From Tubulanus polymorphus (lineage: Eukaryota > Nemertea > Palaeonemertea > Tubulaniformes > Tubulanidae): 64,000 bases of DNA. Where the stretch lies: assembly GCF_964204645.1 (NCBI RefSeq), contig NC_134026.1, forward strand, positions 4,464,001-4,528,000, read 5' to 3'. Positions 1 to 64,000 of the stretch are shown here, piece after piece. The notes under the pieces were generated by a model that saw nothing but the letters and a program-made list of their open reading frames with translations, was not told the DNA's origin and ran no database searches. The first letter of the stretch is position 1. Each line of letters opens with the position of its first letter. Both the position numbers and the translations under genes were made by a program.

Positions 1-149
1 GACGTTTGCGCTTAATTAATCCTACGCTGCTAACTGGATAATGAATGAACCAATAGGAGAAATCAATTGTCAGTGAGATATCATTTTGTATGGCATCTAA
101 ATATGAAAATGTCAATATCAATAATGAAAATCAATTTGTAAGATTTATA

Positions 150-758
150 TCTGATGAAAATAAATACTAGGTACTTTTATCTACAGATCTGTCCACTCCG
201 AATTACCGAAATCATTCGAAAATTATTGGAACCAAAATTTTCAAATCCACAGTCACAATACTCGGCGACGTCAAGATTTACAAACACTTTCTTTCAATAG
301 TCTAAGAAGAAAATTTTCAGTAAAAGTATCCGGCCCTTTACTTTGGAATAACATCAGTGAAAATCTAAAAAACATGGAAAATTCTAAACTGTTCCTAAGA
401 AATTATAGAAAGCAACTTTGTGCTTGATTTTATCATACAGTTATTCGAACTAAAATTATTGTTTTTGGAATATTTCAGAAAATAACTGGCTTATTAAATG
501 ATTATATCTTAATCAAGCTGTTATCATAGTTTACTTTGATTGCATTTTGTGTGTTAAGGGTTGACTGTGAGCATATTATTTTCTTTATTGCATTTCTCTT
601 TTTTTCTTTTCTCTTTTGAGGGACCTGTTTTATACAAACTATTCCTTAGTTTCTACAGACCCCTCCAGGTCTAATTTACTGTATTTTGTATTATGCTTTG
701 TACACTATGCTGTAAATTATATTTGAAAAATAAAGTGTTCAAATCAAATCAAATCAAA
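150..758 (+). mobile_element. 3' end of a non-LTR retrotransposon (CR1/L2/Jockey-like), 5'-truncated
   Basis: One frame ending at the stop codon 425-427 reads as the C-terminal tail of a LINE reverse transcriptase. In order it has LPKSFENYW, IHSHNTR, a basic stretch, VSGPLLWNNI and a final FLRNYRKQL. The H-x-x-NTR then GP-x-x-WN order is typical of the region after the RT domain in CR1/L2/Jockey-type elements. About 300 bp of 3' UTR follows, ending in an AATAAA (728-733) and short tandem CAAAT units near 740-758, the usual simple-repeat tail of such elements. The RT core is absent, so this is a dead 5'-truncated copy or the window edge cuts it. Exact clade is not decided. Confidence 0.72.
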
Positions 759-760
759 TA

Positions 761-3700
761 AATATATCTAAAATACTAAATAAGGTTATTCGATGCCCAG
801 TGAATGTGTGATACCCATCGCCAAGAGCTGAAAACTTATCAAATAGAGCATTGCGGTCATAATATAATGAAGATATCCATCCATTTGAATGTACCATGTT
901 CTCGTATCCAGAGCTTAGTTAGGTAAAGCCCAACGCACACGACACAAGGAAACACAGAATCGAACCGTTTGATTTCTGAAACGTTGTATCCCGAAACAAT
1001 GTTTCTCGGTGTCGCAAGCGCACGCGACGCAGGAAAACGCCCGGAAACATATTTCTGTATCCCGTTTCCCTGCATCGTGCGCGTGAGGTTTCAACAGTTA
1101 TAATAATCTTTAGGTTAAGTTCGTCATAGTCCGCGAGCGCCAAAATCATGCCGAACGAGTTCGAGATGTCGTCTTATCAAATTATCTGATTTGTGTGTTT
1201 CTTCGTCTGATACATCCCCGGTCGGTTTAAGGTGCTTAAAAGCTTCTTCACTTCCAACAGGAAAAGAATGGCCTCTGAAGAAGACGGCCTAGGTAAATTC
1301 AATCACAGTTTAATCAACTAAATATGTTTAGAATCTTTTTAACACTCAACCTCAAAGAACTCATTAGTTTCGAACGAAGTCCCAGCATCACTGATTCAGT
1401 CGTCGGTTCAACAGCGAGAAGCTGCTGATGATTATTATCTAAAAAAAAAAATGAACACCCAACCGCCACAAACATCAACTTTTGTTGAAGAAAACAAAAC
1501 GAGAAATTAATTAACTCAATTTAGTGCTTATTCATGGTAACAGTACGTGCTTGCTTTGAGTTGTGTCACATGCCACATTTGAATGAACCCTCGTTATACG
1601 CTTAAAGCGCCAATCATCTAATCAAGAGCGAACTAATCTAAGAAATTATTCGGTGCTTACAACTGGTATGACAGTCTAAACGGTGTCTTTTTCATAAGCC
1701 GTTTTGCGGGCTTGATTCAGCATCCGTGTTTGGCAGACAAGTGCGCGTTGCTACAGCAACCACTCATGAAAGAAAAAGCTAACTTTGCCCCAGGGAAGGA
1801 GTTCTCTCCCCCACTACCAACGAAAAGGAACGAGTTAATGGTGCCGACAACGCATCAACTGTTGCAAAGTTTAAAACATGTTGAATGAACATCTTCGTGA
1901 TGAAAAAAACAAAATTACGGCGGTCACCATTGGTTGCTAAGCCAACAAAATATTCACTAATTTTTCAGAAAATACATATACGTAGTTAGCATAGTTAACA
2001 TGTGCAGTAGACTCCGCTAGCCTCGGATATCTCCAAATTCCGGAGCATTTGGAGCGGGATGATTTGAAGCAAGACGAACATTGAATCATCTGTCTACGAA
2101 ACGACGATGCGAGGCAAATTGTGGCAAACTGTGGAAAGCGGAATTTACCAAAACTAACGTTAATCATTTCAATTAAATGAAATTTTTAGAATATTACAAT
2201 TCGTATGTTGACATGTGCCCACGCACGGTGTTTAGGTAAGAGTCGGCCATTTTTTGAAACAATGTCAGGGTCGGCGTTCTTCGGCTAGATAAACAGCGAA
2301 AGGTTAAATAGAAAGATTCAACAAAATACCCGCTCATCGTGTGTTTTATGAAACGAATTCCCTTCGCGAATTTGCCCGTTCTCGCTTACATTGCCAACAA
2401 ACATTCTACCGCATAATGACACGATGTTTGCAAAAAAATCACATTTCGCGCAATAGCAAGCCTCCTCGATCATTTTATCCACTGCGCGTTTATCCATTCG
2501 TTTGTGTTTCGAATTGCGCCTGATTCGTCATAAATTGACAAATTACATTTCTCACCGACCAATCTCTCATCCCTCAATATTGTTATTCGACATTTTTACG
2601 AATTGACAACTAGTGCCACGCAGCCGCCATGTATGACGCCATTAAGACGACCTTGACCTTGTCTACGTCCTCGTCCAGAGGTAATCGGCTTTAACTCTCG
2701 GAACTAAGTGTACGAGTAATTTCTTTATCGAGAAGATTCACGTAGAAGGCATAAACGATGGATATAAGGATATAATATGAATGGCACGTGGTTCAAGAAA
2801 GGATTTGTATATCGCAGTACTGCGACGTATTTTGAGATGAATCTGAAAAATCGATTTGTCCGCACAAAATGACGGATAAGAGTCAAACGTAGATTTAGAA
2901 TGCTGGTGCCTGGTTGATCAGCGAGAAAACAAATTTTTGTGAATACTTATACCGGGCTTCATAGATACTATGAAACGAGATTTCAGATGAACCTTCGATA
3001 ATTCGCTTGTAGGCCCAGACGGCGTAGATAATGTCCAAATCGTACATGATTGAAACTTCATCATCCAACTGTGAAAGGAGATCTCATCATGGGATTAATA
3101 GATCTCAATGGCTTGTGTTTCATTTTACGTTTCGGTAATCAGAACTGGTGTCGGTGGATATGTGTCAGGAATAGAAGTCACCGTACACGCGGCCTGTGAG
3201 ACTTCTTTAGGAGATTCTCTAGATACATCATGATAGTATTGGTGTTCCCAGTGGTTCATCAATGAGCACTACAGATTCAGCAATATCTATTTTATGTAAA
3301 CTACGCACATTTGGAATGAATGCGGCGATGATTATTTTTCATTCTCTGTCACGCGGATACTAGAGAAATCATTGCATCTTGTAAACGACGATAAATCTAT
3401 TTCCCAGCTCGAACGCGCAGCCGTACAATATCGAATTCATTTCGTCTGGAGAGCCTACACGTCCGTCCTCAAATTATATCCATAGCACTGATATATTACG
3501 CATCAATTTCAAGTCTGCCTCGTTCTTTGATGATGTTACCGCCGATCCCCGGAGACGGAATCATTGAGCATCGCTGTACAATGTGAAAACATCAGGTGTT
3601 ACAAACTTCTATTTTCGCTCGAACGTTTTGAGCGGTGCTTGTCTCGTAATGCGATGCCATTGAAAATCGTAAAATCGTATTACTCGAGACGATGCACGCG

Positions 3701-4425
3701 GTCCTTATATAAGATTCCATTCTTTTATTGCCGTATCGTACAATTGTCTTCGAAAACCAGCTGAGTCAACATCATTTCTAATATGCACCGATTTTATTGC
3801 ACATCGATATACTACCTTTAATGGGTTCTTATCATATCGGCTTTTTTGCGAAGAAATTCGTGATGAGCAGTAAACAGTTTCACCCGTCAGATACAAGCAA
3901 TCATCGTGCATGCTTAATATCACAAGCTAAGGCATATCTCATGGATTTTTCTTATTCGACGGAAAAGTAATTTACGTCGGAAATACTCCCGACAATCACG
4001 CCCACGTAATCAATGTAAGTCACTTAAATAAATCTGGTTTACCCCCACATTTTACCAACAGTTCAAATGATGTACAAAATGGCCAATTTGTCTGCAGTGG
4101 TTCGACGACACATGTAGAATCTAATAATCTATTTTTTCGGTCTTTTATTTCGATATGACGTCAAACGAAGATGGTGGCAAATACAAACTGAAGCGCTATG
4201 TTCTTTACTTTAAGCAACGTCATTGTCATTTCTGAAGTTTTCATATCTAGAATTGCTCGATTCGGATCTACTTGAGTGATATCCGAGTTGGATGTCGTGA
4301 ACTTCATATATAGCGTCACAAATAAAGATTTTAAAGAACAAGTTGAACGGACTTGGGTGGAGTCTACTGTACAGTATATCGAAATCGAAAAGGTTATGAA
4401 CTGGTTTAATTTGAAAAGATACAAA
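761..4425. other. gene-free stretch
   Basis: Only short open frames lacking recognisable motifs or convincing splice borders. I see no RNA gene and no structured repeat here. Confidence 0.5.
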
Positions 4426-4538
4426 ATCATCGAATCTTAGTTGTCGAATAAACACTATAAGCGTGTATACTGTAGATAAATGAAGAAATCCCACACTTCG
4501 AATTTTAAAATTATACGATCAAATTTATTATAATGAAA

Positions 4539-4580
4539 CCACAACGTTTCGGCTGTTGACTAACAGCCATCATCAGGTGG
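4539..4580 (-). ncRNA. minimal hammerhead motif (antisense arm of the palindrome)
   Basis: The reverse complement of this arm has the same order as the plus-strand motif 14 bp away: CCAC, CTGATGA, a 7-bp stem II with loop AGTC, GAA, ACGT, T, GTGG. The two motifs face each other across the palindrome centre, so a transcript from either strand would contain one motif in sense orientation. Confidence 0.6.
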
Positions 4581-4593
4581 AATGGTCTTCTTT

Positions 4594-4635
4594 CCACCTG
4601 ATGATGGCTGTTAGTCAACAGCCGAAACGTTGTGG
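4594..4635 (+). ncRNA. minimal type I hammerhead ribozyme motif (sense arm)
   Basis: In order: stem I strand CCAC (4594-4597), core CTGATGA (4598-4604), one extra T, stem II GGCTGTT/AACAGCC (7 bp) around loop AGTC, core GAA (4624-4626), self-complementary ACGT (4627-4630), T at the expected cleavage position (4631), and stem I partner GTGG (4632-4635). Minimal hammerheads with a stem III of about 2 bp are known in Penelope-like retroelements, where a palindromic stem III lets two copies pair as a dimer. The extra base after CTGATGA deviates from the textbook core, so activity is inferred and not certain. Confidence 0.62.
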
Positions 4636-4709
4636 TTTCATTATAATAAATTTGATCGTATAATTTTAAAATTCGAATTGTGGGATTTCTTCATTTATCA
4701 TCGAATCTT

Positions 4710-7700
4710 CTTTAACTGAGGAGTTTATTAGTTTACCAGTTCGCACATAGGCAGTAAATATTATCTGCAGCTCTGGTCATTTGACTTTCCCTTTCTGTTG
4801 TTAGGAATTCAATTATTCAAATGGAAAGACGTTTTTTTCTCCGGTATAAGGAATCAATTATGCTCGGGATGATGAACTCAACGATCTTCATCCCATTAAA
4901 CGGATAGCGTCTGGCGTCGAGTTGGGAATGCCAACGATTCCTCCTACTACATTATTTGTGAGAAGGTGATTATCTTATTCACCGCGTCAACAATTTTCTG
5001 ATCCTTCCAATCACAAATACTTATTCTAAACATTACTCGGATTGTGTACTTTTTATGCCTTCAACGCTAAGCAAGAGTTAATGATTTTATAAAGAAATTT
5101 GTGTACATGTCACTTCGACAACTGACCTTAAGACCGATTCATTTCCTAATTTACTACACTTATTCTTAACATTACTCGAAATTGTGTAAGATTTATGCCT
5201 TCAAAGATAATCAAGATTTTATCAATTTACAAATGAACGTTCAAACTTCGACAAATGACCTTCAGACCTATTCCTTTCTAATTCCTTTTTAGAATGTGAT
5301 CATGGTTTTGTAGAAATTTATTTCATTTCAGATGTTGTCACATTCATGATCTTTGCATTCATTGCCTAGCTTAATGGGGAATCGATTTACATCATAGAAG
5401 TCTATATGAAAATGGTCTTTCATCAATCTGGGATTAACTTCTTTTCCGTCGATCAAACCCATTCGCGCAACATAGAGCAAGCGTTGAATTATCCGTTAAT
5501 CTTCTAATAAAGTAATGGTTTTCCGTCATAATATGTCAGCGTCAATGTCACGGTTGCTCCGTACGCATTCACCACTTACACGAGAAAAAAAAGCGTTGCA
5601 AAAACTACCACTGCACGACCGCTAAATTTGCTAGGGAGAGAAAGTCGATTTAGCTGCGAGAAGAATTGGATACTCTAGTCTACTGACAGTTAATAAGGTG
5701 TTTCCCCATACTGAATGGACGTCATTAACAAAGTTTCAAGTTCACGACGAATGGTGGCATTTTGCCGGTCACCAGCTACGGTTCACTTATCCTGTATCTC
5801 CATAAGTGCATCTCCAGAAAGGTATATTACGCGTCTAGAATAAATGCGCAGAGTCAACTTTTTGGCCATCGTAGACCGTTCTATGAAAAAAGAATCTCCA
5901 AAACGTATTTTGTCGTTAGATGAACCATCCCCCAAATAAGCTTTTGAACATTGGGTATGATATTAATAGCAGCTTTTACAATTTAGTTTATCGGAAAATA
6001 AAGTAAAAACAAAATATGCACTACAAAAAATATGATTAAAGCCTTTTTGTGTGATTCGTAGAAATTGATACATTCGAGGTCACGTAACCCAATTTTCAAA
6101 ATTCCCCCGCGATCCCACCTGCCACTCCCACATGCTTTTCGCGTTGATTACTGAAAAACCTCGCAGACATTACGACGGGTTTAGTGCAGTTTCCAAGAAC
6201 TCCACACTGCGTATTACCTCGCATCGTCCTGATGACCAAACGAAGCCAAGCGATAACCTGGGATATTCGTTTTCGTTTCCTGGCGGAAATCATTTGCCTG
6301 TTTCGCTGGTTAGTGTGCAAGTCGTGTTCCGTTCGATTCTATTGTAAAACCACGGTTAAACCCCTTGTAATCGCCGTCATTCTGATCACGTGGTATCGAA
6401 TGTCAATTACTAGCCCGCGGAACACATGTCATCAGCACGGCTAATTAATATAGAGAGACAATGCGCATCCCTTGACATGGACCAACGACAGTACGCCACC
6501 GGCTAAAGTCGAGAATGATAAATAAGAATGCAAATCATTCCCCATTGCCGATGCGCACGGGCTCGTTCGTATTAATGTTGCCTCAAAGATATCACAGGCG
6601 AAAAGCACGACAGCTTAGTTTAAATAATTAATGAAACCTATTAACACTATGTCTATATATACATATACATGTACTCATGAGTTATACATGTACATTTTTG
6701 GGTTTCGTTCTGGAGCCGCCCTGTAATTTTTATAGCAATCGACTGTAATTCGCCTAAGGCATCCAGATATTTTTTCGAATCGGGAGGGGTTCAAATATCA
6801 CTAAGATAAATATGTAGAACGGACTATACTGTTCACACCAGTTTCACCGATACATTTCCAATATTCACCCGAGGCATGTTCGCAAATAGACAACAATACC
6901 GAATTTATCTTCATCGCCGGTGTTAAACGCTTGAGGAGGGAGGGGCTTCTCAGAATTCATTTGTAAAACAGCACTGTGGTTTTTATCAATTCATAAATCC
7001 GCGACACCATAGAAATGATTTTGAGTTCATCACTAAATGAACGCTAGATTCTTACGCTTGATATTTTGAAAAAGATTACGACGATTGAATGGAAAATTCT
7101 ATCGCGCGCTTATATATACCGAAGAGGCTCATTTTTAAGTGAAATATCGTCGCTGAAACGACTCAATAATATATCAACGTTCGGGACCAATAGACCATAC
7201 ACTAAGACCACAAAGTTTACGCTAAATCACACACGAAGGAAATGAATTCCGGCATCTCCGGAGGTAGTCAGTTCCGTCAGCTCTAGGGAACCTGTACTTT
7301 GATTGCATATTTCTGACGAATATGACGACCAAGCTTTGCTTCTTCAATAAATACCCTGGCTGATGTGTTTTTACTCCGAGTAAGTGCACGGCGGTTGTAC
7401 ATGGGCTTATTCATTTGCTCTAGAATCTTTCTCGGCTATTTCAAAGACACCAAAACGGGTGAGACAAACGTCGGTGGTGACTGGACTTCTCGTTGTTCAA
7501 ACAATAGCCGTAATTTGTCCGCAGTAAAACACTACATCAATCGCATCAGTCGCAAACAACCAGCGAGAACTCTCATTGCACCATTGTTACTTTTTTACTT
7601 GCCTGATTCAAGATGATTTATTTGGTGAAGCTTTTAGTGTTCATTTTGGTGTTTAAGTTACCCTATATACTGTGCCTCTATAGAGGTCTTGCACGCGAGT

Positions 7701-10700
7701 ATTTGAGACCTGCGTTGCGTAACAGCAAAAGATAATCAGGAATTCACGGATTTTGAGGGCTGTCATGTAAATCAGTTGTTGTGTTTGCCAACCAAAATGG
7801 CGTAGTCACATGGCTGCAGGACCTTTATAGCGATATCGTGTATCCATGTGCCCAAGTGACGGACGCCATATTGACGGTCAATGCACGATATTTACTTGAC
7901 AGATCCCCGGAATTTGTAATTAACAATATCATCTTTTGTTGTTATCTTGTTATCTTCTGTGGTATCATGTTTATCCTGGAGGCCTCATCATTGTATCTAT
8001 TTTAGGACGTTGTCAAATTCAAGCATTCCACTTGAAATGTCAAACGATAGTTTGACATTTTGAAAGGAATAGTACGACGAGTTCAGACAATACTCATGTA
8101 CACGATATACTCTATAACCAAGCTTGTGGCAGTCGTAACTTTTTGTACATAAATGGTACAATGTCAAATGCATGGAAAATCTGGGTGTTAAACATGTGCA
8201 TAGTGTTCATTTGCACCATTCGCTGATCGTCGAGGTGGTTATTTCACAAATACTTAACCTAATACAACAAGAAAAATCACTCAAACGATTATGATCACCT
8301 GCAGCGTGTTGAATCCGCGCTTACTTCCATTCCGAATTGCCCTTGATTGTGATGTCGAAACGCCAAGAATCACGGCAATGGCGACGATGAAGACAAGATG
8401 TAAATAGTCCAGAGATTTATCATAGCACCATTCGTCAATAGATTCATTAGTGTCTATTCGACCTTTCTGACACGCACAGCTTTTTACGTCGAATAATTGC
8501 TGAAGTACCGCGAGACGTAGTGGAAATCGTTTTAACTGCATTGCCTAACATTAACGGGAAATTCGCCAGCTAAATTGGTCGCCAGAAAATGAAGAAGAAT
8601 GTATTTTTCATTGAAACCAACGTAAATGACGTGTCAGTCTCATGGCAATCAACTACCTCCAATTCTACTTTTCATTCTGTAGGAACATTTTCAGTTACGT
8701 GCAACTTTGGTAACCTTATTCCGGTACTAATGGCGTTTCTGGGAGTAAACCTGGTAGAAACTATTCCAACCATTCTTTTTCCTGCCGAAAGTGCTAACAT
8801 CGGTAAATTCATTGAATATGAAAACTAGCGGAGACAAAGATGTTGTAGGTAAGATAGACTAACTACTATACCATCAACGACTTGAACGGAACGCCATGTG
8901 GTATAAGGGTAGCGAACAATCTTGGGGTCGTACGGAAGACATTATTGTAATAGCCAACTACTTATTGGTCCCAAGCGTAGTATACTAATGGCTACGAGGA
9001 CACGAGAACGTTTTTTGCCAGCAGGATACCCGCCATCAAACCGGAAAACCCTAATTTTTACGAGAAGTGCGGTCGTGTTATATTACTTAGTGGTTGTACG
9101 CGGGGATAAAATACGAGCCCAACGAAATGATCTATTTCGTTGTCTTGTTAAGATTTTCGTGGCTGTTACTTTCATCCGACCGACCAACGATTCAACACAA
9201 ATTCATTCGATATAAATCATATTCCGAATTAAAACATATTGGAAATCTTATGATAAATGATGCTGCATTTTCGCACTGTCACAGCGGGCCGTGATTGATT
9301 AATTGCATCGAGTTTAATTCACGAAGCTTTGAGTATCTGTCATACTGTTTTTGTCAATTAAGTTGTTTCGTATGCAAATCGCGTTTAGTATGCAGCTTTT
9401 CTTTTCTCCATTCGTTTTCGTACAAAGAGTTTTTTCGTCACAGAAAAAACTTTCGTTCTCTGGTAAAATGCATTATTCCGTCTGATTGCGACGCGTACAG
9501 TTGTTTCGCTGATTTCCATTCTGGAAGTATGTTCTACCTAAGTTCTTTTTTTTTCGTTTGGTGCCGTGCGTCTTCTAAGACAAGTGGAGCCAGACGAAGT
9601 AAAGTAACGATGTTACGAGGGGTAAATATGTAAAATCATCCGTCCCAGTAGTGACTCTGGCGCGATATATTTGTGTTCGACAAATATTGGCACCGATGAA
9701 AAAGTTATCGTTCAAAAGTCAATACATTGACTGCAGGTGTCTTTTCATCAACCGGCTCGTGGTAATAACGAACGTGGCGGCTGCCAATTCGAATGAGGGT
9801 TTTTAATCGGAATGTGCACGAACGGCAAAAGGCTTATCGGTACGGCCCAGGACGGGGTTATATCGACATCCGATGTTTCAATCGATAGTAACGACACTGT
9901 TGACGTTGCAACGATGAATACCGGGGCTCAAAACGATATGGATCTTCAATTTGTGGTGCGTAGTAACCTTTAATGGTAACACAACAGACCACCGTCGGAA
10001 GCGCTATACTAAATGAATGTTATCGTCAATGGTGCGAGCAATGGAATTTTGTGGGGATGGTTTTGTCGGTTCGGTCGACTTTTATGACTGCGAAGTGTAA
10101 TCATCAATCGAAAAGGAACTACGGTTTCGTCCGGCTTGGATTGTATTTTGGCCAGGCCTCTACCCAAAGGTGCAGCAAAAATCACATATCATCAAAGCAC
10201 GCTGCATAACGAACACATAAAAGAAAGGAAATAATCGTAAGATAGAGTGGCAGAACTATACAGAGAGATTTCCGTGCAGAAGAACAGGATGATTGACATG
10301 GGAAAGGAAAGTGAACGGATCCATAGGATTAGAGGCATGTATTACCAGGAAATCAGCTCAAGGAAATGTCTGGGAAAAGAATTGGCTCAGGAGGACATTA
10401 GATAAAAATTCTACCAAACTTTTGCATCGTACCTAGATACTGGCCTTTCGATTTTGTTGTAATCAATACAAGGGCTTTTGGGGATAGAACAGAACAGAGG
10501 CAATAGACAGCAATGCTAGAACCTAGTTGATTTCAACGTCGTTAAAAGATGTGGAACAAAACTTTTTCCAGGAGTTTCAACAATCGTCAGTATTATTCGG
10601 AAGGGTTGTATGAATCTGTGATCTAAATACATAGACGATCAGCAAGCTCTTCACTTTCCTTGTATTGCTGTCTACGTTTAATCTGATCAACGATCTAACG

Positions 10701-13700
10701 CAGTTCTCTTTTTCCCCCTTGGCTATGAACCTAAATTCAATTTTGTTTAATTCTCTCTCGTCGTCTAAAAATAAGAGTTAATGGCTTTCGTTCGCCCTCA
10801 GCACCAGGACGCTCGTCTAGTTCCCAATGTTGCGAACAATGGCTTTGTTGACCAATTCGGAGAATTTTAGGGATTTGAAAAGCGAAGTTGAATCGGTGCA
10901 AATCATATCGTGCAACAATTTCAAAAGAATAAAGACTTTATGAGTGTATCATCAAACGTGTTGCTGTCCCTTTGATCGACGTATTAGCTCTTTGCTCATT
11001 CTTAAGCAGAAAATTAGTCGCAGTGGGACAGAGAGAGAAAGATAGAGAAAAAAACGATGTATCTGTTTTACTACGCTTTGCTTCATAAACGTAAAATATG
11101 CATGTGATTTGTTTTATTTGTTTTTCCTGATAATATCAAATCGCGTATAGTGGTTTTCTAATTATTGCTTATGAAAATATGCCAATGCATTTACCATGAA
11201 TCAACTCGCAGAAAAATAAAGAGACCTAAATATAGCCATTAAAATCAGGTGATATCTATTGCGGCTGTAGACGTTGCCGTGCAATATTGACGTTCAAGAA
11301 TGGGGTAATGGAACTCAGTAATGGTCTCCTTTGAAGATGGCCTCGTTCATATACGACAGTGACACTGCCATCCGCTCCTTGGATGAAAGCCGGTCGAAAT
11401 CCTATTAACGCATTTACAGAAATAAAACCCGGACAATTCCGTCTTCATGGAGGAAAAACTCCTACAAAGGGTTCAGCTCGAGGCCAGATTTGCACCAACA
11501 CGGTTAAACCAGACGGGGGAAAACATGTCAGAAAATGAGGCAAATACCACAGCACCATGAACAGACGTATTACCTCATGAGATGCTTTAGGTGTGTTATT
11601 CATCGTACAATCAATTCACGACACCGCGGGGCACGAAGATCTATATTGTAATTTTAGAAGCGCCATCTTGTCTGGGCTATATCATTCCTGCTTTTAGGAC
11701 GCCCTTTAGAACTGAAAATACAAGGTAACTACTACTGTTTATATGCACGTTCGTTATTCTAACCATTTATAAACAGTTGCCAGGACGCTCCCAGCAAAAA
11801 TGACTCAACTTAGACCGATCGATTTTTACCGCGATATTTTTAAATTCATACATTCGTGATATATACGTAGATTTACTTTCCGATTAGTCATCAGAGTGAA
11901 GTAGATTGTAAAAAAATTCGCAATAACACTGAAATTGCGATCGAAAAAGTATCACGTGCCATTGAATAACGATACTTCTTTTATGAATTGGATCTAATTC
12001 ATGTATATGTTTTATATAGGTGATATTTATCTGTTGTAATTAGAGCTATTGAAATTAGAAACTAAAATACATGTATGAATCATATATGAATAGTTTCCGA
12101 AAAAATTACATACAATCCCCAAGGAAGCGTGTTCATGAAAACACAGACAATATCAATATCAAATGAAGTACCAACCTAAAAATATGTAAGTATATTCTAA
12201 AAATTGTGCTCATTATTGATTTCTGCCGAAGGCTTTCTAGAATAAATCATACACGTCTCATTTGAAAAGTTGTTTTTTTCTGTTGTTGTTGTGACAACGT
12301 CAAAGATCAATACATAATACATGTATGTATCACGACTGGTGCCGTGCCATCTGATGACGAGACAGAATTATCGCCGTTTCACTATTTCAAACATATCATC
12401 AGGATGTTGAAAGAAATTGAATAAACTGACAAATTGCTTTAGATTGAGGCCTTTGATTTTGTTATCGAGGCCGCTTTTTTAGAATGATTTGTACATTCAT
12501 TCATTCCCAATGTTGTCTTGCCTAGTTTCCATGGTGACAATGACAATGTAAAAAAAAGGCACCGGATTCTGTTTATTCGGGTCCGAACTTCGTCGTATTA
12601 AAGAGAATGAAAGATAATAGATATATCATAAGTCAGGAATGAAAGGGCTATCCGAAAGGAAAAAATTTGTAATATTCGTGAATATTTCATGACTCGACTG
12701 GCAGTGGTGGTACATGTATTAAGGACGACTGTATAGGATTATTTTCTTTCCACCACAGTGCAGCTAAAATATCACTGATCTTGTGGCTTATAACTTAAGA
12801 AGCTCTTGAAAATGTGGGGGCGACCGTCGTGATAAATCATGCATTTCATAACGTCGATGCGTGGAAGTTCCATTGAAAGTCTGCGAACCACGAATACATG
12901 ACTCCCCTTTCAGATTTGCGACAGAAAATACATCGCGTAGGAAATGCGGCATAGATCATAAGTGTTTAAGGGTTACCCATATCATATTACAATTCATAAC
13001 AGTTGACTTATTTATACAAAATTGTACAAGATTAGAACAAGATCTACAACAAGATCTACAGAAAACCATTTTCTTATTCCCTTGATTAATGTTGTTATAT
13101 ATAGTGTATATTGAAATTTTTAAAATCTTAAGGCACCACAAATACCAAACTAATTCAAACGATACACGAACCGATTGATACCACCAATCAATAGAAGCCT
13201 GTCATCTATTGTCTAACAAAGACCAGTGAAAGATACTTAAATTACAGGATTCGAATCGATATATCGACCGATGTCGATCCGATATGGAGCATAATGACGC
13301 AATTTGCGATTCAGGCGATGGAGCGAGAAAGGGTTGGCTCCGAAAATATCCAATCATTGATCACACTAAAACGCAGCTGAAGCATTGCGCGAAATCAGTA
13401 GTTTTAAACCGATTTTCGTCAGACTAACGTAAGTTGTTAGAAACGAAAGCCTCAACAAATAACTCTAATTTTGGATCGGTCAATCCGCTCGACCACCAGA
13501 GGATGAATCTTATGAAAATTTTGACAACTAATTGTGAGAAAATTTGTGTAGTTTTCAGCTTCGCGCTAGCGCGGAAGCTATTCGTTATCAACCCGAAGTT
13601 GATTTGAGTTAGTTATGCGCCCTGTCCACGATGCAACGCTCGGCCCTAGGGATTCAAATATGGGTACCCCGATTTCTAATACATTGCAGCTGGCTCTTTA

Positions 13701-16700
13701 ATGGAAAAGAATAGAATAGAGGTTGCAATGTTTTGTAGCCCTTTACTAGAGGTTTGACTAGGTAACTCGCGCAACCTACATGTACCTAATATCACAATAC
13801 AACCAACACCCTACGTAATAAGTTTCGAAAAGGCACATGAATATATGCAGCATGCCGTTCATGATTATAATCAGTTCATCAAACATGGACTGCATAATGA
13901 AAAACTCCAATTTAGAAAATCCGTTATAGCTGCTTTACAGCTATATTCATTTTTTGGATTTGTTTGCATTTTTTCTTAAAAGCTTGTTAACAAGAGAACG
14001 CTTTTCCAGAAAAGTCTATGGAGACATATTTAATTGAAATTTGTCATTAACACTGTTGTTTTTAAACGCAGTTGGTTCAGAAGACAGGTGATAGATAGTG
14101 CGATGAAGGGTGTATATACCGGTAGCTAGATAAGTGAAAAGCTAAGTAAGGAGAATAGATTCTGTAACGAGGATAGAAGCACTGACTAAACCGTCTGTTC
14201 AGTTTTATCTAGGTACGTGTCCTCTCTCCCTCTCCCTGACTTCTGCTCATTTGAATGAATATCTTCTTACGTTCCCCGAGCCGCCATATGTGATAAGCGC
14301 CTTGACTTTTTGTGTTTGATGAAGAGATAATAAGTGACGGGCTGTTTTTGACACGTCTTATCTTCTCGATATGTCATCCCCGTGTAGATACATGTATTTC
14401 GTGTTGTAGGCACCGAATCAGATCGATCTCTTGCCGGCGTGTTTCTTGTTAGAAAGCTAATTATCGTATAAAAAGCCTTCCCTTGGCAGGTTGTAAGCCT
14501 GCCATTAATGAAGTCATTCGTTTACGTCAAAAACGTGCCCTAATTGCAAAAATATATAAATATCCATTCGATCACGGGCTAATAAGTGTCACCATATTAT
14601 GACCGGTGACATGAACGCAGTATCTTCATTCCATCGAATGCTCGCGCTTTATTTTAACAGAAAATCACAAGGCAATATTTCCACCTAGTTTATGGCCGAT
14701 AAAAGTAACCACGACGTTCTGTTTTTCGTCGACGTAATGAAGGCAGAATTGAAGAAATGAAATTATTTTGCACGCTTCGGATTTTCTGCTATATGCGAAG
14801 CTCATATTACGTTTATAGCGGCATTCGATGTTAAATTCGAAAGAGGAAAGACAATACTTCAGAATACTCAAGAAGCGCGCAATCGTCGAGAACAGCGTTT
14901 TTTCTTGAAGTGGTATAAAAGCAGAGTGTGATCAATAAGAAACCACGCTCTCTCACTCTCTCTCTCTCTGATTCTATACGTTGTTATAGATAGCACGTAT
15001 AGGCAAAGTAGACCCTTATTTGTAGTGTATTTCCTTTGATCAGATTGTGATATGATATTCTGAGAATTATATTTATAGTGGCTTTGATGATTATGAGGCA
15101 TCGTTTTTTAATCCGGAAAATGCCGCTAATGCATATTGAGATAGATACGTGCTTTTTCTTGCGCCTCATTTCATGCTTTGTCGCTCGAAAGATGAAATAC
15201 GTTTTTCGTCTTTAAGTGAACGTATGGGATGATCTAATAACCATGATGCCCTGTCCAGCTATACGGAACATATCAAACATTCGGGTATTCATGGTTTTTA
15301 AAGACGATATCCTTGTTCGCGATATTCGCGAAGATTTACGGCGGCAGAAGATGCATAAATAACGCAATTCCGACGCATTCACTACGCTAACTAGCACTCA
15401 ATACGCTTTTATGCGATGTACTCATATTTTTGATAAATGGGGTGAAAAAATTGCACCGCACGAGAGAAATTAATGAGTTGTAGAAACTTCTGATATTATG
15501 CGTTAGATTGAGAATCTAACAGCGGGATTTTTCAGATCGGCAAGACGTTTCTGGCGAGACCAATAATATCAAAATTTAAATCTGGCAGTTAACCGTTTCA
15601 GTCGAAGTCATGCAACTGGATGCTAAGCAATGCTGATGAAAGGGCCTTTTGAGTTCAAATTCATATTGGGCGATTTCTTTTCTTAGTCGCATAGTGACTT
15701 TAAAAACATAATAACTACCAGGAGTCCACGGATTTCTATAAATCTTAGTTTAATGATATATACATATACATGCGACATTATGTCCCTGATTGGACTTGGG
15801 AATGCGTGATGATTTCATTCATAGCCGATGGAATTGCTCTTTTGACGTCACAATAATCACAGGGGCATGCTTAATTATCATCATCATCAGATATAAAACA
15901 TCATAACGTTTCCCCAGTTAGACATTGCCCATATACGCACTGGATATAACGTATCCATTAGAGGTTGAATTTCCGCTTATCGAAATCTAAGTAATATTGA
16001 TTGAATTCAGTACGGTAGCTCCACAATAAGGCGCTCAACTAACCAAACGAGCAAAACAACAGTTCCTATATAAAAGAGGTGCATCTTCTGGGTATAGGTT
16101 TAGCGATTGGATTAAGTAATTGTTAAAACAATGGATTCCGACCGACGTACCCCATCGGGGCCCCCTTTTCAAAATATGAAAAATATAACCACGAAATCTT
16201 ATGAAGCAAAGCAATGATTTTTTTCTCAAATTAGTAATAGCTTGGAGTTACAACTGCTGAGACGCTTTTTCTCCTATAACATCACCAACGCCGCTGCGTC
16301 ACGATCAGACGATGTGATTTACAAGGGACCTCCGATCTGAGACGTCTCCCTCTGAGACGCTACTGTTTTTAAATCTTGCACAATGGGAGTCTTTTTGATG
16401 CTTCGATTAATCCACTTCAGGGCCAGGTCATGATAGACGCTGGCTGTAACACCGACATCCCTGCCTCGGTTCGTAATTGTATTGTCAATCAGTAGAGACT
16501 GAAGTAGCTTGTCTGCTGCTAGATTTACGTGCACGTATATTTATTTATTCATTTGTGCATGACCGATATATATGTTACATTCGACTGCTTCCAGAGCCGC
16601 GGTAAATCTAGCAGCATGCGCATATCAATACGCAATACGTATCTATATGTGTGTATAATACCGAGATAGAATTCTGATTTATGGATACCTTGCGCTGTTT

Positions 16701-17205
16701 CGGTGTGTATAAGACCGAGTAATGCAATGATTTTATTGGCGAAATCACATCCGTATCTCACCGAGATCAATCGTCGTTTCATCAATTCCACCATGCGGGA
16801 GAGCATGCGTGTTGTTGGGACGAACCGAAATGTATTACCTTAAATTCGTGCGCGCAAGTGCGCTGCGAGGGAGGGGTGATCGTTCGCCAAAAAGCCGAAT
16901 GATGTTCAAATGAGTTCACCCAATGTTCAGGATTCAATTTAACGATCTTCATTGAATTTAATACCGCTGAGTCAAATCAATTTATAGCCGCTCACAACGA
17001 TCACCTCCAGTAGAATCGAGTCTCGGTCTCGTTGCGGCGTGCCTCTAGTGGATTTAACTCAAGAGTGAAAATGAATTCATTTTCAATCAGTGAACTTCAT
17101 TGGCAAAACTGAAAACACATCTGCTCCGTGTACGTAGATACTCAAATTTATGGGAATGCGTTCCGCACTGCAGCCATGCCGATCCATCTAATTCGTGTTT
17201 GTTAG
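4710..17205. other. gene-free stretch
   Basis: No supported coding exon. Open frames are short and show no family motif. An octamer-like ATGCAAAT sits at 6528-6535. Local AT-rich and TATA-like runs are common. Nothing else stands out. Confidence 0.45.
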
Positions 17206-17210
17206 AAAGG

Positions 17211-17255
17211 GCTAATTAATTATCAAATGACTGATAATTATCATTTAATTAATTT
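17211..17255. promoter_or_regulatory. cluster of homeodomain-type TAATTA/TGATAATTA sites
   Basis: An imperfect palindrome with CTAATTAATTATC on the left and GATAATTATCATTTAATTAA on the right, giving several overlapping TAAT cores in 45 bp inside gene-free DNA. Such clusters are bound by homeodomain factors in animals, but AT-rich DNA produces them by chance too. Enhancer function is inference. Confidence 0.2.
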
Positions 17256-19612
17256 CTTTTTGTTGCTGCGGCAGTCGTTTTACGTGCATTCATTTTCGCT
17301 TGTGAACCCGTGCAAACCAAATTTTCCATAATACAATGAATTCAAGCAAAAAAATCATATATATTGCGAAGTCGTCCTACCTGGTATTTAGCGCGAAAAT
17401 GCCTAGTATTCCTCAAACTTCGCACGGTTCCATTGCAAAGACCATCGAGTATGAAAATCCACGTGGAGACGTCTAGTGGCGTAATGGAACCACCAGTTAC
17501 GAACAGAAATGTTGGTCGCTGTTTATTAAGAGTATTAAAACATCGATATTTTGTTCATGCGAATTAAATTCACGACATCGAAACTGATGGCGATTTTAAA
17601 TGGCACCAGTTTCGAAGAATGATTTGATGATCTACACGGCATAAAAACACCCGGTCCGCTACGATTCGACAAATCGTCACTGCGTCGATGTAATCGACCA
17701 AGAGTAAAAAATTGATGTTATCTCGGACGAAATAAAGCCAGCTACCGTGCGCGTACGGATACCGAACAGCAATGAATAACGAACTCAGATATTTTCCGAA
17801 GAAAAAGATCGCAGAGACGACATTCGTCGGGTTTATCTGGAAACGGTGTGTGTCGTTGTCTCTCTGCTGGTGTTCAGTCGTGCATCGGAGCAACAGTGGC
17901 ACGAAGCATCGTGTTTGCAGCCAACATTGATCCACCCAGAGGACAGCGTACACGTTACTCGTTGCAGAGATATATTATGCTAATCGCCGGTACACGATTA
18001 GTTTCTGCGCTGATCGAACGACGATGAAAGACTATATCGGGACGCTTGTTTTTCTTTGCGACGGAAATAAAAGAAAACACGCACAGTGATTGGAAATAAT
18101 TAATTCGAATCGATAGGTGCGCTTCCATTCGAGCGCCAACCATTTTCCATAGCCAACTTGACTCCGCAATGGCGTACACGGCCATCATCAATATATGAGT
18201 ACTGTTCGGGCTTGTTCATTGATTTTTTGTGAGACGGAAAATTGGGTTAAGGGTATTTTCTAGATCATTTATTCCTCTTATCAGAATCGTATAACAAGCA
18301 GTGGGATTAGCAGTCATTAGACCTACGAACCTGAAAATATCCAAAAGTATAGAAATATAGCAAAATGCGCTTCTATTACGAGAAAGCATTAGGCCAACAC
18401 GAATCTGAAAATATTAAAACTACAACTTGCGTTTAACCTATTGCGTGTTAGTTCAACGAGTAAGTTTGGCATTTTTTGCATCATCGATTAGCAAAAAGTT
18501 GCCAAAACACTCGGATGGTTCTGGTAATTGACTGGTGTGGGTTTGCGACCAGCCGTGCTCCACACGAGAACTTGACGCATCTTAATCTGCGATTCTTTAC
18601 ACTGTTGAAAGCCTCCGAGAAATCAACAAAATGACAAAACAACAGTCACGTGATCACATCGCCGTGATTAACTGGTAATTAGTGCCGTTTCAATTTTGCC
18701 TTCGAGCTTCAAAATCCTGTAACATATTATTTTTACGCGCACAGTCTAAATTGAATTCCTAAACGTGCGGTGTCTAGATCGAAAATTGAAGGTGAAACAT
18801 ATTAGGTTACATTGTTTGACAAGCTTTGTCAGGTTTATCAGGATTCCAATTGTTCATCTTATCACGCTCAGGCCTTTCCAATTCTTCTTAGTTCATCGCA
18901 TTTATTCTACTCCATGTTTAATCGCCCCAACAAAAAAGCTTGACGCGTTCGATTCACCCAAATCCATTCGGCATAAATCGCTAGTATATCCTCGATGGCG
19001 AAGACGCTTTGTCTAAAACTCGTTCTTACGGCGGCGCATCGTTATAGGATTTGATTAATTTTCTGACGTTCAGGACCCTTGTTTACCAGAACATGATTTA
19101 GACGTTTGTTACTGTTGATCCAGTGACCAGTCTTTGTCTGTGAGAAATGTTTCTTCTGCATCGATTGCTCGCCTCCGCAACAACCGGGGATCAAGGCGCA
19201 AGATAATGGCCTAACTATTTCCACACACAAAGCACGAAGCGACCAGTTTTAACTAATGATTATATGGCTAACTGCGTCATTAGGCTTCTCGATTAGTTTG
19301 ACCAGTTCTTGGGAAACTTTGGGCATAAATTTTGCGGTATCTTTATAACGGAAAGATATGAGGTGATGGATGATAAAATTCAAAGAGAATAAATGTTTTG
19401 AGAGCATATTTAAAACGTGAATATGACGGGTATGTCATTTGGCAAACTATACTAGAGACGAATCAGGCACGAGAACCAGCAAACTTTCTAGAAAAACTAG
19501 TTCATAGATCTCAGTTTTTCTGACTGGCAGGTAATTCTGAAAGGGACGTGCCAAACCGAACAAGTAATCCTGCTTGGTAGCGGTATATTTTATTCCAATA
19601 TACGTTATCGTT
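17256..19612. other. gene-free stretch
   Basis: I see no supported gene, RNA or repeat in this interval. Confidence 0.4.
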
Positions 19613-19684
19613 ACAGATTTCTTGGCTACTATCATAATTGATATGATATGATATATCAATTATGGTAGTAGCCAAGAAATCTGT
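19613..19684. repeat. 72-bp hairpin (inverted repeat)
   Basis: Arms beginning ACAGATTTCTTGGCTACTA and ending in its complement meet at an AT-rich centre (GATATGATATG). It is near-perfect, so it is young or maintained. It could be a small palindromic MITE or an RNA hairpin; no flanking duplication is clear. Confidence 0.65.
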
Positions 19685-19689
19685 ATAAC

Positions 19690-22600
19690 ATCTTCAGAAT
19701 ATTTTTGGATCAAGAAATACTTGTATATAGTATTATAAAAAAAATGAGCTATTAACTTCAATATTTGGTTATCTTTTCGTAGAATTGAAGTACAGTGTAT
19801 AATAAAGGCCTGCAAACGTTTATAATGTTTCTAAATTGATTATTTTCCGTTGTTTTTCTTTGTGATTCAGCAGGCGAATTAACTAATTGATTACATCGAT
19901 TCCCCATCGCCGCTCCTCGCTGGAATAGACAAAAGTTCTTTTTCCGAGAAGCTTTACAGTTTCGAAAAGCAGTCAAACAGTTTCGATTCGCTCGCGAAAA
20001 ATCAATCGAAACAACTTACCGGCAATTGATTTCGGTAGCAGTTCGATACTTGATGTTTACGGGAGAAATATTCGCCGAGAATGAATCATTTATTCGTTAT
20101 AGACGCAGAACAAAATGAAAGAAGTTCGCTAAGTTCGTTTTTGCTTCGTTGCCAAGAAAACGATCCCTTGGCGAAATTCGGTGCCTCGTTATACTGGAAA
20201 CCGTCAGTGCATTTTTCGATTATGTTCTGTTTTACTACATCCCGGCTAAATCGACTTAAGTCATAGTATCAACAAGGAAGCTAACTTGAAAAAAACGTCC
20301 GAATCCAAACAACCCCACAATAAGTCAAAAGTTCACAAACTCCTCCTCGACCTTTTGCGTCTTTTATGGACAGTTCCTTATTAGATAGACATGCAATTTC
20401 TGTTATGGTTTCTAGGCGTAAGTCATAGTATTAAAAATACATAAACTCTATATGTGTTTTGATGGTACATATGTAGCCGGATATGCGGTGTTTGTAATGT
20501 GCGTAGATCTAATTTGGCTAGATCTTTTTGTACCGTAACTAGAGCGGACAATGCGTTTCGGGAATTCTTTCGATGGAGTCGGTGTAGTCAATCATATGGC
20601 GCCTTGATTGTATATTCCTAGCAGGTTCTTTGCTTGATCAGTCACGCAATGACCACTCACTTCATTTACATCGAATAGGAAACATCCAAACGACTTTTGA
20701 TTGGCATTGTTTATTGACGTACATAATGGAAATGATGAACGGATTCGTTCGCGGAAAATTGAACATTTTCTTCTTGCGGTTAATAGAACGCCATTTAGTT
20801 ACCTAAACTGCACTCTACAGATCTTTCGTGTCCTGAAGATAACTAAAGGAAATGATACGTATTGAATAATTTGCAAACGAACCAAAATACAAGAACCGAT
20901 CCCATTATGAAAATGAGGTAAAATAGGAAACCAAAACAATACACTGATGTTTTCTTAACGAAGCCTTAGATGAGTAAAGCAATAGTATTACGAATGAATA
21001 TCTATAAACAAAGACATCGTGTTTTACTTTGCGAATCCGATATATCCGGATGAAGTCTTATGGCGAAAACACGTGATACGATGAAATTATTGATCGCAGC
21101 GCGTAATTATATAGCTCCGAAGAAACGTTCAGTACGAATAAGTGTAAATTGGTCAAAATACCGAATCCCGACGTCCACATTTACATTTCCAGCATGTAAT
21201 GATTACACTATCACGCAATTCTTTCTGTTCGTTAAGATCTTAAGCGAATTTTGCGATGTGAAATGTAGACATTCCAATTTCAATCCTCACGTCGTTTTAA
21301 CGTCATCATTTTTTCAAAACTATATACTTCAGATTTTTAACTTTTTAATAAAGTTCACATGACGTTTTAATCTTATTGCAGATAAAACACGGAAAAATGT
21401 ATTTCTAATCTCTACTGTGACGCAGTGAATACCGTTTTTGCGGATGATGGGCAGCTAGACATTTCTAACGATTATTGGAATTTGATGGTGTCGGACGAGT
21501 GGCACCGACAAGTCTGATCTGTCGTAAAACATATTTTTCGGCCAAACCGCTTTCTGACAGCTTTTCGCTGATCAATTTTGTCGATTTTCTGACACTTATG
21601 CCTCCAGCTTCCGCAATCGATGCAAAAAATTGTTATGTTTACAGCCAACTGTAATCCAGGTCTGCTGCAACATGGCTGTTTCAGACGACGGCTTGTCATA
21701 CGGCGCTTCAGGTCGGCAACGAATAGAAAATCATCGAGCGCCAAAGAGATTTGTGCTGTGTTTCTACTTAATATATTTTCGATAATCAATAAATCGAGAC
21801 TCCTTTATTCATGTCGAATTATGCCATGGTGTATTGATTATCATTGTTACTACGAGATGAATTGATGATTCTTAAAACTGAGTAGACACAACCTTAACCT
21901 CTCTAAAAATCCATCCATCATTTGAACTCGGTAAAAAATCTCGGTATATGCAGGAATAGTATTTTTATATGGAGGGATATGAAATTATCCATATCTTAAT
22001 CGCCCACGGTGTGAGTTGAATTTGGTACTGAATTCAAATTTAGATCAATACTATCGTTAATTATCTAATAAAGTGATTCGATTCAATTTCCGAGATTGTC
22101 AGTTACGAATGAAAAAAACCAGACGATGATCTCTACAGTGAGATAGAAACGTCGTGTCTTATTTCTTTGAATAAATAAATTCTCGATTTTAAATTTCTTT
22201 TAATTTGGGTTTTTATCTTGTTATCCGTTCACCACGTTTGAGTGTGGTTATTGTACTACGAATGCAATCATTTTGCCAGACAAAAAAAACAATAACCACG
22301 ACCCTCCAATGCAGCCAAAATCCTCCTATTCGCCAATTCGCGCAATTATAGGTGATTTAGAACTAGAGCTTAAACCACGATCTCCCCCGGTGTGAAGCAT
22401 CCATCATTTCTGCGAACATACTGGTCAAAATATCCGCTTTCTTATGTGTTCCACGCTCAGTAAGTTAGTTCGGGATGTCCCTCGACACCGGAAATCTCAG
22501 GCAAAGGAAATACCCCTCATACATAGTAATGCATCGGTTGATCTAATTGGTAGTCGTCAGACGGCGTTGAAAACGAGTTTAATAGAAAGCAGCCATTTAT

Positions 22601-25600
22601 TCTGGTCGGTTACCAGTGCGCCCGACAACACGACAATAACTGCATTTCTCGAGACGCTTCCGTCTGAAATGATTTGTACGAGAGGCATGATTTTTACGAA
22701 ATAGAAATAGTATACTCGGATGACAAATGGTACCAATTAATCAAAACGCGATACTGGAGTCGATTCTGCAACGTGTCACCGCCGCAATAACCGCAGATTG
22801 TCGACAGTTTAAACACATTAATTGTAATCTGATACCGAATCCCTGTTGATTTGTTTCATCATTTCTCTTCCGTTTATTCACTACCTGCCGCTACTAATCG
22901 GCGAAACATTCGTGTTCTCGTTTTTTACAGGTTCCCAATCGAGAAAAATAACTATGCCAGTCGTTTTGACGCTAGTTATGCGTGTTTTGGAAAGTCGATA
23001 CAATTTCGTTTCTTCGCATCGGACTCGGTTTTTATCTACCGAACCCTCCTGGGTAGATGCGATACGAGTAACGCAGACGGAGAGATGTCTTATCAGATGA
23101 TATACACATATGTATATTCACAGACGTTCGGTAAATCATAGAAAATATTCACGCGTATGGCTGGCGATCTCGGATGCATTATTCGCTAACAATGAGATCA
23201 GAAAATTGCCAATCACTGTACGCAGTCGCGATAACCTCACACAGCAACTATAGATCAGCTTCGGCTAATTTCCTATGTGCCACATCACTTTGAAACGAAT
23301 ACTTTGCTGATGATGCGGGGCACAAATTATCCCCAGCAACGTTTTGTACGTCGATATTATTGTTTTTGTCGGTGAACCACCAGACGGACATCGCTACGTG
23401 TATACTCGGTGTTGTCCATCCGTCTACATATCGACGAAAGATACGTATGTTTAGCCAACAGCCTTGTTTAGCGTATAGAAGATGGAAGGAAATGAATCAT
23501 CTTGATTGACAGCACCCTCCCCTTCATTATAAATTAAACTGAACGTTTCGAAATCTTTGTTTTGTAAATTTTATGTCCGTATGGGAATCTTCTGTAAAAA
23601 GAAAAAAAATCTTGATTTCCAATTTCTAAAATGGAGTTCAAAATCAAATCATCCATTCGTCAAACGCATGAAGCCGTTGTCGGTTTAATTATACCAGGAG
23701 CATCTACATACGAGCAGTCTCGTCTGGCAACTTAGAGATATTTTCGAAAGATTAATCACCAGAAACGTTTGATACTTCGATAACCAGTAACTGACATTTT
23801 ATGAACGCTTTTTGCTGGAAAATAATAGTAATCACAGGAATGCTAACAGGGTTTTCTGTAAAGTAACTGAAAACCTTAATGAATAATCCGGTGTATATTT
23901 AACGACATAGTGATACTTCGTCTGCCATAGTCAAAACGGCAAAAACAGATGTGTTGCACTGAATGAATTCATTTCGATGAAATCCCAGCCGTGATGAATG
24001 TACTGCGAAAAATATTCGTGACATCCAATTTCCGCCTGATTCACTTCAATTTTTAATTGTTGATTTTCCGTGCTCAGCTTCGTAGATGCGTGAAAATGAA
24101 ATAATTCATAAATCCGCGCCTTCAAGCTGCCATCTGAATGAATAACTGAAATTTTCAATACTCCTTAGATTAACGAGGATAAGGAAAAGAATTTGAAATT
24201 TGCAATACCCACTTCTAATTACCTTTCCTAACATCGATTGCGGGTGTGGCAAAAATTTCATTTCTCATTGTAGCGTAAGAAAATATCTACAAATGTTGTC
24301 GTGTTTCTTGTCAGGAAATGCGAATTGTCTCTTTTTCGATTGCAAATATACCGGGTGTACCGGGCGCACTGTTCAGTAATGTTTAAATCGCTAATGTTCT
24401 GTCGTCGAGCAAACGGATGTCGAAACATGTCGGTCGAAGAAAAACACCTGCCCCCGAACGTATCAAGACGAAATAAACTCTATAGCTGCCGCAAGAGAAC
24501 GATAATATCTCCTAATGGACCACAACTAGAAATCAAGAAGCTGTGCAAACACGGTTGAGTATGAGCTTTTATGTTCTTTATCGCAAATTTACCGTTAAGA
24601 AGGACCCGCGTATACACCGTACCAACGGCCATTTTTGGTACGTATATTGGCTCTAGTCATACGCGTCTAATATGAAATCGTTCGACGCTGTTTTCACGAT
24701 ACTACAAAAGCCATCTGTCAAAACGACCCCTAATCTATTACCTTTAGCGGAAGGCGGTGAAATCGGTAACAATGACGGGGTTGCAGTTAGACTTTAAACG
24801 GAATGAACGGATGCGAACGGTAGCTATTTATATTGACTTGTCCGACGCACTAACGAGCCGAGAGAGACGCTTGGTCCTATTTAAAGGTCACGTTTCAATA
24901 CATACCATAATCGAGAACCTGGAAACGGAAATTCGAGAGCATTTAATGCTTCATATTGAATATTACACAACGTTACGGAGACTAATGAAACTTATTGATA
25001 CTTTTACAAGAAATGACTGAGTATACGACCGATTCAAGTAGGCTATACTGCATAAATGTCACAAAAAGATGTACGTATTATCGACGGAGCCATTTACGAT
25101 CGAAGGATCATCCTCCCACGCGGGATTGGAACATGGCCAAAGTTTCAAGTCCCCGCGAGGGAGGATGGAAGAGATTAAAGCTTAATCCAGAAATGCTTAT
25201 CTAAGAATTCCTTCGGGGTATTGATACAATGAGGGATCGGGAAAAAGAACAGCTACCGTATACGTAAGAACGTGTGAGATCCTCTGGAAAGAAAATTATT
25301 TAATAAGTCGTATATTCGTCGTAAAATTAGTTTGTTTATGATGCGATTTGGGTTAACGACGATTTTACGACGGCTAAATGGCAGTACATTTTGTAGCAAT
25401 TTGTAAAAGTGAAAACCGTGAGAAATGGCGAATACTATATTGGATGCATGGTTCATCAGAGTGTGTCTTCATTTTATAACCCCCCTGAGAATGTATTTGT
25501 GATTGGATTGCGCAACTCGTAATAAATCACCCTTTTTTCGTGTTTCCATGTAGTTGGTGCACTACGTACATGATTTTTCCTTTGTGATATACGTAACTTC

Positions 25601-28600
25601 TATCAAATACGAAACAACGAAATTAATAGTTTTTTTAAGGATTTTATCTATACGTCAGATACTACATTGTAATTGGTTCAAATGACCTTAGTCCTTTAGG
25701 GTATTCATTTTTATGTAGGTACATGTATAATATATTCTTCAAACAGTAATTTGTAAGACACTAAACCCATAAACCACTGATCGTTTTAGCCCTGGGACTG
25801 CTAGAAGTGATGCCAATATAATGGCAACACGTAATAGGTGGAACTTATACGCATTAAACAGAACAATTACAAATTCATTAGTGAATGAATGGGGCACAAC
25901 AAATAAACTAACGCGAGCGAAAATCAATAGAAGAAAACCACAAAATAGGTCTTCAAATGTGCTTAATTTTACGAAGTATACGAAAGAAACCAAGCTATTG
26001 TAGCTGCAATAAATAAGTCAAGATTTCAAGATCATAGGAAACACCTACATATCGCAAATTGTCGTGCTCCCAAACAAGTAATGCATCTATTCTATATGGT
26101 GATAGCTATATGGGCTTCGCTACGCAAGTCAATGAAAAACAGCGGATGACGTTATTTGAAAAGAAAACACTACGCTGACTTCAGTATTTTTCGATGATGA
26201 GAAATGAAACCTTAGATGCACGAAATGATATTTGAGCTGAATACAGATCAAGTATATTCAGAGAATGAGAAGATGTGATTTGCGCCGCAGTATAACCGTT
26301 GATTTCAAAACAAGGCGAGAAGACTGCGTTGGGATTGGCATTCTAGATGACAGCACCGACCAGTCGTTTAAGGTTCGCGAAGTGTTGCTAAAAACGACGG
26401 ATGCGATAATAAAATCAATGCCAAAGTGTTTAAAATCGGTTAATATTTGAAACGGCAATAATTCCATCGCTCGTGTTGATAGAGCCGTATATACGGTCAA
26501 CGGATGAAATTCCAGCGGAAAAAATGCCAATTTTTGCACCGTAGGAACCAACAGGAACGATAGAAAGTAAATTGAATATTAAAATTCAAGTTAAACTACA
26601 ATGATTATCAAGAACTTCAATCTACGACAATTGTTTGCTGTAATCTAGCTTGAGAGCAATTTATTCCTCCTCGCTTATAGTTTCGATTCCGTGTTTCACG
26701 TCTATGATGACAGAAGATGAAGAGATAGCTGTTCAACGTTGCAGATATCTGAAACAGCCATACTATCCGACTGCACAAATTGTGACAAGAAGTAAAATTA
26801 TGTTCTATTACTAGTTTGAATGAAATTCGTATCAGTAGTAGTGAATCATACCTGCATGGAAGACAGAAAGTTCAAAAATAAACTAGTTGTTCATTTTGAA
26901 TTGATAAAAAAACATTGGTTGAATTTTTTCTTATTTTTTCCTACTATCATTTTCTCCAGAGGCATTTCTTCCAATGGCATTTTCCGATCGATTCCTGTTT
27001 ATTGTAGGTCACACGTTTTTGGCGGTTAACGCTGCGGCCGGCACCATCCAATAACACCAGGTCGAGTATAGGTTCTATTCGTCGACCTCGTTTCGTCGCG
27101 GGGATAATGGTCGGTCGTCGGCGATCCATAAGTGAATTTCTGATTATCGGTACTGTTTTACATGGAACTACTACGATGTGTCCACCGGGACCAAATATAC
27201 GAGTAACCATCGTTTATTGTAGATGTACAATGCCAATATAGTCATGTTATGGTGCGGCAGTTCCCATGCGACCTTTTGACATCTACTTTTTGCCGCGCTC
27301 GTAAATCGGTCAAACATGCCTCAGCTTTTCCGAAAAACCAATCTGAACTCTGCGACAATATCAATATGATAGTACCGAAAAGGCTAGATATTGTCAAATT
27401 GTCAAATGAGGAACTTTACTGGTATTTGTTTTTATTTACAATGATATGGCGTAGGTATGTGGCAGTTTTTGATTGTGTATGGTACAGAAAACATGATTGT
27501 TTTACAGTGACCACAACCAGTGCGGTTGCAAAAAAGGATCGGTGCACAACTGACGTAAATCGTACGTATGCAAATTTGACATGGAACATATAGGTGCGGC
27601 GTTCGAGAGACCTCACTCAAACTTCATCCCATTTAAGACCAATCCCATGCTTGTTATTTATTGGCGAAAGGTTGAAATGTAACTAGTATCGGCAGTACTA
27701 CTTATGATTGCAATAGCTTTCTCTCCCGGCCCGTAATCTGACTATCGACCACCCAATACCACCCAATATCCTGACAAATGCGATTTTGATGGTGATCACA
27801 AATGCGATAATGTACCCAATTTATGCCCAATGTTCTCCTGTAAGTTCGGATTTGCGAGTCATTTGCTGCCCGAAATCGCAATGAGCCATTATCATCATCA
27901 TCATGATGATCATCATCATCAGTAATGGAACAAACGTGGGGACAACTATCCGGCTAAGAATCCAAATTTTTTGTGGACATATTATCCGAAATTATCGGTG
28001 TCAGGTAAAGCATTCTAGATCGTGTTTTTATACACGAAATTGATAACCTCGTGAATATGAGTTAGGTAAAATTGATCGCGCGATTACTGGGTCTTCCCAT
28101 AAACAAAGGTCAAGGGGATTAAGAATGTTCATGCATTTGTTATGATCTGATTCTGTTTAGCGAGTGAAAAATGTTACCGGCTTGGCCTGTCGTCTCGTGC
28201 AGCACTTTATCCGATATAATCCTAGTAACTTTTCGATTGGTAATGGCAGTTTTGTCAGAGAAGAGCAGTTCATTGTCTAGTTATTTTGACCTGAATGGCC
28301 GAATAGGTATAACAAACTTAGTCATAAAAATGATTATAATAATGTTTATTTACATTTACATGTAGCGTCATTCTCATCACAGACTCGTGCCGTTTTAGAT
28401 AAAACAGAATTAAACAATAAGATTGTAATATAAAACAATACAGAGGCATTACTACATTTCAATTACAGGTTTCATTAAAGGAGTTTTCAGCCTCTTCTTA
28501 CAAACTATTAGGTCCTCACCGCTATCTGGAATAAAAAGTCGACGGTGGATAAAACGGCAACTTCTCGAGCGGAAACCTCGAGTGAGAGGTCGCCAAAAAG

Positions 28601-30590
28601 GATGAAGAAAAAACTTTGTTATGATTAAAAGTTCTTTTCAAGTTGTGCTTTACAAGAAACATTACCTAGCTCCTTTTAACATGATCATGACCAAACGTCC
28701 TTGGGTCACATCAATGATGGCCGCTGGTTGTTAATGTTGCTATTCGCTTCGATTCAACAAAAATTCCGACTCGTTGGCGAAAGACATGATAGGTAATATA
28801 ATGGTGACGCTGAACCATTTCCCACGAGTATCGGAATTCTGCAACATGGCGATAAACTCGATGTCAAAGTTCGCCTCATTCATCACTCGTTGACCAGATA
28901 AAAACTGCCGCGGGTTGTCGACCTCCATTTACGTATGCTTAAGTCTATGTCCAATATCGGTTACATTGTCACCGTCACATTTTATGTTCAGAACTACTCT
29001 CTAGGCATTTCCATTTTCTTAATCTAACCGATACAGGACAACCTACCGGAATCGGGCAATAAAAGGGGATCTACATGTAGTACTTTTAGTCGTAAAACTG
29101 AACTCAACTTGTTCAAGGATATGTTTACTATTAATTCCCTTCGTATGCACCACATGACCTAATACGAGGGGATTCGATGATACAAGGAACTCTGAAAGGA
29201 AATGAAAAAAATGAAGTAATCATTTATGAAAATAGAAAAATGAAGAATCAGATGATAATATTATTTGCTTGAAACATTTCATTTTCTAATTCATTTGGAT
29301 GATGACTTCATAAGGAGTCGAAGAACCTCGTAAACTGAAGAGTCACCAGAACTGGCTTTCTTGGTTCTAGTCTCTGGTACACGTGTATCATTCATCGGTC
29401 CTATTGTATACACGTTTGTCAACGTCATAATGTTTACTTACCGTCGCATCTACTAGAATCTGAAATCGCTCGCCGAAACGGGTGAATGGTGATCATTAAG
29501 ATCACAGAATAAATTCCATTAGAAATCACGGTTCTAGATTTTTTACGTTTTCTTGTGCGGAATTAAGCATTCACGCCACGAAATATCAACATTCAACTTC
29601 GATTTGATGCGATTAAGGTTATATTTATATTCTACACTGATGTATTTTGATAACGATTGCGAGTGAACGTAGAGTTGAAATGAAGTTGATTTTCAAGCAC
29701 GCTTGTCGACTTTACCGATGCACTGGGGGAATACAAATTTGAAGTCTTTCTATGGGCCGGTCATAAATGCAACAATTTGATTTCAGAATATAAAGGAAAT
29801 TGGACACTGTGTGACCAAATGTCGAGTAATTTAATTCTGATTAAACTTGATATTTCAAATTTGAATTGACGACTTTATAATGAACGGTAGATCCTGCGAT
29901 GAAAAATTTCGATAAATCTTCGCCGCAAAAGATGAAAGCTAAATCGAAGTTGACTTGGCGAAACGACACGGCATTTGATTTTTCTCTCTCAACCGGCGCC
30001 CTTATCTCGTGACTCGGCTGAGCATTAAATCTCGGCGAAGCGCCTGATAATCTCGCATTTGTATGGATGATCATGATTTCAAAACCGCCTTTTTAGAATC
30101 CGTGTGGCGAAATTTGTCTTTTGTAAACATATAGGGCCTATACGATGCATTACATGGAGATTGAAGGAAGAACAAAACGGTTTTCCAAATTACATATTTC
30201 GACGAGAAATCGATGCGTAAAATGAGAAAGGTTGCGGAATTGTCCGCACTAGTGTCTGTTAACTTGAAACCGTTCGCCATCTATGATTGTTCCATATTCG
30301 TTCAGTCTCGTCAATCTCCGCGATCGCAGGACAAAAAATGCGGCGTCGACGTTCGACAAACTTGTGTGTATAATTTGTCAAATTGACAATTAGAAAACGA
30401 GTATTTTCGTAAGGTATCTCGTGGGAACAGCTGGTTCCTCATCATAACTATCTATGTCAGACAGTTCAATCGTCCATTTAATACTGAATTTACCGTAATA
30501 GAGTTTCTTATATAAGCTTAATAGTATGTGTCGGTACCTGGTGTTGCGATGGGTATGGATGCTGTGGTGGATGCTTTGGATAAATAGCAA
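19690..30590. other. gene-free stretch
   Basis: No supported gene. A short ATC/GAT microsatellite palindrome lies at about 27890-27922. Open frames in this interval look like chance. Confidence 0.45.
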
Positions 30591-30597
30591 TTCATTC

Positions 30598-30700
30598 TTA
30601 CCAAACATCGACATCAAAAACATGCGATTTACCGTCGCGGTCAGTGTCGTAATTAAGCATTAGGCAAGCGCCGTTTGATGATGCCGGTATCATATGGTAT
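30598..30700 (-). pseudogene. relic last exon, paralogue of the 154-residue secreted protein
   Basis: Read on the minus strand, the frame ending at the stop 30598-30600 gives NGACLMLNYDTDRDGKSH then VFDVDVW and stop. This matches the C-terminus of the intact gene at 33669-34382 (DGAYLLLSYESDRNSGY then VFDMDVWQE). Upstream in the same frame I cannot follow the homology far, and no matching first exons are evident, so it is either a decayed duplicate or an exon of a diverged paralogue whose other exons I did not find. It ends two codons earlier than its paralogue. Confidence 0.55.
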
Positions 30701-30743
30701 ATTACCCGCATGGCACAATAGAAATATCGATCTATGTGATAAG

Positions 30744-30894
30744 TTAACCGTTAAGTGCTGCCTCTATACATATCATTGACGGCGATTATGTGAACAAACT
30801 TATTCTCGCATGCCACAGTGGGAATATTGTTCAATTAAGTTAGTTCGCATGTGCTACGCCAATGATATATTCAGGGGCAGCACTTGACGGTCAA
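30744..30894. mobile_element. TTAA-flanked MITE, family B (copy 1)
   Basis: Starts TTAA then CCGTTAAGTGCTGCC and ends GGCAGCACTTGACGG followed by TCAA, a one-base decay of TTAA. The element itself is 30748-30890. The TTAA target and CC-starting terminal inverted repeats are the signature of piggyBac-type elements. No transposase is encoded. A sister copy is at 45203-45368. Confidence 0.65.
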
Positions 30895-31610
30895 AATTTG
30901 GCGACGGACCCAGGGAAAAAATCTCAAACTCCAAAAACTGTAAAACATTTTGTAAATAAGAATGTAGATTTGTTTTTGCTTATTGAAAAACTTCATTTTC
31001 TCTTATAATTATAATGCTATGATACTGTTTAGGATTTTTAGATGTTATTAGAATGACGACGGTGCCTCTGGGGCGTTGAATGAACGAAGAGATTGCTTAG
31101 TTTTCAGGGCAAAGGTTTTTGCTCTGCATAAGACAAAATACAGATGAACCAAATTTTCTATAAAACGTTGTTAATTTTTTTTCTCGGAAACAGTGTAACC
31201 TGAAAAATACCATTGTGTAACCCGGACCCGGTTTGTTTCTTATTTCAAAGTTTCCAACATTACTTCATCCCGATCATGAATCTCAGAGGTTAACAACAGA
31301 AATGAAATAGAAAACGATACTTTTATTCTTGTGTTTCGTTTCAATACATTTTCAACCAAATAGAAAATCATTTTTCATATCGTGCAAATGTAAACATCGA
31401 TGATACTATATGTATTTGTTTTATTCTAATCGTTATACAAACATTGAAATCGGTCGGTGACTATCTGTCGTGAAAATGACATATGTTTTGAGCACAACGT
31501 TAAAATTATCTAGGATAGCAGAGGTCGGAGCATTTTCCAGTGCACTGTCCTATCAATTGATTATATCTTTTGAACTACTGTTTTGAAATATCGCTCGGTT
31601 GAAGATGAAT
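30895..31610. other. intergenic, likely 3' UTR of the minus-strand gene that ends at 31611
   Basis: AT-rich without a gene. On the minus strand an AATAAA (complement of 31322-31327) lies about 285 bases beyond the stop of the upstream-lying six-exon gene and could be its poly(A) signal. Confidence 0.3.
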
Positions 31611-33002
31611 TCAAATCGACAAGGTAGAAGATGATACATAGTCGTATGGATTATCAGTGGTTGGTGGTATCGTGTCGCGATCTTCTTCTGGTAGAAAAAA
31701 CCGTTGCTTGTTTTTTAACATTTCCCTAAAAATGAATGAATATATATAAATTCTATCCACCGTCGAAACAGATATCGACCCACTCATTCTCGAAACGCTG
31801 TATATACTTCGTTTTACCTTTTGAACCAGGGTCTACTGTAAGTTTTCACCGCCATTTCACGCATTAGTCTCATGTGAACCCAACACTACAAATCAAAATT
31901 ATTTTCTATTGATCAAAAAATGATATAATTACTGAATATGATCAGCTACGACCTAACAGAATTCAGTATAAACCTTCGTAACTTTGGCCAACTGGAACTG
32001 TAACTTTAGGGCCATTTGTTTCGATTCTTCGGAGATATTTGCATTTTCCATGAAAGCTTTGACCCGGGATTCACTGACGATCAGACGAAAGTCTTCTAGT
32101 TCTGGCGCGATGGAAATAGATAGTGGCAATTTCTCGCGAGCTTGGACGTTTTTGTTGGCCTCCTGTGTTTCATTTGCGCTCTCATCAATAAAGGAATTGG
32201 CAGGGGCCTTGCTCTCACCAGCTGCGCCATTTTTCTTAACGAAACCTAATTCAACTATATCAAACGGATATTACGTGTCAATACGGAATGAAATTTCAAG
32301 TATATTAAAAAAGTATTTCACGTCAGAGTGATTGAAATGAAACAAATCTATAGGCTCTCTTACCCTGATATACGAAGCTCATGAAATTTGTCAGAACAAT
32401 ATTCAGGGATATATTTAGCAATAAAATCAGCTCCATCAATATCAACTTTGAGCAACCCAGATCCCATCGATTATGAAAAATAACTGGATTCGTAGATGTT
32501 GTGAGATCCTTATCGTCCAATACATCAAACTTAGTCGAATCAGGGAAATTATCAGTATCATTTTGAGTCAAAGCGCATGCACCCGAAAAACAGACACTGG
32601 AAGGTAAGAAACGGAACAAATGTCAATCCTAAACAATAAGAATGAAAAATATTTCATTCATTTCGATAACGTACTTCTGGAAGCGATTATCTGCTGTTGA
32701 TATTTCATCTCCATCAGATCGATGTAAAATTGTAAGGATTTCTATCGCGCACGCGAATAAGCTGTTCAAGAAACTGAAAAGAGATTTTACGTAGGCCTAC
32801 TAAAAGAGATTTCATAGTGTGTCAACAAATCCGGTCGTTTCTTTATGTTTCGGGCTTGATATTCAAAGACACTAAGAAATCACATGAAATTATAGGCCTT
32901 TAGAGATCGGTCTGTTCACTTACAAAACTCACACTCACGTGTATCCACGTGCTGTCAACAAAATAAAAGAACAAATTGCGAAAAACCGTAACGAAAACAT
33001 CA
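31611..33002 (-). CDS. unrecognised gene, six 3'-terminal exons (at least 293 residues)
   Basis: Exons in transcript order: 33002-32939, 32796-32675, 32596-32364, 32254-31974, 31885-31818, 31725-31611 (stop 31613-31611). All five junctions keep frame; most have good donors (GTGAGT, GTACGT, GTAAGA, GTAAAA; one weaker GTTTAT). The product begins in a hydrophobic part (DVFVTVFRNLFFYFVDSTW, then AYVKSLFSFLNSLFACAIEI). A polar stretch rich in D/N/T follows, then a second hydrophobic run (LILMELILLLNISLNIVL), a charged part with EDFRLIVSESRVKAFM and likely helices, and a tail with EMLKNKQRFFLPEEDRD and PYDYV. This suggests a membrane-associated protein with a cytoplasmic C-terminus, but I do not recognise the family. 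The 5' exons are unresolved: the first listed exon enters in phase 2, and a possible upstream exon is listed separately. The second exon's acceptor (TAGTAG) is chosen because it alone fits the phase. Confidence 0.6.
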
Positions 33003-33120
33003 CTGAATCATCATAATCAAATCACAGCATCGCAAATTCTATGACCACATTCCACGAAATATGAATTCTTATGACGTCTTGTTGCCAAGGCGAAATTTGA
33101 TTTCCCTGGCGACCGTAAAT

Positions 33121-33408
33121 CTACATAGGCCTACACGCTGTCCAACTATTTTCAGTATCCAAAGAACATATAAAAAACCCAATTGATGAATTATCAAATA
33201 GATATTTGTTTGATTCGAATTTCGAGTGTACTTTTTGTAATTTCATTGGATTTATATATCTGTTAGACACACTGCCACGGGAAGTTGTCAAATGTAGTTT
33301 TTTCAGCCTAGAAATGTTGATGGTGCTGATGACTTCGGTAATAATGTCGTTTATAATTTCTGCAAGCTCAATGGTCGGCTGTCTCCAGGGATAGCTGATA
33401 AGGGACAT
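33121..33408 (-). CDS. possible upstream exon of the six-exon gene, or chance open frame
   Basis: A frame of 95 codons starts exactly after an acceptor-like ATTGTTTTAG (minus strand) with MSLISYPWRQPTIELAEI and a helix-like IINDIITEVISTI. It lies just upstream of the six-exon gene on the same strand. No strong donor in the required phase was found, so the link is unproven. Confidence 0.2.
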   Translation of the reverse strand: MSLISYPWRQPTIELAEIINDIITEVISTINISRLKKLHLTTSRGSVSNRYINPMKLQKVHSKFESNKYLFDNSSIGFFICSLDTENSWTACRPM

Positions 33409-33618
33409 CTAAAACAATTGGTTGTTGGTTTTCTTGAAAAATATTCCGACACGTCTTTGCTCTTGCGTAGGTCGGCCTCGGGACGGCTTGCGACTCACTG
33501 CGACACGATTGACTGCGACCGCTTGAATCGTCGCGTCGCACGCAATGCACACCTAACGCTTTGGAATGGTCATTACAAATCTATTTGAAAAATATGCAGT
33601 ATATGATCTTTGTATGAA

Positions 33619-33624
33619 TTTATT
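33619..33624 (-). promoter_or_regulatory. poly(A) signal AATAAA of the 154-residue gene
   Basis: AATAAA on the minus strand about 45 bases after the stop codon at 33669-33671. Confidence 0.5.
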
Positions 33625-33668
33625 TGCACACGACTAAACCAAAATATACATGTTTGATAGAATGCAGC

Positions 33669-34382
33669 TTATTCTTGCCAAACATCCATATCAAATACAC
33701 GATATCCACTGTTGCGATCGGATTCGTAGCTGAGCAGTAGGTAAGCACCATCCGTTGTGGTTTTGAATGGAGCGCCGTTAACCGATTGAGGGTTGTGTCT
33801 GGCCTGTTCATCGTAATCGTACCCAGTGTACTGGTACTTAGCTAGGGGCGCGTACAGTTTGGTTGGATCGTTGTACGACACCACGCTGAAGTAATGATCA
33901 CCTTGAAATAAGGCTCTCGTAACGACTTGCTTTATTGTGAATCCCAATTTCTGAAAATCAAAATTATACAAAATCGGATTATTGGTTAGACTATAATATT
34001 TACGGATATATACCTTTTGCGGGAAATGTAAATCACATTATCGAAATCTTGGACATGAAATATATATGGAATGATGATGATGAAGATGTATCAGACTTAG
34101 CTATTGCTTACTTTGCTCTTATCGGCAGCTTCAACAATGACGGAACAAGGTGATCGTCCACCTTCGTACCGGATAGCGACGGGTGTAGATGAACTGATGG
34201 TGATGCGGTCAGCATCATTATCCTCCTTAAAACACCCTCTTATGGCGTAGCATCCTGCGGTGATTCATATAGAAATCATCATGACTATTATAGGGTTGAA
34301 TTTACTTCAACAGAATTTTATTCATTTGACATTTCTATTTACCTGCGATGCACAGGGCGAATACAACAGTTTCCCGGATCAT
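33669..34382 (-). CDS. small secreted protein, 154 residues, three exons, family unknown
   Basis: Exons in transcript order: 34382-34343, 34254-34112, 33950-33669. Total coding length is 465 nt, and junction phases (1, then 0) agree. The start has an ideal Kozak context (CCACCATG). Residues 1-14 (MIRETVVFALCIAG) form a short hydrophobic signal peptide. The mature part has three early cysteines (CYAIRGC, SPC), a central block GFTIKQVVTRALF, a tyrosine-rich region (KYQYTGYDYDEQAR) and a C-terminal block AYLLLSYESDRNSGYRVFDM. The pattern of a cysteine, hydrophobic strands and a final L-x-x-SD-x-x-x-x-G-[YF] resembles the end of a CUB-type beta-sandwich, which is only a suggestion. A poly(A) signal follows at 33619-33624. 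A relic of the last exon lies 3 kb away at 30598-30700, so this is a locally duplicated family. Confidence 0.72.
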
Positions 34383-34934
34383 GGTGGCGATATAGTCACT
34401 AAGAAGCAGCTAAAAAATCATCTGTGATTTATACGTTTTTCATTGTTTACAGAAGAGTTTTATCTCTTTCAAATATATTTTATCTCTGATATGCGGCCTC
34501 GGGACGGGAAGCTATCGCAGTAAATTTCACATCGCTGCATTATTCTTAACTCGCGATGATATCGATAACTTTGTTGTGAATGAGAGCTCTTTGATCTCCA
34601 AACATCTACGCGTCGAGTGCAATTCTAAGCATTTAGGCAATTAAAGAGATCATTTATCATAATTGTCGAAGTACTATCGTCTTCGTTCACATTATTTCTG
34701 CATATATCTCTTTTTATGATATGTACATGGTAAATATCACTATCGGTCCTGGCTATCTCTCGCGAAAGTGGCATATGTTTTGGCACAATCATTTTAACGT
34801 TAGATTATGATTGTGACAGTATGGAAAAATAGACGGAAACTCTCCAGTCTAGTCCATCCTACCGCCGGTATATTCTGTGCCACTAAGTCCGGTCGTGGCA
34901 GTTTGCATCTAAAATCGTTTGAGTAGTAGCGAAG
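34383..34934. other. intergenic, upstream region of the secreted-protein gene
   Basis: Presumably contains the minus-strand promoter. No clear TATA box placement, repeat or gene seen. Confidence 0.3.
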
Positions 34935-35222
34935 CTACACTATAGGGGCGATAGATAAATTCATATCCGCATCAGACAGAGCAAACGGAAATATAGATCC
35001 TCTCAGTTGGATTCTATAAATTTGGGATGATAAAATTGTTCCTATACAACTTATATTCTCAAATTCAACATAGACTTTATGCAACTCATCAGGATCTAGT
35101 ACAGTACCACGGTTATCGAAAAGGTGTCGCAGATTGGTTATACCGTATTGTGTGTACTCTGTTAAATCAGTCATCTTGCTGAGCTTGATCCTTTTTTTAT
35201 CTTCTAAGGGATTTATATACAT
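34935..35222 (-). mobile_element. LINE fragment (L1/Tx1-like C-terminal region)
   Basis: A 95-codon frame on the minus strand contains YGITNLRHLFDNRGTVLD followed by ELHKVYVEFE and a later QIYRIQLRGSI. The order G-I-x-x-[IL]-x-x-L-[FY]-D-x-x-G, then a conserved-helix segment with a hydrophobic Y/Q-rich end, is typical of the post-RT region of Tx1/L1-type LINEs. Nothing of the RT core or endonuclease remains, so it is a dead fragment. Confidence 0.5.
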
Positions 35223-35713
35223 CTAGACCTATTTTGATGAATTTAGCCAAATTTAAAGTTGGATTTTTTAAAACATCCAAGTTCCGAAAGGTATTTATAT
35301 CTAAGTAGTTTTCACGGGATTCGGTTAGCAAATTTCAATCGAAAAATGTAGCTGCATAGCAGCGATAACGGGTTTCTGTCTAATTGGTTCATATGTCGAA
35401 CTGGGAAGCGTACGAAGATTTCATCGCAATAATTCTAGCCCATATCATATGACTATTGCCAAGAAGCGCAACCTGGGTCAACATTATACTGGATATGTGG
35501 ATATTAAGAGTCCATTTGTCAAAGCATCGAAGCAATCGGTTTATTGCGTCATAAACCGGTTTTACCGTAGTGTGAATAAATGCGACAGAACGAAAACGCA
35601 GAAATTTCCTTATTCGGCCATGTCGGGGTTTGATGTTGCAACGCTCTCAAAGCGGTTTACTGAACAAATGCGAATTTCCTACACACCGAAACCGATTTCA
35701 AACCTTGCCTTTT

Positions 35714-36032
35714 CATCTTCACCCGTCAAGGGATTCGAACCCACTACGCTAAAGCTGTTCCCCGAACCCCTTGACCTCACGAGTCGTTACTAGCCGACCA
35801 GAATCCGGTCGTACCAATCACAGCGCTTGTAACAATCCGTCAGTAGACTTCTGTTGGTTTCCCGTTAAATCAACCAATCAGCGAACGTTTTACCGAACAA
35901 GGAAGTATTTCGCAAATCGATATATGACGTCACGCGCAACAGCGCCAGTAATGAAATTACGCTTCGTGAGGCCAGGGGGCTGGTGGAAGCGAGTTCGGGA
36001 GTGATACCGGACCCCTGGCAAGCAAGGATGAG
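35714..36032 (-). mobile_element. tRNA-related SINE-like repeat, copy 1, split by an insertion
   Basis: Read on the minus strand, 36032-35980 then 35766-35714 together match the repeat at about 45026-45122. The shared part includes a box B-like GGGTTCGAATCCC and TAGCGTAGTGGG, a box A-like match that directly adjoins it. The two halves are separated by 213 bp absent from the other copy. The box B hallmark suggests a tRNA-derived SINE; no full tRNA cloverleaf is present. Confidence 0.55.
35767..35979. mobile_element. MITE-like insertion inside the SINE-like repeat
   Basis: 213 bp that interrupts the repeat copy above. Its ends are inverted: CCCCTTGACCTCACGA at the left, TCGTGAGGCCAGGGG at the right. 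The uninterrupted sister copy near 45.1 kb acts as a natural empty site. No coding capacity; superfamily not assigned. Confidence 0.5.
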
Positions 36033-36694
36033 CCTTTTGGGTTTTCGGTGCAGTATTGGACAGGCAACCAGTCTAACTGTCCAATCAGACATACAAACGA
36101 GCCTCCACCCACATTCAATGAATGGGTTCCGGGCCGCATCCCCACGTGACGATTCGTTCGCCACACACGTGTTCGGGAGGATGCGAAAGCGATAAATGAC
36201 AAAACTGGTCTACGGCGACGGAATAGTGGTTTGAATGGCGTTAAGAGATAATTACAACTGAAGTTGTCGCTTTAACCAGTTTTATCATTACGTTAACATT
36301 CCAAAATCTAGATCCGGGTTTCGGATATGGAAGATTGACAATCGAGGATTTGGACAAGTTTAGTGAAATAATGATTTAAACAAAGTTTCAAATAAGCGAT
36401 TTTAGACTTAAGTTCATCCAAACATAAACATAAAACTCTGTTCTATGGTCTAAAATTACAATGGATAACATCGGATCCAGAATTTTGGAGGGAGTTGACA
36501 TAAAAAAAACTTGAGCGGATCACGTGATTGAATCACCACAGATCGCGCTGAATAAACAACACAACACAATAATAAATACATTTATTCAGGTTTACAAAAT
36601 AGATTCTGGGATTTCAGTTTCTGTGAACATCAATGACAACCACGTTTTGATTGATGACAGTTAAAATATGAGTTTTTATTATAGAGATGAGATA
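36033..36694. other. gene-free stretch
   Basis: No gene seen. A segment with GGACAGGCAACCAGTCT near 36058 recurs near 38023, so part of it is a dispersed repeat. Confidence 0.3.
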
Positions 36695-36787
36695 GAAGTG
36701 ATTGTGTAAGAGGTTTAGAGGTGATTGTGCAAGAGTTTTAGAGGTGATTGTGCAAGAGTTTTAGAGGTGATTGTGCAAGAGATTTTA
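36695..36787. repeat. tandem repeat, 23 bp x 4
   Basis: Unit close to AGGTGATTGTGCAAGAG plus TTTTAG, repeated with exact 23-bp spacing; the first copy is slightly diverged. An imperfect inverted repeat (GGTCATCCCTGG / CCAGGGATGACC) follows at about 36926-36987. Confidence 0.8.
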
Positions 36788-37194
36788 TCAAAACATGGCT
36801 GTAACTGATAGGATTAAAGAACAGCGACTGTTCTCAAGTTCATTCACAAACAGAAAATCAATCATACAATTATGCTGGCAATCTGTAATCGCTGGCCATT
36901 GGTCATTTCTGGTCATCTGGCAATTGGTCATCCCTGGTAGTTGGTAAATTAGGAGATGACCAATTACCAGAAGACCAGGGATGACCAAAGGTTAAAACAA
37001 AATGTAGAATCATTAACGATACAAGCTGGTCAGCCAATCTAGTCGGGTAAGATGCAGCTCCAAACTCAAACAGTTACTGAGAAGCCAAAACCGAGGTGAA
37101 CTAAAGTCCCAACGTCACCAGACCTCCTTAAGAGCGGGCAATCTGTGATTGCAGGAGGACTGATTGCCTCCTCAGGATGCACACTGCTACTGAG

Positions 37195-37412
37195 GAAGAG
37201 GCAGAACTAGATGATGATGATGAGGAGGCAGAACTAGATAATGATGAGGATGCAGAACTAGATGATGATGAGGAGGATGCAGAACTAGATGATGATGAGG
37301 AGGAGGAGGCAGAACTAGATGATGATGATAATGAGGAGGAGGCAGAACTAGATAATGATGATGATGAGGAGGAGGCAGAACTAGATGATGATGATAATGA
37401 GGAGGCAGAACT
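37195..37412 (+). repeat. GAT/GAG-rich minisatellite (acidic-codon repeat), array 1
   Basis: Units of GAGGCAGAACTAGATGATGA with variable numbers of GAT and GAG triplets. All length changes are multiples of three, so one frame stays open and reads AELDDDDEE-type repeats. No signal peptide, splice sites or homologous domain support a protein. A second array in the same orientation lies at 38357-38540. Confidence 0.8.
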
Positions 37413-37485
37413 AGTGCAGGTGTCAATGAATGACCTGAACCCCCGGGTGAGGCATTCGATTATTTCTATTTTCAAAACGACAGGC

Positions 37486-37696
37486 ATATGACAAGGAGTT
37501 GTCGAATAAACACTATAATCCGTGTAAACTGTAGATAAATGAAGAAATCCCACACTTCGAATTTGAAATTATACTGGACATTCCACCTGATGATGGCTGT
37601 TAGTCAACTGCTGAAACGTTGTGGTTTCGTAATAATAAATTTGATAGTATAATTTCAAATTCGAAGTGTGGGATTTCTTCATTTATATGACAAGGA
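37486..37696 (+). mobile_element. Penelope-like, hammerhead-bearing element, copy 2, with target-site duplication
   Basis: The 12-bp direct repeat ATATGACAAGGA at 37486-37497 and 37685-37696 brackets the element 37498-37684. It begins GTTGTCGAATAAACACTATA and has inverted outer parts (GAAGAAATCCCACACTTCGA / its complement at the right end). Start and end match copy 1 at 4439-4696. Unlike copy 1 it holds only the sense ribozyme core, so copy 1 carries an extra inverted arm. Confidence 0.7.
37583..37624 (+). ncRNA. decayed minimal hammerhead motif
   Basis: CCAC, CTGATGA, stem II GGCTGTT against AACTGCT, GAA, ACGT, T, GTGG in order. Two changes in the 3' strand of stem II create a U-U mismatch and a G-U pair relative to copy 1, so folding should be weaker. 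Core residues and stem I are intact. Confidence 0.5.
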
Positions 37697-38356
37697 TTCA
37701 CAGACAGGGCATACTGGTCAGACAGGCATACTATCACAATTAGATTTGGTCAATTTTTGTGCACCAAGGCATTCAACATCTATACGTCAACTACGACAAG
37801 ACGCGGTACGAACAGAATCGCCATCAACGGGTAACACTGATTAGCGTCAACAACCGACAACAAGCGTCAATAAGCGTTAAAACGGGTCCGGTGCATCAAC
37901 AAGCGGCAATTCATATTAGCATTTTAGATTACAGGTTTTAAGAAGATTTTGCAATGTCCACGGGGCGCAATAATTCAATTCAATAAAACTTTATTATACA
38001 GTTGTATCCATATCTTCCATGGGACAGGCAACCAGTCTTATATCCATCAGGATTGAGATATGACGTCATCGTTCATTAGATTGAATCCTCGGAATGGAAT
38101 TTGGGTTCGTTGAGAGTCCGACGTTTATTCGACGTTTGTTCAATTTCATTAATATTCCGTCAGTACAGAGATACAACATTGATACAGAAGTTCAAAAATT
38201 CATTTCGTTAGGCTGTCTATTAAAACACGATAGTGAATTGATTCATGTACGACAGGCAAACAGCATCGTATGGACATCGTATTGATCGTATGCCTGTCGA
38301 ATGCCTTATCGGGGGGGGGGGGGGGGGGTTCAGGTCATTCATTGACACCTGCATAG

Positions 38357-38540
38357 ATGATGATGAAGAGTAGGCAGATCTAGATGATGATGATGATGAT
38401 GATGAGGAGGCAGATCTAGATGATGATGATGAGGAGGAGGAGGCAGAACTAGATGATGATGATGAGGCAGAACTAGATGATGATGACGAGGAGGCAGAAC
38501 TAGATGATGATGATGATGATGATGAGGAGGCAGAACTAGT
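38357..38540 (+). repeat. GAT/GAG-rich minisatellite, array 2
   Basis: Same unit and orientation as the array at 37195-37412, with longer pure GAT runs and an early in-frame stop (GAGTAG). It is probably a duplicated array. Confidence 0.8.
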
Positions 38541-38743
38541 GTGATTTATTTAAATTGTATCCATACACATGTAATACATACCATTAATGTGTGTAGCTGA
38601 CTGTGAAATCAGTTCTATATCAGATTCTAAAACTCCCCAGCAATGATTGACACTGAAATGAAAATAACAGATTTTTCAATTTATCAAATTCATGACATAA
38701 ACTGTTGAAATTCTGTTGTCATACACATACCAGTTATCGTGTG

Positions 38744-39490
38744 GAGTTGAAAAATGTTCAGGACCAGAGTTCAGTTTATCTTCTAACAGACTAAAACTAA
38801 ATGTAGAATCATTATAACGGTTATTGAATATATCTCCAGCAAGTATCTGTATACATCTTCAGCTCACTTCACACACAGCTATAGATCAGAGTTCCTTACA
38901 GCGACCACTGAATCAACCTAATCATTACAACTGAAATAATGATAACAGATTCTATATGAATACATATGAAGCAGATCTGAAACCAAAGTGATAGAAAACG
39001 AGAAAGTTGTAAAATGTTTTCTGACGCAGTTTGATTTGTGTCAGATTGTAACTGTAGAAGTTTCACTCATTGTTTCAGTCTAATAGAGATATAACTGATG
39101 TACATGTAACACTGACTGTGTAACACTGCAGTCATTTATTCAATTATTCCTCAGTTTGAAGAATGTTTGTTCTCTCATCTTCATTAGCGATAAGAATCAT
39201 TCGCATCCATGTAACTACAACATCGTAACATTTCTACTTATTCAATCATAGAGGGAATGAGGAGTATGGCGCTTGGGTATGGAATGAGACAGAGTATGGG
39301 AGTTGACACGTTAGGGGAGGATAGGACAATGTGATAAGGTAAGATCAGGTTGGATGATGCAGGGTTGTTTGATATGGCTGGATTAGATGATCAGTTTAAT
39401 ATAGAACTGTTTGGGGTTGGTGTATGTGGTAGTGTACGATGTATAGTTAGGGAGGTGTATGATAATGGAGAAAGGTTGCTGGTAGTGGGC
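38744..39490 (+). repeat. left arm of a large inverted repeat
   Basis: This stretch is the reverse complement of 43019-43773 with modest divergence, seen by eye over its whole length (for example TTACAGCGACCACTGAATCA here and its complement near 43605). Beyond 39490 the similarity continues with 41690-41850 in inverted orientation, so the arms were once longer and the right arm was interrupted. The arms look like the ends of a foldback element or a large non-autonomous DNA transposon. No transposase is seen between them. Confidence 0.7.
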
Positions 39491-40223
39491 GGTACAGGTG
39501 TGATGCTGGTGTGGTATGTGTAAGGTAGGGGGCGGTGTGTGTAGAGTGTTAAGGATAGAGTAAGGTACAGTTAGAGTAATATGAAAGTGTAAGTTTGGGT
39601 AATGCGGGGTCAGGATGTTTGGTGTTGTTGAGGTGAGGGTGAGGTCGGGGGTGGTGTCTGTGGAAGGTACGTGATGTGATATAAGGGGTGGAGCTAGGAC
39701 AGTACAGAGTGTGATGAGTGATTGATGGGGTCGCTCCATCTCTCAGCCTCCTCCAGGCCACTACCTTTAGACATCTCAATGCTTCTCCAACCCTCCCAAT
39801 CCCTCAAACTACTCCTCAATTCCATGTGAAATACTAGGAGACGATACCTGCAAGATATTGAATATTAAGACACCATCAAAACAATGACAAATCAGTAAAA
39901 GTATTTTATATGTGTGTCACATGATTCATTTTAAGAAGTGAACGATTCATGAAGCAAATGACGGCAAAATCTTCTGATTCACAAATCTCTGAATAGTTTT
40001 TACCAGACTACAAGCTTTACAAATAGCAAACTGATGAGAAATAGACTCTGAACCCACAACACAATTATTCAAGATTTTCTGTGAATTATTTCTTATATTT
40101 GTCACGTTACGCCCAGTGATACATGAAATTCAGCACCTCCTCTCTCTTTCACTCTCACTCACTCTCTCTCTCACTCTCACACACTTTCTTATTTGCCATT
40201 TTTTGCAAACATTTTTAAGCACG
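39491..40223. other. interior of the inverted-repeat block, G-rich strand then unique DNA
   Basis: 39491-39665 is strongly purine/GT-skewed and inverted relative to 41690-41850. The rest shows no gene. Confidence 0.4.
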
Positions 40224-40500
40224 TGAGGTAGGAATAGACCACTGCCAGTAGTGGACTACCCTTTGGAACCCACTTTTGTGCTTGGTGGCTTTAAGCTCAC
40301 CTTTCTTGAGTTGAGGTAGGAATAGACCCCTGCCCGCCATCTAGGCCAGCAGAACACTAAACCTTCGAATTGCTCTCGGACCCCACTCTTTATATTTTTT
40401 CTTTTTTTTTAGGCGAGGTAGGAATAGACCCCTGCCTGCCATCTAAGCGTGCAGGACTCTAAACCTTCGAATTGCTCTCGGACCCCACTCTTTTCATGTT
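40224..40500. repeat. tandem repeat, about 90-100 bp x 3
   Basis: GAGGTAGGAATAGACC recurs at 40224, 40313 and 40414. The last two units share CTAAACCTTCGAATTGCTCT and a T-rich end. CT-rich microsatellites flank it (about 40139-40190 and 40515-40550). Confidence 0.7.
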
Positions 40501-40550
40501 CTTTCTTTTTCTTATGGCTCTCTCTCTATCTCTCTCTCTCTATCTCTCCT

Positions 40551-41372
40551 TGCTCTGTATCAGTACCACCCGGCAGTAAGTGAATATAAAGGAAATATAG
40601 TAATTGAACTGGGTTTGAATCCATCTCTCAATCAGTGCTTTAACAGGGTCGCATCTAAGGAATGAAATCCACTTGCCCGGGGGGCAAGCATATCTGAAAT
40701 TTTGCTTGTCCCCTACAAAAATTACTTGCCCTACACAGGCAGTCCAATTGGTTGCACTATCATCTGTTGTATCGAGTGGAAAAAAGCTTTTTGTGACATA
40801 AAACTGCACTAGGGCAGTGGTTCACTGTAGTCAATCACAATCATATCATTGTTTGATGATATTGTGTATTTGCAGTGACATTTGTTCAATGAAACAAGTT
40901 TTAATTCCTAAATGAATCGATGAATTCAATCTTCAATAGCATCATTCTCGATGTATCTCATATAGAGATTGTGGAATAGTAAGCGCGGGAAGGAGGAAGG
41001 AAAGGAGGTAATGCCAGTCCGGACTGGACCACTTTCTCTGAATCATATTACCCTACCCCAACATCACCCAGGCTGTACTGTCCTATCACCATCCATGTCA
41101 CCATTTCCAGACATATATACACAGACAAATAAGACAAAAACCGAATTCTATCTGGAGATTTCTATATAAAGAAGTTATGGGGGGGACTTTCTACTGGTGA
41201 GTGAAACGCCAAGAGCATCACTCACCTTTGTTCAAATCACAAATTGTGGTTCCATCTATTACCCACTACGTAATCAATGAGTGTGACTCTAATCAAATAA
41301 TCTTAGGTCAACTGGATCACACGGATCAGACCTGAATCCATTTTTCAAAATTTGTCACTTCGTCTGTTTGAT
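40551..41372. other. interior of the inverted-repeat block, no supported gene
   Basis: A minus-strand frame (40540-40809) reads ACPPGKWISFLRC and looks protein-like for a short stretch, but has no supporting splice borders or recognised domain. Confidence 0.25.
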
Positions 41373-41600
41373 TTTTGGTTCTAACTGATTTTGGTTCTAA
41401 CAATGATCTAACATCTTAAGACCAGTCTCAGCTCATTTTGGTTCTATTGCCAATCTAACAACTTAAGACCAGTCTAAACTCATTTTGGTTCTAAAGCCAA
41501 TCTTACAACTTAAGACCAATCTGAACTCATTTTGGTTCTATAGCCAATCTTACAACTTAAGACCATATTTTTAGTTCTTTAGCCAATCTAACAAGACTGG
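41373..41600. repeat. tandem repeat, about 47 bp x 4-5
   Basis: Units start TTTTGGTTCTA and include CTTAAGACCAGTCT; starts at about 41435, 41483 and 41530 set the period, with degenerate edge copies. Confidence 0.75.
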
Positions 41601-42370
41601 TCAAATGATTTTAAAAGCCCATTCTCTTAAGTATAACTCAAAAATAATTTTCCAAATTTGCCACTTGGACACTTGACATGGATAAATTCTACTGAATTCA
41701 CCCTCACCTCAACAACACCAAACATCCTGACCCCACATTACCCAAATTTACACTTTCGTATTCCTCTAACTGTACCTTACCCTATTCTTAACACTCTACA
41801 CACACCGCCCCCTACCTTACACATACCATACCAGCATCACTACTACACATCCTCACTCGCCAGGGTCTGGTTGCTTTCCACTGAAACTCACAAACACTGA
41901 TGAAACTTCCTTCATAGGTCTATAAAGCTAAGCATACTTCGACAAAGCAACTAGAGACAACTAGTTGCTAGTGAGCGAGTACCCATCTAATGAAAACCAG
42001 CAACTGCATGGCTCATGCCGGTCGCTAGGTCCATAGTGCACACACATCGACAGCATCTGAGATGTTTTATCTAGCAAATATTCTCAAGGCATCTCAAGTC
42101 ATGTGACTCGTTGCTTTGTTTTAGTCAGTTACAACCATGTGTTTTTGATTATGGAGGGTTCACATCGATGGATATGACAGTAACTAAGTACAACTGGTTG
42201 CTCAAAAGTAGAACATGAGCAACTGGCTGGAACTGGAGATAGATGGACGCTAACCAATCGTGAGCTAGCTCACACTGATTGTATCCAGCCAGTTGCTCTC
42301 ATGTGCCGAAACTGCCCGGCAACTAGTTGTCTCCAATCGCAGTGTCGATGAAGGCTAGACCACTTTAGAC

Positions 42371-42605
42371 CACTGCCAGGGGTCGGGCGGATGGAGAGTG
42401 GGTGAGTTGCCGTGTGGGCAGAATGGTCACTGCCAGGGGTCGGGCGGGTGGAGAGTGGGTGGGTTGCCGTGTGGGCAGACAGGTTACTGCCAGGGGTCGG
42501 GCGGGTGGAGAATGGGTGGGTTGCCGTGTGGGCAGACAGGTCACTGCCAGGGGTCGGGCGGGTAGAGAGTGGGTGGGTTACCGTGTGGGCAGACAGGTCA
42601 CTGCC
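42371..42605. repeat. GC-rich minisatellite, 57 bp x 4 plus partial
   Basis: CACTGCCAGGGGTCGGGCGG recurs at 42371, 42428, 42485 (C to T) and 42542, with a fifth start at 42599: an exact 57-bp period. Because 57 is a multiple of three, frames stay open on both strands, including a 139-codon minus-strand frame with a 19-residue repeat (SDLSAHTATHPLSTRPTPG). No evidence that it is translated. Confidence 0.85.
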
Positions 42606-42814
42606 AAATACAATGATTTCCTGTGATGTTGTTTTCCCGATCCAGAACTCCGTATTCTCCGCTGCTGACATCAACTTATCCTTTATCAAAGTTTATTGAA
42701 GGATATTTGCCAACAGTAAAACATGTACACCTCATTGTGACTGGCATCACTGGTGGTCGATAAGAGTTTTCGCTTACCGAGGGTCCAACACAAGAATAAT
42801 GTATATTTTCATAA

Positions 42815-42918
42815 TTTTCATTGGCTGGATAATTCCTGTTTTCATTGGCTGGATAATTCCTCTGTTTTCATTGGCTAGACAATTCCTCTGTTTTCATTGG
42901 CTGAATAATTCCTTGTAT
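42815..42918. repeat. tandem repeat, 24-26 bp x 4
   Basis: Units of TTTTCATTGGCTGGATAATT plus CCTCTG at about 42815, 42839, 42865 and 42891. Each contains ATTGG, a CCAAT-box complement. Confidence 0.8.
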
Positions 42919-43018
42919 TCCAGCAGACCGAAGGATAAAGTTGCAGGCAGCGTTTGTGTAGACGTGAGCTTCAGCAGGAAGCAACCCGAGCCCTGGTGAG
43001 TGAGGATGCTACTGTACC

Positions 43019-43773
43019 ACCCTCTACCAGCAACCTTTCAATCCGTTATCATACACCCTCCGAACATACACACCGTACACTACCACTTACATCACTTACC
43101 CCCAAACAGTTCTATATTAAACTCATCATCGAATCCAACCACATCAAACAACCCTGCATCATCCAACTGACCTTACCTCATCACATTACCCTATCCTACC
43201 CTAACTGTCAACTACACCATACCCTGTTCCATTCCATACACAAACCTCATACTACTCATTTCCTCTATGATTGAATAATAGAAATGTTACGATGTTGTAG
43301 TTACACGGATGAGAATGATTCTTATCGCTAATGAAGATGAGAGAACAAACATTCTTCAAACTGAGGAGGAATAAGTGAATAAATGACTGCAGTGTTACAC
43401 AGTCAGTGTTACATGTACATCAGTTATATCTCTATTAGACTGAAACAATGAGTGAAACTTCTACAGTTACAATCTGACACAAATCAAACTGCGTCAGAAA
43501 ACATTTCAAAACTTTCTATTTTTCTATCACTTTGGTTTCAGATGTGCTTCATATGTATTCATATAGAATCTGTTATCATTATTTCAGTTGTAATGATTAG
43601 GTTGATTCAGTGGTCGCTGTAAGGAACTCTGATCTATAGCTGTGTGTGAAGTGAGCTGAAGATTGATAAAGATACTTGCTGGAGATATATTCAATAACCG
43701 TTATAATGATTCTACATTTAGTTTTAGTCTGTTAGAAGATAAACTGAACTCTGGTCCTGAACATCTTCAACTC
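43019..43773 (-). repeat. right arm of the large inverted repeat
   Basis: Reverse complement of 38744-39490. The outer border is clear: similarity stops after the CTGGTCCTGAACATCTTCAA region at about 43773. Confidence 0.7.
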
Positions 43774-43850
43774 CTCTATCAATCAGTGGTATGAATGAAC
43801 ACATAATTCTAAAACTACTTATCTTATCCCTTCTGTGATTCATTCAGATG

Positions 43851-43947
43851 CTCCTACGATACTCCTGCTGCTCCTACGATACTCCTGCTGCTCCTACGAT
43901 ACTCCTGCTGCTCCTACGATACTCCTGCTGCTCCTACGATACTCCTC
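43851..43947. repeat. tandem repeat, 20 bp x 5
   Basis: CTCCTACGATACTCCTGCTG repeated with an exact 20-bp period at 43851, 43871, 43891, 43911 and 43931. Confidence 0.9.
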
Positions 43948-44158
43948 CTCTGATGCTCCTACAGCGTTGCGCTTGACTCAATCTTATTTCATACCACATT
44001 AAACAGGAATTGTGCCTGAAATAAAGAAAATTAGATTTCAATGTGGTATCGGTTGATTGTAGACTATTCACAGATATCAGTTACACAATTGAATGAATGA
44101 GAGACAAACCTTTTCTAGAAGATGATTAATAGATCTCAACCTAGTTACAGTCAGTGAC

Positions 44159-44175
44159 GGGGGGGGGGGGGGGGG
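44159..44175. repeat. poly-G tract (17 G)
   Basis: Uninterrupted G run outside the right arm of the inverted repeat. A similar run of 18 G lies outside the left arm at 38311-38328. Confidence 0.9.
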
Positions 44176-44430
44176 CAGTTTATATTGTTGTTTTTAATTG
44201 ATTCAAACTGACCGTTGAAGGAAGGATTGATTGATGAAATCTGTTGTTTGTATCTGTAACAATAAGAAAAGGAGGTCACTGTAAGTATTACTGGTAATAT
44301 TCACCACAATATAATCTGTAACCAGTAAACGATATTTTAGTTCATTCATCACAACTGGCTGTATACTGCTGTTGTTACTGTTTGTGTCGAACTTCGATCT
44401 ACACACAACAACTAAAGTTTTTTTAGCAGA

Positions 44431-44627
44431 ATGATTGCACTTGCCGTTTTCATATTATTTGTTTTGAACATCAAGCAGGTCAAACTTTCACATTTTCTCC
44501 CTGATAGTACGTACGGGTACACAGCACAGGCGGCGAGGTGCGGACCACCGACGCCGCACCGAACCGTGACGACACACGTGATGTACTTCAAAAACTACTT
44601 TGAATATAGTTTGGCGGCGGGTCTCAG
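44431..44627 (+). CDS. possible first exon of a small secreted protein
   Basis: ATG at 44431 opens a frame with a hydrophobic start (MIALAVFILFVLNIKQ) that could be a signal peptide. It then has GPPTPHRTVTTHVMYFKNYF and reaches a good donor (CTCAG/GTCAGT) at 44627/44628. The part from 44505 is GC-richer than its surroundings, as exons here are. No following exon was found, and the frame also reaches a stop at 44671-44673. Family unknown. Confidence 0.25.
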
Positions 44628-45025
44628 GTCAGTTTTAGAGTCGGTGTTTATTGTACCGGCATCTCCGGGTTAATACTGAACTGTTAACTTAATACATAGA
44701 TATAATTCAAGGATAAAAAACTGGAAAAATTCCAAGACTTACCAAATTTCAATATGGCGGGTCACGACTCCACGACGGAAGTGATGACTCGCGGATTTTC
44801 CATGCATGTGCTGTTACAAGTTAAGATCATTTGCCGAGCTACAGATTTATTTTCGTATTCGATCTGATTTATTTGGTGTAAGAATTACATAATCATGATT
44901 AAAACTGACCAGTGTAATCACGCACGTGGCTCGATCAAGGCATCATTGCATTGCTTGCCAGGGTTGGTTGCCTCTGCTACCGGAGCTTTCCGGATACCAC
45001 CGATGATTTTACTCGCGTCCCATCC

Positions 45026-45122
45026 TCGCTTGCCAGGGGTCCAGTATCACTCCCGAACTCGCTTCCACCAGTTCGGGGAACAGCTTTAGCGTAGTGGGTT
45101 CGAATCCCTTGACGGGTGAAGA
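45026..45122 (+). mobile_element. tRNA-related SINE-like repeat, copy 2 (uninterrupted)
   Basis: Contains CATCCTCGCTTGCCAGGGGT, CGAACTCGCTTCCACCAG and the box B-like GGGTTCGAATCCC (about 45095-45107), ending ACGGGTGAAGATG. It matches the minus-strand copy at 35714-36032 without that copy's 213-bp insertion. Confidence 0.55.
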
Positions 45123-45198
45123 TGCTCGCGTCCCTGTGTACACGCAGAATCCTCTCTAGTTGGTTTTATACCGGAGCCAACTCACGCTGGCCTAATTG

Positions 45199-45372
45199 TT
45201 AACCGTCAAGTGCTGCCCCAGAATCAATCGTAGACGGTAAATGTGTGAACTAACTTTTTACTCGCGTCCAACTAACCTTTTACTCACATGCCGCAGTAGG
45301 AATATTGTATCATATTGTTAGTTCGTATATTCACCGCTAATGATAAATTCACAGGCAGCACTAGACGGTTCA
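45199..45372. mobile_element. TTAA-flanked MITE, family B (copy 2)
   Basis: TTAA at 45199-45202 then CCGTCAAGTGCTGCC; the right end is GGCAGCACTAGACGG followed by TTCA. The interior shares ATGCCGCAGTAGGAATATTG with copy 1 (CAGTGGGAATATTG there). Confidence 0.65.
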
Positions 45373-45467
45373 GATCTGTAAACGTTGGGCCCGAAGATGG
45401 AAATTAAGTACCAATTATTGGTACTTAATTACCATCTTCGGGCCCAACGTTTACAGATCAGAACCGT
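45366..45467. repeat. 102-bp near-perfect hairpin overlapping the MITE end
   Basis: CGGTTCAGATCTGTAAACG at the left is complementary to CGTTTACAGATCAGAACCG at the right, with near-perfect arms meeting at AATTATTGG. The left arm overlaps the last bases of the MITE. Confidence 0.75.
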
Positions 45468-45498
45468 TTTTGCGTAAAAATTACGTTTATAAGCTTTA

Positions 45499-45682
45499 TA
45501 TGCCAAATATTACTAGGTTTTATCTGGTTATTACAGCTATTACAGCTTATTACACTTTAATTACAGCGAATTACATTGAATTACAGATTTATGCCAAATA
45601 TTACTGGTTTTATCTAGCTATTACAGCTATTACAGCTTATTACACCTCGATTACAGTGAATTACATTGAATTACAGATTTGC
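45499..45682. repeat. tandem duplication, 91 bp x 2, with internal ATTACAGC motifs
   Basis: TATGCCAAATATTACT begins both units (45499 and 45590). Each holds several ATTACAGC/ATTACA motifs. Confidence 0.8.
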
Positions 45683-45805
45683 GCAAAACCTTTCATTTCT
45701 CTTCAGAAAGTTGCTGTTTATTATAAACATACATGCATAGGCTATTTGATGTATGCCTGTATAATGAATTGAGTTTAGGCCTATGGCTAAATAAGGCCAT
45801 GAAGC

Positions 45806-45951
45806 CAGGGACTTTATTACAAATAACATGTAATATGAAAAAAAAGTTAATTTTGGAACCCCATTTCAAGCCACAAATGTATAAGGCTCAAAATGGGGTC
45901 CCAAAATTAACTTTTTTTCCATATTACATGTAATTTGTAATAAAGTCCCTG
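45806..45951. repeat. 146-bp near-perfect hairpin
   Basis: CAGGGACTTTATTACAAAT at the left and its complement at the right, with a small asymmetric centre around CCACAAATGTATAAGGC. It lies about 230 bp upstream of the ECPAS start codon. Confidence 0.75.
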
Positions 45952-46178
45952 AGCCACAAATGGAAAGCAGCAGAAACCCTAATAATCAACAGAATTACAG
46001 GAGGGTTTCTGCAAAAGCAGCAGAAACCCTAATAAAATGTACTTCGTCTCCTAAAACGTTGCAGGCGGGGCAAAATCTATCGGTTCTGGGTAAATGAAGG
46101 TTTGATAATCTATTTACAGGTAGGAGATCAACCGTAGCGTGGCGCCATCTGAAAAGCGTGTGCTAAATAGCATCAAAG

Positions 46179-49100
46179 ATGGCAGCGTCCACGGAGGACT
46201 TAGGCGAACTTGGTCAGTGTTTAAAAAGTTTTCTGTCCTGTAGCATCATGTTCCGTTGCTGTAGTTTTAACAAAACGTTTGTCTCTAAACATCCATCGGT
46301 TTTATTCATGTTCTGTACGATGTATGCCTGAAATCCACTGAATTATCTCTTGATAAATCTGTCATGTCATCTTGCCTTGTCAGATGTTGTACTAAATACC
46401 AAAAGAAAACTATGAAAACTCTTTGGTCCAGAATCCTCGTCGTTAATGCTTAAGACCTTTAGCCCACTTCGAACTTCAGACCCATTGGGCTATTGCATTC
46501 ATTTTACATCCGCTATTTATTCTATAAATGGAATCCAGTTTTCTTGCGTCGTTTGTGGATTGATATTTAGTTTTTATATGTATCTACCCTTAATTCATTT
46601 GCCGCCAAAAGATTGGCCTGATCAGATTCAAGATGGCTGACTGATGGCCATTGTCGTTCACCAAAATCTACATTTTATACAATTAGCCTAACACCTAATC
46701 TCCTAGTATTATTGAGAACAACTTTCATTTTGGACCCCCAGTTTTGTCACGTGCTAAGCTCATGTGACCCTAACAACACGGAAAACCGTTTTGATAGCCT
46801 GTTTTCTTTCTGGCAGATTTACTGGAAAGAGTATTTCTACGAATTGGATCAGCTAACACTGATGATCAACTCCAGGCTTGTTTAAAGAAGTTCTTAGCCC
46901 CAGTTCTGTTAAAATTAGCTAGCCAAGAAGATGGAGTCCGCAAAAAGGTAAGCACTGAAATTGTACATGAATGGAACCTGTCTATAAATGTTTTATGGAT
47001 CCATGCCCTGCCTGTCTAAAAGTTAACCTACCTGCAAATAGGTTTGGCTCCCATGCCTGTCGTGTTTAAAATGGTAACTGCCAAGCCTGTCCACCCCAAG
47101 GATGTTTCGCCCAATGCTCTGCCTGCATTAGTACCTGCTAGGGCATCATTGTATGCAAATGCATTCATTTTCAGGTTATGGAGTTGTTGGTACATGTTAA
47201 CAAACGCGTCAAAAGTCGACCAAAGATCCAACTTCCAATTGATGATTTATTTTTCCAGTATCAGGATACATCTGTTTCACCCTTTGTTACAGTAAGTACG
47301 GATACCTTCGAAACCTTGAAGCACCACTTACCGACAATCATAACTTGTCCTTTATTCCAAATATCTATTGGCCTAAAGATAAGATTTATAAAGATTTTTG
47401 CTCGACACTTTCAGAATTTCACGATCTTGTACATAAAGATCGGATTTCCAAGATTGCCCGTCGAAAAGCAGTGTGAACTTGTGCCGACTATTATGAACTG
47501 CCTCGAAGGGCGACCACCCCAACAACAAGACAGGTAACCTGAAATATAACTTCAAAATGGTGGCATTAGGGATTTTTAGTTGTAGAAAAATTCAAATGAT
47601 ACAAAATGGCATTTTCTCTGAAGTCTTTTACAGTTTTTAATGCCGGTGTTAAAACATTTGAAGATGTCGAGTGATCCTGTGAAACGTAAAGAAATGTATG
47701 GTATGCATGACAAACCGAAATCCCGAGAAATCCTGCTCAATTTCATGTTGGATTATTTATTCCTGCCTTATAAGTAAGATATTTGTTGAAAATTGTAACC
47801 TACAATAATTACTACTATTAAAGACATTTGTTTTTTTCTGGAAACTGCTATTTCTGCCGATAAAATCAGTGAATTATTCACTTTTTCAGTCAAGTGGCAC
47901 CGGGGAGACCGAGCTCTGCCACTACACCTACTGGTACCATTAGCGGAGAGTATTCCTCTAGACCGCAGACAGCACCCGCCTCATCTACTGGATCTGGGCC
48001 TCCTGCTGGGCTTAGTGAACAAGCGTATAAACGTTTGATTAGCGATGGAATACCGACTGCAGAGCAAATTGAAGAGGTATTCATAGCATACTTAATATGC
48101 AGATTAGGGGTTTTAGTCCTGCTGGCCACGTACAGTGTGCAACACTCCATCAAACGCCATTCCGATGTAAAATTAAATGAATAATCCAATAGGGTTAGTC
48201 TGGGGAAACCGAGATCTGAATAGTGTAAGGCTAGATAAACTAATAAACCAAAGAAAATATGATGATTCCTCATATCTTTACAGGCTAAACTTGGCATTGT
48301 TAAATTCTTGGGCGCTGATTTGTTCCCAGAACTTGAAGTTTTCGTTCATTTAATCATCGCCTCTTCAGACACGCGACATAGCGTTGCCACAACCGCCGAT
48401 ATGGAATTGAAACGTATAGTCGGGTAAGTTCAACTCTGGTGAAGTGTGAAATTGGTAAAACCTGTCATGAATATGAGATTGCTATATTCGATTGAGACGA
48501 CATGTTTACCAGGCACCATCACAGATATTAAGTAAGCGATATGACACATGTGCAGAAATCTCCAAAATTTTTATGGTTTTCGTTGTAGGTCTGTCAATAC
48601 AAATGACTCGACATTTATCAATAAGATATATCGCGTGTACTATGGTACAGTAAAGAGTAAAACGATGGTGAGTGCATATGGCTCGATCTCTCCAATGTCT
48701 CAATAACAAAACCTGGGAAGATCTATTGCATTGATTGCCTTAGTAGTGCATTTTCACAATTCTCATGTGTCGTCACATCTGGATTCCATAAAAAAGGAAA
48801 ATTGATTTTTGAGACTATTAGGCGACATCTGCTTTCCTATTTCTGTAGCAGACTATGAAATGTTTCGTATCTTTGGTCTGAATTCATGAATTCTGAAGAA
48901 TATAGTCAATGCATTTTAATGATGATTTATTACAGAATCCTAATTTGAAGCCCGATCAAATACGGAGCCCAGCTAATACGCGAATAAGATTGAAAATATT
49001 TCCATATTTTCTTAAATCAGTCGAAGCAGCGAATACATTCCCATTCAGTATACAGGTATATTTACAAAAATTAACCATCCTCAATATTATATGTATCTCA

Positions 49101-52100
49101 GTTATTTTCCGCGGTTCTATTTTCCAATACCTTCCACAGGTTATTTTTGACAGTCTTTACGGCAACACAACTAACCAGAAACTCAAACATTACTCGGTGC
49201 AACTCGTTCATCATCTGTGCGAAAAGTAAGAGATATCTGGGGTTTTGTGTTGATTGACATTTTTTCCCGAGCGAAATAAATTCATTGAGTCAGTTTCAAC
49301 ACACTACTAAAGAACTGAGTCTCCCAGTATTTCAATTGATCTCTTCATTTAACTATTGTATCTTTTGATTTACTGATTTTGAAATACTGCTTTTTATAGC
49401 GCTGAAAATCCAAAAATTGCCCCTGTGTCGGCTGTGTTGTTATCGGGTATGGTCAAATTGATCGGAGAAGCAAAAGAGGTCAGTATTAATTCTGAAGGCT
49501 TATTCAAATCTTACTCTCTGCATCATGATGTTATTTGGTTCTTTTGCTTCTTCTATTTTGTCTCAAGGATTCAAAGTTAAGAGGTTATGCATATATGGCC
49601 GTTGGAAAGTTGGTGAAACGCTGCCCAAATTTGATAGCGAATGACATTGCATTATTACAGACAATGTTTAATGCTATTTCAAAGGTAAAACCGTTGTCAT
49701 ACCCGCAAAAAATTGAATTTTTCAGTTTTATTTGTTTTTCTGAATCATAGTTGAGAATTCCTTCGAACAATTTACTTCCTATTTTACCGGAAAATAGGAA
49801 GATTCGGAAACGCGTCTGTCAGTGCAAGAGGCGCTATCAATGATGACTTCGTCGATCAAAGGAAAAGTAGAAGGAACCAATCTTGTATTGTTAGAAGCCC
49901 TCGTCATGGAAAACATTGTAAAGGTAATTCATTCATCTTTCACACCCTCCTCAGGAGGAGTAAAATCTGACTCCTGATTGTGAAGCTAGGCTCTGGTAAT
50001 AATTAATGTTAATCTCTAACTTACTGGTGGCAATTACCTGATATGAATCTGCGCTCATTTTGGTTTCTCTGATGATGGAGTTTTTAGTCAAGACTTCGAA
50101 ACTGTCAGAATAAATTGTCAAAACATCGAGCGTGGGGGTTGCTCATTATCTTAGCTTATATTTTCAGCCGGAACCTCCAGCGCGTATGATGGCTGTCCAA
50201 TTTGCGAAGATAGTTTTTCCTCCAGATCACATTCCATCGCGATACGTTCTGCTATTGGCTGCTGGAGACTCGTTAGTATTGATTGATTGCATTTTTCAGA
50301 TGATTACAGTCTTTAGTGACTAATACAACATCATTAACAGTTACAAACATATAGGAAAGTTGACCGCAAACATCTAAAACAAAGTGACAGATAAGCAATT
50401 CATCTCACTATTAAAATCTTTGCTTTCTTTCATTGAAGTGAGTGCCTACACACTGATAAGGTTATATGGTGAATATAACTACCATCAAAGCATGATAACA
50501 AATGAAAAATTAACATTCTGTACAATGTAATATGGTATAACTGGTTAGATTAGTGAAACATATTCTATATATCTAAAACAGGTTTCCATTGCCCTCCTAT
50601 ATATAACTTTCAATTCTCTTTGTTGATAGTGACCATTACCTCCCATCAGTACATCGATCTGTATATCTGCTGTATATCTTCTCTAGAGCTTAGTGACAGG
50701 TGTACCACCGGTATAGGAAACCCAGAACAGACAGCGACCCCATTGGTGATGGTTTTTCTCTTCGGCTGTCGAATCTGTTGATAACTAAGTTGTTGTAATT
50801 TTCATGGTTTTTAGGAAAGAAGACATAAACAGCGAAGCGAAGAAAGCATTGAAATCAATTCTACAACCTGATCACCGTCATCAAATTGACCCAACTACGA
50901 ATAAACAGATGATGCCTTCATTTACTAAACTTGTTGAATACATCAATGAGAAGGTATCTTTCAATGGATTCCAATTTGAACTGGGACGAGTCTTATTTTC
51001 GTGCATCTATCAAATTTCATGTTATCTATTCAGGCTACTTTGCGCGCAAAATCATCTCAAAAATATGTCGTCGGCAACAAAACTTTGGCGTTTGATCCGG
51101 TAACTTACACCATGGTAGGTTATTTTCTCATTAGAAATTATACACACTATATATGCATTTAGTTGTCATATACAATATGCCATTCATTTGTTCCAGATAT
51201 TGACATATTTACGCATGTGTTTAGCGTACAATGCTGGAGTAACTCCGGACATGGATTCAATGTCGTCGATGCTAAGTCAGGCTCCGGCTATCGGAAAATA
51301 TGTCTGTGATTTGCTACAGCAGGAATCTGGTGATAAGAATGGCCCCATTCAGATATATGTCGAATTGTGTGGCACACTTTTAAAAACCCTTGGAGGTCAG
51401 TATTACATGCAAAAAAGCATTTTCCATCATTTTAAGTATTCGCGATACAAATCAAGATGATTAGATTTTGGCGATAACTTTATTCTAAATCATTGTGTTC
51501 AATGGTTTCAGGAGAAATGCCGCTCTATTGTTTACTCGAAATTGTCGCAGTCGCCAATGAACTGATGGCACCAAAGTTTATCCAAAGTCTTGATTGGATT
51601 AAGGTATAAGTGAACAGATTTTTGACTTCTTAATATTTTGAAATTCGCTTGTGTTTGCAAGATATTTAGCACAAAGCTCTGCCATTTTCACTCTTGGCAG
51701 ACGTATATGATGTGCAGTCGTGAAGATATGAGGGAATACGCCGCGCATTTATTCGGCATTCTGATTGCGACTGTATCCGAAGAACAAGAATATACCCAAA
51801 CAATCGAAGAGTTAATGAAGAATTTACAAAAAGACAAGGTACGTGGCGCACGTTGAAGAAGGATGAGAAATAATATTCCAAATCATCCTATTGCTTTTCG
51901 AGATATGTATATTTATTGGAATTGTATCGAATTGTGGTAGAACTGTTTTATGCTGTGAATATTCTCTTTTCATAGGAAGTCGAATGCCGCCATGGTTCTC
52001 TAGTTGCGCTCGGTTACTGTATCGCTTACAAACAGCTCTACAAGCGCAACGCCGATGTCGTCATCGAAGACATGGAAACTGAAACACGGGTCATCGAACA

Positions 52101-55100
52101 ACTGCACCGTCGAGCTCTGAATGCGATCGGTAAAGAATTATTGGACAGTAGCGGCACGTTGACATTAGCAGGCAGCATTCATGCAGTCGGTGAAATGGGT
52201 AGAATCGCTCCTCTACCATTCCCTCCTACGAGTGATAACCTGTCCGATGAGAAAGTTAATTCATTATCAGTTGTTCAGAGATTGGTGGATATAGTTCAGA
52301 AAACTAAACAATCTGGAAAGGTAAGTTTACAACACAAGTGTTTTGACCCAGGCTAAGCGTTCTCACTGTTGCCATTTGGCCGGACCTAAATTGTCAGAAA
52401 AAGTTTTTTTGCGTAAATGCTAACTGGTCCTGTAAGTGGCTTACCTCACTTGCCACAGCATCGTAAAACCATCCCTGCTGCGTGGTCTCAGCTTATTATT
52501 AATGCTTTGCCCCTTTATTTACCTTGACCTAAGCCTCCTACCCTACAATCATTTCTTCTTCAGATCAGAGAAAAAGCTGCTATGACCCTGGGCTATATTT
52601 GTGTTGGAAATAATGCTTTTGAACAGAGAAAACTTGCAATGGAAGGCATGTTGGATTGTGGCCAGGTAAAAAATGTGCGAAACATCAATCTATCGCATAA
52701 ACTGGATGCCAGTTTGTATGTTTTTAAGAGCAGTGCCAATTATCATTGAATCTTATTGGATCTTGATTTATTTCAGCCAAATCAAATGGAATTACATTTC
52801 ACAGTTGGAGAGGCATTAGTTAACGCTGCTTTAGGCGTCACTGCTCCGGCGGCCAGGGATATCTGGAAAGTAGATGAGAAAGAATTTAAGAGCGCTATAC
52901 CTAATCCACTTATCGAATTAGAATGGCTGTCGAACCAACTGCTCACTAAGTACATGTCAAGCCCAAACCCGCATATCCGTCAGGCTGCTTGTATTTGGTT
53001 ACTGACTCTGGTAAAGAGATGCGGATCTTGTCCTGGAGTACGCAGCAAGCTTGTTAACATTCAAGCTGCTTTCATGAATTTGTTGACAGAAAGTAACGGT
53101 GAGTGCTTCCAGCATTTTCAAAGTTCATCCCACAGTCTTGGCTCTTGAGATATCGAAAATGAACTGATTTAGAGTATTGAGAGTCGAGCTTAACTGATTT
53201 ATCATAGCAAAACTCAAATCTAAGATGCTTGATTACCTTTGTTATTGTTTGTAGAGCTTACTCAGGATATTGCGTCTAAAGGTCTCGGACTGGTGTACGA
53301 AAACTGCTCAAAGGAACAGAAGAATGAACTAGTTTCTGTACTAGTCGATACGCTGATGGTTGGAAAAAGGTTCGTCAATTAGGATCCAAGATTTAAGCTC
53401 AAAAGCCCAAATAAGGATAAAGACGTATTCTGAATATTATCTATATTAAACATGGTCATTTTGAATTCACAGAGCTCCCACTCAAGTAACAGGAGAAACA
53501 GAAGTGTTTCAAGCCGGTTCATTGGGGAAAACGCCTGATGGGTAAGAATTCATTACCTCTATCTTCCATTTCTAGTTAGTTGCCTAACGGCAGTTAATGT
53601 ACATGTCTATATAATCTCCATTTTCTAGTGGCAACTTGTCGACGTATAAGGAGCTTTGCTCAATCGCTAGCGATCTAAACCAGCCAGATCTGATCTATAA
53701 ATTCATGCATCTTGCCAATCACAATGCGATGTGGAATTCAAGAAAGGTAGGAAATTATCCAACCCAGGTTCCCGGAAAGTTATTTGCATCTTGTATGTCT
53801 TATAAACCATGAATTGTATATTTGCATCCTATGTTTGTTAATGTTTGTATTTCCTAAATTTTACTCGTTTCGTTTTTCAAGGGAGCAGCATTTGGGTTCA
53901 GTAGTATCGCGGCTCAAGCTGGTGAACAGTTAGCCCCTTACTTGCATCAGATCGTGCCAAAACTGTATCGGTATCAGTTTGACCCTAATCCGCGTATACA
54001 GCAAGCGATGTCAAGTATCTGGACAGCTCTAGTCCCGGATAACAATAAAACTGTGAGTACCGTCCATAACTTTACAACTTTGAAGTTTGAATTCATGTTG
54101 AAAATCAGTCATCGGAGACCTGTATTACCGTTATGTTAATGATAACTGTAATGTAACTGTCGTATTTGCAGATTGAAAAGTATCTTGCACAAATCACCGA
54201 TGATCTGATTAAGAATCTGACTAATAACCAGTGGCGAGTGAGAGAATCCAGGTAAGAAATGACATGATACCATTAACGTAAAATACCAACATTGTTGAAT
54301 GACTGAAAAGGTTTATCCAAAATGGAAGCCTTTTTCGTCATTTAACAATAGTGGGATTTTACATTTATTGTTTAATCATGGATATTGTGATCTACTGATT
54401 CGACATGATACCATATGATACCGATGTCTGGATTCAATCTGACGTAAACTATTCGTATGAGGTTTTCCTACGTGTAAACGGATACAATCTTCTTTTACAG
54501 TTGTTTAGCTCTAGCCGATTTGCTTCGTGGTAAACCATTGGATGATATCATTGAGAGACTGCCTGAACTATGGGACACTTGTTTCCGTGTTAGAGATGAC
54601 ATCAAGGTACAAAAATAGTTAACATGATCGGCCTGAATACTGTTTGTGAAATCTATGTCTGGGGTTGTTGGTTATATAGATATTCACCTCTTTTATTTTA
54701 GGAATCTTGTAGGAATGCCGCTGATTCGGCGTGTAAAGCGCTGCAACGAGCATCGATAAAATACTGCGATGTCGCCAATGGAAAAGTTGGCGAGCGGTCT
54801 GTGAAAGCCGTCCTTCCTTCACTATTGAAAGCTCTTGGGAGTCCCGTTGAGGACGTCCGAAATATAAGGTATGTACCGGTTCATCTTTTCTCCCTGCCTC
54901 AATTATCTTTTTCTCTTATTTACACGTTTGCCATTTTAGTTTGACGACTCTGGTGAAAATTAGTAAGAATGCCGGTAAATTGCTCGCACCTCACATTCCG
55001 ATACTGGCTGTTGCGTTGTTGGAGTCACTCAGCGGCCTCGAACCACAAGTTATGAACTATCTAAGTTTACATGTAGCATCTAGTCAGGCAGCCCAAGAGA

Positions 55101-58100
55101 AGGTTAGTTGTCATTCAAGTCTACTATTCGTTTCATATGGTCTTGAACAAATCTGTGAACATATCACATGTTTTCTCTATAGCGTACATTTACCTAGTGC
55201 GCGAAATCATCTTTATTTGGACAATTCTTTTTCCAGTTGGACAATGCCAGAATTGCGGCTTCAAAAATGTCTCCTATGATGGAAACCATAAATCTAGTAA
55301 GTTCCAAACTTGAGACCATGACAAAATCGTACCGATACTTATTAACCAGGATGGAGGTTTAGAATATCATTACCCTTACCCATTCTTACTAGTACTGAAT
55401 GAAATACGCATTTGTATTTTCAGTTAATCCGTACAACAGGACGGATAGTACTTTATATTCCTTTCAGTGCTGACTAATTAATACCCTATAGTGCTGGAGA
55501 TAATTTAAAAATTTTGAAAAATTCCACCCTAGTGTGTTGAATAATGGGAATATCACTATAGTGTGTCTACTCCGCAGCGCTGTGTATCGGTGCGGTGTAC
55601 TAGCAAAATCTATCACTGCTTTATACACCACAATGCAGTGTAGACGCACTGAAAGGGTTAACTAGTTTATTTGACGCATGAGCTTTCGCTACTAGTATCT
55701 TAATCAGGTGAATGAGTCTAACCTATATAAAGTACTATCCGTCTCATTGTATATATTCTATATACCAAGTTAACACGACTCGTCCCTGAATCTTGTATTT
55801 ACAGTGCGTACAGTACGTCGATGAATCAGTATTGAAAGAACTAATTCCGCATTTATGCGATCTGATTCGTAGCGGTATCGGAATCGGTACGAAGGCTGGA
55901 TGTTGTAATTTCATCGTTTCGCTCATTCATCAGTGTCCACAGGAATTATCGCCGTACGCTGGTAAACTGATGAGTGCTCTGCTCACCGGACTCAACGACC
56001 GTAGCGTATCTGTACAGAAAGCATTCGCCAACACCATGGGACACACTGTCAAGGTATTCTTCTATACGAGATACCGCGAAAACCTATAATAAATGATTTT
56101 CGTTTAACTTACATGGATTGATAGTGGAGAAAAATGAAAGTTAAATGAAGGTAGTAGTGAGAGCATCAGGGGCTGTACAGGTCAACTTGAATGTTCAACA
56201 AAAGATTTTGTATCGTTGATAACCTTACTTATGATTCTGTGTTGGTTTTCAGATTGCCAAAGACAGCAGTGTTGAAAAACTAGTCAATAAACTGAAAAGT
56301 TGGTATTTCGAGAAAGAAGGTAGGCATGATTATTAGTAGAAATTGATCACTGATTGTAGGCACATTACTGAATCAAATTCAATATACAAAAACCGTTTTC
56401 TAGAATGATAAATTGTAGTTGATGTTCTGTTTAGATGATGGTGTAAGACAAGCTTGTGGCGTGGCGCTGCAAGCAATGGGTCAACACGCCCCCGATATAC
56501 TTAAACGTCACGCCGCTGTCGCATTACCTCTTGCATTCCTCGCTATGCATCAAGAGAAAAAACCGGAAGGTGAGAGAGAGATGAATATACCGGTACCATA
56601 TTCCCTCGAGTCCTATTTGTCTGTATTTCTGGTTTGTAAATGTATCAGTGATGATTTAAAAACCTCAAGGATTGATATCCTATTTTTTTCGCAGATGGAA
56701 AAGAGAATGAAAATCTTGCGTCAGTATGGGAAGATGTGTGGGTCGAAAATACTCCAGGTAAAATTGAAAAAAGTGAAACCCGAAATTTCCAGCTTAATTA
56801 CTACAGTGACTTGTATATCTCTTTGTATACGGGTATATTGTATTTTATAGGCACTGAGGGAGGAGTACGGCTTTATCTACCGGAACTGGTCACGATTACG
56901 AAAACCGGAATCGAATCTCAGTCGTGGCATATGAAGGCTCAGTCAGCGGCGGCGATGAAAACCGTAGCCGTCAAATCTAGTTCGAATCTGAAACCTCCTC
57001 ATCTGGGAAATTTACTTCAGGCACTATTGACATCACTATCAGGGCGAACGTGGGCGGGAAAAGTAAGTGAAAAATAAATACCCATTTAGATCAATTATCC
57101 ACGAAATACACTTTTCTGAAGTACAGTACATTTATTCCAGGAAACATTGATAGAGGCTCTGTGTGCAATATGTAAAGAATGCAAGTAAGTTCAGATGACG
57201 ATCAAAAAAGCATATTATCGTTAATACACACATTTTCCCAGTAATTTCTGTGTACCTTGCCATAAACTGCTGGTAGTTTTTGTCAAACGACATTGTTTTG
57301 TTGTCTCACCGGATCATGACTATTATTATCTAAATTATATAGCTCGCAAACTTCCTGGTAATGTCATAAAATAATTAGTGTAAATAATGTGAACAAAGTA
57401 CTAGTATTTATTTCAGATTATCTTATATTTCCGTATTTACTCTCGATTGGAATTGATCAAATACAAATGAATACTTAATCTATTCGAAAAGCTTCTGGTT
57501 TAGATATTTCAGCGAGATTTGAAAACTTCGAAACAAGGAGCTTTGAAATAGGTGAATCATTGTCAAATGTGTATATGTAACAAAATCGACCGTTTTTCCA
57601 GAGATTTGATACCACTAACGGACGATGAAGGTGGCACTCCGAGCATTGACAAAATACTAGATGCTATTCACAGAGAAAGTAAGAAAGAACGTTTAGAATA
57701 TAAGATGTCTGCGATCAAATGTTACGGAGCCATTCTCGAAACCTATCAAATCGATCAATTTGAAAATATTTACAACATACTCAAGCCTTTACTTAACAAG
57801 GTATGTTTTGATAGTATTTCGAAATCATGAAATACAGTTACCAGTATTGGTAATATATACGGACTATCATAAAAATCTGGCTTTTTTAGTCTCTTGGATC
57901 AGCAAATGACTCTGAAGATACTAATAAAGAAACTCTACTGAAATTTCGAGAAGAAGCATTCCTAGCTGTAGGCCAGGCTTGGCCAACTTGTGAAAAAACG
58001 CAAAGTATGTCGATAAGTTGCACAAAACTTGATAAAACGCTCAATTGAAATAGTATGCGTTCTCTTGATTCAACATTTTCTTGACGTTTTAGGTACCTAT

Positions 58101-61100
58101 TTCGAAGATTTATCTACACTGTTTGTAAATATGATACCGCAGAGTACATGGAAAGTACAGCAATCAATACTACAATCTATGGCTAAACTCTGGGAAAGGT
58201 ATGACCGAAAGTTTTTTATAGTTGTTCTGACACGAAGCATGCATATTACATAGATGATACATTTTCTTTATGAGTATGTGTTGTGTATGATTTCAACACT
58301 TAACCCTTTCAGTGCGTCTACACTGCAGTGCGATGTATAAATCGGTGATAGCTTTTGCTAGTACACCGCACTGCGGTGTATTGATGTAATTAGTAATTAT
58401 CTCTCTTGAAAAATGGCAGCACCTCGAACATAGTGAAATACTAGTAACTAACGATACACCGCGTCATAGTGGTATTCCCGTTATTCAACACACTAGGGTG
58501 GAATTTTTCCAAAATTTTCAAATAATCTCCAGCACTATAGGGTATTTATTAGTCGGCACTGAAAGGGTTAAGCCATTACAAACAGTTACCAGCACATTTT
58601 CAAAACTTAAGCCATAACAAACAGTAACATTTTCAGTTAGTATCTAACGTCTCGGGTCTATCGATAAATGCACGATTGAAATAATTTTCGCACGTCCGTA
58701 CGAAATCGTACGTTAGTGAAACAGTACAGCACCGGATTCAGCGCGTTGCTCAGGAAATACGTGACGCTCAACGCTTTGTGGTCCTTCACCAGTTTCAGAC
58801 GAATTCCGAAGTACGGCAACCAGCTGAAAATGAAGACGAGCGTGACGACCAGTAAAACTTGAGCGAGTTTGACCGCGCGTCGTTGTTCGATCGACGCGGA
58901 TTTCTTCACCGACGGTTGAATTATCGTGTTGTGATACGTCGAACGCGGTCGGTCGTCGGCGACCGTCGAAACCGTCGACATTTCGGTCGAATCGGTGCTG
59001 TTAGTGACGGCGTCGTCCGACGAGCCAGCCGGTCGCGTAGCTTTCTTCGCCCGCATTCTCTTGCATACGACGACGAAAACGTGCACGTAACAGACTATAA
59101 TCGTCAGCGATAGAGCTATGAACAGAAAGAAGAAATACCGGTCCATGACGGCTTTACCGGTCGGTTTGATGTAGCGTAGATCGGTTCCTTCTTTGTAGTC
59201 GCCGGTGTAAAGGTAGACCGTCGAATTTCGGTACGGCGCGTAAACGAATCCGCCCTCGCTGATCGAACTCGGTATTCCTTGCAACGCGCACGCGATCACG
59301 GTGATCGCGATGATCTTTCGCGCGCGACGCGGCGTGATCGCGAACTTCAACGGTCGGCAGACGGCGTAGTAACGATCGACGGCGATTTCGACGAGGAAGA
59401 ACACGCTCGTTATCAACAACGTGTCGTTGAACCATTCGATCACGCCGCAGATCCACATCGCTCGTCGCGGTATCAACACGTACGAGATGATCGTCTGATA
59501 CGGCATCAGGATACCGCTCAGTAACAGGTCGTGTACGGCTAGCGCGATGATGAAATACGTCGTCGTCGGTTTCGTCTGGTGTTTCGCGTACACGACGATC
59601 ACCAGAATGTTGCCGATGACTCCGACGATCGTGAGAAACACGAGCAACGTCGTCATTTCAATCGTTTCCCAGGTTTTCGTGTCGAAGTTATACAAACAGT
59701 ACGCGTAAGAGCGAATGTACTCTCGTTTGAATTCAGTTATGTTCAAACTGTCATTAGCGGTGGAGAATTTCTGCATACATTCAACGAGCTTCATCTTGTC
59801 GTTATAAGCCGGTATTCCAATTTAATATACTGTCTTCGTTGTTTCTTTTCTACAATTTGCAGTACAGTTGTACAACGTTCGCAACGCTGTTTGACAAGAT
59901 TTGACTCTTCAATGTCACTTGTAGTTTATACACAAGTTTAAACAATGTTTGTTCCTGGTTTCCAGTTATTAGAAACAAAACAGGCGTCATTGAATATTGA
60001 TGCGTATTTTGATAACGATTCATGTAACAAAAAGCCACTCCATCATAATAACTATCTATTCATGAAATTTTTCAGACACCGTTTATCACATGATCAACTG
60101 TTTGGGTTTTCAGCATATCCTTTTACATCAATGATTTTTAATGATCCATTATGCTCAACAGATACATAGCAGTAATTTTGTCGATTCAATTTCGATGAAT
60201 TACTATTCATTTAGTATTAACTTACGTCAATTGAACTTATCTGTTAAATGAAATGTAGTTTTTCTGTTAACCGATATCGCGTGGTTTGTACCAGACACGT
60301 CTAATTTCGACGAATCTATCCGTTCGACTCTTTCATCTATTTTATCGGTGAGAACTGTCGCTCCAACTCTCTCAGCAGGTGTGTCTAATCTTCTACTACC
60401 ATGCTGTTCATTGACAGTTTTTGCTTTAATCTTCCAATTCTTGTCGCGTCGAGCTGTGTTGTGTGTTAGGTTTAATCCATAGACGTTCTTGCTGCTGACT
60501 TACGGATGAATAGATGCAGACTCCACCAGAAATTGCGTGGAATAATTCCTTCCTGATTTCTTTTGCGTTTTAATCCCGACGATTTTAATCCTAATTTCAA
60601 CCTTTTAGATCATCATGTAGCAGATCGAAAAATTCTTTTCAAATCAAATTCCACGTTTTTTTAATATAGTTTGATTACCAAGTCTCCTCTCCATTTTAAG
60701 GTGTATGTCACACCATAAAACTATCAGCTGCCTTTATCTCATTCATCCATTGGTGAAATTTAATATCAATCCTTGTGCACAAGATTTTGCCATTGTCTTC
60801 ACCTGTGTATGTTATTCCGGTAATCGCTACAATTTCTCTGATTTTCAATATCGTGTATCAGTTAGTAAACGTACCCCGTGGATTGATAATACAGAACTTG
60901 ACTATCGGCTGTACTAAGATAACTGTAACTGCGATCTTGGACATCATCACGATCAAAGACAAGATAGCTGAATTCATCGGTGGCTTGTTACTGGCATCGA
61001 TGTCTTGCCCTCCTCATGAACCGTGTTCGTTTTCGTTTGAAGATTGGTATAATAAGAACACAAATTATGGACATACGTCTATTGATGATCCTTGCCTCCC

Positions 61101-63276
61101 TCTAGGGGCAAGATACTGTTTTTAAGTAATACAGTAAGAAGCGAACACTAATTGGTTATATCTATGTTACTCTTTCGTGCTATCGACGGTAAACTTGTCT
61201 TCGTTATCTAGAACGTCTGCAAGGTTTTATTTGTCTTTGTGATTTTCATTTGAATCAAATCATCTCAATTTTACATATTCTTGTGACAAATGCAATTTTA
61301 ATGAAGCACATTGAAATAGAACACACTCATTGGGTTTGTAGCAAGTCTGATAGATACTTTTGGAAAATTTAGAATAGGTCCCGATTAGTACTTACTTCTC
61401 ACGTAAAATCCTGAAAGTGCTTACTTTTTGGACTTGATGTCATCACAAACTGACAAATTGTATTACTGACTGTAGACGTTGCCACCTAATCATTAATTTA
61501 GAAAAATGTCGGGAACTTGTCTTTGGATCTAGTAAAAAGTGCTGACTTTCGACATGAGAAAAAGCTGAAAAGTGCTGACTTTTTGGACGAATTCTATAAC
61601 TGTGTATTTGCAAATTCGACTCGGCCTATTATTGAGACATTGCCACTTAATCTTTGATTTAGATAAATGCTGTGAACAAGTCTTTCGATTTAGGAAAAAG
61701 TGCCGAATTTTGTCTTGGCCTGACTGCTACAAACCCTGAATCATCAATATGTCAACTTATCTTAACATCAAGTGCCATTTTTTCATTGACTTGTTAACGC
61801 AGTTTTCACTGGGACCGGGTGCTTATACATCGGTGACACGTTTACACCGAGGAAGTGAAGTACGATTTTCAAAGCTGTTTTCTATTTTTCAGGTTGATGA
61901 TTGAAGCGGTAGATGGCGACCGCATCGCCAAAGCGGCTGCTAATTCAATACCAGTCGTTTCTACTACACTAGGTGCGTATGAAAGGCTTAGATATTCTTG
62001 AAAATTGAAGATGAATTTTTCGTGTTATGCGTTTTACAAATATTATATTGTTCGTTACGTTGTTTTGTTATTGTATTGTAATACGAGGGGAACTGGTTTG
62101 TTATGAAAAAATGCCTTCACCTCTGATTAACAAATACATCTTGATCGCTGACCTTCAATTTTGTTTATCCAAACAGAATTGTATTAATTTGCAACTTGGA
62201 ATTAAAGACTGGTTTTCTTCGAAATCTCTCGTTTAGCCTTCGACTCTGATTAGCAAATACATCATCTTCTTGACCGCTAACCCTTAATTACATTCGTAGT
62301 AACAGAATTGTATTTCCTGTTTTACCATATTTGGTTTTACAATTCAACGTGTAGTTAATCTACTGTTTACAGGTACATTGAAGTATATTTCAATAAGGAA
62401 AGAGTCGTTTAACACCCTGGAAATCATATGCAAGAAGATAAGAGGTACGTAATTATCAGACACAATTATCTTCTTGACAACAAGTGATCGTCAATCAAAT
62501 ATATGCAATGAATTCAGAAACAACTTGGAAATATGAAAATGTTAAAAACCAGGATAAGGAATGAATGATCAATTACTGATTATGATTTTCTTTGCGGGAA
62601 TCAACATTTTGAGGGAATTAAGATTGTACAGTGGAATCTCATTAAACAATCAACTTTGCTTAGGTCGGGATCAATTTTGATGGTACCGAATTTTTCCTTC
62701 TCTTTTTCAAATTTACATTTCGAAGACAGATTTTGAAAGTCGGAAACTCGCCTATATCTCGTAGTACTTCTCTTGATCCCAAAATAGAAAATCGTTAATA
62801 GTTAAATCGACTTAAGCCGTAGGACTTTTCTTGGTCCCAAAATATCGGACTTACACAAGGTTTACTGTAATTTCCAATCTACCAATCTCTTGATTATAAC
62901 CGATAGTTTACTGTATTCGGTATGAAGTTATTACAATATTGTCCTATTTTAGGGACGAAATTCTAGGTTTCTAATTACGAACAATCGTTGTGTATATGAG
63001 GTCGTTATAACGAGGTTCCACTGAAGTAATTAGTTGTAACGTTTCTTCTTTGGTTGCAGCGCAACTTCGTTTGTATGAATCTTTCTCACGACTTCACATT
63101 ATTCTGTAGATAATAACCTGTTCAAGAACGTGCCACGCTCTGTACTAGACGAACTCCGAGAAGCGGTCGGCGCCCGATTACAGGACAATATGCCCGAATT
63201 GCAAGAACGCGCGAAGCTTTTCATGAAAACAATAAATTCGTTGACTACTGATACAACTATGGACATAACCCAGTGA
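46179..63276 (+). CDS. ECPAS: proteasome adaptor and scaffold protein ECM29, complete, 43 exons
   Basis: ECM29 is a HEAT/ARM-repeat adaptor that binds the 26S proteasome and links it to membranes, motors and quality control. Coding exons: 46179-46212, 46817-46947, 47175-47291, 47415-47533, 47634-47773, 47890-48076, 48284-48423, 48589-48667, 48936-49055, 49140-49225, 49400-49478, 49568-49684, 49798-49923, 50168-50271, 50815-50953, 51034-51114, 51197-51395, 51512-51603, 51701-51838, 51976-52320, 52564-52665, 52777-53098, 53255-53369, 53473-53541, 53629-53746, 53882-54052, 54172-54251, 54501-54606, 54702-54868, 54940-55102, 55237-55296, 55805-56053, 56253-56319, 56435-56569, 56695-56757, 56851-57062, 57141-57184, 57602-57800, 57900-58004, 58093-58198, 61893-61972, 62374-62444, 63110-63276. 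They sum to 5544 nt (1847 residues); as I recall the human protein is of nearly identical length. Every junction is GT..AG and in frame. Family landmarks: [134 protein letters not shown]. The N-terminus ([11 protein letters not shown]) fits the family. Intron 40 (3.7 kb) hosts a GPCR gene; introns 31, 40 and 42 carry MITEs. The linker in exon 6 is S/T/P/G-rich, as expected for a disordered loop. Confidence 0.97.
55460..55661 (-). mobile_element. TTAA-flanked MITE, family A (copy 1, in ECPAS intron 31)
   Basis: Left end CCTTTCAGTGC (flanking TTAA decayed); right end GCACTGAAAGGG followed by TTAA (55658-55661). Terminal inverted repeats start with CC, and the retained TTAA flank suggests a piggyBac-type origin. 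Copy 2 in intron 40 is in the opposite orientation and is longer internally. Confidence 0.7.
58300..58571 (+). mobile_element. TTAA-flanked MITE, family A (copy 2, in ECPAS intron 40)
   Basis: TTAA (58300-58303), then CCCTTTCAGTGC; ends GCACTGAAAGGG then TTAA (58568-58571). Both target copies are intact. Interior palindromes (ACACCGCACTGCGGTGT) lie near the left third. On the minus strand it contains AATAAA (58545-58550), about 110 bases past the stop of the nested GPCR gene. Confidence 0.8.
58658..59794 (-). CDS. intronless class A (rhodopsin-type) GPCR nested in ECPAS intron 40, orphan, 378 residues
   Basis: A seven-transmembrane receptor for an unknown, probably peptide or amine, ligand. 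Approximate segments: TM1 48-70, TM2 79-100, TM3 115-136, TM4 158-176, TM5 219-243, TM6 311-332, TM7 341-359. Hallmarks: GN at 61-62, LAVHD with D89 in TM2, C116 at the top of TM3, DRYYAVCRP from 140, FIFSWLPYF (W325, P327), and NPVLY at 353-357. N-glycosylation sites N14, N18 and N190; Ser/Thr-rich third loop (about 254-300); C375 could be palmitoylated. The DRYYAVCRP context recalls cholecystokinin/orexin-type receptors, a weak hint only. Odd: no cysteine in extracellular loop 2, no tryptophan in TM4, and no proline in TM5 (L228 at the expected place). One uninterrupted frame, GC-richer than the surrounding intron, and antisense to ECPAS. This fits a retrocopy origin. It is not a pseudogene by sequence: no stops or frameshifts. 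Confidence 0.92.
   Translation of the reverse strand: MKLVECMQKFSTANDSLNITEFKREYIRSYAYCLYNFDTKTWETIEMTTLLVFLTIVGVIGNILVIVVYAKHQTKPTTTYFIIALAVHDLLLSGILMPYQTIISYVLIPRRAMWICGVIEWFNDTLLITSVFFLVEIAVDRYYAVCRPLKFAITPRRARKIIAITVIACALQGIPSSISEGGFVYAPYRNSTVYLYTGDYKEGTDLRYIKPTGKAVMDRYFFFLFIALSLTIIVCYVHVFVVVCKRMRAKKATRPAGSSDDAVTNSTDSTEMSTVSTVADDRPRSTYHNTIIQPSVKKSASIEQRRAVKLAQVLLVVTLVFIFSWLPYFGIRLKLVKDHKALSVTYFLSNALNPVLYCFTNVRFRTDVRKLFQSCIYR
59850..61892. other. remainder of ECPAS intron 40, upstream region of the GPCR
   Basis: Holds the presumed minus-strand promoter of the GPCR and the diverged tandem repeat listed next. Open frames such as 60775-61125 have no family signal. Confidence 0.4.
61390..61725. 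repeat. diverged tandem repeat, about 161 bp x 2
   Basis: GTTGCCACCTAATCATTAAT at 61478 and ATTGCCACTTAATCTTTGAT at 61639 start parallel stretches; AAAAAGTGCTGACTTT recurs within. It lies in ECPAS intron 40. Confidence 0.55.
62627..63023. mobile_element. terminal-inverted-repeat element remnant (Tc1/mariner-pogo-like) in ECPAS intron 42
   Basis: Left end TA then CAGTGGAATCTCATTA; right end TTATAACGAGGTTCCACTG. The termini are inverted copies of CAGTGGAAYCTCRTTA, a form common among pogo/Tigger-like elements with TA targets. About 395 bp with no coding capacity, so a non-autonomous copy. Confidence 0.5.
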
Positions 63277-63557
63277 CAAGTATCTATTGGGTGACAAACG
63301 GAATGTAAGGGTGAACTGATGACTTGACAGCGGATGAGAACCTTAAATTTGTAAATTTTGATTGTAAATCTTCAGCGTATCTAGACTGTTTCCTTTGTTC
63401 AAATGGAAACGTTATTTGGGTCCACTCGCTCGTTTAGATATCGAAATCTCATATTATTTGAAAGCCATAATTACTAAAACCTTTTAAGAGTTTTTCATGT
63501 TCTTACTTTTATTATCATTATCCTTGTTAATCATTCGGAAAAAGTCACTAAGCGTGA

Positions 63558-63563
63558 ATTAAA
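63558..63563 (+). promoter_or_regulatory. possible ECPAS poly(A) signal (ATTAAA)
   Basis: ATTAAA about 280 bases after the stop codon at 63274-63276; no AATAAA lies nearer downstream of the stop. Weak evidence on its own. Confidence 0.25.
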
Positions 63564-64000
63564 AATCATAAATGCCTGAAAATGGTATATATAGGTTGCA
63601 AATAGCGCGCAAATCGCGAGAAAAGAATAGCTTAGTATCGAACTTATGTACTCGCATCACGATTACGGAAACCCATGACCTAGCCGTATATTAATTGCTC
63701 ACTCATTTAATTACCCTTTCATTATGTCTATTAATTATGATCGTAATTTTTCATCGTATGGCATATCAGACTATTATGAGCTTTTATGAATTTAGGAGTG
63801 TTCTCAAAATGCGCAAAAGCGAAATTTTCTCGATATATTCTTTCAATTGGTCCGTGAATCATCGCAGCCCACACATCTACTTTCTTATTTTATTTATGGG
63901 TGCGTAAAACGTGTAGTAATTTTGTTTTAACACAGACAGCTGTTTTTGTTAGTTCTCCGTCGTACGATCGATTTTCGAATTACGCACATGTTCTGAATCT
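63564..64000. other. downstream intergenic sequence
   Basis: AT-rich DNA past the ECPAS 3' end. No gene seen up to the window edge. Confidence 0.4.

What the first reader, a model, noticed from the sequence alone, without database searches (positions are those of the whole stretch)
4426..4709. Penelope-like element carrying hammerhead ribozymes, with borders fixed by target duplications
Two copies (here and 37486-37696) share the same start and end. Each is bracketed by its own direct repeat (13 and 12 bp), and each contains the ordered hammerhead blocks CTGATGA, stem II, GAA, ACGT, T, with CCAC/GTGG as stem I. Minimal hammerheads are established in Penelope-like retroelements. A short non-coding, two-copy family with variable duplications suggests a small non-autonomous ribozyme retroelement mobilised in trans.
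Basis: partly seen in the sequence, partly recalled or inferred. Interest (0 to 1): 0.8.

Follow-up and report, generated by a model that had tools for sequence, protein, structure and literature searches.

The report
Palindromic footprints of failed retrotransposon copying
Two short inverted-repeat inserts look like leftovers of a Penelope-type retrotransposon that copied only the first ~145 letters of its messenger RNA onto both cut ends of a chromosome; many related copies show where the copying enzyme starts and stops, and suggest that the RNA's built-in self-cutting ribozyme had usually not cut the RNA that was copied.

Summary
In detail: 4439-4696 and 37498-37684 share ends and carry their own 13- and 12-bp duplications. 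W1 holds two strict hammerhead motifs, one per strand; W2's stem II is damaged. Rfam finds no hammerhead.

The Penelope-like (PLE) link is supported: the same ends occur on an element encoding RVT_1 plus GIY-YIG.

"A small non-autonomous family" is not supported: 72 independent two-armed copies have 65 distinct central junctions. 51 of 72 carry an exact duplication of at least 8 bp (0 of 1424 in mismatched pairs).

Best reading: each copy is an independent dead-on-arrival product of the PLE enzyme. Both target strands prime reverse transcription inside the mRNA leader, usually one at site A (+145) and one at site B (about +107); the cDNAs run toward the mRNA 5' end and join head to head. In samples chosen without regard to arm ends, 18 of 68 arms (family 1) and 6 of 18 (family 2) stop at -3..+3 of an Inr-like TCATT, with TATA-like sequence at -31. 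Exact stops at the ribozyme cut are 3 of 122 arms; 100 of 122 run past it, so templates were mostly uncleaved. Transcription start, two-strand priming and joining are inferred, not shown.

The parts
4426..4438 (.). left target-site duplication of copy W1, ATCATCGAATCTT (13 bp)
4439..4584 (-). W1 arm A: antisense leader (pLTR) copy from start site A (+145, with 'tail') to about -1
4439..4475 (-). W1 'tail' (between start sites A and B)
   Evidence: alignment; exact extent by inference
4539..4580 (-). minimal hammerhead motif on the minus strand of W1
4585..4591 (.). W1 central junction / filler, GTCTTCT
4592..4696 (+). W1 arm B: sense-oriented leader copy, from about +2 to start site B (about +107), no tail
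4594..4635 (+). minimal hammerhead motif, plus strand; predicted cut 4631/4632
4697..4709 (.). right target-site duplication of W1
37486..37497 (.). left target-site duplication of copy W2, ATATGACAAGGA (12 bp)
37498..37574 (-). W2 arm A, stops at +68 (tail present, no hammerhead)
37575..37684 (+). W2 arm B, from about -6 to start site B
37583..37624 (+). hammerhead core of W2 with a stem II mismatch; predicted cut 37620/37621
   Evidence: sequence; fold; not reported by the strict search
37685..37696 (.). right target-site duplication of W2

Best explanation
W1 and W2 are dead-on-arrival insertions made by a Penelope-like element's own reverse transcriptase/GIY-YIG endonuclease. The enzyme cuts both target strands with a stagger of about 10-15 bp. 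Each 3' end primes reverse transcription inside the 5' leader of the element's mRNA, usually one at site A (+145, end of the tail) and one at site B (about +107). Both cDNAs run toward the mRNA 5' end, pass through the uncut hammerhead and often stop at the transcription start (Inr-like TCATT, TATA-like sequence at -31). The two cDNA ends are joined head to head, often with microhomology or filler, giving a near-palindrome (135-465 bp, median 245, in 72 copies) with a duplication. If the RNA carries a further unit upstream, the A cDNA can continue through the ORF and a longer element results. Shown by sequence: ends, duplications, junctions, arm limits, link to the coding element, a second family with the same layout. 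Inferred: two-strand priming, transcription start, joining, uncleaved template, and that these short copies are dead.
For: Coding link: L117, a natural copy, carries the same leader and tail beside a 713-aa open frame with RVT_1 (2e-9) and GIY-YIG (5e-5).
Independent events: 149 tail sites in 122 groups by left flank, after dropping two sites that lie inside the element; 72 groups are two-armed within about 500 nt, with 65 distinct junctions; exact duplications of at least 8 bp in 51 of 72, against 0 of 1424 mismatched pairs.
Two start sites: among the 72, arm A starts at +145 in 62 and arm B at +106..+109 in 57; no second tailed arm was found within about 500 nt in 123 groups.
Stops, family 1: sample T = the 94 tail places with at most 1 mismatch; 92 mapped, 68 independent ends. 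18 of 68 lie at -3..+3 (18 of the 60 inside -199..+144, P 1e-17 against a uniform spread) and 11 at +4..+14.
Stops, family 2: of 161 exact tail places the first 18 were cut out; 6 of 18 A arms and 4 of 12 B arms end at -3..+3 of its own TCATT; none of these 30 ends at +41..+43.
TTTATAT (family 1) and TATATAT (family 2) both begin at -31; T[AT]TA[AT]A starts at -33..-28 for 1.3% of window positions.
Ribozyme: ends exactly at +42 in 3 of 122 A arms and 1 of 72 B arms; 100 of 122 and 57 of 72 run past it.
Arms of one copy resemble each other more than arms of other copies: 0.927 against 0.882, 0 of 10000 permutations (51 of the 72 copies qualified).
Precedent: PMC11167929 (parts 1-2 of 4 read) reports, in vitro, internal initiation at two sites bounding the tail, both strands cut and extended, and ribozyme mutants that still insert.
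Against: No RNA or protein data. The start site is inferred from the pile-up and promoter-like sequence; the TATA test was made after seeing the sequence, and the uniform null is crude. Junctions often sit in TGATGA repeats, so ends at +4..+14 are blurred by several bases. A weaker pile-up at +35..+46 (7 of 60, P 0.005) straddles the ribozyme cut and the base of stem II, so some true cleavage run-off is possible. 21 of 68 sample-T arms run beyond -3. Three junction types recur (4, 4 and 2 copies), and some of those copies are close relatives of each other, so limited spread of a ready-made palindrome is not excluded. Copies with unequal arms could in part be later one-sided deletions. In family 2, tails lie at both ends of one place (C2:9820686 on + and C2:9820968 on -), so one-A-one-B is not absolute. 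The first, similarity-ranked family 2 set showed little pile-up: 1 of 12 A arms and 2 of 10 B arms near +1 (L178-L189; its reference is reliable only to -53). PMC11167929 saw no difference of start site between strands.
Confidence: 0.78

Rival explanations
1. A small non-autonomous ribozyme element (animal retrozyme or SINE-like) that propagates as a unit, mobilised in trans by the PLE enzyme.
For: Constant ends, many copies, duplications; three junction types recur in 4, 4 and 2 independent copies.
Against: 65 distinct junctions in 72 copies; no TATA-like region inside copies that stop near +1; unequal arms; same ends continuous with coding elements; inverted pairs, not the direct tandem repeats published for animal retrozymes.
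Confidence: 0.07
2. The palindrome propagates as one family, and its centre was later rearranged at each site by hairpin instability.
For: Palindromes are unstable (general knowledge, recalled); several copies have tandem 35-39-nt units at the centre (L045, L063, L069, L070; L120); one-sided deletion could make unequal arms.
Against: Eight copies carried inside one larger host repeat (L029-L033, L035, L041, L064) kept one junction apart from GAT-repeat number in 7 of 8; L064 has a longer centre. 9 of 72 B arms run beyond -3, which trimming of a palindrome ending at -2 cannot give.
Confidence: 0.07
3. Snap-back: one cDNA folds back and copies itself, giving the palindrome without a second priming event.
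For: Palindromic outcome; self-complementary AACGTT beside the ribozyme cut, seen at the L053 junction.
Against: Arm B starts at its own site, about 38 nt from arm A's, in 57 of 72 copies (+106..+109); arm B reaches at least 10 nt further than arm A in 23 of 72, though a later one-sided deletion could explain part of these.
Confidence: 0.08
4. Hammerhead-cleaved RNA (5' end at +42) is the usual template, and shorter arms are run-off at the cut.
For: Excess of ends at +35..+46 (7 of 60, P 0.005); exact +42 ends in L058, L099, L123.
Against: 100 of 122 A arms run past the cut; in family 2 none of 18 A and 12 B arms ends at +41..+43; much of the family 1 excess lies at +36..+40, beyond the cut.
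Confidence: 0.05
5. A MITE or other DNA transposon with inverted ends.
For: Inverted repeats and duplications.
Against: Ends are not symmetric (tail usually on one side), duplication length varies, ends are continuous with RT plus GIY-YIG coding elements.
Confidence: 0.01

Closest known systems
Canonical EN+ Penelope-like elements (e.g. Adineta vaga Pen2a; PMC3846280, parts 1-3 of 5 read)
   Same: RT plus GIY-YIG, pseudo-LTRs in direct and inverted orientation, optional 31-bp tail on one inverted pLTR, Inr-like pLTR sequence, duplications of 8-10 bp
   Different: Here many copies carry only leader sequence as a near-palindrome, and arm ends pile up at the Inr-like site. Clade within PLEs not tested.
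Poseidon of Anolis (PAc) in-vitro system (PMC11167929, parts 1-2 of 4 read)
   Same: Internal initiation at two adjacent sites that bound the tail, priming on both strands, a stem-loop at the start site, ribozyme cleavage not needed
   Different: In vitro, one element; here genomic copies, usually one A and one B start per insertion, arms often ending at the presumed cap site
Animal non-LTR retrozymes (PMC7229834, part 1 of 6 read; PMC7761336, passages)
   Same: Small, non-coding, type I hammerhead, likely dependence on PLE enzymes
   Different: Retrozymes are direct tandem repeats with canonical hammerheads and circular RNA; these are inverted pairs with helix III reduced to ACGT
Twin priming of LINE-1 (PMC2837659, search listing with start of abstract only)
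   Same: Inverted, truncated cDNAs between duplications
   Different: L1 priming starts in the poly(A) tail at its 3' end (listing of PMC3649969); here both cDNAs start inside the 5' leader at two fixed sites

Membership tests
Penelope-like elements (source element) | RT and GIY-YIG endonuclease in one frame, flanked by the same pLTR | tested here: met
   L117: RVT_1 256-427 and GIY-YIG 613-646 of a 713-aa frame, leader copies on both sides
Penelope-like elements (source element) | pseudo-LTRs in direct/inverted array with a tail | tested here: met
Penelope-like elements (source element) | target-site duplication | tested here: met
   51 of 72 with at least 8 bp exact, 0 of 1424 in control
Penelope-like elements (source element) | RT in the telomerase-related PLE clade | not tested
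   no tree built; called Penelope-like from RVT_1 plus GIY-YIG and the pLTR/tail layout
Minimal type I hammerhead ribozyme | conserved core with stems I and II | tested here: met
   W1 both arms, L117, L175; W2 stem II mismatched
Minimal type I hammerhead ribozyme | covariance-model hit | tested here: not met
   no Rfam hammerhead at gathering score or at E up to 10; PLE form lacks helix III per PMC6155905 and PMC7761336 (passages)
Minimal type I hammerhead ribozyme | self-cleavage | not testable with these tools
   needs RNA; genomic ends at +42 are rare
Animal retrozyme | direct tandem repeat of ~170-400 nt units | tested here: not met
   W1, W2 and the 72 two-armed copies are inverted pairs
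Animal retrozyme | circular RNA intermediate | not testable with these tools
   no RNA data
Self-propagating non-autonomous family | copies share internal structure by descent | tested here: not met
   65 distinct junctions of 72; three types recur
MITE / DNA transposon | symmetric terminal inverted repeats and fixed-length duplication | tested here: not met
   one-sided tail, duplication length varies

The most novel reading that the evidence does not exclude
Nearly every insertion of these PLEs is made by two reverse-transcription starts, one at site A on one target strand and one at site B on the other, on capped mRNA whose ribozyme has not cut. Because both starts lie only about 107-145 nt from the cap, a one-unit mRNA can yield only a dead palindrome, and a full element needs a multi-unit transcript. 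The ribozyme would then work against insertion by decapping the leader, or act only at a later step. The genome would thus hold a near base-resolution record of PLE transcription start, priming and stopping.
Probability: 0.5. Interest if true: 0.66.

Novelty: new variant of a known kind. Interest (0 to 1): 0.52.

Why it matters
How Penelope-like elements insert and what their hammerhead does are called poorly known in the papers seen (PMC11167929; PMC7761336). If this reading holds, ordinary genome assemblies contain many natural insertion products that record both start sites, the RNA 5' end and the junction repair, and PLE-bearing genomes can test the in-vitro model. It also warns that dispersed minimal hammerheads in animal genomes may be dead insertion footprints, not ribozyme genes or retrozymes. 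My paper searches (open-licence PMC only, listings read) showed no description of leader-only PLE palindromes, but three key papers (Cervera 2014, Lunse 2017, Craig 2021) were not held, so priority is unproven.

Tried and rejected
No gain: Rfam at E up to 10 gave only sub-threshold microRNA/sRNA hairpin matches, which the palindrome explains. An early idea, from similarity-selected copies, that no arm ends at the ribozyme cut was corrected when pattern-selected copies showed a weak excess at +35..+46. DNA-transposon, retrozyme, snap-back and palindrome-instability readings were ranked lower (see rivals). The host species was not identified (268 Mb, 77 contigs; C1-C12 are over 11 Mb each, lengths); that it is an animal is a guess from the element type and one receptor-like frame, not tested.

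Rows dropped before counts: sample T has 94 places; 2 were not mapped by the script (C1:630262, in L120 with a rearranged leader; C2:9127520, in L080 with a nested insert); 92 fall into 69 groups by left flank, one of which (L011 and the inner leader of L117) lies inside the element and was dropped, leaving 68. Sample T holds only well-kept tails. Arm coherence used 51 of 72 copies. Family 2: 18 of 161 places were cut out, all on C1 and the start of C2. A script error ended part-way; the missing parts were redone in 51, 62 and 79. A draft of this report was returned once for checking; some searches were made for that check, and odds for the best reading did not change.

Full report
What is there. 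W1 (4439-4696) and W2 (37498-37684) sit between exact duplications of 13 and 12 bp. W1 is a tail plus an inverted leader copy (arm A), a 7-bp centre, and a second leader copy in the opposite orientation without tail (arm B). W2 has the same layout, but its arm A stops at +68. A strict hammerhead search finds only the two W1 motifs in the window and none in 20 shuffles. Rfam lists no hammerhead; no positive control was run.

It is not a two-copy family. The 258-bp W1 query gave 88 matching stretches, with only 40 of 800 candidates scored. A 28-base end pattern has 301 places with at most 1 mismatch, control 0 (both arms of a copy can match); a tail pattern has 158 with at most 2, control 0.

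The source is a Penelope-like element. L117 (C1:13429300-13433450) has an inverted leader fragment, a direct leader with tail, a 713-aa open frame with RVT_1 and GIY-YIG, and a 3' leader with tail. TTCCGGCACA occurs at both outer ends. Its inner leader ends at +9, as if a two-unit RNA had been copied to near its 5' end; that is inference from one copy.

Coordinates. I number the leader from the A of the Inr-like TCATTC (+1). The hammerhead cut lies at +41|+42, site B at about +107, site A at +145.

Independent events. 151 tail sites in the fetched loci fall into 123 groups by left flank; two sites in one group lie inside the element, leaving 149 and 122. 72 groups have a second arm within about 500 nt. 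They show 65 distinct junctions. Three types recur: (+9,-2) in 4, (-2,+9) in 4, (+1,+9) in 2. The first two overlap by three bases, so microhomology can explain recurrence, though some of these copies are also close relatives. Exact duplications of at least 8 bp occur in 51 of 72, and in 0 of 1424 mismatched flank pairs.

Two start sites. Arm A starts at +145 in 62 of 72, arm B at +106..+109 in 57 of 72. No second tailed arm was found within about 500 nt in 123 groups; copies with two B arms were not sampled, since selection required a tail. In family 2 one place has tails at both ends (C2:9820686 +, C2:9820968 -), so the rule has at least one apparent exception. Arm B runs at least 10 nt further than arm A in 23 of 72, A further in 25, 24 are within 10. 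This favours two priming events, but a later one-sided deletion could explain part of it.

Where arms stop, family 1. Sample T is the 94 tail places with at most 1 mismatch listed, chosen without regard to arm ends; 92 mapped, 68 independent ends. Arm A ends: 8 at or beyond -200 (or the reference limit, -208), 13 at -199..-4, 18 at -3..+3, 11 at +4..+14, 1 at +15..+34, 7 at +35..+46, 10 at +47..+144. Among the 60 within -199..+144, against a uniform spread, P is 1e-17 for -3..+3 and 0.005 for +35..+46. The null is crude.

Where arms stop, family 2. A GIY-YIG search and a leader query led to a second PLE family with its own hammerhead, CTGAAGA..GAAACGT, with the A and B sites at the same numbers. 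In that similarity-ranked set only 1 of 12 A arms and 2 of 10 B arms (L178-L189) stop near +1; the alignment gives -6 for the A arm of L185 (by eye -2) and +1 for its B arm, and most others run to -30 or beyond, with -53 the limit of that reference. I then took the first 18 of 161 exact tail places. A arms: 6 of 18 end at -3..+3, 1 at +5, 2 at +25/+26, 1 at +65, 2 at -35/-38, 6 at the reference limit of -252. B arms: 4 of 12 end at -3..+3. None of these 30 ends at +41..+43. So the pile-up is repeated in a second family.

Why +1 is probably the transcription start. RT that has crossed the folded ribozyme has no evident reason to stop at +1, whereas an RNA end there would stop it. TTTATAT (family 1) and TATATAT (family 2) both begin at -31; T[AT]TA[AT]A starts at -33..-28 for 1.3% of window positions. 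This is after-the-fact evidence. Copies that stop near +1 lack this region, so they probably cannot start their own transcripts.

The ribozyme. In 100 of 122 A arms and 57 of 72 B arms the copy runs past the cut; 3 and 1 end exactly at +42; 5 and 2 at +41..+43. Hence most templates were uncut at insertion. This agrees with the in-vitro report that catalytic mutants still insert (PMC11167929, parts 1-2 of 4 read). The family 1 excess at +35..+46 may mix pausing at stem II, joining through AACGTT, and some cleavage.

Arms of one copy match each other better than arms of other copies (0.927 vs 0.882; 0 of 10000 permutations reach it; 51 copies), as expected if both cDNAs came from the same RNA population.

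Literature. PMC3846280 (parts 1-3 of 5) describes PLE copies with inverted pLTRs, a one-sided tail, duplications and an Inr-like pLTR sequence. PMC7229834 (part 1 of 6), PMC7761336 and PMC6155905 (passages) describe retrozymes and minimal PLE hammerheads of unknown role. The passages seen of PMC12910113 and PMC6431247 added nothing on palindromic copies. Absence of a prior report rests only on the listings.

Verdict. Real, well bounded, and very probably a Penelope product; not a self-propagating small family. The value lies in what the arm ends say about PLE copying.

Noticed in passing
G000:C5:7313699-7320438: Four endonuclease matches of a related PLE lie as two on - and two on +, each pair 2856 bp apart: a head-to-head pair of tandem dimers, as expected if multi-unit RNA were copied from both target ends. 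Similar -/+ pairs lie at C11:476663/477353 and C5:8554880/8555617.
   Followed up: no
G000:C2:9820686-9821003: Family 2 place with tails at both ends in inverted orientation: an apparent A/A copy, the exception to one A plus one B.
   Followed up: no
L045, L063, L069, L070, L120: Several palindromes have tandem 35-39-nt units (about -2..+33) at the centre, suggesting repeated template switching near the RNA 5' end.
   Followed up: partly
L029-L033, L035, L041, L064: One palindrome sits inside a larger host repeat present at 8 fetched places; its centre differs mainly by GAT repeat number.
   Followed up: partly
L130, L132, L133, L137, L138, L141, L147, L157, L158, L161-L164: Thirteen tail sites share left flanks and stop at -16: a PLE fragment that seems to ride in another repeat.
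   Followed up: no
window 37191-37414 and 38356-38513: Tandem repeats of a GAGGAGGCAGAACTAGATGATGAT type; W2 lies just beside the first array.
   Followed up: no
window 22206-22258: 53-bp match at 94% to L173, a locus with a third PLE-type endonuclease.
   Followed up: no
window 58658-59794 (-): 378-aa open frame that looks by eye like a seven-helix receptor; no family search was run.
   Followed up: no
sample: A related PLE family (about 57% identical endonuclease) has many endonuclease matches with equal scores and some open frames of 817-841 aa, so it may have been active recently.
   Followed up: no
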